Shown here piece after piece: positions 1 through 64,000 of a DNA stretch of 64,000 bases. This DNA comes from Snodgrassella alvi (GTDB lineage: Bacteria; Pseudomonadota; Gammaproteobacteria; Burkholderiales; Neisseriaceae), in the NCBI RefSeq assembly GCF_002777425.1, contig NZ_MDVC01000115.1, forward strand, positions 124,001-188,000, given 5' to 3'. The stretch's first letter is position 1. Each line of letters starts with the position of its first letter. The position numbers and the translations under genes were made by a program. The notes under the pieces were generated by a model. The model ran no database searches. It saw only the letters and a program-made list of their open reading frames with translations, and was not told the DNA's origin.

Positions 1-1
1 G

Positions 2-670
2 GATGGCACTCTGGTCGATTCAATTGCCGATTTATGTGCTGCTGCCAATCATATGCGCGCTGAGCTGAACTTATCGCCGCTACCGGCTGCTGAATTGACC
101 ACCTACGTAGGCGATGGCCTGTCCAGTCTGGTACACCGTGCACTCAGCGGCAGTAAAGATGGTCAGGTAGATGAAACAAGCTGGACGCAGGGCTTTACTG
201 CCTTTATCGCTTATTATCGTACTCATTTAAGCGTTCATACCCGCCCGTATCCAGAAGTAGAAACTGCGCTGGCACTGTTCCGTGCCCGGGGACTACCTTT
301 AGCGGTAATCACTAATAAAAATGAAATTCTGGCCGTGGAACTATTGTGCCAGCTCGGGCTGGCTGATGCATTCAGCCTGGTTGTGGGCGGTGACACACTG
401 GCCGAAAAGAAGCCCTCCCCCATGCCTTTATTACACACGGCGGAAGTATTAGGCGTGCCAATCGCAAATTTATTGATGGTGGGCGACTCAGCCAATGATA
501 TTCTGGCTGCCAAGGCTGCCGGTGCATTAAGCTGTGGGGTAACTTGGGGCTATGCCGACATGGGACAGCTAGCACAAAATGCCCAAACCAAACCAGACAT
601 CATCATCGATAACCTGCCACAGATTGATGATGGTATGCGTCATCATGGTGACAGCGATATCCGTGCATGA
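2..670 (+). CDS. gph: phosphoglycolate phosphatase, HAD family (5' end cut by window)
   Basis: HAD-superfamily phosphatase that removes phosphate from 2-phosphoglycolate. The frame is open from the first bases of the window and begins inside motif I (DGTLVDS), so only the first few codons are missing; an internal ATG at 53 is not the true start. Motif II is seen as VITNKN, the conserved Lys in EKKPSPMP, and motif IV as MVGDSANDILAAKAAG, so the acid-base and Mg2+-binding set is complete. The stop overlaps the recX start (ATGA), implying co-translation. Other HAD phosphatases of similar size share these motifs, so the exact substrate is inferred from family resemblance. Confidence 0.85.
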   Translation, partial: DGTLVDSIADLCAAANHMRAELNLSPLPAAELTTYVGDGLSSLVHRALSGSKDGQVDETSWTQGFTAFIAYYRTHLSVHTRPYPEVETALALFRARGLPLAVITNKNEILAVELLCQLGLADAFSLVVGGDTLAEKKPSPMPLLHTAEVLGVPIANLLMVGDSANDILAAKAAGALSCGVTWGYADMGQLAQNAQTKPDIIIDNLPQIDDGMRHHGDSDIRA

Positions 671-1143
671 AGCAAAAAATCAGTTTACGCGCCCGTGCCA
701 TTACCATACTGGCACGGCAGGAAATCAGCCGTGCCGAACTGGCACGTAAACTGCGTCCCCATGTTGACGAGGGCGATGATCTGGAAGCCTTACTGGATGA
801 GCTGGAACAGCGGCACTGGCAATCAGATGCACGTTATGCTGAAACCTATATCAACAGTAAAAGCCGGATGCATGGCAATCTGCGTTTACAGCAAAGCCTG
901 AAACAAAAAGGGGTAGATGCTGAGCTGATTGCAGACTATTTACCAGACAAAGATGAACAGATAAGTAATGCTGTAACTGTATTGCAGAAAAAATACCGTA
1001 AGCCGCCGGCTGATTTGAAAGAAAAACACAAATACATGCATTTTCTTGCCTATCGTGGCTTTAGTATGGATATTATTCATGCTGCAATTGAGCAGGCATG
1101 GGCAGATACTGCCCTGCCTGATGAAGATGAATACTGGCAATAG
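667..1143 (+). CDS. recX: recombination regulator RecX
   Basis: A 158-residue all-helical protein of the RecX family, which binds RecA filaments and limits RecA activity. The N-terminal repeat (ARAITILARQEISRAELARK) and the central segment with ELEQRHWQSDARYAETYI followed by QQSLKQKGV are typical, and the length is normal. The start overlaps the gph stop by 4 nt, so the two are translationally coupled. A strong terminator follows at 1234-1267. recA is not in this window. Confidence 0.9.
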   Translation: MKQKISLRARAITILARQEISRAELARKLRPHVDEGDDLEALLDELEQRHWQSDARYAETYINSKSRMHGNLRLQQSLKQKGVDAELIADYLPDKDEQISNAVTVLQKKYRKPPADLKEKHKYMHFLAYRGFSMDIIHAAIEQAWADTALPDEDEYWQ

Positions 1144-1233
1144 CAACGGAACCAATACAAGATACATCAGATTTCATGTATAACCATGATAAATCAGCCA
1201 GCCATGTATCCTCAATTCAGCAAATCATTATCT

Positions 1234-1267
1234 AAAAAAAGCCCGGTTAAATAACCGGGCTTTTTTT
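1234..1267. terminator. bidirectional rho-independent terminator between recX and the BASS transporter
   Basis: Perfect inverted repeat GCCCGGTT-AAAT-AACCGGGC (1241-1260) flanked by seven A on the left and seven T on the right, so it has a U-tract on either strand. It lies between two convergent genes and can serve both. Confidence 0.92.
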
Positions 1268-1281
1268 ATCGATGCCTAACC

Positions 1282-2235
1282 TCAATGCAAACTAACATCT
1301 TCACGTTTTAGATGGTCGTTACTGGTGCCTGTGGGCTTACCAGACCAGTAGCTAGCCAGAAACGAACCGGAAATATTATGCCACAACGAAAATATTGCAC
1401 CGGGCAAGGCTGCCATCGGTCCAAAGAAGCTGGAACCCAATACAGCGGCCAGACCAGAGTTCTGCATGCCTACTTCCAATGCCAGCGTGCGACAGACGGA
1501 TTTGTCAAAACCAAACAAACGGCCACCCCAGTAACCGCCAATCAGCCCCAAGGCATTATGCAGAATCACCCCAATGACAACAATGGCTGTTTCAATCCCG
1601 ATTTTATCACTACTCAGTGATACCACAGTAGACAATACGATGATAATCAAGCACATGGTAATCAATGGTAGTGAAGGTACAACTTTTTTTACCAGTTGCG
1701 GCGCAAAATAATTAATGGTTACCCCGAAAGTGATAGGTAAAGCCACAATCAGTAAAATCTCCTTCAGCATACTCATAACTGGTACAGCAATAGATGCAGC
1801 AATATACATTTTTGCTAATAATGGCGTTGCAAAGATACCCACTATGGTAGACAAAGCACTAATAGTCACCGATAGTGCTACATCACCCTTGGATAAAAAC
1901 ACCATTACATTGGAAGCAGTACCGCTGGCCACACACCCTACCAGCACCATGCCTGCCTGCAATTCTGGCGACATATCCAGCATCTTGGCAATCAGCCATG
2001 CTGCCAGCGGCATAATCAGGTAATGCAAACCAATACCGGCCACTATAGGAGTCGGCCGTTTCAGTACTCGAGTGAAATCCTCAATTTTCAGTGTCATGCC
2101 CATGGATAACATCACCAGCATTAACATTTCAGAAATATAAGGTTTTAGCGGAATAAAAACAGCAGGATTACGATAGGCAAAGATAGAACATAAGGCTGCC
2201 CACAATGGGAACAGCCTTGTAATAATGGCAATCAC
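1282..2235 (-). CDS. bile acid:sodium symporter (BASS/SBF) family transporter
   Basis: Integral membrane protein of 317 residues with about nine or ten hydrophobic segments. The family's two signature stretches are clear: [19 protein letters not shown] in the middle and [15 protein letters not shown] near the C-terminus. Bacterial relatives move organic anions such as bile acids, pantoate or ketopantoate with Na+; the substrate here cannot be read from sequence. The start is a GTG (2233-2235); the ATG 14 nt upstream is out of frame. It lies downstream of rpsT on the same strand with a 32-nt gap and ends at the shared terminator. Confidence 0.85.
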
Positions 2236-2267
2236 GAGAATCGTCTCATGCGATGATAGAAATCAGC

Positions 2268-2534
2268 TTAGGCAGCCATAGCCTTGATTTTGGCAGCCAA
2301 ACGACTTTTATGACGTGCTGCTTTGTTTTTATGAAAAACACCTTTATCAGCAATGCGATCAATCACTTTAACGCTTTCGCTGTAAGTAACCTGAGCGGCA
2401 GCTTTATCACCTGCTTCAACGGCTTTCAATACTTTTTTAACCGCAGTGCGAAAAGCGGTACGCAAGCTGGCGTTGTGAGCACGTTGTTTCAGTGCCTGAC
2501 GAGCGCGCTTACGAGATTGTGCACTATTGGCCAT
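2268..2534 (-). CDS. rpsT: 30S ribosomal protein S20
   Basis: An 88-residue, very basic protein that binds 16S rRNA in the small subunit. It starts [18 protein letters not shown] and is rich in Lys, Arg and Ala, as expected for S20; length is normal. The ATG at 2534 follows a GGAGATATTG leader, so it is preferred over the in-frame TTG one codon upstream. It has its own likely promoter (2576-2604), as expected for a ribosomal protein gene standing alone. Confidence 0.97.
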
Positions 2535-2575
2535 CAATATCTCCTAACATACATATACAAATCATGAAACGCAGA

Positions 2576-2604
2576 ATTTTAATGACTTCGCAGCATAAAA
2601 GCAA
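2576..2604 (-). promoter_or_regulatory. putative sigma70 promoter of rpsT
   Basis: Reading the minus strand, TTGCTT (2604-2599) and TAAAAT (2581-2576) are separated by exactly 17 nt. The -10 matches consensus at five of six positions, the -35 at three. It places transcription start about 35 nt before the rpsT ATG. Confidence 0.5.
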
Positions 2605-2663
2605 GTGCCCCTGTTGTTTTTTAGCTGGAAATCTATGCAGACAAGTAATTAAGATTGCTTGTC

Positions 2664-3788
2664 TTAGTCTGTTTTCTCGTCCTTAATGATGGCATTTTCC
2701 GGCAGCTGGCGAAAGTAATCACTGCGCCAGTATGCCTGTGTTCCTTCCTGAATCAGTACCAGACACACAGCTGCCAGTGGCAACGCCAACAACATGCCAA
2801 CAAAACCGAGTAGCTGCCCAAATGCCATTAACGAAAAAATCACCCAGAATGGTGACAGGCCAATCCGGTCACCCACAATTTTTGGAGTAACAAAAAAGCT
2901 TTCCAGAAACTGGCCTACTGCAAAAACACCCCACACCATTAATAGTCCTGTCCAGCCATCAAATTGCAATAATGCCGCCAGTGTTGCTAGTAACAGACCA
3001 GTAAAAGCCCCCAGATAAGGCACAAATACCAGTAAACCAGCAACCATACCAATAGCAAATCCGGATTCCAGCCCCACCAGTGCCAGCCCCAACCCATAAA
3101 CCATTCCCATGATTACCATAACCAACAATTCACCACGCAGGAATGCACCCAGTACCGTGTCCATATTGGTAGCTATGCGGTTGTAAGTTGGTAAAGCGCG
3201 GCGAGGAATCAAATGGCGGATACCTGATGTCCAGCGATTCCAGTCCAGCAGAAAATAATACAGTAAAAAAGGCAATAGCAGCAGATTGGTAATCCATTCC
3301 ACCATGCCACTGCCATGCTGCCACACCATGGGCAATACCTTCGATGCAGCATCCTTAATGCTGGCATTATGGGTTTGAATCCATTGCCCTACATATCTGG
3401 ACATATAATCCACATCCCAGCGAATGCGTATATGAAAAGTCTGATTCAACCAGGGAATAAGCTTATGATGAACCCAGTTGAGAAAATCGGGTAATTTAGC
3501 ATAAATACTGTCAAACAAATTAATCAGCATCGGTATAACAATCAGCAACAAAATCACAATCACGCTCAGCCCAAGCAACATGACCAGCATGGCCGCTACC
3601 GAACGGGACATTTTCAGACGATGGAGTTTTTCTACCAGCGGATTCAAAATATAAGCCAGTACTCCGGCCGCCGCAAAGGGCATCAGAATTGGCTTCAATC
3701 CGATAAACAGGCCGATGGTGACCAATAGCATCAGTCCACCAATAATCCACGGGGTGATATTAGAATGCTTCTTGCTGTTGATATTCAT
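2664..3788 (-). CDS. AI-2E/PerM family membrane protein
   Basis: Polytopic membrane protein of about 374 residues. It has two hydrophobic hairpins at the N-terminus (ITPWIIGGLMLLVTIGLFIG and the next), a soluble middle section, and a C-terminal block of five or six segments containing the family's conserved VFVPYLGAF and GLSPFWVIFSLMAFGQLLG. The family includes TqsA-like exporters and Na+/H+ antiporters; the role here is unknown. A TTG start at 3848 would add 20 residues; the ATG at 3788 (MNINSKKH) fits the family length better, though neither has a clear ribosome binding site. Confidence 0.8.
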   Translation of the reverse strand: MNINSKKHSNITPWIIGGLMLLVTIGLFIGLKPILMPFAAAGVLAYILNPLVEKLHRLKMSRSVAAMLVMLLGLSVIVILLLIVIPMLINLFDSIYAKLPDFLNWVHHKLIPWLNQTFHIRIRWDVDYMSRYVGQWIQTHNASIKDAASKVLPMVWQHGSGMVEWITNLLLLPFLLYYFLLDWNRWTSGIRHLIPRRALPTYNRIATNMDTVLGAFLRGELLVMVIMGMVYGLGLALVGLESGFAIGMVAGLLVFVPYLGAFTGLLLATLAALLQFDGWTGLLMVWGVFAVGQFLESFFVTPKIVGDRIGLSPFWVIFSLMAFGQLLGFVGMLLALPLAAVCLVLIQEGTQAYWRSDYFRQLPENAIIKDEKTD

Positions 3789-4006
3789 TAAACTTGTACT
3801 CAGACTGATTATTAATAAAAATATAAGCCCACAGCAATATGCAGACAATGATTTAGCTGCACATTATTTCTGATAATAACTGAATAAATACCGTTCTGGA
3901 ATGACTAAGTGCATCTTTATAGTTAAATTTATATATTATTTGTATATATAATTAATATTGAGTAAGCAAAATTTACCTATTAACAACAGTGTATTTCCTA
4001 GCCAAT

Positions 4007-4036
4007 AAAAAAGCTGTTCGATAATACTCGAACAGC
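4007..4036 (-). terminator. rho-independent terminator of lpdA
   Basis: Inverted repeat GCTGTTCGA (4013-4021) and TCGAACAGC (4028-4036) with a 6-nt loop, followed on the minus strand by six T (4012-4007). It begins 23 nt after the lpdA stop and closes the aceEF-lpdA cluster. Confidence 0.9.
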
Positions 4037-4058
4037 CTGCAATACAAGCATTTACTGC

Positions 4059-5813
4059 TTATTTTTTGCGTTGGGGCGGCAAATCAGTACAAGTACCCAT
4101 CGCCACTTCAGCAGCCATGCCTATGGATTCACCCAGTGTCGGATGCGGATGAATTGTGCGGCCGATATCGTCTGCGTCACAGCCCATTTCGATGGCCAGA
4201 CAGATTTCACCAATCATATCGCCGGCACTTGGACCAACAATAGCGCCACCGATAATCAAGCCACTGTCCGCATCAAAAATCAGTTTGGTAGCACCCTCGC
4301 TGCAACCATTGGCTACAGCGCGGCCGGAAGCTGCCCACGGGAATACCGCTTTGGTGATTTTCACACCTTCTTTTTTGGCCTGATCCTCTGTCATGCCTAC
4401 CCATGCTACTTCTGGATTGGTGTAAGCCACGCCCGGAATCACGCGTGCATCAAAGTAAGCCTGATGGCCGGCACAGTTTTCAGCGGCCACGTGAGCTTCA
4501 TGCACAGCCTTATGCGCCAACATCGGCTGACCAACAATATCACCAATAGCAAAAATATGCGGCACATTGGTACGCATTTGCTTGTCAACATTAATAAAGC
4601 CACGATCAGTTACGGCTACACCGGCATTTTCAGCACCAATCAGCTTACCGTTAGGTGCACGACCAGCAGCTACCAGAACCAGATCATAGCGTTGTGGTTC
4701 AGTCGGCGCCTTGGCTCCTTCAAACGTAACATAAATACCATCTTCTCTGGCTTCAACAGCCGTGGTTTTGGTATTTAGCATAATATTATCGAAGCGATGT
4801 TCGTTTTTCTTCTGCCAGATTCTAACCATATCCCGGTCAGCGCCCTGCATCAGACCATCCATCATTTCCACCACATCCAGACGTGCGCCCAGTGTACTGT
4901 ACACCGTACCCATTTCCAGACCGATAATGCCACCGCCGATAATCAGCATTTTTTCAGGCACAAATTTCAGTGCCAGTGCGCCAGTTGAATCAACAATGCG
5001 TGGGTCTTCAGGAATAAACGGCAAATTGACCACACGGCTACCGGCAGCAATAATGCTGTTCTTGAAAGCCAGTGTTGTTGTTTCACCAGTTTCAGCCCTG
5101 CCTTCACCTGAAGTCAGTTTTACTTCAATATGATGTGGGTCAATATAGCGGCCATTACCACGGATAATATCCACTTTACGGGTTTTAGCCATGCCAGCCA
5201 GCCCACCAGTCATTCTGGCTACAACTTTTTCCTTGTAGCTGCGCAGCTGATCAATATCGATTTTCGGTGCCGGATATTCGATACCGTTGGCTTTGAGTTC
5301 TTTAACTTCATCAATTACCGCTGCATTGTGTAGCAAAGCTTTGGAAGGGATACAGCCCACATTCAGACACACGCCACCCAAAGTAGCATAGCGTTCTACA
5401 ATGGCGACTTTCAAGCCTTCATCGGCCGCTGCAAAAGCAGCAGAATAGCCACCCGGACCACCACCGAGCACAACAACATCATATTCGGCATCACTGCTGC
5501 CACTGTAACTGGCAGCCTGTGGTGCGGCGGCTGGTGCACTTTCCGTTACGGGAGCTGCTACTGCTTCTGCTTTGGCCGCAGCTTCTATCACTGCAATCAC
5601 ACCACCTTCAGAAATTTTATCACCAACTTTAACTTTAACTTCCTTCACCACCCCGGCAGCTTCTGCCGGTACATCCATAGTAGCCTTGTCAGTTTCCAGC
5701 GTAATCAGCGTATCATCTACCGCAACGGTATCGCCCGGTTTGATTTCTACCGCAATAATATCGACATTCTGATAATTGCCAATATCCGGTACTTTTAATT
5801 CAATTAAGCTCAT
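4059..5813 (-). CDS. lpdA: dihydrolipoyl dehydrogenase (PDH E3) with N-terminal lipoyl domain
   Basis: E3 subunit of the pyruvate dehydrogenase complex: reoxidises dihydrolipoamide with FAD and passes electrons to NAD+. The 584 residues begin with a biotinyl-lipoyl domain (lipoylated Lys about residue 43, in ETDKATMDVP), joined by an Ala/Pro-rich linker to the flavoprotein. The FAD-binding GGGPGG, redox-active CLNVGC, NAD-binding GGGIIGLEMG and C-terminal HPHPTLGE acid-base motif are all present. The fused lipoyl domain is typical of Neisseriaceae and related bacteria. It is the third gene of aceE-aceF-lpdA, separated from aceF by a hairpin. Confidence 0.96.
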   Translation of the reverse strand: MSLIELKVPDIGNYQNVDIIAVEIKPGDTVAVDDTLITLETDKATMDVPAEAAGVVKEVKVKVGDKISEGGVIAVIEAAAKAEAVAAPVTESAPAAAPQAASYSGSSDAEYDVVVLGGGPGGYSAAFAAADEGLKVAIVERYATLGGVCLNVGCIPSKALLHNAAVIDEVKELKANGIEYPAPKIDIDQLRSYKEKVVARMTGGLAGMAKTRKVDIIRGNGRYIDPHHIEVKLTSGEGRAETGETTTLAFKNSIIAAGSRVVNLPFIPEDPRIVDSTGALALKFVPEKMLIIGGGIIGLEMGTVYSTLGARLDVVEMMDGLMQGADRDMVRIWQKKNEHRFDNIMLNTKTTAVEAREDGIYVTFEGAKAPTEPQRYDLVLVAAGRAPNGKLIGAENAGVAVTDRGFINVDKQMRTNVPHIFAIGDIVGQPMLAHKAVHEAHVAAENCAGHQAYFDARVIPGVAYTNPEVAWVGMTEDQAKKEGVKITKAVFPWAASGRAVANGCSEGATKLIFDADSGLIIGGAIVGPSAGDMIGEICLAIEMGCDADDIGRTIHPHPTLGESIGMAAEVAMGTCTDLPPQRKK

Positions 5814-5877
5814 GGTCTAACCTTTTGCCTAGCTGTTGCAATTAACACAACAGAATTTACCTGTATTTCATGTATGC

Positions 5878-5912
5878 AGGCTGCCAGAAACCCAATTGTT
5901 TTCAGGCAGCCT
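5878..5912 (-). repeat. inverted repeat with DNA-uptake-like 12-mer between aceF and lpdA
   Basis: Arms 5878-5890 (AGGCTGCCAGAAA) and 5900-5912 pair with one mismatch around a 9-nt loop. The 5901-5912 arm read on the minus strand is AGGCTGCCTGAA, which matches a published Neisseriaceae uptake-sequence dialect (AG-simDUS). No U-tract follows on the minus strand, so full termination is unlikely; it may act as an uptake site, an mRNA-stability hairpin or a weak attenuator. Confidence 0.65.
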
Positions 5913-5924
5913 CTAATTAAAGAC

Positions 5925-7559
5925 TTACAGAGATACGCGGCGGAAATCAGCCAGCAACTGACTGATAAATACCAGAAAACGCATACCGGCTGCACCATCA
6001 ATCACACGATGATCAAAAGACAGTGACAGCGGGCATTGTAAGCGTGGTTCAAATTCCTTACCATTCCAGCTCGGTTTAATCTGGGATTTGCACACACCCA
6101 GAATAGCCACTTCCGGCGCATTAACAATCGGCGTAAAGCCAGTACCGCCAATACCGCCCAAAGAGGAAATGGTAAAGGAAGCGCCCTGCATTTCCTGTGG
6201 TTTGAGCTTGCCTTCACGAGCACGTTTACTCATGTCGGCCAGTTCCTGCGTGATTTCCTTCAGGCCTTTCTGGTCGGCATTCTTGATAACCGGCACCACC
6301 AAACCATTCGGCGTATCCGCAGCAAAGCCAATATGGATATATTTTTTCAGAATCAGGTTATCGCCATCAAGCGAAGAATTGAATTCTGGAAATTCCTGTA
6401 AAGCTTTCACGCAAGCCAAGATAATGAAAGCCAACGGAGAAACTTTAATACCGGCACGTTCCCATTCTTTGTTCAATTGTTTGCGGAATGCTTCCAGATC
6501 AGTCATGTCTGCATCTTCATGCAAAGTAACATGAGGAATCATTACCCAGTTACGTGCCAGATTCTGACCAGATATTTTCTTGATCCGTGACAGCTCTTTA
6601 ACTTCGATTTCACCAAATTTGCTGAAATCTACTTTAGGCCACGGCAATAAATCCAGCCCACCGCCAAGTGATGCACCTGCACCACCCTGTTCAACTTTCT
6701 GCATCACAGATTTAACAAAGCTACGCAGGTCTACCGGTGTAATACGTCCTTTACGGCCACTACCAGTTACACGTCCCAGGTCTACACCCAGTTCACGAGC
6801 CAATTTGCGTACAGACGGGCTGGCATGGGCTTTTGCAAAACCTTTTTCATCAATATCAGAGCTACCAAAGGCCTGTGGAATATGGCTCTTGATTTCGGCA
6901 CGCAAATCATTGTTTTCAGCCGTTGGAGTTGCAGCAACCTGTTTTTTGATTTCTGCGGCTTCTTTTTGTGCCGGCGTTGCTGGTGCAGCCGCATCAGCAC
7001 TGGCAGATGCAGCAGCCACTTCAATCAGGGCACTGCCTTCAGAAACCTTGTCACCTACTTTCACATGTACCGCAGTTACCTTGCCGGCAACTGTAGACGG
7101 TACATCCATGGTGGCTTTATCAGTTTCAAGTGTAACCAGTGTCTGGTCAACAGCCACTTCATCACCGACTTTAATATCCACCTCAATCACATCTACATTC
7201 GAGAAATTGCCGATATCAGGCACGTTCACCGCAACAGCCTGTGTAGCTGCATTGGTTGTTTCACTGGCCGCCGCTTTGGCTGGTGCTTCAGCTGCTGTGG
7301 AAGGAGCGGTTGCAGCATTGGCTGCTTCCACTTTCACAATTACAGTACCTTCAGAAACTTTATCACCCACCTTAACCAGCACTTCCTTAACCACACCAGC
7401 ATGGTCAGCAGGCACATCCATAGTGGCTTTATCGGTTTCAAGCGTAATCAGGGTATCATCTACCGCAATGCTATCGCCAACCTTGACCGCCACATCAATA
7501 ACATCGACACCAGTATAATTACCGATATCTGGCACTTTTATTTCTACAATCTGACTCAT
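5925..7559 (-). CDS. aceF: pyruvate dehydrogenase E2, dihydrolipoamide acetyltransferase
   Basis: Core E2 subunit that carries acetyl groups on lipoyl arms and transfers them to CoA. Domains in order over 544 residues: lipoyl 1 (Lys about 44), lipoyl 2 (Lys about 148), an E1/E3-binding domain (SPSVRKLARELGVDLGRV then GSGRKGRI) and the catalytic domain ending in the active-site motif FDHRVIDGA. Two adjacent ATGs (7562 and 7559) follow an AAGGAC site; MSQIVEIKVPDIG from 7559 matches the usual N-terminus. It lies between aceE and lpdA with hairpins on both sides, and Ala/Thr-rich linkers separate the lipoyl domains. Confidence 0.96.
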   Translation of the reverse strand: MSQIVEIKVPDIGNYTGVDVIDVAVKVGDSIAVDDTLITLETDKATMDVPADHAGVVKEVLVKVGDKVSEGTVIVKVEAANAATAPSTAAEAPAKAAASETTNAATQAVAVNVPDIGNFSNVDVIEVDIKVGDEVAVDQTLVTLETDKATMDVPSTVAGKVTAVHVKVGDKVSEGSALIEVAAASASADAAAPATPAQKEAAEIKKQVAATPTAENNDLRAEIKSHIPQAFGSSDIDEKGFAKAHASPSVRKLARELGVDLGRVTGSGRKGRITPVDLRSFVKSVMQKVEQGGAGASLGGGLDLLPWPKVDFSKFGEIEVKELSRIKKISGQNLARNWVMIPHVTLHEDADMTDLEAFRKQLNKEWERAGIKVSPLAFIILACVKALQEFPEFNSSLDGDNLILKKYIHIGFAADTPNGLVVPVIKNADQKGLKEITQELADMSKRAREGKLKPQEMQGASFTISSLGGIGGTGFTPIVNAPEVAILGVCKSQIKPSWNGKEFEPRLQCPLSLSFDHRVIDGAAGMRFLVFISQLLADFRRVSL

Positions 7560-7624
7560 CATTATGTCCTTTGGTGACAGCAGGCTTACACCTGCGTCCG
7601 ACAATCGTTAGCCTCTAAGCCAAC

Positions 7625-7658
7625 AAAACCTGCCTGAAAGGCATATGCATTCAGGCAG
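7625..7658 (-). terminator. terminator-like hairpin between aceE and aceF
   Basis: Perfect arms CTGCCTGAA (7630-7638) and TTCAGGCAG (7650-7658) around an 11-nt loop, followed on the minus strand by GTTTTGTTG. It starts 8 nt after the aceE stop. The arms are built from the CTGCCTGAA core also seen in uptake-like sequences here. It would reduce read-through from aceE into aceF and so may set subunit ratios; that effect is inferred. Confidence 0.75.
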
Positions 7659-7666
7659 TCGGTTCA

Positions 7667-10342
7667 TTAGCGTGTCCAGCTCGGCTCTACATCAGCCTTG
7701 ATACCATATTTATTGATGGCATCCTGTACAACCTGTTTGCTGATCTTACCTTCATCAGCCAGGCCACTCAGGGCAGCCACCGCCACGTGGTAACGGTTGA
7801 CTTCAAAGAACTCACGCAAATTGTCACGAGAATCACTGCGACCAAAGCCATCAGTACCCAGCACAGTAAATATATCCTGTGGTACATAGGCACGGATACG
7901 GTCAGCAAAGTGACGTACATAATCAGTTGAAGCCACAACCGGGCCTTCGTGACCAGACAGCAGTTCAGTCACATAAGACACTTTCTGCGTATCAGTCGGA
8001 TGCAGACGGTTGTAGCGCTCAATATTAATACCATCACGATACAGTTCGTTAAATGAAGTTACACTCCAGATATTCGCATCTACATCAAAATCCTGTTTCA
8101 GCAATTCTGCAGCAGCAATCACTTCCTGCAAAATCACACCACAGCCCATCAACTGTACTTTCAGCTTGCCGCCAGTTCCTTCCTGCAACAGATACATACC
8201 TTTCAGAATCTGCTGCTCGATACCTTCACGCTGTGGCATGGCCGGATGTTTGTAATTCTGGTTCATCAGGGTGATGTAATAGAACACATCCTCACGCTCT
8301 ACATACATACGGTGCATACCGTGCTGAATAATCACAGCCACTTCATAGGAGAAAGACGGGTCATAAGAAATACAGTTTGGAATCAGCTCAGCCTGAATAT
8401 GGCTGTGGCCGTCCTGATGCTGCAAACCTTCACCATTCAGTGTCGTACGGCCAGCGGTGCCGCCCAGCATAAAGCCGCGGGCACGCTGATCACCAGCAGC
8501 CCAAGCCAGATCGCCAATACGCTGGAAACCGAACATTGAATAGTAAATATAGAACGGAATCAGTGGATAATCATTATTGGAATAGCTGGTAGCCGCTGCA
8601 ATCCACGAGCTCATGGCACCCGGTTCATTAATACCTTCCTGGAAAATCTGACCATTTTTTGATTCTTTATAGAACATTAGCTGGTCATGATCCTGAGGCG
8701 TATAAATCTGGCCTTTCGGATTCCAGATACCATACTGGCGGAATAGGCCTTCCATCCCAAAAGTACGGCTTTCATCCGGTACAATCGGCACCACACGTTT
8801 GCCAATATTTTTATCTTTCAGCAACGTACTCAGAATACGTACAAACGCCATTGTGGTAGAGAACTCACGGTCACCACTGTCCTGCAACTGCGGAGCAAAC
8901 TCACTCAGTGCTGGAACTGTCAACTGTTCGGAATCAGGATGACGATATGGCAGGAAGCCACCGAGCTGAGCACGACGCTCTTTCATGTATTTCATTTCTT
9001 CACTGTCTTCAGGCAGACGGAAGAACGGCAGAGTATGTTCCATCTCTTCATCAGTTACCGGAATCTGGAAGCGATCACGGAACTGTTTCAAAGATTTCAT
9101 GTCCATTTTCTTGGCCTGATGGGCAGTATTTTGTGCTTCACCGGAAGCACCCATACCATAGCCTTTAATGGTTTTAGCCAGAATCACTGTCGGACGGCCA
9201 TCCGGATTATTCACTGCTTCGTGGTAAGCCGCATACACCTTGTGCGGATCGTGACCACCACGGTTTAGTGACCAGATTTCATCGTCTGACATATTTGCCA
9301 CCATGGCTTTCAGTTCAGGCGTATTGAAGAAGTGTTCACGCACATAGGCGCCATTTTGTGATTTATACATCTGATAATCGCCATCAACACATTCTTCCAT
9401 GCGTTTTTTCAGCAGATTATCCTTATCCTGTGCCAACAGGGCATCCCATTTGCTGCCCCAGATTACTTTCAATACATTCCAGCCTGCGCCACGGAAATTG
9501 CCTTCCAGTTCCTGAATGATTTTTCCGTTACCACGTACCGGGCCATCCAAACGCTGCAAATTACAGTTCACGACAAAAATCAGGTTGTCCAGACCATCAC
9601 GTGCAGCCAGTGCAATTGCACCCTGACTTTCCGGTTCGTCCATTTCGCCATCACCACAGAATACCCATACCTTACGGCCCTGAGTTTTGGCCAGACCACG
9701 GGATTCCAGATATTTAAGCAAACGTGCCTGATAAATACCCTGTATTGGTCCCAGCCCCATGGATACAGTCGGAAATTGCCAGAAATCAGGCATCAGCCAT
9801 GGATGAGGATAGGAAGACAGACCATTACCATCAACTTCCTGACGGAAATTACGCATCTGTTCTTCAGTCAGGCGGCCTTCAACGAAAGCACGGGCATAGA
9901 AACCAGGTGCACTATGCCCCTGAAAGAATACCAGATCGCCTTCCTGGCTGTCTGTTTTACCATGCCAGAAATGATTAAAACCAACATCGTATAAAGTGGC
10001 GCAAGACTGGAAGCTGGCAATATGACCACCCAGCTCAAGATTCTTCTTGCTTGCATTTAACACCAGTGCTGCTGCATTCCAGCGCACCAATGAACGAATG
10101 CGATGTTCTAATTCATGATTGCCCGGTGATTTTTTTTCTTTACCAACAGGAATAGTATTCAGATAGGCGGTGGTAGCACTGAACGGCATATAAATACCTC
10201 GGCGGCGAATATAGCGCACCAGGTTTTCCATCAAATAATGAGCACGTTCAGGTCCCTCTTCTTTCAGCACCGAACTGAGCGAGTCCAACCATTCCTGGGT
10301 TTCAATCGGATCGATATCTTGATCATGGAAGTCAGCAGACAT
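7667..10342 (-). CDS. aceE: pyruvate dehydrogenase E1 component, homodimeric type
   Basis: Thiamine-diphosphate-dependent E1 that decarboxylates pyruvate and acetylates the lipoyl group of AceF. The 891 residues match the single-chain (alpha2) E1 class of beta- and gammaproteobacteria. The ThDP/Mg2+ motif is clear (FCGDGEMDEPESQGAI, ending with NCN), and HSAPGFYARA and GRTTLNGEGLQHQDGHS are family hallmarks. The ATG at 10342 (MSADFHDQD) sits 6 nt after GAGGAT and is preferred to the longer frame from 10381. First gene of the aceEF-lpdA cluster, with a long AT-rich upstream region. Confidence 0.96.
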   Translation of the reverse strand: MSADFHDQDIDPIETQEWLDSLSSVLKEEGPERAHYLMENLVRYIRRRGIYMPFSATTAYLNTIPVGKEKKSPGNHELEHRIRSLVRWNAAALVLNASKKNLELGGHIASFQSCATLYDVGFNHFWHGKTDSQEGDLVFFQGHSAPGFYARAFVEGRLTEEQMRNFRQEVDGNGLSSYPHPWLMPDFWQFPTVSMGLGPIQGIYQARLLKYLESRGLAKTQGRKVWVFCGDGEMDEPESQGAIALAARDGLDNLIFVVNCNLQRLDGPVRGNGKIIQELEGNFRGAGWNVLKVIWGSKWDALLAQDKDNLLKKRMEECVDGDYQMYKSQNGAYVREHFFNTPELKAMVANMSDDEIWSLNRGGHDPHKVYAAYHEAVNNPDGRPTVILAKTIKGYGMGASGEAQNTAHQAKKMDMKSLKQFRDRFQIPVTDEEMEHTLPFFRLPEDSEEMKYMKERRAQLGGFLPYRHPDSEQLTVPALSEFAPQLQDSGDREFSTTMAFVRILSTLLKDKNIGKRVVPIVPDESRTFGMEGLFRQYGIWNPKGQIYTPQDHDQLMFYKESKNGQIFQEGINEPGAMSSWIAAATSYSNNDYPLIPFYIYYSMFGFQRIGDLAWAAGDQRARGFMLGGTAGRTTLNGEGLQHQDGHSHIQAELIPNCISYDPSFSYEVAVIIQHGMHRMYVEREDVFYYITLMNQNYKHPAMPQREGIEQQILKGMYLLQEGTGGKLKVQLMGCGVILQEVIAAAELLKQDFDVDANIWSVTSFNELYRDGINIERYNRLHPTDTQKVSYVTELLSGHEGPVVASTDYVRHFADRIRAYVPQDIFTVLGTDGFGRSDSRDNLREFFEVNRYHVAVAALSGLADEGKISKQVVQDAINKYGIKADVEPSWTR

Positions 10343-11295
10343 AGCAATATCCTCTTTCATATGGGATTGAGTCATGAACAAAACACTTTATGTTGTTGCT
10401 ATTTCATCTAATATTTTCTTTTTTTAACCAATTGCTTTACCAAATTGATTAGAAAAAATACATATAAATTCAAACAACTTACAATAAATCTGCATAATCT
10501 TAATTCAACAAAAGCATATATTATTGTGATGCAACATACTGTATTTTAGCCTAAATCGTACCAGTGTAATGCGTAAACAGCAATGTCTTTTTACACCAAT
10601 TTTCTGATTTAAAACAAACAAACAAATAATCACAAATTAATATATATCAGCTACTTAACAGCCCTTTTTTATGCCAGAATTCGGTAATCAGATAAAAAAA
10701 AAGTAAATATAAATAGTTAAAATTGTAATAATAAACAATTGTCATTAACATAAACTATTATTCATTGTACTTTTTCAAGAACAAAATCTGTACAGCAATT
10801 CAATACAATGATTCACATGGACTAACTGTAAAAAAACATTCTCCATATAAACATTGTGACTATGGCTAATCAAACTTTCTCACCATATAATCACAAACAG
10901 CATAATCCCAATAAAATAATTTGTATACTTTTAACTATAAAAGCTTAATTTGTAAATTCTTAACCATTAATGCAGTATAATTTTCAAATTATCCTAATTT
11001 ATTTAACCAAAATTTATACATCTGGTTTCGATTAGTCCAATATCGGAAAGTTGTTTTCTGCTGCGCCATAGCTATTTAGCCTGCCACATTGTGCACAGGA
11101 TTGCGAAACAACCGTCGATAATTCTTGGCAAAATAAATTTAGTTATATGCTAACAAAAATTAAAAGATAGCAGCCAAAATCACATAACCCATCCTCTGCT
11201 AGCGCAGCACATCCCTTTAAACTTTAGCTTTATGCCCCCAACTTTAATAGTATAGTAATTTGAAAATCTAAAGAAATTTCCGCAAAGGATAGAAC
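10343..11295. other. long AT-rich non-coding spacer between aceE and cbpA
   Basis: About 950 bp between two divergent genes with no reading frame of coding character. It must hold promoters for both aceE (leftward) and the DnaJ-like gene (rightward). Apart from the weak promoter candidate at 10555-10583 I see no strong hairpin, CIRCE element or repeated motif. Base composition is far more AT-rich than the flanking genes. Confidence 0.6.
10555..10583 (-). promoter_or_regulatory. possible extended -10 promoter for aceE
   Basis: On the minus strand TTGCTG (10583-10578), a 17-nt spacer ending in TGG, then TACGAT (10560-10555). The TG one base before the -10 gives an extended -10 element. The -35 is poor and the start would lie about 200 nt before aceE, so this is tentative. 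Confidence 0.3.
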
Positions 11296-12264
11296 ATGGC
11301 TGAACGCAACTATTATGAAATTCTGGGTGTAGACCGCAAAGCCAGTGATGACGATATAAAAAAAGCCTATCGCAAACTGGTACGTAAATATCATCCCGAT
11401 GTCAGCAAAGAACCCGATGCCGTCGCCAAAACCAGCGAAATCAACATCGCCTATGAAACCCTGCACAATAAGGAAAAACGCGCAGAGTACGATGATATGC
11501 TGGCTAACCCTTTCCGGCATGGCAACCAGCAAAATAGTGGCGACCGTGGTGGCTATGACTACCAGCAATACGACTTTGATCCAAGCCATTTTGGTCAGAA
11601 CGGAGCTTTTGGTAGCGGAGATTTTCGCTTTGATGACCTGTTTTCTGCTTTTGGCAGCAGTGGCCGGCATGGCTTTCAGCAGAATCGTACCGACCCGATG
11701 CGCGGTGAAGACCAGCATGCCGAGCTGGTGATTGATATTGCTGCGGCCTATCAGGGTGCTCAGCGCAATCTGTCACTGGATATGCCCACATTGAATGCTC
11801 ATGGACAAATGACATACGAGCGCAAAACCCTGAATGTAAAAATTCCGGCAGGCATCACTGAAGGGCAGCAGATTCGGCTTGGTGGTCAGGGACTACCGGG
11901 CTTTAACGGCGGTGTCCCCGGGGACTTATACCTGAAAATCAGCTTCCGTAATGAAGAAAATCTGTATGTCCAAAATCGCAAAGATGTTTACCAGCGCATC
12001 AATGTTGCACCATGGACAGCAGCTCTGGGCGGCAAAACCGATATCACCACCCCAGCCGGAGCGTTAAGCGTGAATATTCCAGCCAATAGTCATAACGGTC
12101 AGAAAATGCGCCTGAAAGGTAAAGGGATACCAGCAAAAGAAGCCGGCGACTTATATCTGCTGATTAATATTGTGCTGCCACAAACCAGTACCGAAGCCGA
12201 CCGTGCCGCATGGCAGGCACTAGCCTCACATTATGCTGCTTTTCAGCCCCAGAACCACGTTTGA
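11296..12264 (+). CDS. cbpA: CbpA-type DnaJ co-chaperone (curved DNA-binding protein family)
   Basis: Class II J-protein that stimulates the ATPase of DnaK. The N-terminal J domain (about 1-70) carries the essential HPD at residues 33-35 (KYHPDV). It is followed by a Gly/Phe-rich linker (about 75-130) and the two C-terminal beta-sandwich domains (IPAGITEGQQIRLGGQGLPG and GKGIPA). There is no CXXCXGXG zinc-finger region, which separates CbpA from DnaJ. Start ATG follows AAAGGATAG. The next gene, 15 nt downstream, is a CbpM-like modulator, the usual partner of CbpA, which supports the call. Confidence 0.9.
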   Translation: MAERNYYEILGVDRKASDDDIKKAYRKLVRKYHPDVSKEPDAVAKTSEINIAYETLHNKEKRAEYDDMLANPFRHGNQQNSGDRGGYDYQQYDFDPSHFGQNGAFGSGDFRFDDLFSAFGSSGRHGFQQNRTDPMRGEDQHAELVIDIAAAYQGAQRNLSLDMPTLNAHGQMTYERKTLNVKIPAGITEGQQIRLGGQGLPGFNGGVPGDLYLKISFRNEENLYVQNRKDVYQRINVAPWTAALGGKTDITTPAGALSVNIPANSHNGQKMRLKGKGIPAKEAGDLYLLINIVLPQTSTEADRAAWQALASHYAAFQPQNHV

Positions 12265-12279
12265 TAGCAGGAGCGCAAA

Positions 12280-12546
12280 ATGAATAACAACCAACAAGAT
12301 GTAGAATTAAGCTTTGATGATCTGGTTCGCGCCTGCGACAATCAAAGTAACTGGATATTAAGTTTGATTGCCGAAAGTGTTATCCCCGTTGAACAGGAAC
12401 CACAATTGGCGCGTTATACCGGCTATCACATGGCTATAGCCCGCCGTGCATGGCGCATCCATCGTGATTTCGATGCCAGTGCCAGCGCAACAGCCCTCAT
12501 TTTGCAACTACTCGATGAAGTGGAAGACCTGCGCCGGCGCAGCTAG
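12280..12546 (+). CDS. cbpM: chaperone modulator CbpM
   Basis: An 88-residue MerR-HTH-like small protein of the CbpM family, which binds the J domain of CbpA and inhibits its co-chaperone activity. Visible features are an N-terminal segment LSFDDLVRACDNQSNWILSL, a middle YTGYHMAIARRAWRIHRDFD, and a C-terminal helix LILQLLDEVEDLRRR, which is the usual pattern. It is preceded by an AGGAG site and follows cbpA by 15 nt, so the pair is very likely one operon. Confidence 0.85.
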   Translation: MNNNQQDVELSFDDLVRACDNQSNWILSLIAESVIPVEQEPQLARYTGYHMAIARRAWRIHRDFDASASATALILQLLDEVEDLRRRS

Positions 12547-12580
12547 TCTAGCTTAAATTATTATCAGATATGCTGCGCCA

Positions 12581-13276
12581 TTACCGGTCATTATCCGGCA
12601 ATTGCGCTGAACCCATCCGCCGTAAGATCACATTGGCTTTACGGTGGATTTCCTGATCATGCGGATGGTCGATATAATAAAGCGGTCTGGGCACACGAAC
12701 AGCCAGTTTCGCCGCCTGTTGCGCAGACAGTTGCATCGCGGTACGCCCATATATCGTTTCACTTGCAGCTTCTGCTCCGAATACCCCATAGCCCCATTCA
12801 ATCACATTCAGATATAAAGCAAAAATTCGGTCTTTATTGGTCGTAGCCTCAAGCAAAGAAGTAATCACCGCCTCTTCAGCCTTGCGCCAATAATGGCGGC
12901 TTTCAGATAAGAACAGATTTTTAGCCAATTGCTGGCTAATAGTTGAACCACCTGCCTTAATCCTGCCCTGATGTTGATTTTTTTTAATTGCCGTGCGAAT
13001 ACCATTCCAGTCGAAGCCGTCATGCTCGGCAAAGCGGGCATCTTCCGAAGCAATCAGGGCTTTTTTCAGATTGGGCGAAATCCGGTTATAAGGTACCCAC
13101 TGATAATTTAATTGGGTATCTGGATGGGTTGTGGCCAATTGTTGCATACGCAATAGCATAAACATAGTGCGGTGTGGCGCTACAGCACGATAAGTTAACA
13201 GACTGCCATACACATAGGTATTAAACAGCAAAAATATCGTCACCAGCATAATTAACAAATTGCGCACTAGGCTCAT
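12581..13276 (-). CDS. mtgA: monofunctional peptidoglycan glycosyltransferase
   Basis: Family GT51 enzyme that polymerises lipid II into glycan strands. One N-terminal membrane anchor ([18 protein letters not shown]) is followed by the transglycosylase domain with the catalytic Glu in [14 protein letters not shown] and the conserved [16 protein letters not shown]. There is no transpeptidase domain, and the 231-residue length fits MtgA. Its ATG overlaps the aroE stop (ATGA) and uses the GGAG inside the aroE end as ribosome binding site, so translation is coupled. Confidence 0.94.
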
Positions 13277-14076
13277 GACTGCTCCATTTCCTCGCGCATC
13301 TGTCTACTTACCGGCCGAATATCCGGCCTGAACCCATGCCATAACTCATACGAAGCTGCCGCCTGAGCGACCAGCATACCGAGACCATCTGCCAGCTTTG
13401 TGCATCCGGCCGCCTGTGCCTGGAGCAAAAAAGGAGTCAGCTTTTGCGCATACATCATATCGTATACCAGTTGCGCCCGTGCCAGTACAGCTGGTGGCAC
13501 AGGTAATTCCTGCCCATGTAAACTGCCAGAGGTAGCATTGATTATTACATCATAATGCGGCTCAATCTGAGTTAACTCACACCAGTTCACCGCATGCTCC
13601 TGCGCCAATATCTGTGCTTTTTCTACAGAGCGGTTGGCAATCATCAATGACGCTGGCTGTTGCTGCAAAAGCGGCAGAATCACGCCACGGGCTGCTCCAC
13701 CCGCACCCAACAATAATATATGCTTGTTATGCAATGAAAAAGACAGTAACTCTTCAATTGCCCGCACCAGCCCGATACCGTCAGTATTGTCCCCCAGCAA
13801 ATGCCCATCGCGCCAGAACAGCGTATTGACCGCTTTTGCAGCCTCTGCCCGTGCAGTTAACACATCAGCCAGCCTGAAAGCCTCGTGTTTGAAAGGCACA
13901 GTCACATTGGCTCCCATCCCGCCTGTAGCAAAAAACTCGCGCGCAGTTTTTGCAAAATCATCAAGTGGAACCAGACGCCGTTCGTAGATTAATTTACGTC
14001 CTTCCTGAGCTGCAAAAGCCTGATGTATTTGTGGAGAACGGCTGTGCGCTATCGGATTCCCAAATACTGCAAACAT
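13273..14076 (-). CDS. aroE: shikimate dehydrogenase
   Basis: NADPH-dependent reduction of 3-dehydroshikimate to shikimate in aromatic amino acid synthesis. The N-terminal shikimate-binding motif ([16 protein letters not shown]), the catalytic Lys in [10 protein letters not shown], the Asp in NTDGIGLV and the NADP-binding GAGGAARGV are all present. The frame is open 56 codons further upstream, but the ATG at 14076 follows GGAGGAAAAGGGT and gives the normal 267-residue protein. Overlaps mtgA by 4 nt. Confidence 0.95.
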
Positions 14077-14606
14077 ACCCTTTTCCTCCCCTACTGCGTA
14101 AATAATTATTACTATTATCCAGACTACGCGCACGAATAGCAAAATAGCAACCAGATTCAGAAAGCAATTTATTGCCTCCCCTTCAGCATATAAAAACCGG
14201 CACCGCCACAAAATATCAATTATTTTGATATATCGATTAAGCACAAACTAGCGTATCGACCATAGTTTTATCCTTTATCTAACAGTACCCTGCAAGACAT
14301 ATCTGCTGATATTTATCCCGTAAAGTAGCCAATTTTGCAACAATTAAAAAATTTCTTTATATTTAACCTAAATTTGCTATATTATCTATAAATTACCAAC
14401 TATTTTACATTTTTATTATCCTTCAACTCTAATATAGCCTGATTACATCCAGGTAAACACATAACTACTTATCAATTCGCTGGCTTTAATTAACCTGCTA
14501 GTTCAAAAAATAACCTGATAACTGGCCAACACCTAAACCCTCAATTTATTGGTTTTGCGCCTGCATAGTGCAAAGCAATTGATACAGTATTTATCCGGGA
14601 TGAATC
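14077..14606. other. AT-rich intergenic region between aroE and the GPH symporter
   Basis: About 530 bp between divergent genes, presumably holding promoters in both directions. I find no convincing -35/-10 pair, no stable hairpin and no coding frame; the frame open behind aroE lacks coding character. A short palindromic patch, ATCAATTATTTTGAT, lies at about 14216-14230. Confidence 0.5.
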
Positions 14607-16079
14607 ATGCATACTCGCCAGATTGCCGTTCTTCAAGCATCAAATAAATTACCAGTCCACGTTAAACTGGGCTACGCCATCGGGCAGATGGCAGACTCAC
14701 TGGCCTATAATCTCTTTTATGTTTTTTATCTGTTTTTCCTGACTAATGTTGCCAACATCCCCGCCGGGCAGGCTGGCACAATTGTCCTGATTGCCGTTAT
14801 CTGGGATGCAGTTGCAGACCCGCTGGTGGGTCAGTTTTCAGATACCCTCAGCTCGCACTGGGGACGACGCAGACCATTAATGCTGGCTGCTATCCTGCCA
14901 TACACCCTGTTAATGCTCCTTTTATATACAGATATCTCAATCTTCAGTGTGAATCAAAAAACAGTATATTTCACTGTAATCGCCATTCTGTTCTGGTCTG
15001 CTTACAAAATCTACGTGATTCCTTTCTACACCCTCGGTGCGGAAATGACCAACGACTTTGATGAGCGTACTTCTCTGCGGGTATGGGCTAGCTATGCCCT
15101 TAATCTGGCGGTACTTGTTTCATCTTCCGCACCACCACTAATTGTCAAAGGGATTGTTGGTGCAGGTTGTAGCGTGAGCACTAGCTGGTTTGGAGTCAGC
15201 CTGATATTTGCCATCCTAACCCTGATTAGCGGCCTTACCTGCTGGTATCTTACCCGAGGTTATGAACTGCCTGCCCGGAAGAGACAATCTGAAACAGATA
15301 GCCAATACCGTCCTTTGGCCTTTATCGGTGAAGTTTTTAACAATATGTTTGAAATTGGCCGCCTTTCATCCAGCCAGTTTCTTGGTGCTTCGGTTTTTTT
15401 CTGGTCGGCGGCCTATGCACTCAGTACCGGCGCACTTTATTATTTATTCCTAAACAATATGGCTTACAGTGAACAGGATGCAGCAATCAGTTTTCTGATT
15501 TTTAGCCTGCTGGCTCTGGCTTGGCTGCCAATAGTGAATTACACCGCCCAAAAATTTGATAAGAAAAATGTCTATTATTTGTCCATGCTTATCAGCTCCA
15601 TAGGCACAGGGCTATTCTATTTTTGTGGTTTTCCCAGCAGAACCATGCTGCTTATCTATTTAATCTTACTACAGCTTGGCAACAGCTATTTCTGGACGGT
15701 TTATTATTCAATGATGTACGACATATGTGAACTGGATGATTTTATCAATAACAAGCGGCGGGAAGGTGCCATTACTGCCTTAATGTCGTTTCTACAAAAA
15801 TTCGGTAGCGCACTATCTATCTGGTTTATCGGTTTTTATATAGACAAACATGGCTATATTTCTTCCAGCGGGCAACAAACCATTACTCAGCCACCACAAG
15901 CTTTGCACGCTATTTTGGAGTTGAATACCTGGATTCATGCACTAGCAGGATTGCTGGCCGCACTTTTTGCCATTGCCTATCCCCTGACCCGCAGCCGTTA
16001 TCAGGCATTACTCACAGCCCTACAGGCCAAAAAAGAGCAACAACCCTACACCACCAGCGATTTCAAACAATTGTTATAA
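14607..16079 (+). CDS. MFS transporter, glycoside-pentoside-hexuronide (GPH) cation symporter family
   Basis: Twelve-segment major facilitator of 490 residues. The N-terminal half carries the GPH hallmarks: GYAIGQMADSLAYNLFYVF, WDAVADPLVGQFSDTL, GRRRPLMLA, and PFYTLGAEMTNDFDERTSLR. MelB-type relatives co-transport sugars or sugar acids with Na+ or H+; others move lipids. The substrate is not evident and no sugar-catabolic genes adjoin. It stands alone between non-coding stretches. A GGGATGAATC sequence precedes the start. Confidence 0.85.
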   Translation: MHTRQIAVLQASNKLPVHVKLGYAIGQMADSLAYNLFYVFYLFFLTNVANIPAGQAGTIVLIAVIWDAVADPLVGQFSDTLSSHWGRRRPLMLAAILPYTLLMLLLYTDISIFSVNQKTVYFTVIAILFWSAYKIYVIPFYTLGAEMTNDFDERTSLRVWASYALNLAVLVSSSAPPLIVKGIVGAGCSVSTSWFGVSLIFAILTLISGLTCWYLTRGYELPARKRQSETDSQYRPLAFIGEVFNNMFEIGRLSSSQFLGASVFFWSAAYALSTGALYYLFLNNMAYSEQDAAISFLIFSLLALAWLPIVNYTAQKFDKKNVYYLSMLISSIGTGLFYFCGFPSRTMLLIYLILLQLGNSYFWTVYYSMMYDICELDDFINNKRREGAITALMSFLQKFGSALSIWFIGFYIDKHGYISSSGQQTITQPPQALHAILELNTWIHALAGLLAALFAIAYPLTRSRYQALLTALQAKKEQQPYTTSDFKQLL

Positions 16080-16395
16080 GCATCATCATAAAATTGCCAT
16101 ACAACCAAACAATCAACAAATTATGAAATACAACTATGCCTACTGTTTTCCGTATCTGCTTGAAACCGGATAGATAACCACACCACCCTAATAACATCAG
16201 TTAATAGTTCACAAAATCTGATATAAACTGGAATAAATATCCACAACAACATGTTTTTAAATAAATTAATTTAAAAGACATCCCAAAGCCGGCCTTTTTT
16301 TACATCAGTGCGTTTTTTTTGCAAAGCGATTGTGGCAGAATCAAGCTAACTTAAAGAGAGTACACTACTCTCCAGACCTTAATGGGAGTCCTGAA
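16080..16395. other. AT-rich upstream region of glnA
   Basis: A 316-bp non-coding stretch. Nitrogen-regulated glnA genes often have a sigma54 promoter (TGGCAC-N5-TTGCA); the closest match here (TGGCAGAATCAAGC, near 16332) lacks the TTGCA part, so I do not call one. A GGAG ribosome binding site lies directly before the glnA ATG. Confidence 0.5.
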
Positions 16396-17814
16396 ATGTC
16401 AGTAAAAGATGTAGTAAGCCTGATTGAAGAAAACGAAGCCAAATTCATAGATTTGCGTTTTACCGATACAAAAGGCAAACAGCAGCATGTATCCGTACCA
16501 GCCCGAATTGTGCTGGAAGACCCTGAAGAATGGTTTGAAAATGGACAGGCTTTTGATGGTTCATCCATCGGTGGCTGGAAAGGGATTCAGGCATCTGATA
16601 TGACCCTGAAACCAGATGCGTCTACAGCATTTATTGACCCTTTTTACGATGACACTACCGTGGTTTTAACCTGTGATGTCATCGACCCAGCCAATGGACA
16701 GGGTTACGATCGCGATCCTCGCTCCATCGCCAAGCGTGCCGAAGCTTATCTGAAATCCACCGGCATCGGTGACACCGCCTTCTTTGGTCCAGAACCAGAA
16801 TTTTTCGTGTTTGACGGCGTAGAATGGCAAACCGACATGAGCGGCACCCGCTACAAAATTCATTCTGAAGAAGCAGCATGGTCTAGTGGCGAATCTTATG
16901 ATGGCCAGAATACCGGCCATCGCCCGGGCGTTAAAGGCGGCTACTTCCCAGTTGCACCAGTTGATTCCGGTCAGGATTTACGTTCAGCCTGCACCCAGAC
17001 TCTGGAAGCCATTGGTATCCCGGTTGAAGTACATCATCATGAAGTGGCTACTGCCGGCCAGATGGAAATCGGCACCCGCTTCAACACACTGGTTCGCCGC
17101 GCAGACTGGACACAGGACATGAAATACGTGATTCAGAATGTAGCGCACAACTTTGGCAAAACCGCTACCTTTATGCCGAAACCCATTCTTGGAGACAATG
17201 GTTCCGGTATGCACGTGCATCAGTCTATCTGGAAAGACGGCCAAAACCTGTTTTCCGGCGATGGCTATGCTGGTCTGTCTGACTTAGCACTGTATTACAT
17301 CGGCGGCATCATCAAACATGCCAAAGCACTGAATGCATTAACCAATCCGTCAACCAACTCCTACAAACGTCTGGTACCGCATTTTGAAGCACCAACCAAA
17401 CTGGCCTACTCTGCCAAAAACCGTTCAGCTTCAATTCGCATTCCGTATGTAGCCAGCGCCAAAGCACGCCGCATCGAAGCACGCTTCCCAGATCCTACCG
17501 CCAACCCTTATCTGGCTTTCGCCGCATTGTTAATGGCCGGTCTGGATGGTATCCAGAACAAAATTCATCCGGGCGACCCATCCGATAAAAACCTGTACGA
17601 CCTGCCACCAGAAGAAGATGCATTAGTACCAACCGTATGCGCATCTCTGGAGGAAGCACTAGAAGCCCTAAAAGCTGACCACGAATTCCTTACCCGCGGT
17701 GGTGTATTCAGCCAAGACTGGATTGACAGCTACATCGAATTCAAGAGCGAAGATGTAAAATGCATCCGCATGGCGCCACATCCGCTTGAATTTGAAATGT
17801 ATTACAGCCTGTAA
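16396..17814 (+). CDS. glnA: glutamine synthetase type I
   Basis: Makes glutamine from glutamate, ammonia and ATP; the main entry of ammonia into metabolism. The 472 residues match the dodecameric type I-beta enzyme. The beta-grasp domain contains [14 protein letters not shown], the catalytic domain [12 protein letters not shown] and [15 protein letters not shown], and the adenylylation site is present as [10 protein letters not shown]. Activity is therefore probably controlled by covalent adenylylation (GlnE). The ATG at 16396 follows GGGAGTCCTGAA; the frame is open upstream but the extension does not look like glutamine synthetase. Confidence 0.97.
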
Positions 17815-18204
17815 TCAGACATATTAGCATCAAGCTAACTCATCAGACCGTTCACTTCAGGATACAAGCCTAACCGGCACATTCATCCTGCCAGTGCAAC
17901 GGTCTTATTCATATCTGCTTATCGGCCTACCAATAAAATAAGCCTGTAGCAACTTATCTCCTGCTAGAATCTTTCAGCACAGGTATACAGAAAAAGCATA
18001 TTCTTCCCAGTTCTGACACTTTCTGTACAACTCAACATAAATTTTCCTAACACAACAATAACCCACATCATAGTAAAAATAGTAAAAACAGGCGGTTACT
18101 TGTGTATCATTCTCGCTATTAACCTATCACATCACAGCCATTCATAGCAGTGATGCTAGCTATACGGTAACATTATACCTATCTGAAGCCGAAACAATTT
18201 CATT
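17815..18204. other. intergenic region between glnA and ppx with weak hairpins
   Basis: A 390-bp non-coding stretch. A nested imperfect structure follows glnA: outer arms AGACCGTT (17845-17852) and AACGGTCT (17898-17905), inner arms CAGGAT (17858-17863) and ATCCTG (17885-17890), with no U-tract. Near ppx there is ATCACAGC (18131-18138) with GCAGTGAT (18147-18154), one mismatch, which could be an operator or nothing. Confidence 0.4.
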
Positions 18205-19704
18205 ATGACCGCGCAAGACATGCTCGCCACCGTAGACCTGGGTTCCAACAGCTTTCGTCTCCAAATCTGTCACAACCAGAATGGCCATTTGCAAGTAGTA
18301 GATTCCATAAAGGAAATGGTGCGACTGGCCGCCGGACTGGATGAACAGAAGAAGCTTGACCAGGCTTCCCAGCAACGCGCATTAAACTGTCTGGCCAGAT
18401 TCGGGGAAAGACTGCGTGGTTTTGAACCTGATCACGTACGGGTTGTTGCAACCAATACTTTCCGTGTAGCCAAAAATATCAGCCAGTTTATCCCACAGGC
18501 CGAAGAAAAACTGGGTTTTCCCATTGATATTATTGCCGGACGTGAAGAAGCACGCCTGATTTATACCGGTGTCGTCCATACCCTGCCACCCAAGGGTGAA
18601 AATATGCTGGTAATCGATATCGGTGGAGGTTCAACTGAGTTTGTTATCGGACATGAATTACAACCAGCCATCACCGAAAGTCTCAGCCTGGGCTGCGTGT
18701 CCTACAGTATGCGCTTCTTTCCACGCGGTAAAATAAATAACAAAAATTTTCAGGCAGCTGTCAACAACGCCCGTGCCGAAATCCAGCGTATCTCAGTAGC
18801 ACTAAAAAATATTGGCTGGGACTACGCCATCGGTACATCAGGTTCGGCACGTTCCATTCGCGATGTCATTGCTGCTGGCGATGAATCCATTGATGCCATC
18901 ACTGCCGCCCAAATGCACAAAATTGCTAACCACATTATCACTGCGGGCAGCACCAAAAAAGCCAAACTGGAAGGATTGAAATCAGACCGGATGGAAGTCT
19001 TTGCAGGCGGTCTAGCCGTCATGATTGCTGCTTTTGCCGAGCTGAACATCAGCGAAATGACCGTAACCGATGCGGCACTGCGTGATGGCGTATTTTACGA
19101 CATGATCGGACGACAACTGGGCGACGACATGCGCAACCAAACTATCGCCGACTTTCAGAAACGCTACCATGTCGACACCATTCAGGCACAAAGAGTCGCC
19201 AGTCTGGCACAAATGATATTCAACCATCTAACCTCCGCCATTACCCCGGTTCATTTGGAACAGTGGCAACAATACGTACGCTGGGCGGCACAACTACACG
19301 AAATTGGCCTAGACATTTCCCATACCGGCTTTCACAAACACGCCGCCTATATTCTTGATCAGGCTGATATGCCCGGTTTTTCCCGCAAAGAACAGCACAT
19401 TCTCGCCACCATGGTACTGGGGCAACGCGGAGACCTGCGTAAAATTGCAGAATTCACTCAGCAGGAAATGCTGTGGCTGGGCATACTTTCACTACGACTG
19501 GCTGCATTATTCTGCCGGGCACGGCAGGATATTCAGATACCGGTAAACCATTGTGACATCCATTACCACAAAGGCGATAAACAATTGATTATCAGCATCA
19601 GCGCAGAATGGTTAAAACACAATCCGCTTACCGCAAGTGCCTTATTGCAGGAATCTGCTTTATGGCACAAAATTGACTTACAGTTAGAAATCAAGGCTAT
19701 CTAA
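18205..19704 (+). CDS. ppx: exopolyphosphatase (Ppx/GppA family)
   Basis: Degrades inorganic polyphosphate from the ends, or in GppA converts pppGpp to ppGpp. The ASKHA-fold phosphate loops VDLGSNSFRLQI near the N-terminus and VIDIGGGSTEFVIG about residue 140 are intact. A C-terminal helical HD-like domain follows (AAQLHEIGLDISHTGFHKH), giving 499 residues, the length of full Ppx. Sequence alone does not separate Ppx from GppA fully, but many betaproteobacteria have one such protein. corA starts 25 nt downstream, so the two probably share a transcript. Confidence 0.88.
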   Translation: MTAQDMLATVDLGSNSFRLQICHNQNGHLQVVDSIKEMVRLAAGLDEQKKLDQASQQRALNCLARFGERLRGFEPDHVRVVATNTFRVAKNISQFIPQAEEKLGFPIDIIAGREEARLIYTGVVHTLPPKGENMLVIDIGGGSTEFVIGHELQPAITESLSLGCVSYSMRFFPRGKINNKNFQAAVNNARAEIQRISVALKNIGWDYAIGTSGSARSIRDVIAAGDESIDAITAAQMHKIANHIITAGSTKKAKLEGLKSDRMEVFAGGLAVMIAAFAELNISEMTVTDAALRDGVFYDMIGRQLGDDMRNQTIADFQKRYHVDTIQAQRVASLAQMIFNHLTSAITPVHLEQWQQYVRWAAQLHEIGLDISHTGFHKHAAYILDQADMPGFSRKEQHILATMVLGQRGDLRKIAEFTQQEMLWLGILSLRLAALFCRARQDIQIPVNHCDIHYHKGDKQLIISISAEWLKHNPLTASALLQESALWHKIDLQLEIKAI

Positions 19705-19728
19705 ACCCTATTTAGTCAAGGATGTCAT

Positions 19729-20805
19729 ATGAGTACACCGCCACGTGTTTCCAGTAATAAACAGGCTCAACTACATAACCTGCCCAGTCTGGCACATCGC
19801 AGCAATGTCAACAATATGCCGGCACAATCACTGACTATTACCCAGATTACATCCAGACAACTACTCACTCACAGCTATACCGGTGCCGATATATGCTGTG
19901 GAAACATACCAGCCCCTACAAAAGACAGGCTTATCTGGATTCATCTGATCGGAATTACCGATAATGAGCAGCTACACCAGCTATTACAAACATTTAACAT
20001 CCATGAACTGGCCATGGAAGACATCCTCAGTCGCAAACAGCGCCCGAAAATCGAAAATTACGGACATTATCTGTTTGTGGCCGCACGTGTTTTTGCCTAT
20101 AAAAAACAGAAACTGCAATACAACCAGATTTACATCATCATCGGGCAAAACTACATCATCACCTTCCAGTTCGAACCACTTGGATTACTGCAAGTGATCC
20201 GCGAATACATCCAGTACAATTACAGCGATATCTACCACAAAGGCATTGATTTTCTCGCTTATTCATTACTGGATCGCATTGTCGATGATTACTTCGTTAC
20301 AGTAGATGAATTTGATAATCGCGTCGAAGGTTTAGACAAACAATTATTTAGCAACAGCAACAAAAACCTGTTGGTTTCCATCCACCAACTGAAACGCGAT
20401 GCCATCAACCTGCGGCGTACCCTGTCACCCATTCGAGATATTGTCGGCCGTATCGTACACAATGAGTTTCCCCTGTTCAGCAAAGACATTCACGTCTATT
20501 TACTTGATGTTTACGACCATACCCAGCAACTAATGGAAACCCTTGACAGCGCACGCGATACCGTAATGGGCATGATGGATGTACATTTATCCTACCAGTC
20601 CAACCACCTCAATGAACAAATGCGCATGCTCACCGTGTTCACCATTATCGTAATGCCACTGAATGTCTTAACCGGCATATATGGCATGAACTTTGACAAC
20701 ATGCCTGAACTGCACTGGCACTATAGTTACTATGTAGTACTTGGCCTCATGGTCACCATCATCATTACCATGATAGCATATTTCCACAGGCGCCACTGGT
20801 TATAA
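19729..20805 (+). CDS. corA: CorA family magnesium/cobalt transporter
   Basis: Pentameric Mg2+ channel of the inner membrane. A long acidic and helical cytoplasmic domain (about 1-295) is followed by two C-terminal membrane segments joined by the signature YGMNFDNMPE. An AAGGATGTCAT ribosome binding site precedes the ATG. The N-terminal 40 residues are polar and may be flexible. It follows ppx by 24 nt. Together with mgtA at 58.8 kb it gives two unrelated Mg2+ uptake routes in the window. Confidence 0.93.
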   Translation: MSTPPRVSSNKQAQLHNLPSLAHRSNVNNMPAQSLTITQITSRQLLTHSYTGADICCGNIPAPTKDRLIWIHLIGITDNEQLHQLLQTFNIHELAMEDILSRKQRPKIENYGHYLFVAARVFAYKKQKLQYNQIYIIIGQNYIITFQFEPLGLLQVIREYIQYNYSDIYHKGIDFLAYSLLDRIVDDYFVTVDEFDNRVEGLDKQLFSNSNKNLLVSIHQLKRDAINLRRTLSPIRDIVGRIVHNEFPLFSKDIHVYLLDVYDHTQQLMETLDSARDTVMGMMDVHLSYQSNHLNEQMRMLTVFTIIVMPLNVLTGIYGMNFDNMPELHWHYSYYVVLGLMVTIIITMIAYFHRRHWL

Positions 20806-20902
20806 CCATTGGTAATTTCTATAAAAATAAACAATCTTCACAGAAAGAAACTAATTGACATATAAACACTCATATCAAAAGTAATTCCATCATACCTACA
20901 CC

Positions 20903-21385
20903 ATGCCTACCGCAAGGTGCGCAACATCAATTCGCCATGCCGGTACTAATTACCAAAGTATTAGCAAACTTCATGGTAATGTACATGGTGGCAATTTACT
21001 CAAACTGCTGAATCAGCTAGCCTATACCTATGCCAGTCGTTATTCTGGTAAATATGTAGTAACATTATCGGTGGATCAGGTAATATTTAAAGTACCTATT
21101 CACGCAGACGAGCTAGTTATCTTCTACGCCTCAGTCAATCATGTAGGACGTACTTCCATGGAAGTAGGCATCCGAGTAGAGGTGCAAGATATTCAGCACC
21201 GCAGTGCCTGTCATACTAATAGCTGCCATTTTAGCATGATAGCTGTTGATAAAAACGGTAAGCCCACTGTAATACCACCACTAAACATAGACAGCGAAGA
21301 ACAGGCTCGCCGTTTTCAGGAAGGTGTCATTCGCAAAGAAGCACGCTTAAAGGCTGCGAAAACCAAACACAAACCATATATCTGA
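20903..21385 (+). pseudogene. acyl-CoA thioesterase (hotdog fold), apparently frameshifted near the N-terminus
   Basis: Hotdog-fold acyl-CoA hydrolase. From about residue 24 the frame reads HGNVHGGNLLKLLNQLAY, VTLSVDQVIFKVPIHADEL and VNHVGRTSMEVGIRVE, the classic core of this family in Neisseriaceae. The family N-terminus that precedes this core is found in another frame: 20937 onward gives MPVLITKVLANF, which should run straight into GNVHGG. A one-base deletion near 20972 explains both. Translation from the ATG at 20903 would give 160 residues with an unrelated N-terminus and an intact core, so residual function is possible; sequencing error is the other explanation. Confidence 0.6.
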
Positions 21386-21407
21386 TTATTATTGAAAGTA
21401 GAAATAA

Positions 21408-22034
21408 ATGTTTACAGGCATCGTTCAGGGTTTAGGTATCGTCACCGCCATCAATGAGCACCATCAGCTACGTACACTACAGGTGCGCCTGCCTCAAGGC
21501 ACCAGTGACAACCTCTGTATTGGCGCTTCCATCGCCAATAATGGCTGCTGCCTCACCATTACTGCCATCAAGGGCGATGAAGTATGTTTCGATGTAATGG
21601 CAGAAAGTCTGGCCAAAACCAATCTGGGACAACTCCAAGTGGGCGACGCAGTGAATATTGAACGTGCAGCACGTTATGGTGATGAAATTGGCGGCCATGT
21701 CATGAGCGGTCATATTTTTACCACCACTACCATCAGCCGGATTGAAGACACCCCGCACAATCGTACCGTCTGGTTTAACCTCCCGGATAACGCCAAACCC
21801 TATATCCTCACCAAAGGCTTTATTGGCCTCAATGGTTGCAGTCTTACTATCGGAGATGTAACCGAAACTGAATTTAATGTACATCTGATTCCCGAAACCA
21901 TGAACCGAACCCTGTTTGGAAGCTGTCAGGTAAATGATTGCATTAATCTGGAAATAGATGCACAAACGCAAGCAATTGTTGATACCGTGCAAAAATACAT
22001 GCAACAGCATGCAGCTAAATCAAATATTAATTAA
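21408..22034 (+). CDS. ribE: riboflavin synthase, alpha subunit
   Basis: Final step of riboflavin synthesis: dismutation of two 6,7-dimethyl-8-ribityllumazine molecules. It starts MFTGIVQGLG, the invariant N-terminus, and consists of two tandem lumazine-binding barrels (about 1-95 and 96-190), each with a G.SLT-type motif (NNGCCLTI and LNGCSLTI), for 208 residues. No FMN riboswitch is recognisable upstream. ribBA and ribH lie 3.7 and 6 kb downstream, split from ribE by an accessory island. Confidence 0.96.
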   Translation: MFTGIVQGLGIVTAINEHHQLRTLQVRLPQGTSDNLCIGASIANNGCCLTITAIKGDEVCFDVMAESLAKTNLGQLQVGDAVNIERAARYGDEIGGHVMSGHIFTTTTISRIEDTPHNRTVWFNLPDNAKPYILTKGFIGLNGCSLTIGDVTETEFNVHLIPETMNRTLFGSCQVNDCINLEIDAQTQAIVDTVQKYMQQHAAKSNIN

Positions 22035-22049
22035 TTTCCGAATCTGTTT

Positions 22050-22073
22050 ACCACGGTTGGGCAACACCGTGGT
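22050..22073 (+). terminator. possible terminator hairpin after ribE
   Basis: Perfect arms ACCACGGT (22050-22057) and ACCGTGGT (22066-22073) with an 8-nt loop, 16 nt after the ribE stop. The sequence after it is TCCACC then ATAATTTTTAT, so the U-tract is displaced; a terminator is likely but not certain. Confidence 0.5.
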
Positions 22074-22241
22074 TCCACCATATAATTTTTATAATCAAAT
22101 CAATTAGAAAATTATCATATAACTCACATCTTAACAATGTAACATGCATAGAATAGGCTATATTAATAAATTGGGTGATAAGCATTAAAAACACTTAGTA
22201 AACAACATCTCTCTTGCGGAACTGAACTGGTGACTTACCTT

Positions 22242-22550
22242 CTAACATTGACTGATTTCATCACTAGTCCTGTTCCAAAAATACCAGCCAGTAAGGTATA
22301 TTGACAATATTACAGCTGGCAAAATTAACAATCCCATTCCAAAAGCCATCGTTCCAGACAACAGACAGAATAGAACATTAGGTATACCACAGCAGTGGCC
22401 ATGATTATTAAATATCCATTCAAAGCAAACTCTAAAAAGCACCGCATATAGCATAATTAAGAATATTACTGTTACAAAAAAGCCACTACTTCTAATGGTA
22501 AAGTAAAGGTCTTCATAAATATCCATATCTTTATCGCATAGATAAAACAT
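22242..22550 (-). pseudogene. degraded copy of the small membrane-protein family of this island
   Basis: Resembles the intact paralogs at 23522-24004 and 25078-25536 but is incomplete. About 50 N-terminal residues are missing. EWIFN runs directly into NHGHCCGIPN, so roughly 15 residues of the conserved WIFNV...FLKVLVVIG block are deleted. The C-terminus ends early after YLTGWYFWNRTSD, without the usual K-rich tail. The remaining LLILPAVILSIYLTGWYF is clearly the family's last membrane segment. No good ribosome binding site is seen. Function unknown. Confidence 0.6.
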
Positions 22551-23023
22551 TCAAAATTTATAGATTGGAAAATTTTTTTACTGCTTTCTCCTACCCCCCT
22601 ATAAAAAACAAAAACATCCTATCAAAATAGAGTATTAAAAGAACATGAGCTGTAATGACAATGTGGTAACAATTTATACTATTCCATATCAAGTCTTACT
22701 AAAAATTTATAATTTTCAAGTTTCTATATATCCAGTATCTATTCATCTGATATAGCAACAACAATTATCAATAAAAAATAATTAAAACAATTTATTAGCC
22801 ATAAGAAGATTGAAAACATATTAATAAGCTGTACTGGTATCAATACTACTTAATAAGGAATATAGTTAAAAGATAAGAATATTGAGATAAAATCTAAATT
22901 GTTAATATTTATTAATTTATATTAAATATTAACAAATATTCCATATTTAGTTTATTTATATTTAAAATAATACTTTTATTGCAGTATTTTATTTATTTAA
23001 GTTAAAAAAGAGGATAAAGCAAT
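22551..23023. other. very AT-rich non-coding stretch
   Basis: About 470 bp with runs of A and T and no credible reading frame. Only the last part, with AGAGGA before the next ATG, has a visible role as ribosome binding site. Confidence 0.5.
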
Positions 23024-23380
23024 ATGAATTGGTTCATCAGTTGTGTTACCACAAACTACCTAAACTTTCAAGGTCGTGCTCGCCGTAAAGAATATTGGAT
23101 GTTTACATTAGTTTATTTCTTAATAGGTTTGGCACTAGGCATACTTCTGAAAATTTTGGGAATGCAAGGTTTAGCTAAACTGGTTCAAGTAATTTTAATA
23201 CTGGCGTTTTTTTTACCAAGTCTGGCAGTTACAGTACGCCGCTTACATGATACAAACAGGTCTGGTTGGTGGTGTTTAATAACTATGGTACCATTTTTGG
23301 GATCAATAATATTATTTATTTTTATGCTGTTAGACTCCACCCCGGGTGACAACAAATATGGCGTAAACCCAAAAGAATAG
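23024..23380 (+). CDS. DUF805 family membrane protein
   Basis: A 118-residue inner-membrane protein of the DUF805 family. The family pattern is clear: NYLNFQGRARRKEYWMF at the N-terminus, three or four hydrophobic segments, the central LAVTVRRLHDTNRSGWW, and a C-terminal DSTPGDNKYGVNP. Function in this family is not established. A good AGAGGA ribosome binding site lies 8 nt before the ATG. It sits inside an island of small membrane-protein genes on the opposite strand. Confidence 0.88.
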   Translation: MNWFISCVTTNYLNFQGRARRKEYWMFTLVYFLIGLALGILLKILGMQGLAKLVQVILILAFFLPSLAVTVRRLHDTNRSGWWCLITMVPFLGSIILFIFMLLDSTPGDNKYGVNPKE

Positions 23381-23390
23381 AATGTCTCAC

Positions 23391-23417
23391 AACCTCATCA
23401 AGGTTCTTGATGAGGTT
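23391..23417 (+). terminator. terminator-like hairpin after the DUF805 gene
   Basis: Perfect 11-bp arms AACCTCATCAA (23391-23401) and TTGATGAGGTT (23407-23417) with a 5-nt loop, 10 nt past the stop. No immediate U-tract follows, so efficiency is uncertain. Confidence 0.55.
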
Positions 23418-23521
23418 AATCGAGCTAATTTTCATACACAGTAATTTTATCAGAGCTATTCTTAATTAAAAAGTTGTTAATTGCGTATACAAACTTTTAT
23501 TTGCATCATTATAAACACTGC

Positions 23522-24004
23522 TTAGCCAAGCTTAATCTTCATTTTCAACGCAGGTTTAACTTCAGGTTGATACTTTGCCCCTCCCCTTAAATACCAGCGA
23601 ACCAAATAACAAGCCAACAATGTTGCAGGCAAAATTAATAAACCAACTCCCATAAGCATACTGCCGATTGTCAGGCATACAAAAGCATTAGGTAAACCAC
23701 AGCAACAACCAATAACAACAAGAACTTTTAGAAAACGATTAGAAGAAACATTAAATATCCACCCGAACATCATAATTAATAATATTACTGTTGCAAAGAA
23801 AGCCATCACACCCAGTGTAAAATAAAAAATATCTCTATTATCCATGTATTCAGGCATTGGAAGAATGCGCAAAAAACGTAAAACTGGAAAAGCTTTTCCA
23901 TCTCCTACAATTCCGATAAAGAAACATGGTGAACCGATAATCAAGGAACCTAGACATATCAAAAAACGTTTTACAAATGTGGTATTGGTATATTCTTTTT
24001 CCAT
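23522..24004 (-). CDS. small membrane protein of an unrecognised family (paralog A)
   Basis: A 160-residue protein with four hydrophobic segments that I do not recognise. It shares with the genes at 24198-24623 and 25078-25536 the block GWIFNVSSNRFLKVLVVIGC, then CCGLPN, then LLILPATLLACYLVRWYLRG and a basic tail KPALKMKIKLG. The ATG at 24004 (MEKEYTN) is chosen because GGAGGT lies just before it; the ATG four codons upstream would place that site inside the gene. Probably an inner-membrane protein with a short cytoplasmic basic tail. No neighbour suggests a function. Confidence 0.7.
   Translation of the reverse strand: MEKEYTNTTFVKRFLICLGSLIIGSPCFFIGIVGDGKAFPVLRFLRILPMPEYMDNRDIFYFTLGVMAFFATVILLIMMFGWIFNVSSNRFLKVLVVIGCCCGLPNAFVCLTIGSMLMGVGLLILPATLLACYLVRWYLRGGAKYQPEVKPALKMKIKLG
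23529..23558. repeat. 30-bp direct repeat, copy 1 (3' end of paralog A)
   Basis: This 30-bp segment is identical to 24205-24234 and encodes the shared C-terminal tail ending KMKIKL of two adjacent paralogs. Much of the rest of these genes has diverged at DNA level, so this stretch may reflect gene conversion. Confidence 0.8.
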
Positions 24005-24197
24005 ATCGACCTCCATTTAAATATGTATGTTAACTTAAAGAACCGTTTATCAAAGATAATACATAAACTAAACATAGCTTCAGATAATTTTTTATATAAA
24101 ATGATTTTAATTACATCTCATACTATTAATGACTTTTAGGTTTTAAAAGTTATAACTTCAAATGCAAGCTTTTATCCGCATTAAGTATAAATTCGAA

Positions 24198-24623
24198 TTA
24201 GCCTAGCTTAATCTTCATTTTCAACGCAGGTTTAGGTTCAGATACATAAGGTTGCCAACCTTTCAAATACCAATACACCAAATAGCAGGCTAATATATCC
24301 AGAGGTAAGATTACTATTCCAGACAAATTAATAAAACTGATCACTACATGGGGAATAGCACAACATGTCCCTGTAATAACCATGACTTTAAAAAATAAAT
24401 TTGGTTTAACATTAACTATCCAACCGATTATCATTACAATAATAATGACCGATGCCAAATACGCTGACCAGCACCATAGTAAATGTGAAATTTTTTCATT
24501 CTTATCAACAAGATTTAAAATAACAAAATAGATAAAAATCCAAAAGGGAGCAACAGTTATAAACAATGCAAAAATTGAAAAAGCTAAACGAGAAAAAAAT
24601 ATTGATGATTTAAAATAATTCAT
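24198..24623 (-). CDS. small membrane protein of an unrecognised family (paralog B)
   Basis: About 141 residues, four hydrophobic segments. It aligns with paralog A in IGWIVNVKPNLFFKVMVITG, in a short cysteine-containing stretch (TCCAIPH) and in the tail after LDILACYLVYWYLKG, ending KPALKMKIKLG exactly as in paralog A. The first half is diverged. The start at 24623 (MNYFKSS) is preceded by GGGCGG; a longer frame from 24656 has no ribosome binding site. Very AT-rich. Function unknown. Confidence 0.65.
   Translation of the reverse strand: MNYFKSSIFFSRLAFSIFALFITVAPFWIFIYFVILNLVDKNEKISHLLWCWSAYLASVIIIVMIIGWIVNVKPNLFFKVMVITGTCCAIPHVVISFINLSGIVILPLDILACYLVYWYLKGWQPYVSEPKPALKMKIKLG
24205..24234. 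repeat. 30-bp direct repeat, copy 2 (3' end of paralog B)
   Basis: Identical over 30 bp to 23529-23558 in the same orientation, 676 bp away. Recombination between the two would delete one paralog. Confidence 0.8.
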
Positions 24624-25077
24624 AATACCGCCCATTGCTTTCTTTTTAACACACATTAATTTACATTAATATACAAATTATAATTTTAATAGTCAATAAT
24701 TTCTTTAGCTATTTCAATATACCTTTATCGTCGCCAAGTTTAGTTTTCTTAAACAAATAAAATTAAATTTATATTTCTAAATTACATTATTTCACTTATA
24801 TATCAAATTTATAATATAACAATTGCCTTTTATCAACAGCCCTATGTGCAGCAATATAAAACTATCTCCATTTTACCGCACACAATTATTTGTAAGCATT
24901 TAGTTGTTTAGCAAAATTATATTACTCCACATAAAATATTAATTTTTGTAATTTTATGAAAAATTGGTTATAATAAAAAAGTCCCTTATGATATTAAACA
25001 GTATGTTAAAACCTTACTTTTTTGATTACTGAATCATCAGATTTTGATTAGGTTTATTGTAATAAGCGAGAATAAAA
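24624..25077. other. AT-rich non-coding stretch between divergent paralogs
   Basis: About 450 bp with no credible frame, no clear hairpin and no promoter I can defend. It separates paralog B (leftward) from paralog C (rightward). Confidence 0.5.
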
Positions 25078-25536
25078 ATGACAAAAGAATGTATTGGTGC
25101 AGTTTTCTTACAGCGCGTAATATGCTCTTTATCCACTTTAATCTTCAGTTCGTGGCCTATGTTGCTGGCACTCATTGCAGATGGCGGGAAAATGCCTATT
25201 TTAAAGTTGGTTAAAGTATTTACCGACGATATAACACTAAATTCAGGTGATATTTTATTCATCATGGCCTTTTTTGCCATATTGATACTTTTAATCATGA
25301 TAACCGGCTGGATTTTTAATGTTACGTCTAATTTGTTCTTAAAAATACTGGTTGTTATTGGCTGTATTTGTGGCATACCTAACACAATTATATCGCTGAT
25401 ACTATTTATCGGCGGCGGCTTTCTGATTTTGCCAGCAGCAATTTTGGCCGTATATCTTACTAACTGGTATTTCAAAGGTGGTGCAGATTATCCCATTGAG
25501 CAGAAACCTAATATTATTCTGAAAATAAAAGCCTGA
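25078..25536 (+). CDS. small membrane protein of an unrecognised family (paralog C)
   Basis: A 152-residue protein with four hydrophobic segments, the best-preserved relative of paralog A but on the opposite strand. Shared blocks: MTKECIGAVFLQRVIC (compare MEKEYTNTTFVKRFLIC), ITGWIFNVTSNLFLKILVVI then GCICGIPN, and LILPAAILAVYLTNWYFKGG with a Lys-rich tail. The ribosome binding site is weak (GCGAGAA). The pattern of two Cys in the second cytoplasmic turn or third membrane segment is shared by all copies. Function unknown. Confidence 0.7.
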   Translation: MTKECIGAVFLQRVICSLSTLIFSSWPMLLALIADGGKMPILKLVKVFTDDITLNSGDILFIMAFFAILILLIMITGWIFNVTSNLFLKILVVIGCICGIPNTIISLILFIGGGFLILPAAILAVYLTNWYFKGGADYPIEQKPNIILKIKA

Positions 25537-25796
25537 TAAATATTTCACACTTCGCTCGATAAAGCCAATGCAGTAATCATGCTGTTATACATACAGCAAT
25601 CCGCTTGATATTAATTTATAAATTATTCGTAGTTTCCTAGTTTCATATATTGAGTTTAAAGAGCAGAGAAAAACAAAAAAACAGAATTAATTTATTATTG
25701 ATATTTTAAGTATCAGCCTTTTGATAAAAGCAAGCTGCCGCCACCAATCCAGAGTACAATAGCGTTTATTTTGCTAAGAAAGCGTTGTCTACTATC

Positions 25797-26885
25797 ATGA
25801 GTATTGCCACCATCCCAGAAATCATTGCCGATATCAAAGCCGGCAAAATGGTTATTCTTACAGATGCGGAAAACCGTGAAAACGAAGGCGATTTAACTAT
25901 GGCCGCACAGTTTGTCACACCAGAAGCAATAAATTTCATGATTAAACACGCCCGCGGCCTGGTTTGTCTGCCTTTGGAAGAAGAAATTGTCGACCGCCTG
26001 CGTTTACCTCTGATGACCCAGAATAATGGTGCTCAGTATGGTACTAATTTTACCGTTTCCATTGAAGCAGCACACGGTATTACTACCGGTATTTCGGCCG
26101 CAGACCGCGCTCATACCGTACAGGCAGCAGTATCTCCTACGGCCAGAGCAGAAGATATTGTTCAGCCTGGCCATATTTTTCCATTACGCGCGCAAAAAGG
26201 CGGGGTTCTGGTGCGCACTGGGCATACCGAAGCCAGTGTTGATTTAGCCAAACTGGCCGGTTTGATTCCGGCTGCGGTTATCTGCGAAATCATCAATGAC
26301 GATGGTACTATGGCACGCATGCCGGAATTAATGCTTTTTGCAGAAAAGCATGGGATTAAAATCGGTACCATTGCTGATTTGATTGAGTATCGAAGCCGCC
26401 ATGAAAGCTTGATAGAAGAACTCGGCGTTAATAATATCCATACTACCTGGGGTGATTTCACTCAGCATGTATACGTGGATCAATTATCAGGTGAAACCCA
26501 TCTGGCTCTAGTAAAAGGCAATCCGGCAAATGCTGAAGAAGTACTAGTACGGGTACATGAACCATTCAGTGCCATGGATTTTCTGCAACCAGACCAACTG
26601 CATACCTGGCCACTACCTGAAGCCATGGCACGCATACAGCAGGCTGATGCCGGCGTAATCATTCTGATGCACCGCACTGAAACAGGTGCCACCCTACTCG
26701 ACCGCACCTTACCCAAAGGTACACACCAGGCTAGACAATGGGATAGTAAAACCTATGGTATTGGCGCGCAGATATTGGCCGGCCTGCAAGTAAAACGCAT
26801 GCGAGTTATGGGCAAACCTTCAGCCTTTACCGGCCTGAACGGATTTGGCCTTGAAGTAACCGGATTCGAAGAGCCAGCTAGATAA
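25797..26885 (+). CDS. ribBA: 3,4-dihydroxy-2-butanone-4-phosphate synthase with degenerate GTP cyclohydrolase II-like domain
   Basis: The N-terminal domain (about 1-205) makes the four-carbon riboflavin precursor from ribulose 5-phosphate; LTDAENRENEGDLTMAAQF, GTNFTVSIEA and GHTEASVDL are intact active-site regions. The C-terminal 150 residues follow the GTP cyclohydrolase II fold (EELGVNNIHT, KTYGIGAQIL) but lack the zinc-binding Cys motif (GSLRCDCG type); that place reads HEPFSAMDFL. The C-terminal half is therefore probably not catalytic and a separate RibA should exist elsewhere. The ATG at 25797 is chosen over a TTG four codons earlier. Confidence 0.9.
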   Translation: MSIATIPEIIADIKAGKMVILTDAENRENEGDLTMAAQFVTPEAINFMIKHARGLVCLPLEEEIVDRLRLPLMTQNNGAQYGTNFTVSIEAAHGITTGISAADRAHTVQAAVSPTARAEDIVQPGHIFPLRAQKGGVLVRTGHTEASVDLAKLAGLIPAAVICEIINDDGTMARMPELMLFAEKHGIKIGTIADLIEYRSRHESLIEELGVNNIHTTWGDFTQHVYVDQLSGETHLALVKGNPANAEEVLVRVHEPFSAMDFLQPDQLHTWPLPEAMARIQQADAGVIILMHRTETGATLLDRTLPKGTHQARQWDSKTYGIGAQILAGLQVKRMRVMGKPSAFTGLNGFGLEVTGFEEPAR

Positions 26886-26946
26886 TATTTCTTTACTAAA
26901 CAAGTATATATTTTAGTAGCACATTTGAAATACAATACGCCCCCTC

Positions 26947-27004
26947 AGGCTGTCTAAATGATGGGATGTTACCGGATAGGGACATTACATCATTCAGACA
27001 GCCT
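26947..27004. repeat. inverted repeat carrying an uptake-like 12-mer between ribBA and the EamA gene
   Basis: Arms 26947-26963 and 26988-27004 pair over 17 bp with one mismatch around a 24-nt loop. The right arm read on the minus strand begins AGGCTGTCTGAA. No U-tract follows on either strand, so it is an uptake-type inverted pair or a weak terminator rather than a standard one. Confidence 0.65.
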
Positions 27005-27037
27005 ATTGTAATGGCTGTTTTTCAAGGATGGTATTTA

Positions 27038-27934
27038 ATGCAACTGACCCCGCAAAAATGGGCTGCTTTCGGTTTAACTTTTGGCTGCATTGTATTCGGG
27101 CTGGGTAGCCTGATTGTCAAATTTGTCTCCATTGGTTCCTATGCTATCGCCTTATGGCGCGTATTGATTGGTGGTATTGTTTTTCTGTACCTCAGCCGGC
27201 ATTTTGGACAAAAATTACCCACAAGCGGCAAAGCAAAACGTTTTTGCATTCTTTCCGGCGTATTTTTAGGCTTTGATCTAGCATTCTGGCATGAAAGCAT
27301 TCACGCCGTTGGCCCGGGGATATCTACTTTACTCAACAGCATGCAGATATTTTTTCTAGCTGCAATTGCGTGGTTTTTCTTTGGCGAGCGCCAAAATAAA
27401 CTGCAACTATTCAGCATGCTACTGTCTGTCGTCGGCATTTTACTGATTGCCCATCCAGAGCTCAGACATAATACCCATGGTGGATACGGTATCTTTATCG
27501 GCTTAATTTCCGGTGCAGCCATGGCTGCCTCCATGGCCTGTATCCAGCAGGCGCATCAGGCAGAAACGGTTTCATTATTTCCACTGATGCTACTGATAAG
27601 TGTTGGTGCAGTTAGTACTTTAATTGTGCCAAGCATATTGATTGATTCAAGCCATTTCTGGCCGACGAATATGGCAGATGTACTTATGGTCATAATATAT
27701 GGTGTGGTTATGCAGTGCTTTGCCTGGGGGTTGATTGCTTATGCGGTGCCGCTACTGTCGTTAACTTTAACTGGCCTATTATTATTAAGTGAGCCGGTAG
27801 CCGCCATTTTAATTGATTATTTTTTTCTTAATAAACCAATTAATACAGTGCAGTGGACTGGCACAGCACTAACCTTACTGGCCATATATCTGGGGTCACT
27901 CAAACCCAGAAGCAGCCAGAAAAAAACCGCTTAA
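27038..27934 (+). CDS. EamA/DMT family permease
   Basis: Ten-segment drug/metabolite transporter of 298 residues made of two EamA repeats; SIGSYAIALWRVLIGGIVFL in the first and LTLTGLLLLSEPVAAILIDY in the second are typical. Members export amino acids, metabolites or drugs; the substrate is unknown. The ATG at 27038 (MQLTPQKW) follows CAAGGATG and is preferred to the in-frame start at 26966, which lies inside the hairpin loop upstream. It sits between ribBA and ribH, so a link with flavins is conceivable but unsupported by sequence. Confidence 0.85.
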   Translation: MQLTPQKWAAFGLTFGCIVFGLGSLIVKFVSIGSYAIALWRVLIGGIVFLYLSRHFGQKLPTSGKAKRFCILSGVFLGFDLAFWHESIHAVGPGISTLLNSMQIFFLAAIAWFFFGERQNKLQLFSMLLSVVGILLIAHPELRHNTHGGYGIFIGLISGAAMAASMACIQQAHQAETVSLFPLMLLISVGAVSTLIVPSILIDSSHFWPTNMADVLMVIIYGVVMQCFAWGLIAYAVPLLSLTLTGLLLLSEPVAAILIDYFFLNKPINTVQWTGTALTLLAIYLGSLKPRSSQKKTA

Positions 27935-28065
27935 AGATTCCACGCTATCGACAAATTCGGTAAAATCAGGATGCTAAACATTGGCGTCTGAATGCTCACT
28001 ATAAAAGTATTTTATTCTGGTTCACCTACCACGCCAATGGCATAACTGAAGAAAAAGGAAATCAA

Positions 28066-28518
28066 ATGAATACCATCACCCCAGAATACAATGGTTCTGG
28101 CCTACGCATAGGCATCGTACAGGCACGTTTCACTAATCCAATTGGTGCTCAATTGGTTAAAGCCTGTACTGAACGTTTGGTAAAACTGGGGGTTAAGGAT
28201 AGCGATATTACGCTGGCCACCGTGCCCGGGGCATTAGAAGTACCGCTGGTATTGCAAAGCATGGCACACAGCGGTAAATTTGACGCATTAGTAGCCATCG
28301 GTGTAGTTATCCGCGGTGAAACCTATCATTTCGAACTGGTATCCAATGAAGCAGCCGCTGGCGTGTCTCGTGTTAGTCTGGATCACCAGATACCAATTGC
28401 CAATGCCATCCTCACCACTGAAAACGATGCTCAGGCACTGGCACGTATGCACAATAAAGGCAGCGAAGCAGCAGTGGTGGCAGTAGAAATGGCCAATCTG
28501 CTCAAAACCCAATATTGA
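28066..28518 (+). CDS. ribH: 6,7-dimethyl-8-ribityllumazine synthase
   Basis: Condenses the RibA/RibD-derived pyrimidine with the RibB product to form the lumazine substrate of RibE. The 150 residues show the conserved VPGALEVPL, the catalytic His in GVVIRGETYHFE and GVSRVSLDHQIPI. An AAAAAGGAAATCAA ribosome binding site precedes the ATG. nusB follows after 28 nt; ribH-nusB is a widely conserved pair. Confidence 0.96.
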   Translation: MNTITPEYNGSGLRIGIVQARFTNPIGAQLVKACTERLVKLGVKDSDITLATVPGALEVPLVLQSMAHSGKFDALVAIGVVIRGETYHFELVSNEAAAGVSRVSLDHQIPIANAILTTENDAQALARMHNKGSEAAVVAVEMANLLKTQY

Positions 28519-28546
28519 TTATTTACTTAACAAGGACATTGTATAC

Positions 28547-28969
28547 ATGTCAATGATTACCCCTCGTCGCCGTGCACGTCAGTTTGCCGTACAGGCGCTA
28601 TATCAGGCACAGTTGAACAAAGAAGAATCAGCAGCCATTATTGCGCAGAATATCCGTGACAATGAATATTTTGCCAAGGCAGACGGCGAGTTGTTTGCCC
28701 AGATATTTTTTGGTGCCTATAACAACCAGCGCGATTACATGAAGCGTATCCGCCCTTTGCTTGATCGGCATGAAGATGAACTCAATCCGGTAGAACGGGC
28801 GGTATTGTTAATGGCCTGCCATGAACTGTCAGCCATGCCAGAAACACCACATCCGGTAATTATTAACGAAGCTATTGAAATCACCAAAACTTTCGGTGGT
28901 ACAGATGGCTATAAATTTATCAATGGCATTCTGGATAAGCTCTCAGCAGAATTGCGTGTTCCTTCATAA
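28547..28969 (+). CDS. nusB: transcription antitermination factor NusB
   Basis: RNA-binding protein that joins NusE (S10) on boxA of rRNA operons. All-helical, 140 residues; RRRARQFAVQALYQ at the start and LNPVERAVLLMACHEL, then VIINEAIEITKTFGGTDGYK with FINGILDKL at the end are diagnostic. An AAGGAC site precedes the ATG. It ends at a strong terminator. Confidence 0.96.
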   Translation: MSMITPRRRARQFAVQALYQAQLNKEESAAIIAQNIRDNEYFAKADGELFAQIFFGAYNNQRDYMKRIRPLLDRHEDELNPVERAVLLMACHELSAMPETPHPVIINEAIEITKTFGGTDGYKFINGILDKLSAELRVPS

Positions 28970-28991
28970 AGAATCTGGCACCCCAAAAGTG

Positions 28992-29029
28992 AAAACAGAC
29001 AGGTTGATCAATCAACCTGTCTGTTTTTT
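28992..29029 (+). terminator. rho-independent terminator after nusB
   Basis: Perfect 17-bp arms 28992-29008 and 29011-29027 (core ACAGACAGGTTGAT) followed by a run of T to 29029. The A-rich left side would also allow termination on the other strand. It closes the ribH-nusB transcript. Confidence 0.93.
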
Positions 29030-29150
29030 ATTAATCACAATTAAAAATATATATTTTACATATTATTTCATCAAAAATCAGTATTGCAGGATACTCATCA
29101 TTTACTTACAATAAAACATCTTTTATTACATATATTATCAAAATACTGAT

Positions 29151-29783
29151 ATGCGAAAACAATATCGTATCAAACCAAGCGCATCAGGTTCTGATCAATA
29201 CATAGAATCTATGCCGGCATTGGCAGATGGAAAACTAGAGCTGGCCACACCTGCCTATCGCCTGTGTGCAATAACCATCAATCAGCTATTCCAATATATC
29301 ATTTTTTTGCCTATATCTATCTATTCACTATCAGCATTATTTGAAGCTATGGAGGAAGAGTATGATTCAGATGAGTTAACAGAGTTTTTTCTGGACTGGC
29401 TTACACTACCGCAAACGCTGACTATAATCTGTTTAACGATAATGGCACTGATTATTTTTACTGCATGGCAAATAAACTGGATGACTAAATATGGTCAGTC
29501 AATAGGTAAACGCATGCTAAATCTCAGGGTAATCAGAACCAATGGTGATAATCCCGGCTTTGTACGCAATGTGATTTTGCGTGAAATCGTATATCAGTTA
29601 ATAGTAGTAATAATAGGTTCATTAACTTTAGGTATTGGTTATTTTGTCTTTATGTTTTTTCCGGCTATGGTATTTATTAATAAATGGCAGCGACGAACAT
29701 TACCGGATTTTCTGGCTGATACAATAGTTGTCAGAGATAGAATGGCTGAGAAGCCTATAAAAGTTAGAATTCCCAAACGTTAA
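29151..29783 (+). CDS. RDD family membrane protein (RDD1)
   Basis: A 210-residue inner-membrane protein with the three RDD landmarks: LATPAYRLCA in the first segment, YGQSIGKRMLNLRVIRTNGD in the loop, and RRTLPDFLADTIVV near the end. About four hydrophobic segments. It is the most diverged of four RDD genes in tandem here and the only one apart from RDD2 without a visible lesion. RDD proteins are poorly characterised; a few have been linked to cation/H+ antiport. The role here is unknown. Confidence 0.8.
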   Translation: MRKQYRIKPSASGSDQYIESMPALADGKLELATPAYRLCAITINQLFQYIIFLPISIYSLSALFEAMEEEYDSDELTEFFLDWLTLPQTLTIICLTIMALIIFTAWQINWMTKYGQSIGKRMLNLRVIRTNGDNPGFVRNVILREIVYQLIVVIIGSLTLGIGYFVFMFFPAMVFINKWQRRTLPDFLADTIVVRDRMAEKPIKVRIPKR

Positions 29784-30179
29784 TCAGATATTCTAATTGT
29801 AGGTGTTACGGTATTGTTACTAAGTCTGTATAAGATATTTAATACTCAGTATGGATAGCGAATCAATAGTTCAAACCAGCAATCATTTAATCGCTCAATA
29901 GAAAACCGGTTAATTTGAACAATAAAAGTTGTCATTGCTATTCATCAAGCACCACCCATCACTAACTGTAACGTAATTATTTATACTCTATCGAAAAACT
30001 GATAAGAGTATAAAAATCGAAGTTGAATATTGATTACAAAAAATTATAGAATTGATAAGCAATATTCTTTAAAATATTTAACAGTATTTTTTATAGTTTT
30101 ATGCATACTAATTGAAGCAGAAGTAACGATTAATGTTATTTACTCAATTTCCATCAACTAATTTTTAGAAAAATCAACT
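29784..30179. other. AT-rich spacer between RDD1 and RDD2
   Basis: Nearly 400 bp without a credible frame. Unlike the spacers after RDD2 and RDD3 I see no ilvD-like sequence in it. Confidence 0.45.
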
Positions 30180-30773
30180 ATGTCTAATACCCAAGAAAAC
30201 TTTTCAATAAATAATCATGAATATGACCATACAGCAGATATGGAAATTGAAGTGGAACTTGCCAGTCCCTGGAACAGAATTAGCGCATATATTATTAACA
30301 GTCTATTATTAACTTTGGTTGCATTTATTGGCGTTATACTCTCTCTTTTTTTTGTTAAATTTGTCTTACGATCTAAGTCTGAAGATATTGTAATTCTAAG
30401 TTTAATAATATGCATTTCTATATCTCTATTAATCTATGCTATCTTTCAATTTATACAAATGAGCAAAACCGGACAATCTTTTGGCAAACGTCTGATGGGT
30501 ATTAAAGTTATTGGCATTGACGGACAAAATCCAGGTTTTGTTGGTACTGTATTACTGCGTGAAGGTATCTTTAATATAATTGCGGAAATTATTTCAGTTA
30601 CTTTTGTAGCTATATTTGTTCATTTATTTAACTTTCCCGAGCTAGCTACTGAATTGTTATTTGCTTATCTGCTTCCGTTTATTTGCCTAATTATGCTTTT
30701 CCGAAAAAGTACAAATCAACGTACCCTTCAGGATTATTTAGCCAGAACAATAGTTATAAAAGTAGAGAAATAG
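30180..30773 (+). CDS. RDD family membrane protein (RDD2)
   Basis: A 197-residue membrane protein, intact. Landmarks: VELASPWNRISAYIINSLLL, then KTGQSFGKRLMGIKVIGIDG with QNPGFVGTVLLRE, and NQRTLQDYLARTIVIKVEK at the C-terminus. It is closely related to RDD3 and RDD4 and gives the reference for where those are broken. It is followed by a decayed ilvD fragment, the same gene order as RDD4-ilvD further on. AT-rich; no clear ribosome binding site. Confidence 0.8.
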   Translation: MSNTQENFSINNHEYDHTADMEIEVELASPWNRISAYIINSLLLTLVAFIGVILSLFFVKFVLRSKSEDIVILSLIICISISLLIYAIFQFIQMSKTGQSFGKRLMGIKVIGIDGQNPGFVGTVLLREGIFNIIAEIISVTFVAIFVHLFNFPELATELLFAYLLPFICLIMLFRKSTNQRTLQDYLARTIVIKVEK

Positions 30774-30883
30774 TCATATAATAATCATATAGATAATATA
30801 TATTAACATATACTATCTCGAAAAAATAAATCTAGGCTTACACTGGAAATTTGTTGGCAAAATTACTGTAATCAAAAGTCAGC

Positions 30884-31207
30884 CTTGAATCTACAAACAT
30901 CAATGGCCCGCATATGCTGGTGCGCATATATTATGCTGGATAACTAGTGCTGCCGATTAGAATACTGCTCATTCATGCTTTACGTAAAGAACTGTTTTTC
31001 GAAACCGACCGCTATATTGTTAAATTAGATAAACTATATTATAAACAGGATGATAGTATTATCCATACCGCTACTACTGATGCAAGGATTACTAATATCG
31101 ATCAGTTAAGCCGCCATATCTCCTGTCTGTGTAAAGTTGTACCGGCTACGCTAAAATATTATATGGAAGAAAGACAGTATCCATTCAGAATTGGAAAAGT
31201 GCGATAA
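30884..31207 (+). pseudogene. decayed internal-deletion copy of ilvD
   Basis: Three blocks of ilvD joined by deletions. The first (about 30884-30960) resembles the DNA encoding [20 protein letters not shown]. The second reads [20 protein letters not shown], matching [20 protein letters not shown] of intact IlvD. The third reads NIDQLSRHISCLCKVVPAT, matching [19 protein letters not shown]. The iron-sulfur Cys regions and most of the substrate domain are missing, so it cannot be active. It follows RDD2 just as intact ilvD follows RDD4, implying duplication of an RDD-ilvD unit. Confidence 0.8.
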
Positions 31208-31286
31208 GTCGATTTATCATAAAATTTAGTAACAGAATTAACAGTTATCTATAAAAGCAAAACATACAAAATTTGGGATAGATTCA

Positions 31287-32003
31287 ATGATAGTAAACAC
31301 ACAACAACATTCAGATTCAAATAATAATCAATCAAAATTGTTTATGACTGAATCCCGTGGATCAGTTGCAGTTGAATTGGCTTCCCCGTGGAGGAGAATT
31401 GCAGCATACTTAATTAATAATGCAATATATTATTCTATTATTTTTATAGGTCTGCGCATTTACAACGCAACATTTGATTTTGAATCTGAGGCCTTAGGAC
31501 AAAATATTGTACGACCTTTTGAATTATGGTTTCTTTCTGACTATCAGTCTACTGAACCAGTCTCATCTGTTTTTGGATTGCTGTTTGTTTTTGAAAAAAC
31601 ACATGATCTATCAAGTATATTTTTATATATTATTTTACCAGTAACCATTTTTGCACTTTGGCAAACTATACAGATGAGTATCACAGGACAATCTATTGGT
31701 AAACGATTCATGAAAATCAAAGTCATCAAAACCACTGGACAAAATTCTGGGTTTGCTAGTACGGTACTGATGCGTGAGATTTTATTTAATATTCTCGTGG
31801 GATTAGCATTATTATTTATATTCACACCAACAAGCATTAACTTCATACTATCCTCATTTAATACGCAATTCACTTTGATTATAATTATATATTTACGTAA
31901 ACTTATATTCCCATTTATTTGTTTAATTATGCTATTTTTCAAAAAGACTAATCGCCGTACTTTATAAGATTATCTTGCTAACACAATTGTAATCAAAGTA
32001 TAA
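31287..32003 (+). pseudogene. RDD family membrane protein (RDD3) with premature in-frame stop
   Basis: A normal RDD protein (ELASPWRRIAAYLINN; TGQSIGKRFMKIKVIKTTGQ) up to NRRTL, where TAA occurs at 31965-31967. The frame then continues DYLANTIVIKV to a second TAA at 32001-32003, matching LQDYLARTIVIKV of RDD2. The stop therefore replaces a Gln codon (CAA to TAA) and removes the last RDD landmark plus 11 residues. The truncated 226-residue product might still insert in the membrane. Confidence 0.7.
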
Positions 32004-32317
32004 CGTCATAGTGACATAAATATTCATCGCTACTAATACACCAATTATCATTAATCAGTTAAGTTAAATACAGAGCTGCTAAATAACACCTGCAAAAGAT
32101 TTTATAGATTGAATAATTACTTTAATGCTTTCTAATTAAGTAGAAATTTATAATTACAGTTGCATTACTATTTATATAAACAGCAGATATATCCGTTCAG
32201 TTAATGATTTATATTTTGTCAATTTAGCTATAAGTTAACAAATTAAATATAAAATATTATTTATTCTGTAAAAATAAATTTTTTATTATATAACTTTAAT
32301 ATATCTTATATTTATTT
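32004..32317. other. AT-rich spacer after RDD3 with a possible second ilvD remnant
   Basis: No coding frame. A short patch at about 32025-32065 (CATCGCTACTAATACA and then AATCAGTTAAG) resembles the ilvD fragment after RDD2 (CGCTACTACTGATGCA, ATCAGTTAAG), which encodes the IDQLS part of IlvD. The match is short and gapped, so it is only suggestive. Confidence 0.35.
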
Positions 32318-32894
32318 ATGGATAATCCTACATATGATTAATTTTTTTCCTCTTCATCCAATAGTAGCCTAGCAGATGATTATGAAATAGAAGTTGAACT
32401 AGCCTCTCCGTGGATACGTATTGCTACTGTTTTAATTAACTGGCTCATTTTTCATCTTAGTATAATTCTGGGCACACTTTTTTGGGCTTTTAGCCAAAAT
32501 GTTGCACAGTGCCCTAGCCGAGAAAATATGTATAATACTGGCTGCTTTAGTTCCATTATTAATGTATTTTATTGGTCAGTGCATTATGATGAGTACAAAA
32601 GGTCAATCTTTTGGTAAAAAATTGATAAGAATAAAGGTTATCGGGATAGATGGTAGTAATCTCGGTTTTATTGGAACTGTTTTACTCCGTACAATAATTC
32701 CTGCTGTTGCCTTAACCATAATAGGTCTGTTATTGAATCTGATTTTTTATCCAGATATCTATACTGTACTAAGTAAGCCTAACTTTATCTCGTTATTTTT
32801 TTATATTATTTGTCTGTTTATGTTATTTCGCACCACAACCTATCGGCGCACTTTAGAAGACTATCTGGCCAAAACCATTGTAATTAAAGTTTAA
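32318..32894 (+). pseudogene. RDD family membrane protein (RDD4) with nonsense codon and frameshift
   Basis: Reading from ATG at 32318, codon 8 is TAA (32339-32341). The same frame then continues into YEIEVELASPWIRIATVLIN, a good RDD start. After GTLF the frame is lost at a T6 run (32478-32483). The +1 frame from there carries the rest: STKGQSFGKKLIRIKVIGID, GFIGTVLLR and [17 protein letters not shown]. Removing one T restores GTLFGLLAKMLHSALAEK, a plausible join. Two lesions make this a pseudogene. An internal ATG at 32499 could give a 131-residue fragment. Confidence 0.75.
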
Positions 32895-32982
32895 TCCTGA
32901 GTTTACAAATATCAACTGCCTGCGTACCATGCTGGCAGTTGTTTTACATTTACAGATAAAAAAACATTACAAGGGAATGATC

Positions 32983-34851
32983 ATGCCACAATACCGTTCA
33001 CAGACTTCTACACACGGGCGCAATATGGCTGGTGCGCGTGCACTATGGCGCGCAACTGGGGTTGCCGATCATGATTTCGGCAAACCTATTATTGCCATCG
33101 CCAATTCTTTTACTCAGTTTGTTCCCGGCCATGTGCATTTACATAATATTGGTCAGTTGGTCGCACGCGAAATTGAGCGTTCCGGTGGTATCGCAAAAGA
33201 ATTTAATACTATTGCCGTAGATGACGGCATTGCCATGGGTCATGAAGGGATGCTGTACAGTCTGCCTTCACGCGACCTGATTGCCGATAGCGTTGAATAT
33301 ATGGTTAATGCCCATTGTGCAGATGCACTGGTGTGTATATCCAACTGTGACAAAATTACCCCGGGCATGCTGATGGCGTCGATGCGCCTGAATATTCCAA
33401 CCATATTTGTGTCCGGCGGCCCGATGGAGGCCGGTAAAATCATCGCCACGACTAGTGGACAGCAACAGATGCGCAAGCTGGATCTGATTGATGCCATGAT
33501 TGAAGCCGGTAACGATAAAATCAGCGATGAAACTGTGGCCAGTATAGAACGCAGTGCCTGCCCTACCTGCGGCTCCTGCTCCGGCATGTTTACGGCTAAT
33601 TCAATGAACTGTCTGACTGAAGCACTGGGCTTATCTTTACCCGGTAATGGTTCTTTACTGGCTACCCATGCATTACGTAAAGAACTGTTTCTCGAAGCTG
33701 GACGGCGTATTGTTGAATTAGCCAAACGCTATTATGAGCAGGATGATAGCAGTATTCTTCCTCGCAGCATTGCCACCAAGGCAGCGTTCAATAATGCCAT
33801 GAGTTTGGATATTGCTATGGGCGGTTCTACCAATACAGTATTGCACCTGCTTGCCGCAGCTACCGAAGCTGGGGTTAATTTCAAAATGGCCGATATTGAC
33901 CAGTTAAGTCGGCATGTACCCTGTCTGTGTAAAGTTGCACCAGCTACGCAGAAATATCATATGGAAGATGTACATCGCGCTGGCGGAGTAATGGCCATTC
34001 TGTCCCAGCTCAATCGTGCCGGCCTGCTAGATACCAGCGTGCATACTGTCCACATGCCCACGCTGGCAGATGCGATTGCACACTGGGATGCAAGCGATCC
34101 GGCCAATACAGAGGCAAAACAACGTTATCAGGCAGCACCGGGTGGTGTACGTTCAACCGAAGCTTTCTCACAAAACTGTATGTGGCCATCGCTTGATCTG
34201 GATCGCGCAAATGGCTGTATCCGTGATAAAGAACACGCCTACTCACAGGATGGCGGTCTGGCGGTTTTGTTTGGCAATCTGGCTGAACGTGGTAGTGTGG
34301 TGAAAACCGCCGGTGTAGACGATAGTATTCTTAAATTTAGCGGTCGTGCCCGCGTATTTGAAAGTCAGGATGAGGCGGTTGAAGCCATTCTGGGCAATCA
34401 GATTGTGGCAGGTGATGTGGTTATTATCCGTTATGAAGGCCCTAAAGGCGGCCCCGGCATGCAGGAAATGCTTTATCCAACCAGCTATCTGAAATCCAAA
34501 GGCTTAGGTAAAGCCTGTGCCCTGCTCACCGATGGCCGTTTTTCTGGTGGCACATCCGGCTTGTCGATTGGCCACGCTTCGCCAGAGGCAGCTGAAGGGG
34601 GCAATATTGGTCTGGTACACGAAGGCGATATTATTGAAATTGATATTCCTGCACGCCGGATTCATCTGGCTGTATCCGATACTGAATTACAGCAACGCCG
34701 TGCAGAGATGGAAAGCCGCGGTGCCCGTGCATGGAAACCTGTACAACGTCAGCGCCATGTTTCCGTTGCTTTACGCGCCTATGCCGCAATGACTACCAGT
34801 GCTGATACCGGTGCAGTACGTGATGTAACACAAGTAGAACGACAGGATTAA
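32983..34851 (+). CDS. ilvD: dihydroxy-acid dehydratase
   Basis: Iron-sulfur enzyme of valine and isoleucine synthesis that dehydrates dihydroxyvalerate and its isoleucine homologue. The 622 residues contain the cluster-ligand motifs [11 protein letters not shown] and [16 protein letters not shown] and the C-terminal [19 protein letters not shown], all intact. The ATG at 32983 (MPQYRSQT) follows AAGGGA; the 18-codon longer frame is not conserved. It is the only complete ilvD in an array of RDD genes and ilvD relics. Confidence 0.97.
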
Positions 34852-34867
34852 TGGCTTCTGAAAAGCT

Positions 34868-34919
34868 ACCCGTTTTGCTACGGAAAAAAATTACCGGTTA
34901 GCAAAACGGGTTTATTTTT
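34868..34919 (+). terminator. rho-independent terminator of ilvD
   Basis: Arms ACCCGTTTTGCTA (34868-34880) and TAGCAAAACGGGT (34899-34911), extended by an inner CGG/CCG, then TTATTTTTG. It starts 17 nt after the ilvD stop. Confidence 0.88.
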
Positions 34920-35032
34920 GTGGTAAACAAACCTGTTAAATAATCGCCAGTCATTTATCTGTCATCAACTGAGGCAAAGCCAGCCAGAATAGCGATATGC
35001 GGTTAAACATGCTATGGTAACAATATTGCATT

Positions 35033-37090
35033 ATGTCTTTTAACTGTTTCACCATGTCTACTACTGCTTTTCCTTTTCCAGTTAGTGCCGGCACTCTTGC
35101 CAAACTGGCCAAGCTCAATATCAGTAATATCTGGGATTTGGCTCTGCACTTGCCTTTACGCTATGAAGACGAAACTCATATCACTCCAATTGCTGATGCC
35201 CAGACGGGTGCACCGGTACAGATTGAAGCAACGGTAATCCATCAGCAAATACAATTTCGTCCACGCAAACAGTTAGTAGTACAAGTCAAAGATGTGTCCG
35301 GCCATGTTTTGTATCTGCGTTTTCTACATTTTTATCCTAGTCAGCAAAAACAACTGGCAGAAGGCAATGTGATTCGTGCGCTGGGTGAAATCAGACATGG
35401 TTTTTTTGGTGATGAAATGGTACATCCCAAAATTCGTACTGATATCGACAAAGGATTGGCCGAAAGCCTGACACCAATCTACCCTACAGTTAATGGACTG
35501 AATCAACCCACTTTACACCGCCTGATTCAGGCTGCGCTTAAGCATCTGCCTGCCGACGATACCCTGCCAGCCGAGCTATTACAACAATTGCAGTTACCGC
35601 CCTTTCTGGAAAGTCTGACTTTTTTGCATTCTCCCCCACCCGAGTACACGGCGCGGGACTTACATGAAGGTACTTTACCAGCATGGCAGCGGCTGAAATT
35701 CGATGAATTGCTAGCACAGCAATTGTCAATGCGGCTGGCTCGCCAGCAACGTTTGAGTGGTCACGCCACAGCTTTATGTGGTGACGGACGCATCAGTCAA
35801 CCTTTACTGGCTAATCTGGGTTTCGCCTTAACCACGGCACAACAGCGTGCCATTGCTGAAATCACTAATGATTTGGCACAAACACATCCGATGCACCGTT
35901 TATTGCAGGGAGACGTGGGCAGTGGCAAAACTATTGTTTGTGCACTTGCTGCCGCGGCAGCAATGGAAGCGGGTTTTCAGGTAGCGGTAATGGCGCCCAC
36001 AGAAATTCTGGCTGAACAGCATCACCTGAAATTTCAGCAATGGTTTGCGCCATTGGGAATCAGGATTGCCTGGCTTTCCGGCAGTGTGCGCAAAAAAGCC
36101 CGCGAAGAGGCCAAAAATGAGCTGGCAAACGGTACGATTCAACTGGCCGTTGGTACGCATGCGCTGTTTCAGGATGATGTGGCTTTTCATAATCTGGGAT
36201 TGGTTATTGTTGATGAACAACACCGCTTTGGTGTAGCCCAGCGTCTAGCCTTAAAGAATAAAGGAGATGATGTACATCAGTTGATGATGTCTGCCACACC
36301 GATACCGCGCACACTGGCAATGAGTTTTTTTGCTGATCTGGATGTTTCGGTGATTGATGAACTGCCGCCCGGGCGCACGCCGGTAGTAACCCGTCTGGTG
36401 AACAGTGCGCGCCGGCATGAAGTGGAAAAACTTGTGAAGCATACTTGCGCTCAGGGGCGGCAGGTATATTGGGTATGCCCATTGATTGAGGAATCGGAAA
36501 CCTTACAACTACAAACAGCAGTGGATACTGTTGCCCAATTACAGGCTGCCTTGCCGGAACTGACCATAGGCCTGATACATGGCCGTCTGAAACCTACAGA
36601 AAAAGCGGCTGTGATGGCGGCATTCGTCGAAGGCAGTACTCAGGTACTGGTAGCAACCACTGTGATTGAAGTGGGTGTGGATGTGCCTAATGCCAGCCTG
36701 ATGGTTATCGAACACGCGGAGCGTATGGGACTAGCGCAATTGCATCAACTGCGCGGGCGTGTGGGTCGTGGCGCTGCGGCCAGTCGCTGTGTATTGCTGT
36801 TTAGTGAGCCGCTGGGCGATTTGGCTAAAGCGCGCCTGAAAGTAATTTATGAAAATACTGATGGTTTTGAGATTGCCAGACAAGATTTAAACATCCGTGG
36901 CCCGGGAGAATTTCTGGGAGCACGCCAAAGTGGTGTGCCCATGCTGCGTTTTGCCAATCTGGAAGAAGATTTGCCATTACTGGAAAAAGCTCGTGATCTG
37001 GCACCGATACTGATTAGCCAGCAACCAGAAGTAGTCAATAAGCATTTGCAACGCTGGCTGTCTCAACGTGCCGCTTATCTGGGTGTATAA
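35033..37090 (+). CDS. recG: ATP-dependent DNA helicase RecG
   Basis: Superfamily 2 helicase that remodels stalled replication forks. The N-terminal wedge (OB) domain is followed by motor motifs GDVGSGKT (Walker A), VDEQHRFG (DExH box), MSATPIPRTLA, and in the second RecA-like domain ATTVIEVGVDVPNA and QLRGRVGRG. The C-terminal FLGARQSG is typical. Length 685 from 35033, or 678 from the ATG at 35054 (MSTTAFPF); neither has a strong ribosome binding site. Confidence 0.95.
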   Translation: MSFNCFTMSTTAFPFPVSAGTLAKLAKLNISNIWDLALHLPLRYEDETHITPIADAQTGAPVQIEATVIHQQIQFRPRKQLVVQVKDVSGHVLYLRFLHFYPSQQKQLAEGNVIRALGEIRHGFFGDEMVHPKIRTDIDKGLAESLTPIYPTVNGLNQPTLHRLIQAALKHLPADDTLPAELLQQLQLPPFLESLTFLHSPPPEYTARDLHEGTLPAWQRLKFDELLAQQLSMRLARQQRLSGHATALCGDGRISQPLLANLGFALTTAQQRAIAEITNDLAQTHPMHRLLQGDVGSGKTIVCALAAAAAMEAGFQVAVMAPTEILAEQHHLKFQQWFAPLGIRIAWLSGSVRKKAREEAKNELANGTIQLAVGTHALFQDDVAFHNLGLVIVDEQHRFGVAQRLALKNKGDDVHQLMMSATPIPRTLAMSFFADLDVSVIDELPPGRTPVVTRLVNSARRHEVEKLVKHTCAQGRQVYWVCPLIEESETLQLQTAVDTVAQLQAALPELTIGLIHGRLKPTEKAAVMAAFVEGSTQVLVATTVIEVGVDVPNASLMVIEHAERMGLAQLHQLRGRVGRGAAASRCVLLFSEPLGDLAKARLKVIYENTDGFEIARQDLNIRGPGEFLGARQSGVPMLRFANLEEDLPLLEKARDLAPILISQQPEVVNKHLQRWLSQRAAYLGV

Positions 37091-37212
37091 GTTGAGTTCC
37101 GCTGTATCCGCAACATGATTAAAACTTATCCAGTTAGCACACTAATAAGTAAGGTTTTTGAAACAAATAGCAGCCTGATAAATACATCACAGCGACAAAT
37201 TATAAACAAAAT

Positions 37213-37245
37213 AAAAAACCTGCTTGAAAAAATCAAGCAGGTTTT
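37213..37245. terminator. rho-independent terminator of the tRNA operon (bidirectional)
   Basis: Perfect 13-bp arms AAAACCTGCTTGA (37215-37227) and TCAAGCAGGTTTT (37233-37245) with a 5-nt loop; on the minus strand it is followed by a T-run. It ends 8 nt beyond the tRNA-Glu 3' CCA and could also stop read-through from recG. Confidence 0.92.
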
Positions 37246-37252
37246 CAGAATC

Positions 37253-37327
37253 TGGCACGCCCACGGGGAATCGAACCCCGGTTACCGCCGTGAAAGGGCG
37301 ATGTCCTAACCGCTAGACGATGGGCGC
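37253..37327 (-). tRNA. tRNA-Glu (anticodon TTC)
   Basis: On the minus strand a full cloverleaf can be drawn: acceptor GCGCCCA pairing with TGGGCGT, T loop GGTTCGATTCC, anticodon loop CTTTCAC with anticodon TTC, and an encoded 3' CCA (37255-37253). It is 10 nt downstream of tRNA-Arg and precedes a terminator. Confidence 0.96.
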
Positions 37328-37337
37328 GTTGGCTTGA

Positions 37338-37414
37338 TGGTGCACCCGGAGCGATTCGAACGCCCGACCCTCTGGTTCGTAGCCAGATACTCTATCCAAC
37401 TGAGCTACGGGTGC
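37338..37414 (-). tRNA. tRNA-Arg (anticodon ACG)
   Basis: Minus-strand cloverleaf with acceptor GCACCCG/CGGGTGC, D-arm AGCTCAGTTGGATAGAGT, anticodon stem CTGGC and GCCAG-like arm around loop CTACGAA (anticodon ACG, normally edited to ICG), T-arm GTTCGAATC and an encoded CCA. First gene of a two-tRNA operon. Confidence 0.96.
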
Positions 37415-37460
37415 ATTGCTTTCGAACTCGTTTAAGAGTCACCGAAAATCAAGAAGCGCG

Positions 37461-37489
37461 ATAATACGCAATAATCTGTTCTTTGGCAA
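37461..37489 (-). promoter_or_regulatory. promoter of the tRNA-Arg/tRNA-Glu operon
   Basis: Minus strand TTGCCA (37489-37484), exactly 17 nt, then TATTAT (37466-37461); both elements match consensus at five of six positions. The bases right after the -10 are CGCGC, a GC-rich discriminator of the kind found in stable-RNA promoters under stringent control. Start would be about 40 nt before the tRNA. Confidence 0.75.
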
Positions 37490-37570
37490 GCAAAAACGGG
37501 GGTAAAAATGAAATAAATATTTATATTTATGATTTATATAATTATTTTATATAAGCTTCAGGCACGAGAT

Positions 37571-38935
37571 CTACAACATACCAATACCGGATACCTCACG
37601 CGCCAGTTTCGCTGCGGTGTTATCCGTCATGCCGCCGACAAAATCCAGCACTTTCATATAGGCCAGATACAAACCATCGTCTCTGCTTAGCTTCTGCTCC
37701 TTCAATAAGGATAAGGCCAGCTCCTGCCGTTTGCTTAATTTATCGGTTTTAATAAATGCATACACAGCCGGTACCAGCAAGCCCAGTATCGAACCAAGAC
37801 AGGGAAAAGTAGCGATTTCCGTAATCAGCTTACTCTGGTGGCGGAATATCCTTGTCCGTGCCAGCTCCTTGGCTGCATGCAGTGCCTCATTTACGTCCGG
37901 GCTGGCCAGAGCAAGTAAATCTTTGCCGCGAAAGGAGCCATTTAATAAATCACCGTGGTGTTTGATAAAAGTATGCGCAATATCATCTACCGCGCGGCCA
38001 ATAGCAATACCACGCAAACGAGCACAACGTTCCTGACTAGCATACGAATGCCATTCATATTCTTTATTGGTTAGTCTGGACAGGATTTGCTCTACTTCAT
38101 CAACCTGTAATAAGCCCAGCTCCACTGCATCTTCCAAATCCAGCAAGGCGTAACAGATATCATCGGCAGCTTCCATCAGATAAGATAATGGATGCCGTAC
38201 CCAGTGATTTTTACCTGACTGTGGTAGGCCAAGCTGCTGAGCAACACAACGGATAAAAGGCAGCTCTGTCTGATAGATATTAAACTTATGCCGTCCCTGC
38301 TCAGCCGAACTTGTCCAGGGGTATTTCAGCAAGGCACCGATAACTGCTGCGGTGAGCCGCATACCGCCATCGTTCTGATACATTTCCAGACTGGCCACCA
38401 GTCGCAGGCTATGTGCATTACCTTCATAAGTTTCAATATCATTGCGCTCGGCAGTGCTTAGTTGCTGTAAATAATGCGCATGCTGCGGGTCACGAAACCA
38501 TTCTCGCAGTGCATCTTCACCGGTATGCCCAAATGGCGGATTACCAAAATCATGCGCCAGGCAGGCTACCTGTACTATCGCACCAATATCGGCAGCATGA
38601 CTGCCCGGTGGTAAAAAATTACCGGCAGCCAGCATAACGCCGACACGATTGCCCAAACTACGCCCCACACTGGCTACTTCAACACTATGAGTGAGGCGGT
38701 TGTGCGTGTGGTCATGCAAAGCAAACGGATGCACCTGCGTTTTACGTGCCAGACGACGAAAACCGCTGGAAAACACCACACGATCATAATCTATGTGAAA
38801 ATCAGTACGTAAAGCCTCCGCGCCTTCTTCACTGGAAGCGGTCACAGTAGGCACGATACAGCCATTATCCGGTTTAAAACGTTGGGCACTTAATAATTGT
38901 GTCCAGTTCATACAGTATGGCGAAGTTGTTTTCAT
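37571..38935 (-). CDS. dgt: deoxyguanosinetriphosphate triphosphohydrolase-like protein (HD domain)
   Basis: HD-superfamily nucleotide triphosphohydrolase that removes triphosphate from dNTPs. The metal-binding set is present: H in HNRLTHSVEV, HD in CLAHDFGNPPFGHTGEDAL and a later D in EAADDICYALLDLEDAV. Length 454. The N-terminal FSSGFRRLARKTQVHPF is characteristic. A second ATG at 38911 (MNWTQLLSAQRF) matches the usual start of relatives better than 38935; no strong ribosome binding site decides. A CTGTCTGAA uptake-type core lies immediately upstream. Confidence 0.87.
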   Translation of the reverse strand: MKTTSPYCMNWTQLLSAQRFKPDNGCIVPTVTASSEEGAEALRTDFHIDYDRVVFSSGFRRLARKTQVHPFALHDHTHNRLTHSVEVASVGRSLGNRVGVMLAAGNFLPPGSHAADIGAIVQVACLAHDFGNPPFGHTGEDALREWFRDPQHAHYLQQLSTAERNDIETYEGNAHSLRLVASLEMYQNDGGMRLTAAVIGALLKYPWTSSAEQGRHKFNIYQTELPFIRCVAQQLGLPQSGKNHWVRHPLSYLMEAADDICYALLDLEDAVELGLLQVDEVEQILSRLTNKEYEWHSYASQERCARLRGIAIGRAVDDIAHTFIKHHGDLLNGSFRGKDLLALASPDVNEALHAAKELARTRIFRHQSKLITEIATFPCLGSILGLLVPAVYAFIKTDKLSKRQELALSLLKEQKLSRDDGLYLAYMKVLDFVGGMTDNTAAKLAREVSGIGML

Positions 38936-39080
38936 ATTCAGACAGGTTGACAGGCTGAAAGCGCCATAAATCTTTCACTGGCCGATATCATCAATTGTTA
39001 TCATTCAGCCCTGTTTCAACTCATATATTCCTTCATTATTATGCTGGCTCAATGATAACATGCTGTAACCTATACCGTAA

Positions 39081-39842
39081 TCAAAAACGGTTTTTCCATT
39101 CCCGCAAACAGGTAAATACTGCCAGTGGCTCAGTGGACTGCTGCTCAGGCAATCCTTTCTGCACTACTGAAGTGATAACTGGCAGCTGGCTGGTACGCAA
39201 AAAAGGATTGATATCACGTTCATGTGCCAAACTTACCGGTAATGTGGGTAATGTTGCTGTCTGCGATAATGCCTGCCTGATTGCCGGATTATCAGGCTCT
39301 ACAGCCTGAGCAAATTTTAAATTAGCTGCCGTATATTCATGTGCCGGATAGAATAAAGTATCTTGTGGCAAGCTGTTTAAGCGCTGCAAGCTGGCAAACA
39401 TTTGTGCCATAGTTCCGGTAAATACCCGCCCACAACCGGCACTAAACAGCGTATCACCACAAAATACCCGTTGCTGGCCGGCAGAATCAGCCAATATATA
39501 AGCCAGATGATCAGCAGTATGACCGGGAATATGCCATACAGCTACCCGTTGTCCAAAGGCTTCAAATTCGCTACCCTCATTTACTGCCCTGTTCACCTCG
39601 GGCCACTCACCCCAACCAACAACCTCACACTGGGGATAGTGTTGCTTTAACGCTGCTACACCACCAGTATGGTCATGGTGTGCATGGGTAAGCCAGATAG
39701 CATTCAGGTTTAACGCCTGTGCAGCCAGATAATTCTTCACCACGGCCGCTTCACCCGGGTCTACTACTATTGCCTGATTCCCTTGCCGCAACAACCAGAT
39801 ATAATTATCCGACAAGGCTGGTAATGGAACGATTTGCATCAT
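39081..39842 (-). CDS. gloB: hydroxyacylglutathione hydrolase (glyoxalase II)
   Basis: Metallo-beta-lactamase-fold enzyme that hydrolyses S-D-lactoylglutathione in methylglyoxal detoxification. The two-metal motif THAHHDHTGG, HIPGHTADHL and CGDTLFSAGCGRVF, and the C-terminal glutathione-binding region with ERDINPFLR are present in 253 residues, the normal length. The Nudix gene lies 14 nt upstream on the same strand, so the two are probably co-transcribed. Confidence 0.94.
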   Translation of the reverse strand: MMQIVPLPALSDNYIWLLRQGNQAIVVDPGEAAVVKNYLAAQALNLNAIWLTHAHHDHTGGVAALKQHYPQCEVVGWGEWPEVNRAVNEGSEFEAFGQRVAVWHIPGHTADHLAYILADSAGQQRVFCGDTLFSAGCGRVFTGTMAQMFASLQRLNSLPQDTLFYPAHEYTAANLKFAQAVEPDNPAIRQALSQTATLPTLPVSLAHERDINPFLRTSQLPVITSVVQKGLPEQQSTEPLAVFTCLREWKNRF

Positions 39843-39856
39843 GGCTTACTCCTGTT

Positions 39857-40393
39857 TTAGCAATACAATAGCCAGTACTGTAAGGCAATCAGAGTTTTGC
39901 CGTCATGAATCTGGTTATTAGCCAATGCTGTACGCACTTCATCCCGACTTAGTAGCAATGGTTCAAGAATCTCATCTTCATCTGCTGCCAGTGCACTATT
40001 GGGCTGCACATTTTCCGCCAGATAAAGATACATTTTTTCATCACCGAAACCGGGCACAGTATAGAAAGTATGAATAAGTTTAACTTCTGCTGCGGTATAA
40101 GGGGTTTCTTCCGCCAGCTCCCGCAAGGCTGCATCAGCCGGATCCTCATTTTTGCCATCCAGCTTGCCCGCCGGAATTTCCAGTAATGCCTCTCCCACCG
40201 GATAGCGCCACTGCCTTACCAGTACCACTTTCTGTTCAGCAGTCACGGCCAGTACCGCAGCAGCGCCGGGATGCTGTACTACTACCCGCTGTGCCTGATT
40301 GCCATTCGGCAAACTGACTGTATCCTCAAACACATTTAAAAATGAACCTCGATAAATTTCTTTGCTGGTAATTTTGGTTTCGGTTAAATTCAT
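39857..40393 (-). CDS. Nudix hydrolase, ADP-ribose pyrophosphatase type
   Basis: Hydrolyses a nucleoside diphosphate linked to a moiety X, most likely ADP-ribose. The Nudix box region is LLEIPAGKLD followed by DPADAALRELAEETPY; the catalytic RE..EE is intact, and the Pro in place of the usual Gly after EET is, to my memory, common in betaproteobacterial members. The 178 residues and the FYTVPGFGDEKMYLYLAE segment fit ADP-ribose pyrophosphatases. Followed by gloB after 14 nt. Confidence 0.88.
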   Translation of the reverse strand: MNLTETKITSKEIYRGSFLNVFEDTVSLPNGNQAQRVVVQHPGAAAVLAVTAEQKVVLVRQWRYPVGEALLEIPAGKLDGKNEDPADAALRELAEETPYTAAEVKLIHTFYTVPGFGDEKMYLYLAENVQPNSALAADEDEILEPLLLSRDEVRTALANNQIHDGKTLIALQYWLLYC

Positions 40394-40515
40394 ATTAATA
40401 CTTTTTACAGTGACTAAAACCCTAGCGTAGTCATTTCAGTTGCTCATAGCAATATAGGATACTGCTTTAGCGTAAAATAAATAACTCTATATCCATATTT
40501 TTTACTGAATTCATT

Positions 40516-40902
40516 ATGTATTTATCTTTATTCGCCATCGCCAGCGGAGCTGCGCTGGGCGCCATTTTGCGCTGGCTGCTGGGTATCAGCCTGAATTCAC
40601 TTCATTCCTGTCTGCCGTATGGCACCTTAGTGGCCAACTTGATCGGAGCCTATCTGATTGGCCTATCCAGTGGCCTGTTTATGCATTTAGTGAATATTGC
40701 ACCCGAATGGCGATTGTTTGTCATCACCGGTTTTCTTGGCGGACTGACTACTTTTTCAACTTTTTCGCTCGAATCTGTGCAATTACTCCAGTCACAACGC
40801 TATGCTATTGCCATAACCCATATGCTGCTGCATACAGGCGGTTCCTTACTGCTCACCATACTCGGTTTACTAAGCGTACACTGGTGGCTGAAAATCGCCT
40901 GA
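40516..40902 (+). CDS. crcB: fluoride ion channel CrcB/FluC
   Basis: Small dual-topology channel that expels fluoride. Four hydrophobic segments in 128 residues with the family motifs GAALGAILRW, YGTLVANLIGAYLIGL and GFLGGLTTFSTFSLE; the Asn and the Phe-box residues of the pore are kept. I see no fluoride riboswitch upstream. Convergent with the GNAT gene, 18 nt away. Confidence 0.94.
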   Translation: MYLSLFAIASGAALGAILRWLLGISLNSLHSCLPYGTLVANLIGAYLIGLSSGLFMHLVNIAPEWRLFVITGFLGGLTTFSTFSLESVQLLQSQRYAIAITHMLLHTGGSLLLTILGLLSVHWWLKIA

Positions 40903-40920
40903 AACAGCATCATGTGTTTA

Positions 40921-41466
40921 TCAGCCGTCCACAGGCTGCGCTGGTGTTTCCAGAATGAGCTGGTATAGCGCCGCATCCAGCCAGTGGCCGAACTTGAAAC
41001 CAATCTGCGGCAATGTGCCCACATGTTTGAAGCCAAGCTGCTCATGCAGGCCTATGCTGCCACTATTGGCTGCATCAATTACACCCATTAATACATGCAT
41101 ATCTGCCTTTTGTGCACGCGTAATCAGCTCCTGCATCAGCTTGCGTGCCAGCCCCTGCCGCCGGCAGTCATTGCGTACATACACACTGTGTTCTACAGTA
41201 TATTTATTAGCCGGATAATCTCGGAATGCACCCCATGAAGCAAAGGCCAGCAGTTCTCCCTGCCCGTTTACTGCACCAATTACCGGACAGTTGCGCGCAC
41301 GCTTGGCTGCAAACCAGCCTTCCATGAATGACAGTGAGCGCGGTTCATAATCATACAGAGCAGTAGAACCAGCAATAGTATCGTTAAAAAGTGCCAGAAT
41401 GGCTGCCGCGTGTTCTTTTTCCGTACAGTCTACCAGCTTTACCGTATCATTCCTGTCTATATTCAT
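40921..41466 (-). CDS. GNAT family N-acetyltransferase (phosphinothricin acetyltransferase-like)
   Basis: Acetyl-CoA-dependent acetyltransferase of 181 residues. The acetyl-CoA loop is VRNDCRRQGLARKLMQEL, followed by VLMGVIDAANSGSIGLHEQL and GFKHVGTLPQIGFKFGHWLD, which are typical of the PAT/Bar-like subgroup acting on small amino compounds. The ATG at 41466 follows GGGAGAAAG; the longer frame reaches back into the ABC-F terminator and is not the start. Substrate unknown. Confidence 0.85.
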   Translation of the reverse strand: MNIDRNDTVKLVDCTEKEHAAAILALFNDTIAGSTALYDYEPRSLSFMEGWFAAKRARNCPVIGAVNGQGELLAFASWGAFRDYPANKYTVEHSVYVRNDCRRQGLARKLMQELITRAQKADMHVLMGVIDAANSGSIGLHEQLGFKHVGTLPQIGFKFGHWLDAALYQLILETPAQPVDG

Positions 41467-41482
41467 TATCTTTCTCCCATAT

Positions 41483-41510
41483 AAAAAAACTGCCTGTAAA
41501 CACAGGCAGT
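41483..41510 (-). terminator. rho-independent terminator of the ABC-F gene
   Basis: Perfect arms ACTGCCTGT (41489-41497) and ACAGGCAGT (41502-41510) with a 4-nt loop, followed on the minus strand by a T-run. It starts 11 nt after the ABC-F stop. Confidence 0.92.
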
Positions 41511-41520
41511 CAGCACACAA

Positions 41521-43149
41521 TCAGACCAAACCTTTTTTGGCCAGATAGCCTTCATAATCACCCAGATAATACTCAAAGCCGCCTTCACCATCCAGCTCAA
41601 GAATCTGCGTAGCCAGACTGGAAACAAACTGGCGATCATGAGATACAAACACCAGCGTACCCGGGAATTTTTCCAGCGCCATATTTAACGCTTCAATGCT
41701 TTCCATATCCATGTGGTTAGTGGGTTCATCCATCACCAGCACATTCGGTTCCTGCAAAATCAGCTTGCCATACAGCATACGGCCTTTTTCACCGCCCGAC
41801 AGTACTTGCACCTGCTTGCCCACTTCATTGCTGCCAAAAAGCAAGCGCCCCAACGTACCGCGAATTACCTGCTCATCATCGCCTTCTTTACCCCACTGGC
41901 GCATCCACTCAGTTAAAGTCATCGGTACATCAAAATCATTTTCGTGGTCTTGCGGATAATAGCCTACCTGTGCTTTTTCCGCCCATTTAACTGTACCTGT
42001 ATCTGCCTTGATACCTTCGTTACAGGCTTCATCGTATGCACCGGCCAGTAATTTCAGCAGAGTGGATTTACCGGCACCATTCGGGCCGATAATGGCCAGT
42101 CGTTCACCAGCATCCAGCATCAGACTTAACTTGTTAAACAATTGCCGGTCGAACCGTTTGGATAATTCCTGCACTTCCAGCGCCTGTCGGTGCAGTTTTT
42201 TCTTATCGTCAAAATTAAAGCGGATAAACGGACTCTGACGGCTGGATGGCTTCACTTCTACCATATCGGCCTTGATCTTGTCTGCCAGTTTGGCACGACT
42301 GGTTGCCTGCCGTGCCTTGGATTTATTGGCAGAAAAACGCGCCACAAACTCCTGCAATTCCTGTAGTTTTTCCTTGGCTTTGGCATTGTCTTTCAGGGTA
42401 CGTTCACGAGCCTGAGTTGAAGCCAGCATATAATCATCATAATTCCCCGGATACAGTGTAATGCCACCATAATCCACATCGGCCATATAAGTGCACACTT
42501 CATTTAGGAAGTGGCGGTCGTGTGAAATAATAATCATAGTAGATTCATAGCTATTCAATACCCCTTCCAGCCAGCGAATGGTATTGATATCCAGATTATT
42601 GGTGGGTTCATCCAACAGCAGCACATCCGGTTTAGAAAACAGTGCCTGCGCCAGCAGTACGCGCAGTTTAAAGCCGGGCGCCACTTCACTCATACTGGCA
42701 TTATGTAAATGCTCATCAATACCCACACCGGCAAGCAATTCGGCGGCACGTGCCTCAGCCGTATAACCGTCATACTCGGCAAACTTAGCTTCCAAATCAG
42801 CCGCGCGCATATAGTCATCTTCAGTAGCATCTGGATTGGCATAGATAGCATCACGCTCTGTCATAGCTGCCCACATTTCCGTATGCCCCATCAACACCAC
42901 GTCCAGCACCCGCATATCTTCATATGCAAACTGATCCTGACGCAGCTTACCCAGCCGCAACCCCTGATCGATGGCAACTTCACCACTGCTAGGTTCCAGA
43001 TCACCACCCAGAATTTTCATAAAAGTTGATTTACCTGATCCGTTGGCACCAATCAAACCATAACGATGGCCGCCACCGAATTTCACTGACACATTTTCAA
43101 ACAATGGCTTAGCGCCAAACTGCATCGTAATATTATTGGTACTGATCAC
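41521..43149 (-). CDS. ybiT: ABC-F family ATPase, YbiT type
   Basis: Cytosolic ribosome-associated ABC-F protein with two nucleotide-binding domains and no membrane segments. Walker A motifs are GANGSGKST and GPNGAGKST, signatures [18 protein letters not shown] and [14 protein letters not shown], Walker [12 protein letters not shown] and [12 protein letters not shown] basic inter-domain linker (about 240-310) is the P-site tRNA-interaction motif. The start is GTG at 43149 ([19 protein letters not shown] follows), 9 nt after AAAGGAAAC, and gives 542 residues; the longer frame is not conserved in relatives. YbiT assignment rests on the characteristic N-terminal block. Confidence 0.88.
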
Positions 43150-43295
43150 AGGAATGTTTCCTTTAAAATCCTGACAAAATAGCTTAATTTTAGCACAGAC
43201 ACATGCCAAAATTCGGCAATCCCTGTACTGACGTTTACAATATAGTCATTTAAAATATAAAAAACACTTTTTATCTACTACAAATTCATAGTGAT

Positions 43296-44522
43296 ATGGC
43301 CAAATTAAGCCCTAAACTAATAGCCTTATTATTGCTCTGTGGTGCCATTGCAGGTGTGGCCGGCATGGCGCTTATCGGCTTATTGCATCTTATTCAGCAG
43401 ATAGTTTACGGAATTTCCCGCGTTAATGGCATCACTTTTCGTAACATAGTCGAACAAACCAGCGCTACACATCGGCTACTGGCCTTAAGCGGCTGTGGCG
43501 TGGTTGCCGGCACAGGTTGGTTCTTACTACACCGTTATGCTTCCAAACTGGTTGATATCAAACAGGCAATCGGTAACAGTGCCACGCCTATACCACTAAC
43601 TACCACCTTGATTCATGGCCTGCTCCAGATATTTACCGTAGGTATGGGTTCTCCCCTTGGACGTGAAACAGCACCACGTGAAATCAGTTCGGCACTTGCT
43701 GATTATATTAGCCGTCGCTTATCTATCAGCACTGAGGAGCGCAAAATCCTGCTGGCCTGTAGTGCGGCTGCCGGTCTAGCTGCAGTTTTTGATGTGCCAC
43801 TAGCCGGTGCCCTCTTTGCGCTGGAAACCTTACTATTCAGTTTTCAGCGTAATCATGTTATCGCTGCTTTAATCTGCTGTACGACTGCTGCCTGGGTCGC
43901 CCGTCTGGGGTTAGGCAGCTTGCCAGCCTATCAGCTACCAGTCTTTACTTTGAACAGCCCTCTATTAATTTGGGCACTGCTGCTCGGCCCGGTAATCGTT
44001 GCCAGCTCATGGTTGTTACAACGCCAGCTGGCCTACTGTAAACCAGCCGCTCGTAGTAATCCCAAACTGATTTTTATCAGTATAGCTGCTTTTATATTAA
44101 TTGGTGTCATGGCTATATGGTTACCAGAAATACTGGGTAATGGCAAAGCCGGTAACGAACTGTTGTTTAATGACAGTATTGGCTGGCATTACGCTCTGGC
44201 ACTGCTAATCAGCAAATGGCTGGCACTGCTGCTGGCAACCCGTGGCGGCGCTTATGGTGGCTTTATTACCCCCTCAATGATGCTCGGCGGGCTCATCGCA
44301 TTACTGGCAGCCACAGCATGGAACAGCGTACTACCATCAGTGCCCGTTATTGCCGCAGTGGTGACTGGCGCCACCGTTTTTCTGGCCATACAGCAAAAAA
44401 TGCCCCTCACCGCCATATTATTTGTACTGGAAATAACCAATATCACACCAGACTTTATCATGCCTGTGAGCCTGTGTCTGCTTACCGCATTACCCTGCCA
44501 ACAGCTCTTAAACAAACAGTAA
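43296..44522 (+). CDS. ClC family chloride channel/antiporter
   Basis: Integral membrane protein of 408 residues with ten or more hydrophobic helices. The ClC anion-pathway motifs are recognisable: GMGSPLGRETAP (in place of GREGP), AAGLAAVFDVPLAGALFALE and GGAYGGFITPSMMLGG. There is no C-terminal CBS pair. Whether it is a channel or H+-coupled exchanger cannot be read with certainty; the position corresponding to the gating Glu is in GRETAP. Ends 22 nt from the convergent hemF. Confidence 0.85.
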   Translation: MAKLSPKLIALLLLCGAIAGVAGMALIGLLHLIQQIVYGISRVNGITFRNIVEQTSATHRLLALSGCGVVAGTGWFLLHRYASKLVDIKQAIGNSATPIPLTTTLIHGLLQIFTVGMGSPLGRETAPREISSALADYISRRLSISTEERKILLACSAAAGLAAVFDVPLAGALFALETLLFSFQRNHVIAALICCTTAAWVARLGLGSLPAYQLPVFTLNSPLLIWALLLGPVIVASSWLLQRQLAYCKPAARSNPKLIFISIAAFILIGVMAIWLPEILGNGKAGNELLFNDSIGWHYALALLISKWLALLLATRGGAYGGFITPSMMLGGLIALLAATAWNSVLPSVPVIAAVVTGATVFLAIQQKMPLTAILFVLEITNITPDFIMPVSLCLLTALPCQQLLNKQ

Positions 44523-44544
44523 ACCAAAAGGATTCGCTATCAGC

Positions 44545-45471
44545 CTAAACCGGACAGGTTTCGGCTTCTGCCAGCCAATCGTGTATACGCAAATATTCTG
44601 CCAACTGGGTTTCAGCAGAACCCATTCCTGGTTCGTACTGGTATTCAAAGCGGGCTAAAGGCGGCATTGACATCAGAATTGACTCAGTGCGTCCGCCGGC
44701 ATGCAAACCAAACTGCGTACCGCGGTCGCACAACAGATTAAATTCAATATAGCGCCCGCGCCGGTATAACTGAAATTGTCGCTCCCGTTCTCCATAAATC
44801 ATATTTTTACGTCGTGCCACAATAGGCAGGTATGCCTGTAAATAAGCTGCACTTACCGTCTGTACAAAAGCAAAACACTGTGCAAAATCCCAACGGTTTA
44901 AATCATCAAAAAATAAACCGCCCACACCTCGTTGCTCCTGCCGATGTGGTAGATAAAAATAACGATCACACCACTCTTTAAATTCGGTATATACCGTTGT
45001 ACCAAATGGCAAACACGCCTCACGCGCCACCTGATGCCAATGCACCACATCTTCCGTAAATGGATAAAATGGCGTCAGATCAAAACCTCCGCCAAACCAC
45101 CAAACCGGCTTGGCCTGTTCAGGATAGGCCACAAACAGACGCACATTGGCATGGCTAGTTGGAACATATGGATTACGCGGATGTACTACCAGTGATATCC
45201 CCATGGCTTCATACGGAGCACCAACCAGATACTGGCGTTGCTGTGTTGCTGAAACTGGCATCGCTTTACCCGTTACATGGGAAAAATTTACGCCAGCCTG
45301 CTCAAACACAGCACCGTCTTTCAGCACCATACTGCATCCCTTGCCCAGACCACCAGACCATTCATCTGCCACAAACCCCGCAGCACCATCCTCCTGTGTC
45401 AGAGCTTCAGTTAAACTTGCCTGTAAATTTTTAAAAAAATTTAAAACTTGATTAAACTCATCACAACTCAT
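44545..45471 (-). CDS. hemF: oxygen-dependent coproporphyrinogen III oxidase
   Basis: Converts coproporphyrinogen III to protoporphyrinogen IX using O2 in heme synthesis. The 308 residues contain [48 protein letters not shown] and [18 protein letters not shown], all strongly conserved. Implies aerobic or microaerobic growth. The ribosome binding site is weak. Divergent from the grxB gene across a 240-bp AT-rich spacer. Confidence 0.96.
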
Positions 45472-45708
45472 GAAAAAACCGTGAACTAAAATTAATTAAT
45501 ATATGTATAATATCAATTAATTCTTATTAAAAAATAATTCAAAAAACCAGATTTTTTAAAATTAAAAATATTATGTAAAGAAAGTATTTTACTGCACATT
45601 TATCATCATCAAGAGGCTAATTACAACATTCATACCTAATAAATGTGTTCCAGACAGCGCAAACAGCATCTCTTTAATTCACACAATATACTAAACAAGG
45701 AAACCAGA

Positions 45709-46356
45709 ATGAAACTTTATCTTTATGACCATTGCCCCTACTGTGTACGTGTCCGCATGATATGTGGTAAAAAAATCGTACCAGTAGAAAATATTTACCT
45801 GCTCAACGATGATGAAGACACACCTAATAAACTAATCGGCACGAAAATGGTACCGATTTTGATGAAAGACGATGGCAGTGCCATGGGTGAAAGCATGGAT
45901 ATTGTGCACTATATCGACCAGCTTGCCGGTGATACTTTATTAAACAGCACAGTTCGCCCCGAAATTGAAGGCTGGATAAAAATTGTAGATACTTACCGCA
46001 ATTTCCTTACCTTGCCGCGCTGCATCAGTATTAATCTGCCCGAATTTGCAACTCAAAGTGCCATAGATTATTTTGTTAACAAAAAAACAGCTATCTATGG
46101 CGATTTTCAACAACATCTGCTTAACAGCCAAATCTATATTAAGCGCCTGAGTGCCGATTTGATTGCATTGTCACCATTACTTATCAGCGATTGCGGTGCC
46201 AGCGGTACATTTGGCATAGAAGATATTCTGTTATTTCCATTACTGCGCAATCTGACCATGGTTAAAGGTGTTGAATGGACGGCACCAGTACTTGACTACA
46301 TGCACAGCATCAGCCGCATTACTCGAATTCCGCTGTTTGATGACCGAGTCATCTAA
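45709..46356 (+). CDS. grxB: glutaredoxin 2
   Basis: Atypical glutaredoxin with a GST fold. N-terminal thioredoxin-like domain with the active site HCPYCVR at residues 8-14, the TKMVPIL cis-Pro loop and GESMDIVHYID; C-terminal all-helical domain to residue 215. The ATG at 45709 follows AAGGAAACCAGA; the frame is open 22 codons earlier but those are not conserved. Followed by its own terminator. Confidence 0.93.
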   Translation: MKLYLYDHCPYCVRVRMICGKKIVPVENIYLLNDDEDTPNKLIGTKMVPILMKDDGSAMGESMDIVHYIDQLAGDTLLNSTVRPEIEGWIKIVDTYRNFLTLPRCISINLPEFATQSAIDYFVNKKTAIYGDFQQHLLNSQIYIKRLSADLIALSPLLISDCGASGTFGIEDILLFPLLRNLTMVKGVEWTAPVLDYMHSISRITRIPLFDDRVI

Positions 46357-46377
46357 AATTTCTTCTTTGTCCTAATT

Positions 46378-46410
46378 GGCAGGCGATACTATGTATCGGC
46401 TGCCTTTTTT
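46378..46410 (+). terminator. rho-independent terminator of grxB
   Basis: Arms GGCAGGCGATAC (46378-46389) and GTATCGGCTGCC (46393-46404) with one mismatch and a 3-nt loop, then six T. It starts 21 nt past the stop. Confidence 0.9.
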
Positions 46411-46630
46411 ATTAGATGATATTCATAAATATCAACTTATAATGAGTTTACCAACATTCTAGTGTTGCAAATTACTCACTGCCACAATAAATATTGATAA
46501 AAGATTAACATTCTGCTTAAATTTACTGTATACATAAACAATATAGAAAATATAACCATGTGATTATCAAGAAAACTATTTATTCATTTTCTATCTATTA
46601 ATGAATAATCAACTTTAGAGAAAATACATC

Positions 46631-48343
46631 ATGTTTAAAACCAAAACCGTTTCAGAAGTACTGATTGATGTACTGACCGCAGCAGGAGTAAGCAACTGCT
46701 ATGGCATCATCGGTGACACCCTAAATTTTGTCGGCAAGGCCATCGAAAAAAGCAGCATTAACTGGATACATACCCGCCATGAAGAAGCTGCTGCATTTGC
46801 CGCCGGTGCTGAAGCCTTGATTACCAATAAACTCACCGCCTGTGCCGGTTCATGTGGTCCTGGCAGCCTGCATCTGATTAACGGTCTGTACGAATCCAAT
46901 CGCAACAATGCTCCTGTCATTGTGATTGCCAGCCAACTGGCGGCCACATCAATGGGTACTGGATTTCCTCAGGAAGTGGATTTCCTCAAAGTTTATCAGG
47001 ACACCAGCGTATTCTGTCAGATGGTTAATCAGCCACAGCAAGCACAGCGTATCTTCATCCAGGCAGCTCAGACAGCAATTAATAAGCGCGGCGTAGCCGT
47101 TGTTATCCTTCCCAGCGACATCAGCAAAATGGAAGTAGTCGAACAACCGATAAAAATCTGGCAGCCGCAGCCAGTTACCCGCCCGAATGATAATGAAATC
47201 GAAGAACTGGTTAAAGCCATCAATCAGGGTAATAAAATCACCATTTATGCCGGTTATGGTAGTAAAGATGCGCATAACGAAGTGATTGCCCTGGCTGAAA
47301 AACTTAAGGCACCAGTTGTACACACTTCACGCGCCAAGGACAGTATTGCCTGGGAAAACCCCTATCAAATAGGCATGACCGGCATGTTTGGCACCAAAGC
47401 CGGCTATGAAGCAGTCAAAAACTGCGACACCTTATTATTACTTGGCTGCGGCTTTGCATGGGCAGAATACTATCCAGAAAACGCTAACATAATCCAGATT
47501 GATCACGATGCGACTCAACTAGGTTTACGTCATCCAATCAGCCTGGGACTGGTAGGCGATATTAAAACTACCCTGCAAACTGTTTTACCCAAAATTCAGC
47601 CACATAGCGACAGCAGTTTTCTGGATCACCATACCGCTTTATTTACCAAAATCATGGATAAATATGAAGCTTATGCCACACCAGACGACAAACATCCAAT
47701 TCATCCGCAACAACTGATTGAACTGATAGACAAGCATGCCGACGACGATGCCCTGATTACCGCTGACGTGGGCACTCCTATGTTATGGGGTGCACGCTAC
47801 CTGACCATGAACGGTAAGCGACGTTTTCTTACCAGCCTGAAACATGGCACCATGTCAAACGGCATGCCTCAGGCTTATGGATTGCAGAAAGCTTTCCCAG
47901 CACGGCAAGTAATTTCCTTATCTGGTGATGGTGGCCTAGCCATGCTGATGGGTGACCTGCTTACCGCCAAACAGGAAAATCTGCCGATTAAAATAGTTGT
48001 TTTCAACAACAGCTCCCTCAATTTTGTTGAACAGGAACAAAAAGGCGAAGGACTTGTAGAAGTATTTGTTGATTTGAAAAATGGTGATTTTAAAACCATT
48101 GCCGAAGGCTGTGGCTTCAGCGCCCAGAGTGTCAGCAAATCTTCCGAACTGGAAGCCGCAGTACAAACCTTTCTGGCACATAAAGGCCCCGCTCTGCTGG
48201 ATGTCGTAATCAGCGATAAAGAACTGATGCTGCCGCCAGCAATCAGCTATGAGAATGTGAAAAACATGGTTTGGTATGGTTCCAAGGCCATACTTGAAGG
48301 CAAAGGCAAAGACGTTATCGACATGATAAAGAATAATATCTGA
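46631..48343 (+). CDS. poxB: pyruvate dehydrogenase (quinone) / pyruvate oxidase
   Basis: Peripheral membrane flavoprotein that decarboxylates pyruvate to acetate and CO2 and reduces ubiquinone. The three domains of the ThDP-enzyme family are present over 570 residues: Pyr domain with the catalytic Glu in THIRHEEAAAFAAGAEA-like HTRHEEAAAFAAGAEA, central FAD domain, and PP domain with SGDGGLAMLMGDLLTA ending at NNSSLNF. The C-terminal helix (AILEGKGKDVIDMIKNN) resembles the lipid-activated amphipathic peptide of E. coli PoxB. AGAG precedes the start. With aceEF-lpdA it gives two routes for pyruvate. Confidence 0.93.
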   Translation: MFKTKTVSEVLIDVLTAAGVSNCYGIIGDTLNFVGKAIEKSSINWIHTRHEEAAAFAAGAEALITNKLTACAGSCGPGSLHLINGLYESNRNNAPVIVIASQLAATSMGTGFPQEVDFLKVYQDTSVFCQMVNQPQQAQRIFIQAAQTAINKRGVAVVILPSDISKMEVVEQPIKIWQPQPVTRPNDNEIEELVKAINQGNKITIYAGYGSKDAHNEVIALAEKLKAPVVHTSRAKDSIAWENPYQIGMTGMFGTKAGYEAVKNCDTLLLLGCGFAWAEYYPENANIIQIDHDATQLGLRHPISLGLVGDIKTTLQTVLPKIQPHSDSSFLDHHTALFTKIMDKYEAYATPDDKHPIHPQQLIELIDKHADDDALITADVGTPMLWGARYLTMNGKRRFLTSLKHGTMSNGMPQAYGLQKAFPARQVISLSGDGGLAMLMGDLLTAKQENLPIKIVVFNNSSLNFVEQEQKGEGLVEVFVDLKNGDFKTIAEGCGFSAQSVSKSSELEAAVQTFLAHKGPALLDVVISDKELMLPPAISYENVKNMVWYGSKAILEGKGKDVIDMIKNNI

Positions 48344-48358
48344 ACTTACCAAACACAG

Positions 48359-48397
48359 GCTCACTGCTTAGACTTTACCATAGCAGTGGGCTTTATT
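48359..48397 (+). terminator. terminator of poxB
   Basis: Arms GCTCACTGCT (48359-48368) and AGCAGTGGGC (48382-48391), ten pairs including one G-U, then TTTATTTAT. It starts 16 nt after the stop. Confidence 0.82.
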
Positions 48398-48589
48398 TAT
48401 CGCTGCAAGTATGCAAGTGCTGCTGCATAACTTCCATATCAATACCAGCTTATCAGGAGTACATACTGAATCTGCTCGCCAGCTTACAATAGTATTTATA
48501 AAATATGAAACAATGAAAGGATATTAATTTAAAATATTTAGAACATTAATATGCTTTAATTCTGCATATCAAGTTTAGTAATATTCAAA

Positions 48590-49363
48590 TCAGCTGTTGC
48601 TATCCGCACTGAAAATATCATCAAAAGATTGATTGCCCATAACCCTACCAAGTTTATGTTTAAGTATCGTAGATATATTAGAAAATAAACAATCTCCCAT
48701 GCTGATCCGTTTAACACCTAACTCTTTGAGCTTTTCAAAACCAGGTAGATCAGGCATAGCCATAACATTAATAGGTAACCGAGATTTATCTACAAGAAAT
48801 TTAATATCTGATTCATGCACTAAACAAGGGATAAAAATTCCATCAGCACCAGCTTTTGTATACAGTTCAATGCGTTTTTGGGTTTCATCCAGCTTATTCG
48901 GAACATTTAATAAATAAGTATCTGTTCGGATATTAAGAAAAATATTTAGATTAGCTTCATTAAGTCTGCTTTTAACCTCATGAATAATATTAGCGAAGCT
49001 TTTACCATCAACCAGTATTCGTTCTTCATTCACAATACTATCCTCAAGATTAATTCCTGCAATTCCATATGTAGCCAGCTCCTTAATATTATTGACTATT
49101 TCAGTTGGTATTCTGCTATACCCTGCCTCCATATCAACTGAAAGAGGTAAAGATGTGTTATCAGCAATTCTTTGTATAACATAACACAACTCCTTAAATT
49201 GCATCTTTTCTCCATCTTCATAGCCAAGCATACAAGCAATCGCAGCACTGGAAGTACCAATAGCCTGAAAACCTAGTTTTTCGGCTATCCTGGCACTATT
49301 TGCATCCCAAACATTACATAGTATTAAAGGATAAGAATTTTTATGTAATTCATTAAATGTCAT
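48590..49363 (-). CDS. isocitrate lyase/PEP mutase family protein
   Basis: A 257-residue TIM barrel of the PEP mutase/isocitrate lyase superfamily. Seen: NVWDANSARIAEKLGFQAIG with TSSAA, then LPLSVDMEAGYSR (metal-site Asp and Glu), GIAGINLEDSIV and FLNIRTDTYLL. The CPC or EDK catalytic loop of true isocitrate lyase or PEP mutase is absent, so it is likely a C-C lyase of the oxaloacetate/methylisocitrate type with unknown substrate. GAGG lies before the ATG. It is clearly more AT-rich than poxB and mutY and borders the S24 accessory region, which hints at horizontal gain. Confidence 0.8.
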   Translation of the reverse strand: MTFNELHKNSYPLILCNVWDANSARIAEKLGFQAIGTSSAAIACMLGYEDGEKMQFKELCYVIQRIADNTSLPLSVDMEAGYSRIPTEIVNNIKELATYGIAGINLEDSIVNEERILVDGKSFANIIHEVKSRLNEANLNIFLNIRTDTYLLNVPNKLDETQKRIELYTKAGADGIFIPCLVHESDIKFLVDKSRLPINVMAMPDLPGFEKLKELGVKRISMGDCLFSNISTILKHKLGRVMGNQSFDDIFSADSNS

Positions 49364-50038
49364 AATAAAACCTCAGAAGTTATTGATGACATTAATAATA
49401 GAATTAATAAATTGAATACGACAACCTAAGAATTGACAAGTATTTTTTTATTTAGAGCACTAATCACATATAGCATTGATTATTAAACATTATGTACTAT
49501 AAAATAAATAAGACTACTGAAACTTTCAACCCAGCGGCGATTTGCATCAAAGTCATTTTCAATATCATTCAAAAACAAAAAAATATTCCTGATACATTAT
49601 TTTATCCATATAAATATTACAGCATTAAATGATTAATTTCAGATACAAAAGTACTCAAGCTATTCTGAATTATTCATCTGCCTGAGTAGCCGGCAATCAG
49701 CCTCAAGTATAAAAAGATAAATACTTCATTTTTAACAACACTCAATCTAAATTTAATAACCATTAAAATCATATAGTTAAACATTAACACTAATTAATCC
49801 TTTTCAATCAAAATAATTTAAAGTATTGTTATTTCTTAACCTTTATTCAACATGAATAAAGGTTATCTGTCAGCAGGGTTTTCGAACAGTCAGGCATTTT
49901 TGACAATGCGGGAAAACTTCTGGCTCTAAGATTAATATGATCATTCAACGCTGTAATAGACTACCCAGCCATTGATATAGAATCAATAGCTGGGTAGTTT
50001 TCGCTTTACCATGTTTATATTTAGATGCTGCAATGTCA
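49364..50038. other. AT-rich non-coding region with two strong hairpins; possible small RNA
   Basis: About 675 bp without a coding frame. It contains a perfect 12-bp hairpin AACCTTTATTCA/TGAATAAAGGTT (49838-49849, 49853-49864) and, about 95 nt later, a terminator-like stem (49960-49998). The second has U-rich sequence only on the plus strand, yet no annotated plus-strand gene precedes it, since the gene to the left is on the minus strand. A short plus-strand transcript ending near 50002 is the simplest explanation. Confidence 0.4.
49960..50002 (+). terminator. rho-independent terminator with no assigned upstream gene
   Basis: Arms 49960-49976 (ACTACCCAGCCATTGAT) and 49982-49998 (ATCAATAGCTGGGTAGT) pair over 17 bp with one mismatch around a 5-nt loop, followed by TTTTCGCTTT overall. 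It is oriented for plus-strand transcription. Confidence 0.75.
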
Positions 50039-50056
50039 GTCTGAAAATAATCAGAC
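50039..50056. promoter_or_regulatory. possible operator upstream of the S24-domain gene
   Basis: Perfect palindromic arms GTCTGA (50039-50044) and TCAGAC (50051-50056) with a 6-bp centre, 11 bp upstream of the -35 box. The placement suits a regulator binding site, but it is short and could be chance. Confidence 0.35.
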
Positions 50057-50067
50057 ACTTGAAACTT

Positions 50068-50096
50068 TTGACCTTTTATATAGGTAATTTTATAAT
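50068..50096 (+). promoter_or_regulatory. near-consensus sigma70 promoter of the S24-domain gene
   Basis: TTGACC (50068-50073), exactly 17 nt, then TATAAT (50091-50096). This is the best promoter match in the window. Transcription would start about 50103, leaving a leader of about 30 nt with a full AAAGGAGGT ribosome binding site (50118-50126) 8 nt before the ATG. Confidence 0.82.
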
Positions 50097-50134
50097 AAGC
50101 TAAAGTAAAGAAATTGCAAAGGAGGTATATATAA

Positions 50135-51013
50135 ATGCCGGCAAAGGTGACATTTACAGAGGCTAAAAACTTATACGAATCAAAATTTCCAAATAATAAA
50201 CTGATTAAGTTTGAATCAGCATCAAGACCTTGTTCTATATTATGTTACAAACATGGCTTGGTAGAAGATTTAGGTTTCAGGAATTTAAGGCTCTCCAAAT
50301 TTGGTTGTCCTAAATGTGCACGGGATCATCGTAGGCGAGGCGTTGACGCTAAAATTAAGCAGTATTTAGATATGAATTCTAGTAAACGTTTAAATAAGGT
50401 TAAGAAATTTGGTGATACCGTACCTCGTAGAACAGATAAAACCAGACGGATCAAGTCCTGTACCTTAGCAGAATCTCCGGTGGAGTATAGTAGTAAAGGA
50501 TCTACTGCCAAACACGCTTTAAGTAATAAAGCGCGTACTGGGCAACTTTCTTCATCTCATGTACAGCCAGTATTCGATGATAAGCCAGAAGATTTACCAA
50601 AAAACAACTTTGCTCTAGTACCGTATCATAGTGATGTAAAAGTGGCTGCCGGATTAGGGCGTTTTAATAATACTCTTGAAACTTTGCCTATTCCTTTAAG
50701 TCTACCTGAGCTACAAAAGTTAGGCGTTCAACCAAATAACATTATTTGTTGTCGAGTTCCTGATGATAGTATGGATCCAATACTACAAGATGGTGCTTTG
50801 GTAGGAATTGATACGGCGGAAACTGAGATTCGTAGTGGAAAAATTTATGCGTTTATTGACAATGATGGTTGGTCGTATATAAGAATTTTAGTTAAGACGG
50901 ACGATTCTCGTATAAAGATTCATAGTTACAATTATTCTTATGAAACAGAGATAGTTATTCCTGAATCAATTCGTGTTATTGGCCGTTTGTTCTGGGCTGC
51001 CTCAATATTTTAG
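50135..51013 (+). CDS. fusion of DUF723-like zinc module and S24/LexA-type repressor C-terminal domain
   Basis: A 292-residue protein of unusual make-up. Residues 1-66 (TFTEAKNLYESKFPNN, then C37-x2-H40 in CYKHG and C58-x2-C61 in GCPKC) resemble DUF723-type zinc-ribbon modules associated with phage and homing-endonuclease proteins. Residues 67-155 are a basic, Ser-rich linker. Residues 160-292 follow the CI/LexA S24 fold: VPYHSDVKVAAGLG with an Ala-Gly (172-173) where self-cleavage occurs, the nucleophile Ser212 in DDSMDP, and a closing RVIGRLFWA. The expected catalytic Lys is Arg250 (YIRIL). No helix-turn-helix is visible. It has a near-consensus promoter and ribosome binding site, and AT-rich composition suggests phage-like origin. 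Confidence 0.7.
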   Translation: MPAKVTFTEAKNLYESKFPNNKLIKFESASRPCSILCYKHGLVEDLGFRNLRLSKFGCPKCARDHRRRGVDAKIKQYLDMNSSKRLNKVKKFGDTVPRRTDKTRRIKSCTLAESPVEYSSKGSTAKHALSNKARTGQLSSSHVQPVFDDKPEDLPKNNFALVPYHSDVKVAAGLGRFNNTLETLPIPLSLPELQKLGVQPNNIICCRVPDDSMDPILQDGALVGIDTAETEIRSGKIYAFIDNDGWSYIRILVKTDDSRIKIHSYNYSYETEIVIPESIRVIGRLFWAASIF

Positions 51014-51163
51014 GCAAATTGTAATCAATTGCTGCATCAAGTACGCCATCTTATGCATTACAAATATTCAAAATATTGACCAATGCTTCAGGTTTGACAG
51101 GATTTACCTATCTACTTAGCTACCGAACAGGGTTCACCTAAAAACATATAGATGCTTTAATTA

Positions 51164-53167
51164 TCACGATAACCGGCGAACAGCCTGCTTTACTTTACGA
51201 TACCATGCACGCTGTTGCCGTTTTTCCGGCATACCGGCAGCTCCATACTGCCAATTAATATATTGAGCCAGTAAAGCAGCCAAACTATCATTAAGTAAAC
51301 CATGTTCAGCCAGAATAGCCTGTAGTTCCAGCGGGCCGATGGCCGATAACTCCGTCTCGTCCCCTTCTATAACAGCCTGCTTAAGCAGATTGATACCATC
51401 AGTCAATGGCTGCGCCTGCATATTTCCCTGCTTACGCAGCCAGATAATCAGTGGCAGCGCAGTAATCATAATCGCAATCGCAATCACCAGTAACAATGCT
51501 GACTTGGGTATATCTTTTAACTTAAGCCAGTCCAGTATCGAATTTTGGCGGCCAGAGTCATAGTTAACTACCCATTGCTGCCAGTAAAACTGGCCTTTAT
51601 CCAGATATTTTTGTAATAATGGATAAGGTGAAGACAAACCAGCTCGCTGTTCTGCTGGCAAAGCATTTTCCACCCCGTTTTCCACCCGTACTGATGAAAC
51701 AGCACTGGTTGGGTCTACCCGCTGCCATTTACCTTTTTCTGCTATCCAGATTTCTGTCCATGCATGAGCGTCCTTACTGCGAATCTGCCAGAACTTTTCA
51801 TCAGGATGGTATTCGCCTCCCTGATAGCCAATCACAATTCGTGCCGGAACACCTACCGCACGCGCCAGCCATACAGTAGCATCTGCATAGTCTTCACAAA
51901 AACCTTCTTGACTACTAAATAAAAAATAGTCGGTTTTATTCAGAGATTCATGACTGCGTTTTGGTGTTAGCGTATATTGAAAACCACCATTACGAAAATA
52001 AGCCAGTATATGGCGGATAAATTCCTCACTGCTGTTGGACTTCTTAGCCAATTGTTGCGCCAGCCGGCGGGTTTCAGGATTAAGTCTGGCCGGCAGTTGG
52101 GTATAGTAATTCAGCAAACTCCGATCCATTTGCTGATGCAGATAAGGTACCAGCTGAGAATATAAATGCACCCGGCGCAAGCCTTCCCGACTTTTATTCA
52201 CCCGTACCACATTTCCCACCCGCCGGCTTAAATCAGACTGACTGTCTGCCAGTGGCTGATCCAGCGCCGGTATACGACCATGATCATCCTGAATAATCAG
52301 CTGATAGCCCACCAGCCTGCTATCAGGTCGCTGTGCTAAAACAGCCCTGTCTGACAACTGCAAAGTATCTTCATCGGTATACTGTTCTTTCACAGCATGC
52401 CACTGCCCGTCCTGATTATTACCCATCACCATCACGCGCCAGTATAGATCGGCATTGCGAGGCATCACATCATTATCAAAAGTAACATTAAACGCCAGTG
52501 CATTACTCGGAATCAGATTACTGATACTGCCAGCGTCAAGCGTATCTGATAACCCAGTTATGGAAGATTGCTGTGGCTGCGGTACACCCCATAATGGCGC
52601 ATCCTTGCGCGGTACCACCATAAACAGAATCACGGCCAGCGGAAAAGACAGAACCAAAACCAGTGCGCCCTGCCGCATAGCGGCAACCGGATTAATACCA
52701 GCCAGTAAGCCCAGCGAAGAAATCAGGCAGAATAAAGCCGCAATCAGCCATGGTGCCATCAGCATGCTTTGATTAAACAGCAGGCCGCCACCCATTAAGA
52801 TCAGCTGTGCCAGTAACAATATCTGCCAGTCGCGCAGAGTTTCGCCCTCAAAAGCCTTAAGGACAATCATCAGCATCAGCAGCGAAACACTGGCATCGCG
52901 GCCTATAATTGTTCCAATACGAAAATATACCCATACAGCAGTAGCCACCAGCAATAACACCAGTGCCCACAGCGGCAGCTTTTTAACATTGGTAAAAAGC
53001 AGGGCTACACGCACAATCAACAGCACAGCAAATGCGGCGCCTACGCTCAGTGGCAAATCAAATAATAAAGGTAAAGCTACCCACGCCAGCATCAGCAATA
53101 AAATAAACTGCGTACGTACCGGAGGAGATTTACGTAAAAAAATCGGATCAGCAAGCCACATCACCAT
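51164..53167 (-). CDS. tgpA: TgpA-type transglutaminase-like membrane protein
   Basis: A 667-residue protein with about six or seven N-terminal membrane segments (DUF3488 region), a large periplasmic transglutaminase-core domain and a final membrane segment (SALLLVIAIAIMITALPLII) before a cytoplasmic tail (DUF4129-like). The Cys-His-Asp triad is seen in EGFCEDYADATVWLARAVG, KDAHAWTEIWI and RVDPTSAV. Relatives are essential or stress-linked in some Gammaproteobacteria, substrate unknown. Starts at 53167 or 53161, overlapping the DUF58 stop, so it is coupled to the operon moxR-DUF58-tgpA. Confidence 0.85.
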   Translation of the reverse strand: MVMWLADPIFLRKSPPVRTQFILLLMLAWVALPLLFDLPLSVGAAFAVLLIVRVALLFTNVKKLPLWALVLLLVATAVWVYFRIGTIIGRDASVSLLMLMIVLKAFEGETLRDWQILLLAQLILMGGGLLFNQSMLMAPWLIAALFCLISSLGLLAGINPVAAMRQGALVLVLSFPLAVILFMVVPRKDAPLWGVPQPQQSSITGLSDTLDAGSISNLIPSNALAFNVTFDNDVMPRNADLYWRVMVMGNNQDGQWHAVKEQYTDEDTLQLSDRAVLAQRPDSRLVGYQLIIQDDHGRIPALDQPLADSQSDLSRRVGNVVRVNKSREGLRRVHLYSQLVPYLHQQMDRSLLNYYTQLPARLNPETRRLAQQLAKKSNSSEEFIRHILAYFRNGGFQYTLTPKRSHESLNKTDYFLFSSQEGFCEDYADATVWLARAVGVPARIVIGYQGGEYHPDEKFWQIRSKDAHAWTEIWIAEKGKWQRVDPTSAVSSVRVENGVENALPAEQRAGLSSPYPLLQKYLDKGQFYWQQWVVNYDSGRQNSILDWLKLKDIPKSALLLVIAIAIMITALPLIIWLRKQGNMQAQPLTDGINLLKQAVIEGDETELSAIGPLELQAILAEHGLLNDSLAALLAQYINWQYGAAGMPEKRQQRAWYRKVKQAVRRLS

Positions 53168-54096
53168 CTACCCAAAGCATTCAGACATTGTGTCCGCTGA
53201 GCAGTAGCTGCCTCATAGCGCTGCCGCGGTAATTCCAGTATATACTTTTCTCCACTGACATCTGCTGCCAGAACACGATAACACATCATACTGGCCATTT
53301 TTTCCAGACTGGTACCCTGCGGATAATCACGATAGGAAATCAGCAGTGGCTGTACCTGCGTACTACCCTGCTCAAAATACTTATCCAGTAAATCACCTGT
53401 TTTGGCATAGTGCTTCCATGCAATCTGTCGCGGTGAAGTGGTATTCTGATGTGGCAGCAAATATGCCGGGTCCTGACCGCTCAAACTGATTTGTGTACTC
53501 TGCTCATCGCCACTGGCTCTTGCCGTAGGGATATTGTGCTCAACGGGTTCGGGAAAAATCACAATCTCATCAGTAAATTCCCAATGTGTTTTAATCATCA
53601 GCAACCCAAATGGTGCCATACTGGCACCAGCCAGCATCAGCGTGGGCAGAATCCCGCGCCGCTGTGGTGGTAATGTCCAGACAAAATCTGTATTTTCGGG
53701 TGTAATCGTCCATAACTGCCAGTCGCTGGCGGTACCGGTTATCTCCTGTGCTGTTTGCAGCCACAACCAGCGCGTGCGTTTACAGCTATCACAGGCACGT
53801 AAAGTCAACACACAATCTTTACCGGCAAAGTATTCCTGCTGCGGCACAATAGCCAGTACCAGCCCAGTAAGCTGACGTATACCGGCAAGTGCACCAAACA
53901 GCAATATACCCAGTAACCAGAATACCAGCGCATAGGCCACATTTACCTGATAATTAACCGCCATAATCCACAACAGAATACAGGCGATAGCCAGTCCCCA
54001 GCCCATGCGTGTCAGATTAATGCGCACATTACGGGCACGCAAAGCAGTATGCCCATCAATAAGCGTGGGTGCCGGTACCTCAGACCACTGCAACAT
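53161..54096 (-). CDS. DUF58 domain-containing membrane protein
   Basis: A 311-residue protein with two N-terminal membrane segments (LAIACILLWIMAV and ALVFWLLGILLFGALAG) and a C-terminal DUF58 region. The usual core motif is seen as RQIAWKHYAKTGDLLDKYFE. This type usually stands between a MoxR ATPase and a transglutaminase, as here; the set may form a membrane-linked chaperone system. It overlaps moxR by 17 nt and tgpA by a few nt, indicating tight translational coupling. Confidence 0.83.
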   Translation of the reverse strand: MLQWSEVPAPTLIDGHTALRARNVRINLTRMGWGLAIACILLWIMAVNYQVNVAYALVFWLLGILLFGALAGIRQLTGLVLAIVPQQEYFAGKDCVLTLRACDSCKRTRWLWLQTAQEITGTASDWQLWTITPENTDFVWTLPPQRRGILPTLMLAGASMAPFGLLMIKTHWEFTDEIVIFPEPVEHNIPTARASGDEQSTQISLSGQDPAYLLPHQNTTSPRQIAWKHYAKTGDLLDKYFEQGSTQVQPLLISYRDYPQGTSLEKMASMMCYRVLAADVSGEKYILELPRQRYEAATAQRTQCLNALGRW

Positions 54097-54991
54097 AATC
54101 CAGCATCTCGGTGAGCAGCGTACTGCTTCTGGCTTGACTTTGTAAAGGTTGCAGACGGTGCGCAGCCACTGCTACCCATACTGCCTTCACATCTTCCGGT
54201 ACCACATGTGCCCGCCCATGCACCCAGGCATAAGCCTTGGCTGCCTGCACGACAGCCAATCCGGCACGCGGGCTGAGGCCAACAGCAAACGTACCCGGTG
54301 TGCGCGTGGCCGCTACCAGACGGTAAACATAATCTGCCGCTGCCGCAGATAAATTAACTTTAGCTACTTCCGCCTGCCACTGCTGCAATATTTCCCCATT
54401 GCAGACAGCTTTAAGACGCGGTACAAACTGACGACGCCCGCCTGAAAGATAGAGCTGCTTTTCTTCTTTTTCTGCCGGATAGCCAATACTCAGACACATC
54501 ATAAAGCGATCCAACTGCGATTCAGGCAGGGGATATGTACCCAGTTGTTCAGTTGGATTCTGGGTAGCAACTACCAGAAACGGCTTTGGCAGTGCATAGG
54601 TTTTACCATCTACAGATACCTGTCCTTCTTCCATCGCTTCCAGTAAAGCCGATTGCAGCTTGGGCGAAGCACGGTTAATTTCATCTGCGAGTAAAAAAGA
54701 ATTAAAAACTGGCCCCGGATGAAAAATAAATTCACTGGTTTTCGGCTGAAAAACACTTACACCAAGTAAATCAGCAGGCAGCATATCGTTAGTAAACTGT
54801 ACACGCTGATAATTTAATCCCAATACGGCGGCCAGTGCGTGTGCCAGTGTAGTTTTGCCAACACCTGGCACATCTTCAAGCAAAATATGCCCGCGCGCCA
54901 GCACACAGGTAACAATCTGTATCAATAATTGCTGCTTACCCAGAATCAGAGCATTGAGCTGTTTGAAAATTGGTTCAAGTTTTGGATTCAT
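54080..54991 (-). CDS. MoxR family AAA+ ATPase
   Basis: A 303-residue AAA+ ATPase of the MoxR class. Walker A is DVPGVGKTTLAHALA, Walker B and following FLLADEINRASPKLQSALLE, sensor 1 VVATQNPTEQLGTYPLPESQ, with the C-terminal lid GLSPRAGLAVVQAAKAYA. MoxR proteins act as chaperones or metal-insertion factors. First gene of the operon with DUF58 and tgpA; the overlap of 17 nt argues for co-translation. Confidence 0.9.
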   Translation of the reverse strand: MNPKLEPIFKQLNALILGKQQLLIQIVTCVLARGHILLEDVPGVGKTTLAHALAAVLGLNYQRVQFTNDMLPADLLGVSVFQPKTSEFIFHPGPVFNSFLLADEINRASPKLQSALLEAMEEGQVSVDGKTYALPKPFLVVATQNPTEQLGTYPLPESQLDRFMMCLSIGYPAEKEEKQLYLSGGRRQFVPRLKAVCNGEILQQWQAEVAKVNLSAAAADYVYRLVAATRTPGTFAVGLSPRAGLAVVQAAKAYAWVHGRAHVVPEDVKAVWVAVAAHRLQPLQSQARSSTLLTEMLDYVAVV

Positions 54992-55209
54992 GTTTTAACG
55001 CAGTTGTAAGAAAAAATCCGGCAGCATCATCAAACATGGACATACTGCGGTAACAATTAATAATAAACCCTGCAATACTTACACCATCATTGCTTAATAC
55101 CAACATTATCTGAAAACATACACGCTTTACCGCAATAGCTCAGACTATAAATGCCATATAAAAGCAAAATTACTAACTAGATTTAACATTATGCATGATT
55201 AAGAGCAGA

Positions 55210-55707
55210 TTAATCAATGCGAACATACTCTACTGCCAGTATTTCAATATTTTCCACACCATCAGGACCATGCAAACGTACTTCATCGCCCTCATGTGCT
55301 TTCAGCAAAGTACGCGCTAACGGTGATACCCATGAAATTTTATTCCGCGCAGTATCAATCTCATCTGTACCCACAATATGCACGGTCTGCTCCTGCCCGT
55401 TTCCGCGCAAAATGGTTACCGTCGCACTAAAAAACACCTGATCACTGGCTTCACGTGTCTCTGGGTCAATCACCTGTGCGGCTTCCAGCCGTTTGGTTAA
55501 AAAACGAATCCGGCGGTCGATTTCACGCAACCTGCGCTTACCATACAGATAATCACCATTTTCACTGCGGTCGCCATTACCGGCGGCCCAGTTCACTACA
55601 TTCACTATTTCCGGACGCTCCTTATGAACCAACTGATAAAGTTCATCCTGCAAAGCCTGATGGCCAGCAGGAGTAATGTAATTGGGCGCTGTCGGCACAT
55701 TAGCCAT
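55210..55707 (-). CDS. greB: transcription elongation factor GreB
   Basis: Rescues backtracked RNA polymerase by stimulating transcript cleavage. N-terminal coiled coil (about 1-75, ITPAGHQALQDELYQLVHKE) and C-terminal FKBP-like domain with WVSPLARTLLKAHEGDEVRL. The coiled-coil tip reads NGDRSENGDYLYGKRRLREI, with the acidic D/E pair that coordinates Mg2+; the K-R-L-R-E-I-D-R-R-I run distinguishes GreB from GreA. The ATG at 55707 follows GGAGATAC; the 8-codon longer frame runs into the upstream hairpin. Confidence 0.93.
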   Translation of the reverse strand: MANVPTAPNYITPAGHQALQDELYQLVHKERPEIVNVVNWAAGNGDRSENGDYLYGKRRLREIDRRIRFLTKRLEAAQVIDPETREASDQVFFSATVTILRGNGQEQTVHIVGTDEIDTARNKISWVSPLARTLLKAHEGDEVRLHGPDGVENIEILAVEYVRID

Positions 55708-55730
55708 AGTGTATCTCCCTAATTGATACA

Positions 55731-55764
55731 AAAACAGGCTGTCTGAAAAAATACAGACAGCCTG
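55731..55764 (-). terminator. terminator of maeB built from an uptake-type inverted repeat
   Basis: Perfect 11-bp arms CAGGCTGTCTG (55735-55745) and CAGACAGCCTG (55754-55764), followed on the minus strand by TTTTTG. The plus strand at 55736-55747 reads AGGCTGTCTGAA, the 12-mer also found at 26993-27004 on the other strand. It lies 26 nt beyond the maeB stop. Confidence 0.9.
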
Positions 55765-55789
55765 CTTGATTTTACAACAAACTCAGCGA

Positions 55790-58060
55790 TTATTTACGCT
55801 GTGCATCCACTGCTGCCAAAGCTACCATATTGACAATACGGCGTACAGAAGCCATTGGCGTAACAATGTGTACAGATTCATTCATACCCATCAGAATCGG
55901 GCCAATAGTGACGCCATTAGATGAAGTACGCAACAGATTGTAACTAATATTAGCCGCCTCAACATTTGGCATTACCAACAGATTAGCTGCGCCCTTGAGC
56001 TCGCAATCTGGCATCAGTTTCTGACGCAGTTTTTCGTCCAGAGCCAAATCACCCTGCATTTCACCATCAACATTCAGCTCAGGATCGGCTTCTTTAATCA
56101 AAGCCAGCGCTTGCTGCATTTTACTGCTGCTTGGTTGATTCAGTGAACCAAAGTTGGAATTGGACAATAAGGCTACTTTAGGTTCAATACCGAAGCGTTT
56201 CATTTCCTTAACACACATCAGTGTATTAGCAGCAATCTGCTCGGCAGTAGGCTCTGGATTAACATAAGTATCAGCAATGAACATATTGCCTGAAGTCATA
56301 ATCAAAGCATTCATGGCACAAGCATTGTGCTCAGGATTGTTATAACCAATAACTTCTTCCAGAATATTGAAATGGTCATGGAAGCGGCCTACCGTACCAC
56401 ACAACAACGCATCAGCACTGCCCATGCGTACCAGCATAGCACCAATCAGAGTAGAGCTGCTAATCATGCGGCGACGAGCCATTTCCTCAGTTACACCATG
56501 GCGTTTACGTAGCTGATAATAAGCCTGCCAGTACTCGCGGTAACGCGGATCATCCTGATTATTAACAATTTCAAAATCTTTGCCCGGCTGAATAGTCAGC
56601 CCCAGCTGTTTCGAACGCGCTTCAATGACTGCCGGCCGGCCAATAAGAATCGGAAAAGCCAGTTTGTGGTTAACAATATGCTGGGTAGCATGCAGAACAC
56701 GCTCATCTTCACCCTCACATAACACCACACGTTTAAGCTCTTTCTTAGCCTGAGAAAATACCGGTTTCATAAACAGGCTGGACTTATAGACAAACTGACT
56801 CAGTTTTTCTACATAAGCATCCATGTCGTCAATCGGACGGGTAGCCACACCAGAATCCATAGCCGCTTTAGCTACAGCAGGAGCCACCACAGCAATCAGA
56901 CGAGGGTCAAATGGCTTCGGAATCAGATATTCACGTCCAAAAGACAGCTCGGCATTACCATAAGCAGCAGATACTTCATCACTCAGCTCGGCCTTGGCCA
57001 GTTCAGCAATGGCATGCACACAGGCCAGCTTCATCTGTTCATTAATGGTGGTGGCGCCTACATCCAGCGCGCCGCGGAAAATAAACGGGAAGCACAATAC
57101 ATTATTTACCTGATTCGGGAAATCAGAACGACCAGTACCGATTACAGCATCTGGTCGGGCAGCTTTGGCTTCCGGCGGCCAGATTTCCGGTGTCGGATTG
57201 GCCATGGCCAGAATAATCGGGTCTTTGGCCATGGTATTGAGCATATCTACGCTCAATACATTCGGACCAGACAAGCCCAGGAAAATATCTTTACCATGAA
57301 CAGCATCAGCAAGGTTACGCTGACCATTATCCGCAATGGCAAACAGTTTTTTCGATTCCACCATGTTTTCTTCGCGATTCTGATAAATAACACCTTTGGA
57401 ATCGCACACAGTGATATTTTCACGCTTCATACCCAGCGCAACCAGAAGTTCCAGACAGGCAATAGCCGCTGCACCTGCGCCAGAGCACACCAGCTTAACC
57501 TCGCCAATGTCTTTGCCGACAACTTCAAGGCCGTTTTTAATCGCTGCGGCAGTAATAATTGCCGTACCATGCTGGTCGTCATGGAATACAGGAATATTGC
57601 AGCGCTCGCGCAGTTTTTTCTCAATATAGAAACATTCAGGGGCTTTAATGTCTTCAAGGTTAATACCGCCAAATGTCGGCTCCAGCGAAGCAATAATATC
57701 TACCAGCTTATCCGGATCAGTTTCATTAACCTCAATGTCAAATACATCAATACCGCCAAATTTCTTGAACAGTACACCCTTACCTTCCATTACCGGCTTA
57801 CCGGCCAGTGCACCAATATTGCCCAGCCCCAGTACCGCCGTACCATTCGAAATCACAGCAACCAGATTACCACGTGCCGTATATTTGTATGCATTCAGGG
57901 GGTCACGGTGAATTTCCATACATGGCGCAGCCACACCCGGTGAATAGGCCAATGACAAATCATATTGAGTAGCCAGTGGTTTGGTTGGCGTAACCTGAAT
58001 TTTACCGGGACGGGGTTCTTCGTGAAAATGTAATGCTGCTTCTTTGATTAATTCATCCAT
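55790..58060 (-). CDS. maeB: NADP-dependent malic enzyme (malic enzyme-phosphotransacetylase fusion)
   Basis: Oxidative decarboxylation of malate to pyruvate. Residues 1 to about 430 form the malic enzyme ([55 protein letters not shown]); the C-terminal 320 residues are a phosphotransacetylase-like domain ([14 protein letters not shown]), thought regulatory in MaeB. 756 residues, normal. The ATG at 58060 ([13 protein letters not shown]) is chosen over 58090 because the first ten residues of the longer form are not family-like. A TATAAT box lies on the minus strand at 58181-58176, without a good -35. Confidence 0.95.
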
Positions 58061-58379
58061 ATCTGTTCTCAGTCTTAGGTTTTTCAACACCAGTAAGCTG
58101 TTCTTGAAAGAGCGCGCTAAAAGTCATTTTTATCTGAGCAATTTATTAAACATGGCCAAGATAAAGGTTATTCACATTATAGCGTTATTTAACAAAATCA
58201 TGCACCGCTTTATTATCAGTATAATCAACTGCCATTAATTGTAAGTGCATGACCCATCCCATTTCACCAGCCTGAATAGAGACAATTATTTTGTAATACT
58301 AAAACTGCATATCCCGGTTTCTGCCGGCAAGTCAGCCCAAAATAACCAAAATCATTTATTTTGATTTACGCATAAACTT

Positions 58380-58628
58380 TCAGGACTGGTTCTCAATATT
58401 CCTGCGAGCAAAATCTACTGCCATACTGATAGCAGTTTTGGCTTGTGGGCTATTTTTCCAGCAACTGCTGCCAACCAGACTGGCTGCCTGCTCAGTAATA
58501 TCCTGAGGATTTGCCTGTGCCAGTTTTGCCAATGAATCAATGCCCATTTGCTCCAAACGCAAAATCACTTTTTCCCCAACCCCTTTTACCGTCAACAACA
58601 CTGCTTTTTCAGTTGCATTAAATGCCAT
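58380..58628 (-). CDS. small helix-hairpin-helix protein (Cdd1/DUF4332-like)
   Basis: An 82-residue protein with one clear helix-hairpin-helix: LLTVKGVGEKVILRLEQMGI, then DSLAKLAQANPQDI. The remainder (SLVGSSCWKNSPQAKTAISM, VDFARRN) resembles the C-terminal half of the Pathogenicity-locus (Cdd1) family. Such proteins may bind nucleic acid; function is not known. The start is preceded by GGAGG (TAAATGGCAT order on the plus strand shows aacctcc after it). It stands alone between maeB and the mgtA terminator. Confidence 0.75.
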   Translation of the reverse strand: MAFNATEKAVLLTVKGVGEKVILRLEQMGIDSLAKLAQANPQDITEQAASLVGSSCWKNSPQAKTAISMAVDFARRNIENQS

Positions 58629-58761
58629 TTAACCTCCGTCTATTTACTCATGATTAATCTAAATATAGAAAAATTAGTAGATATTAAACAACTCGGCAAA
58701 GTATGACTAACCAAAGGTAATGCAATTTACCGGATAAATCACCACAAATAAATGATAACAA

Positions 58762-58792
58762 AAAAAGAGCGAGTATTTAACTCGCTCTTTTT
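58762..58792 (-). terminator. rho-independent terminator of mgtA
   Basis: Perfect 13-bp arms AAAAAGAGCGAGT (58762-58774) and ACTCGCTCTTTTT (58780-58792) with a 5-nt loop; U-tracts on either strand. It lies 12 nt after the mgtA stop. Confidence 0.93.
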
Positions 58793-58804
58793 GCTATTTA
58801 ATGC

Positions 58805-61498
58805 TTAGAACCATTGTCCAAAGCGGCGAATGTACCAGCGTTTCACTATCTGAGTAACAACACAGTAGCTGCCCAGCGTGAGTACCAGCCACGGGAAATA
58901 TTGCCATGGTAATGCAGTCAGGCCAATCCAGTTGCTAATCGGTGAAAACGGAATACAAATTCCGATTACCATAATCAGCCCTGTCATCAGTAATACTGGT
59001 AAAGCAGCGGTGCTTTGTACAAACGGGATTTTGCGCGTGCGTAGCATATGCACCACCAGCGTTTGTGACAGCAATCCTTCCACAAACCAGCCGGAATGAA
59101 ACAGATTCTGTACTTCTGGTGCATTGGCATGGAATACAAACCACATCAGTGCAAAAGTACTGATATCAAAAATAGAGGAAATCGGGCCGATAAACAGCAT
59201 AAAACGGCTGATATTGGAAACATCCCATTTGCGTGGTTTACGCAAAAATTCCTCATCCATTTTATCCCAAGGTAGTGACAACTGAGAAAAATCATACAAC
59301 AGATTCTGAATCAGCAACTGAATCGCCAGCATGGGCAGAAATGGCAAAAAGGCACTGGCAAACAATACTGAAAATACATTGCCAAAATTAGAGCTGGCCG
59401 TCATATTCAGATATTTAATAATATTACCAAAAGTTTCACGCCCTTTGATTACCCCCTCTTCCAGCACCATCAGGCTCTTTTCCAGCAGAATAATATCGGC
59501 GGATTCCTTGGCAATATCAGTGGCCGTATCTACGGAAATACCAACATCGGCATCGCGCAAAGCAGGAGCATCGTTAATACCATCACCCAGAAAACCCACT
59601 GTATGCCCATTTTCCTGCAACAGGCGGATAATGCGCGATTTCTGCAATGGTGTTAGCTTGGCAAATACAGTATGCTGTTCCAGTAATGGTTTCAGCGCCT
59701 CATCACTCAATCCTTCGATATCATTGCCCAGTAAAGGCTGTCCGGCTTCGATACCAACTTCATGACAGATTTTGCGCGTCACAATGGCATTGTCACCGGT
59801 CAACACTTTCACAGCCACACCATTTTCACTCAATGCAGCAATGGCTTGGGCTGCGCTGTCTTTCGGTGGATCAAGGAAAGTCAGAAAGCCAAACAAAGTC
59901 AGTTCAGTTTCGTCCGCCACCGCATACTGTGCTTTCTGTGCTTCCGGAGCGATATACTTTTTACCAATCGCCAGTACACGGAAACCTTCCTTATTGTAAC
60001 TTTCAGCCAGTGCCAGTAACTGCTCACGCCGTGCTGTATCCAGTGGCAGATATTCACCCTGTTCATACACGCAACTGGAAATTGACAGCATTTCCTCAAC
60101 AGCACCTTTGCAAATCAGTACATGGCGCTGCTCATCATCCCGCAGCACGACAGACAAACGCCGGCGTATAAAATCAAACGGCAGCTCATCTATCTTGCGA
60201 TAACCACCATCATTGATAACAGCACTGTTTTCCGGTTCCTGAGCAAAGCGCACAATCGCCTTGTCCATCAGGTTTTTCATACCACTCTGATAGGAGCTGT
60301 TCAACCATGCCAGCTGCAAAACTTCACTATCATTATTGCCATTGATATCAGTGTAATGCTCGAGAATAATTTTATCCTGCGTTAATGTGCCGGTTTTATC
60401 GGTACACAACACATCCATGGAACCAAAATTCTGGATAGCACTCAGGCGTTTTACCACCACCTTACGCCGCGCCATCGCCATTGCTCCCTTGGCCAGATTG
60501 GCACTTACAATCATCGGCAGCATTTCCGGTGTCAGCCCTACCGCTACAGCCAGAGCAAACAGAGCAGCATCACCCCAGTCACCTTTGGTAAAACCATTTA
60601 TCAGCAATACCACCGGTACCAGAATCAGCATAAAGCGAATCAACAGATGGCTGACACTGTTTACACCACGGTCAAAAGCAGTCTGGCTGCGTGTACCAAC
60701 AATCGATTTGGCCAGCGAACCAAAATAAGTATCACTACCCGTAGCCACCACCACTGCTTTAGCCGTACCGCTCACAATATTGGTACCCATAAAGCAGATA
60801 TTTTCTGCATCCAGCGGATTGGCTGATGACGGTTGCTGCTGTTGAGCAGCCGCATTTCCATTCATACCAACAGTATCGGATTTTTCTACCGGAATGGATT
60901 CACCAGTCAGCACCGCCTGACTGATAAACAAATCGCGTGATTCAATCAGACGCACATCAGCCGGAACCATATCACCGGCAGACAGCAAAATAATATCGCC
61001 CGGTACCACTTCCTTAATCGGTACTTCAAGCTGCTCGGCACTGATATCATGATGGCTGCGACGCAACACCGTAGCAGTGGTGCTAATCATTGACTTCAGC
61101 GCCTGAGCCGCCTTATTGGAACGATATTCCTGCCAAAAGCTGAGCAAACCACTAAGCAGAACCATCACCAGAATAATGCTAATTCCACTCAAGCTGGTTT
61201 CTTCACCACTGCGCAAAGGAATCAGATAATCGGTAAAAAAGCTTACCAGGGCCAGCGCCAGTAACACAAAAATAAAAGGATTCTTAAACGCCAGCAACAA
61301 TTGCAGCCATGCAGACGGCGCTTTATCGTGCACCACATCATTGCTGCCAAAACTGGCCAGCCGTTCTTTAACATCGTGCTCGGTCAGACCACTCAGACTG
61401 GTCTGTAATTTGGACAGTGTGCCGTCAAGGCTGTTGCGAGACTCCAGCACAGCCTTGATTACTACTGGTTGAGAAATGATTTTTTTTAGTTTTTTCAT
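58805..61498 (-). CDS. mgtA: Mg2+-importing P-type ATPase (type IIIB)
   Basis: Inner-membrane pump for Mg2+ uptake under limitation. The 897 residues contain the actuator loop LTGESIPVEK, phosphorylation site LCTDKTGTLTQDKI, nucleotide-domain CKGAVEEML, hinge GDGINDAPALRDADVGISVD and ten membrane segments; the basic N-terminus KKLKKIISQ and VSANLAKGAMAMARRKVVVK are IIIB-like. The ATG at 61498 follows GTGAGGTACTGTTT; a start seven codons earlier would cover that site. A leader of about 250 nt with its own promoter, two short ORFs and a hairpin precedes it, a layout known from Mg2+-responsive mgtA genes of enterics. Confidence 0.95.
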   Translation of the reverse strand: MKKLKKIISQPVVIKAVLESRNSLDGTLSKLQTSLSGLTEHDVKERLASFGSNDVVHDKAPSAWLQLLLAFKNPFIFVLLALALVSFFTDYLIPLRSGEETSLSGISIILVMVLLSGLLSFWQEYRSNKAAQALKSMISTTATVLRRSHHDISAEQLEVPIKEVVPGDIILLSAGDMVPADVRLIESRDLFISQAVLTGESIPVEKSDTVGMNGNAAAQQQQPSSANPLDAENICFMGTNIVSGTAKAVVVATGSDTYFGSLAKSIVGTRSQTAFDRGVNSVSHLLIRFMLILVPVVLLINGFTKGDWGDAALFALAVAVGLTPEMLPMIVSANLAKGAMAMARRKVVVKRLSAIQNFGSMDVLCTDKTGTLTQDKIILEHYTDINGNNDSEVLQLAWLNSSYQSGMKNLMDKAIVRFAQEPENSAVINDGGYRKIDELPFDFIRRRLSVVLRDDEQRHVLICKGAVEEMLSISSCVYEQGEYLPLDTARREQLLALAESYNKEGFRVLAIGKKYIAPEAQKAQYAVADETELTLFGFLTFLDPPKDSAAQAIAALSENGVAVKVLTGDNAIVTRKICHEVGIEAGQPLLGNDIEGLSDEALKPLLEQHTVFAKLTPLQKSRIIRLLQENGHTVGFLGDGINDAPALRDADVGISVDTATDIAKESADIILLEKSLMVLEEGVIKGRETFGNIIKYLNMTASSNFGNVFSVLFASAFLPFLPMLAIQLLIQNLLYDFSQLSLPWDKMDEEFLRKPRKWDVSNISRFMLFIGPISSIFDISTFALMWFVFHANAPEVQNLFHSGWFVEGLLSQTLVVHMLRTRKIPFVQSTAALPVLLMTGLIMVIGICIPFSPISNWIGLTALPWQYFPWLVLTLGSYCVVTQIVKRWYIRRFGQWF

Positions 61499-61522
61499 AA
61501 ACAGTACCTCACCGACCATGCT

Positions 61523-61557
61523 GTTTCCCGGTCGGCAGACACTGTTAACCCGGAAAC
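61523..61557 (-). promoter_or_regulatory. hairpin in the mgtA leader just before the ribosome binding site
   Basis: Arms GTTTCCCGG (61523-61531) and CCCGGAAAC (61549-61557) pair over eight base pairs with one bulged C around a 17-nt loop. It occupies the gap between the second leader ORF and the mgtA Shine-Dalgarno, where alternative structures could control translation or termination. Confidence 0.5.
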
Positions 61558-61558
61558 A

Positions 61559-61621
61559 TCAACGGCCTAGTTGCAGTTGTGGTATCAATAAAATAAACGG
61601 TCGACTCGAATCTTCTTCCAT
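61559..61621 (-). CDS. putative mgtA leader peptide (uORF2, 20 codons)
   Basis: On the minus strand ATG-GAA-GAA-GAT begins a 20-residue frame, MEEDSSRPF followed by ILLIPQLQLGR, ending TGA 60 nt before mgtA. The start has a modest GGGA site 8 nt upstream. E. coli MgtL is a 17-residue leader peptide beginning MEPDPTPLP, where an acidic and Pro-rich start destabilises ribosomes at low Mg2+; the acidic EED start and Pro8 here are reminiscent, but the sequences are not otherwise alike. Role inferred from position and composition. Confidence 0.45.
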   Translation of the reverse strand: MEEDSSRPFILLIPQLQLGR

Positions 61622-61635
61622 TGTTTTATTCCCGG

Positions 61636-61665
61636 TTAAATAGTTAGAAGCTCAATGCACAGCAT
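61636..61665 (-). CDS. putative mgtA leader ORF (uORF1, 9 codons)
   Basis: Minus-strand frame encoding MLCIELLTI, ending TAA 14 nt before uORF2. It has a good Shine-Dalgarno, AGGTGA, 5 nt before the ATG, better than that of uORF2. It lies about 85 nt after the predicted transcription start. Translation is plausible but short frames like this arise by chance. Confidence 0.35.
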   Translation of the reverse strand: MLCIELLTI

Positions 61666-61755
61666 TTAGCTCACCTGTACTGAAATTACTGTTTTCCGCT
61701 TTTATCCATATAACGTGAAATAGCAAAAAGACAGCCACATTTCAGCAAGATAGCG

Positions 61756-61784
61756 TTTATACGTGACAATAATGATAGCGTCAA
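61756..61784 (-). promoter_or_regulatory. promoter of mgtA
   Basis: Minus strand TTGACG (61784-61779), exactly 17 nt, then TATAAA (61761-61756); each matches consensus at five of six positions. Start about 61749 gives an untranslated leader near 250 nt. Confidence 0.75.
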
Positions 61785-61917
61785 TTAAATTTACCCTAAA
61801 TAGAGTAAAAAACAATATTCACTGCGATTTATTCACATAAATCAGACAAAATTAAAAATAAACATGCTTTACAAGCATAAAAAATAATTATGCCATTAAA
61901 TTAAAATAGAATTAAAA

Positions 61918-62988
61918 TTAAAACAGTCTGCTTTGTACAGCATTCAGATAATCATGTAATGGTTTAGGGATACCATAAGCTGCCAGATTATCAAATGACA
62001 CCCATTCACCAGCTACTGGTATGGATTCTATCGGCTGCCCGCTTGCCTGCACCGTAAATGGCACAATAAATAACTGGCGATGGGTTAAACGATGGCTGAT
62101 TTCAGCGCCTTCGCTCAAATCTTCAGCTGCAAAGCCAAATTGTGCCGCCAGCTCATACAAAGCAGCCAGACTGTCCACACAGGGCACACACCATAAACCA
62201 CCCCAAATACCTTTGGCTGGGCGCTTGTGTAAGAATACCGCTCCATCGCGATTACGCAATACCAGCCAGTATAGCGACAGATTTCTTACCATTACCGCAG
62301 TTTTCTTGCGTGGTAATTCAGTAATACGGTCTTGCGCCCGCGCCAGACACATGTCATTCATGGGGCATACAGAACATACCGGCTTACTGCGCTTGCATAC
62401 CGTAGCGCCCAAATCCATTAATCCCTGAATATAGGCCGGCATATCAGCAGCATTCGGTGGCAACAAAGCTTCGGCTGTGCGCCAGAGTGTATCTTCAAAC
62501 GCCTTGCTGGCAATATCACCATCCAGCGCTAGCAACCGGCACAACACGCGCTTTACATTGCCATCCAGAATCGTTTCACGAGCATTAAAACAGAAAGCGG
62601 CAATCGCCGCTGCCGTACTGCGCCCTACTCCGCACAAAGTTTGCAGCTCAATCCGGCTGCGCGGAAACTTGCCGGCAAACTCGGTTACCACCTGTCTGGC
62701 AGCCTTATGCAAATTCCGCGCACGACTGTAATAGCCCAGCCCCTGCCACAAGCCCATTACCACATCTTCATCGGCGGCCGCCAAAGCCTGCACATTTGGA
62801 AAAGCAGCCACAAACCGCGGATAATAATCCAACACTGTCGTTACCTGTGTTTGCTGCAACATAATTTCCGACAGCCATACCAGATACGGCTCACGCGTCT
62901 GCCACGGCAAACCATGCCGACCATACTGCCGTTGCCATTTGACTAAACGGAGAGCAAATTCCGGCATTGGTGCTGCTTGTTCATTCAT
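61918..62988 (-). CDS. mutY: A/G-specific adenine glycosylase MutY
   Basis: Removes adenine mispaired with 8-oxoguanine. Helix-hairpin-helix LCGVGRSTAAAIAAF with the catalytic Asp in ILDGNVKRVLCR, the catalytic Glu in WLSEIMLQQTQVTTV, and the iron-sulfur ligands in CKRSKPVCSVCPMNDMC are all intact. The C-terminal Nudix-like domain that reads 8-oxoG (about 225-356) contains KGIWGGLWCVP. Length 356, normal. Confidence 0.96.
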   Translation of the reverse strand: MNEQAAPMPEFALRLVKWQRQYGRHGLPWQTREPYLVWLSEIMLQQTQVTTVLDYYPRFVAAFPNVQALAAADEDVVMGLWQGLGYYSRARNLHKAARQVVTEFAGKFPRSRIELQTLCGVGRSTAAAIAAFCFNARETILDGNVKRVLCRLLALDGDIASKAFEDTLWRTAEALLPPNAADMPAYIQGLMDLGATVCKRSKPVCSVCPMNDMCLARAQDRITELPRKKTAVMVRNLSLYWLVLRNRDGAVFLHKRPAKGIWGGLWCVPCVDSLAALYELAAQFGFAAEDLSEGAEISHRLTHRQLFIVPFTVQASGQPIESIPVAGEWVSFDNLAAYGIPKPLHDYLNAVQSRLF

Positions 62989-63232
62989 AACGGATTAATC
63001 TTGAAATAACCAAATTGTTAGCAAAGAAATATGACTGTTACAGATAAAAAGCTAATATTGGTGACAATGGCCATAAAACAAGCAACAAATTTTGCAAAAC
63101 CAGATTTATCGCATCCATACAAAAATCATGATTCACCAGATACTCATTATGGATAATTTCAACGTTGTTTTTATCTGGTAACTTATAATATATAATAAAG
63201 AAAAATATTTGATAAAAAAATAAAGCTATTTT

Positions 63233-64000
63233 TTATTTCAATTGCCCATATATCTCGCAGGCTTCTTGTTTACCATTTTCACAGCTTTTTCTAAGCAATT
63301 CCATAGCCATACGCTTATTTGGCTTTACACCAGTACCATTTAGATAGATTAATCCTAAAGTAAATTGGGCATTAGCATCTTCCTGCTTTGCAGCCAACTG
63401 GTAATATTCAACGGCTTTTGCATAGTCCTGCACTACTCCATGGCCATTTTCATACATATTACCTAAATTACATTGAGCAGAACTATTTCCCTGATTAGCT
63501 GCAAGCAGATAATATTCAAGTGCCTTGATATAGTCCTGTCTTACACCTTTCCCAGTGTCATACAAATACCCCAAATTAGCCTGAGCAGCAGCCTCTCCCT
63601 GAGCAGCAGCTAATTGAAAATACTCAGCAGCTTTTTCATAATTCTGTTTGCTCGCTTTGCCTTCGAAGTACATTAGTCCAAGATTATATTGTGCAGTGGC
63701 CAACCCATCTTTAGCAGCCTGATAAAAACACTGGAATGCCTTTTGATAATCCTGTTTAATACCCTTACCGTTATATAACATCAGTCCTAAATTATAAATA
63801 GCATAAGAATAGCCCTGTTTAGCTGCCAGCTGGTAATATTTCACAGCTTCAACATAATCTTATTGCGTAATCTGACCATTTTCATAAATAACACCAAGAT
63901 TATATTGGGCAATAATATTGCCCTGTTCGGCCGCTAACTGATAGTAGCTAAGAGCTTTTTTATAATTCTGTTTTATACCATAACCATATCTATAATATAC
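63233..64000 (-). pseudogene. Sel1-repeat protein, broken by an in-frame stop and cut by the window edge
   Basis: Tandem Sel1-like repeats of 36 residues (pattern YYQLAAxQGxxxAQxNLG) run from the right edge down to 63233. At 63860-63862 a TAA interrupts the frame within a repeat (GQITQ-stop-DYVEAVKYYQLAA), where other repeats read QDY or QNY, consistent with CAA to TAA. Downstream, a GTG at 63842-63844 could restart a 203-residue protein with five repeats and the tail ENGKQEACEIYGQLK. Sel1 proteins are solenoid adaptors, often secreted or periplasmic; the signal region lies outside the window. Recent nonsense mutation is the likeliest reading. Confidence 0.65.

Follow-up and report, generated by a model that had tools for sequence, protein, structure and literature searches.

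A DUF723 zinc module joined to a Peptidase_S24 domain in a putative repressor of Snodgrassella

The stretch of DNA analysed here (the window, 64,000 nucleotides) comes from the bumblebee gut bacterium Snodgrassella alvi, strain App4-8 (GCF_002777425.1), which was isolated from Bombus appositus (PMC9239279) and whose assembly comprises 2,577,724 bases in 115 contigs. On the plus strand, an intact open reading frame that starts with ATG (50135-51013) encodes a putative DUF723-S24 repressor of 292 amino acids, as delineated from the reading frame, Pfam and four orthologues. The gene stands alone in an AT-rich stretch, between a PEP-mutase gene (48590-49363, minus strand) and a transglutaminase-type gene that was named by eye (51164-53167, minus strand). 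Phage genes, for which the first-pass annotation had proposed to survey the neighbourhoods of homologues, do not lie beside it; membership of a prophage was rejected, as the neighbours resemble housekeeping genes by eye, and the only tRNA genes of the window are at 37253-37414. Upstream of the gene we located a sigma-70-like promoter, TTGACC-17-TATAAT (50068-50096, plus strand), which matches 11 of the 12 consensus bases and whose two hexamers do not vary among the four copies; the region holds 13 promoter-like sites, not clearly above the mean of shuffled sequence (9.2, sd 2.7). It is followed by a ribosome-binding site, AAAGGAGGT (50118-50126, plus strand), that is kept in all four copies. 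A conserved palindrome, GTCTGA-N6-TCAGAC (50039-50056), lies 11 bases upstream of the -35 box and is ambiguous, being either a candidate operator or the relic of an intergenic hairpin. Each of the four carrier genomes has a single copy of it, in every case at this gene; however, the pattern is also present elsewhere in 6 of 10 non-carrier genomes, a reversed control pattern turns up in three genomes, and in G001 the same 18 bases sit inside a longer hairpin between genes, and we therefore do not claim the palindrome as an operator. The intergenic stretch of about 770 bp that precedes the gene also holds a perfect 13-bp inverted repeat (TAACCTTTATTCA / TGAATAAAGGTTA, 49837-49865), and no clear uptake sequence emerged from the over-represented words of the window.

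Pfam divides the protein into two domains, both well above their curated cut-offs. The N-terminal one (residues 5-62; 50147-50320, plus strand) is DUF723 (PF05265, E 1.3e-15, 57.5 bits versus a cut-off of 20.9), such that the mere resemblance to DUF723 noted in the first-pass annotation proved to be true family membership, with the two motifs C37-x2-H40 and C58-x2-C61 exactly where they had been placed. The C-terminal one (residues 170-285; 50642-50989, plus strand) is Peptidase_S24 (PF00717, E 1.9e-15, 57.0 bits versus 23.3) and contains Ala172-Gly173, Ser212 and Arg250; searched as a whole, the protein has only one further listing, a sub-cut-off toprim family within the S24 part. In between, a linker of about residues 67-155 (50333-50599, plus strand) was delimited from Pfam, the orthologue alignment and structural models. 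Phage CI-like repressors normally combine S24 with a helix-turn-helix. No helix-turn-helix family was listed by Pfam at E ≤1, be it in the full-length search or in that of residues 67-159 by themselves, the place in which such a domain might have hidden, and the proposal that a zinc module stands in place of the helix-turn-helix holds at the level of matches above cut-off. The silence of Pfam is not proof, because it lists no helix-turn-helix either for L003, another S24 protein of the window genome, whose N-terminus resembles a helix-turn-helix by eye. When residues 1-70 were scanned alone, CARF-assoc_HTH appeared at E 0.15 (12.5 bits versus a cut-off of 27) over residues 33-57, that is, inside DUF723. 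Pfam detected no nuclease domain above cut-off, the CapR domain (PF21817) was absent from the listings at E ≤1, both at full length and for residues 1-70, and NCBIfam gave no match above cut-off. By PHROGs, the C-terminal part is a repressor and the N-terminal zinc part a weak endonuclease match (E 0.0096). In a defence library, the window protein reached E 0.041 at best and the second fusion, described below, 0.031; both matches were set aside.

The zinc motifs of the module are shared by its relatives: C37, H40, C58 and C61 are invariant in an alignment of 55 rows chosen by score (among them the best 42 of 56 modules and 10 from a profile search of phage loci), and a text pattern finds both motifs in 49 of the 56 modules. 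AlphaFold modelling of residues 1-93 with the module alignment (mean pLDDT 77.6) yielded a helix-hairpin-helix zinc layout comprising a helix (7-17), three strands (22-26, 32-37 and 41-47) and two further helices (48-53 and 59-92), with CxxH at the turn of a hairpin and CxxC where the long helix begins. This is the usual layout of a treble clef, and the related DUF4379 is a probable treble clef according to Pfam. The 'zinc ribbon' of the first-pass annotation is an imprecise term, as CxxH and CxxC take treble-clef-like positions in the model. Beyond about residues 1-95 the full-length model is poor, the linker continuing as a single long helix to about residue 92 and then being disordered or unmodelled. 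Among solved structures, Foldseek was uninformative (best VIA-align Z only 3.2), and no PDB relatives were retrieved by phmmer with the whole protein or by the module profile.

Relatives of the module are found in phages, where they accompany nucleases. A tblastn search of phages with the module gave 17 records, at weak E-values of 0.02 to 0.8, of which 5 are annotated as endonucleases or homing endonucleases, 7 hypothetical proteins and 5 without annotation. Pfam placed DUF723 above cut-off in all four of the phage proteins scanned, with T5orf172/MUG113 as an above-cut-off partner in two, DUF4379 in two and CapR in one; the two that lack T5orf172/MUG113 have no nuclease domain at E ≤0.01. In a viral model library no module match reaches E 0.001, the best (E 3.8e-3) being nameless, and the named entries among the first 50 matches include a homing endonuclease, a GIY-YIG protein, CapR-domain proteins and restriction enzymes. 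A search of the viral_contigs collection with the window's own sequence as query returned relatives of neither half. Pfam itself describes DUF723 as a family of unknown function. DNA binding has been anticipated for these zinc modules of phage homing endonucleases, from which the satellite-encoded repressor CapR evolved, while the zinc finger of I-TevI regulates cleavage and does not serve as a DNA binder (PMC10448857); related domains occur in nucleases of phage group II introns (PMC12350094). DUF723 of phages is predicted to be a zinc DNA-binding module of homing endonucleases, and we infer that it binds zinc and DNA in the window protein as well. Many of the phage proteins found by the module profile on the collected loci hold several modules, whereas the window protein has only one, and its specificity is accordingly uncertain.

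For the S24 half, 349 relatives were found in viral contigs, from which 80 loci were kept, corresponding to 68 distinct proteins; 67 of these were used (one truncated row, L149, was omitted), 35 of them as aligned segments. Pfam recognised S24 in all 67 prophage relatives and HTH_3 in 57; the 25 families listed for them, out of 26, do not include DUF723. Akin to this, a DUF723 profile run on 116 S24 loci matched four, all copies of the window gene (from three genomes), and none of the other 112. The converse search, with an S24-segment profile, found no S24 in 60 DUF723 loci, a weak negative because the same profile also misses the S24 half of L091, which Pfam does detect. Comparison of the window protein with the 35 aligned homologues revealed serine at the Ser212 column and glycine at the Gly175 column in all 35, glycine at the Gly173 column in 34 and alanine at the Ala172 column in 30. 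The catalytic lysine, present in 35 of 35, is Arg250 in the window protein. As opposed to the full CI/LexA C-terminal pattern that had been ascribed to it, the protein thus retains the Ala-Gly site and the serine at their conserved columns but not the lysine. The four orthologues differ in this respect: G010 has lysine and the other three, including the window copy, arginine; one lineage thus has an intact Ser/Lys dyad and three a changed one. On other contigs of the window genome, two S24 proteins (L003 and L004) seemingly also carry arginine at the catalytic lysine position by eye. Two further comparisons were abandoned: an S24 profile against PDB, which matched nine proteins over 16-19 residues only, and a joint alignment of modules and S24 segments, which was misaligned.

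Full-length copies of the gene are present in 4 of 14 Snodgrassella genomes, namely the window genome, G008, G009 and G010, as judged from a search of 61 genomes with the whole protein. The G008 and G009 copies are 92% identical to the window protein, while the G010 match falls in two pieces around an insert of 22 residues in the linker. As both domains score above cut-off in four separate assemblies, an assembly artefact, which had been named as a possible source of the joined architecture, is very unlikely and was rejected. Across the family, DUF723 matches occur in 6 of 83 genomes (window genome included) and both domains above cut-off in 5 (the four carriers and G078); for the sixth DUF723 genome, G061, Pfam lists no S24. 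In the wider samples, which overlap, DUF723 matches including the window genome number 3 of 399 (order), 3 of 369 (class) and 1 of 398 (phylum), and the two domains occur together in the window's own genome only. Pfam lists no S24 at E ≤0.1 in the DUF723 proteins of G110, G306 and G567, the last of which has I-HmuI NUMOD-like domains that are likewise nuclease-associated, and a weak DUF723 match in G766 is probably spurious, lying antisense to a reading frame that resembles ribosomal protein L3 by eye. DUF723 is rare in the genome samples searched, and co-occurrence of both domains in many genomes, which the first-pass annotation would have taken as support, was not observed, with 5 of 83 family genomes and the window genome alone in the wider samples, but the pairing does recur in a second genus.

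Comparison with gene-less relatives allowed us to delimit the locus. G002, G005, G007 and G013 keep both flanks with 68-87 bases between them, against which the window carries a block of about 1.17 kb (~50004 to 51176); the other relatives are too diverged or rearranged for this comparison, and no flank gene was detected in G006. At the left border of the extra block, sequence comparison identified an inverted repeat (49960-49998) that is shared with the gene-less relatives. A neighbouring gene yields a tree, covering 12 of the 14 Snodgrassella genomes, in which the carriers form a group with weak support (61/30, 64% of bootstrap trees), and one gain is for this reason indistinguishable from loss in G002. 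The PEP-mutase gene (48590-49363), in an AT-rich stretch, is present in G002 and has no match at the site in G005, G007 and G013. In G005, an ordinary lone HTH_3+S24 protein (L068, 758-1435, minus strand) is encoded some 0.2 kb past the shared segment that adjoins the empty site, so that different species have different solitary S24 regulators in this one intergenic region. Pairwise dN/dS among the four orthologues is 0.20-0.32 for the whole gene and, with few changes behind each value, 0.03-0.21 for DUF723, 0.18-0.43 for the linker and 0.17-0.43 for S24, indicating purifying selection that is strongest in DUF723. Taken together, our results show that the window gene encodes a real, selected two-domain protein composed of DUF723 and Peptidase_S24.

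The second fusion resides in G078, a genome of another Neisseriaceae genus that we infer to be Neisseria. Its protein also has 292 amino acids, with DUF723 at E 7.6e-29 and Peptidase_S24 at E 1.3e-7, yet BLAST finds only the DUF723 part in common with the window protein (E 4e-8, residues 22-76), and by eye the S24 half lacks the cleavage-site and lysine residues. Within L091 (7912-9947), the gene adjoins a Fic-domain gene on the same strand. No match to this fusion was found in phage or plasmid collections, and matches are present in 6 of 46 genomes of its genus, G078 itself included: G061 matches by DUF723 only, G062 and G069 are 34-38% identical over the C-terminal part, and G074 and G103 are 28% identical, in frames with a stop. 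The G062 protein scores 34.9 bits for HTH_3 (cut-off 23) and 22.0 for S24, just under its cut-off of 23.3, and that of G069 conversely 26.6 bits for S24, above cut-off, and 21.0 for HTH_3, just under 23. Since a similar C-terminal half sits behind a helix-turn-helix in sister species, these sequences fit a swap of the DNA-binding part. Elsewhere in G078 (L092, 3776-5146), three small DUF723 proteins are adjacent to one another, and the two that were scanned show DUF723 followed by sub-cut-off NUMOD1/I-HmuI-like matches and no nuclease domain; these are possible further nuclease-derived DNA-binding proteins. The related DUF4379 was found in none of the 14 Snodgrassella genomes.

We consider it fairly probable that the window protein is a CI/LexA-like transcriptional repressor of phage type in which the helix-turn-helix has been replaced by a nuclease-derived DUF723 DNA-binding module, a reading supported by the C-terminal relatives, which are CI-type repressors, and by the association of the module with phage nucleases. 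The S24 domain would dimerise the protein and the DUF723 modules, connected to it by the long linker, would bind DNA, perhaps at the gene's own promoter in an autoregulatory manner. Self-cleavage of S24 would then part the modules and free the DNA, which is plausible for the G010 copy with its serine and lysine, and might be slow or absent in the window copy with its arginine. As the catalytic lysine is arginine, the window protein may repress constitutively or answer to a different cue. Selection maintains this lone chromosomal gene in several bumblebee Snodgrassella lineages.

Conservation of the Ala-Gly site, Gly175 and Ser212 and the lysine of the G010 copy are also what would be expected of a true damage-responsive switch, the possibility raised in the first-pass annotation, in which RecA filaments trigger cleavage between Ala172 and Gly173 and derepress the targets, as for LexA or CI. 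We regard this as unlikely: the serine and the cleavage site are there, but the switch is doubtful for the window copy because the lysine of the dyad is arginine, as in two other copies and against lysine in all 35 homologues, and no phage or damage-response genes are directly adjacent (reading frames judged by eye). In LexA, a Lys156-to-Arg change leaves cleavage mainly at high pH.

The altered lysine of three copies could also be taken, along with the solitary position in an AT-rich stretch and the absence of the gene from the same site in G002, G005, G007 and G013, for a sign that the gene is a functionless remnant of a decaying prophage or homing endonuclease. We disfavour this as highly improbable in view of a gene that is intact in four assemblies, its dN/dS values and its intact promoter and ribosome-binding site. 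It is quite unlikely, too, that DUF723 serves to sense zinc or redox state or to dock other proteins, with the S24 half acting through a partner. The regulatory zinc finger of I-TevI (PMC10448857) and the presence of a single module would suit such a role, but DUF723-type modules accompany nucleases in phages, the module occupies the N-terminal place that the helix-turn-helix has in relatives, and it is the most constrained part of the protein.

If the repressor reading is true, an S24 switch domain can take up a DNA-binding module that is unrelated to the helix-turn-helix and comes from selfish nucleases, and the single-module protein would offer a convenient route to the DNA read by DUF723. 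We can go further only speculatively, with a scenario that we think rather improbable as a whole: a zinc module of phage homing endonucleases may have been domesticated into LexA/CI-type regulators, perhaps twice, and the Snodgrassella version could be a resident immunity-type repressor free of helix-turn-helix, or a sentinel against incoming phage DNA, that reads phage-like or self-encoded sites.

S24 repressors are a standard type, and CapR is a published precedent for the evolution of a repressor from a nuclease module. As far as the literature searched reaches, it is the combination of DUF723 and S24 that is new, and the unusual architecture remarked on at the outset is real. No S24 fusion is named in the available portions of the DUF723 literature; searches for fusions of S24 peptidases with zinc-ribbon repressors found none, a broader search giving papers irrelevant by title and start of abstract. 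The accessible part of PMC10448857 cites CapR, as well as the AP2 factors of plants, to illustrate how nuclease modules have become regulators, and does not describe an S24 switch on such a module.

In light of known systems, the window protein is closest in its C-terminal half to CI/LexA-type S24 repressors (PF00717 with HTH_3), with which it shares the S24 domain, the Ala-Gly site and the nucleophilic serine, at 27-38% identity to eight aligned homologues of the same bacterial family. It differs from them in having DUF723 and no helix-turn-helix above cut-off, in lying outside a prophage, and in the arginine that replaces lysine in 3 of the 4 copies. UmuDAb of Acinetobacter is likewise an S24 repressor whose N-terminus was not recognised as a helix-turn-helix by conserved-domain search; however, it was modelled with a LexA-like helix-turn-helix and keeps Ser119/Lys156 (PMC4807011), whereas the N-terminus of the window protein is a zinc module. 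The phage homing endonucleases of the T5orf172/GIY-YIG kind share zinc modules of the DUF723 type, but the window protein has no nuclease domain above cut-off, a single module and an attached S24. Akin to the window protein as we read it, CapR, which represses capsid genes on behalf of the PLE satellite, draws its DNA-binding part from T5orf172 homing-endonuclease zinc modules that are kin to DUF723 (PMC10448857). The two nevertheless differ, in that PF21817 is not listed for the window protein, the zinc motif is CxxH...CxxC here and CxxC...CxC in CapR, and the window protein has an S24 domain.
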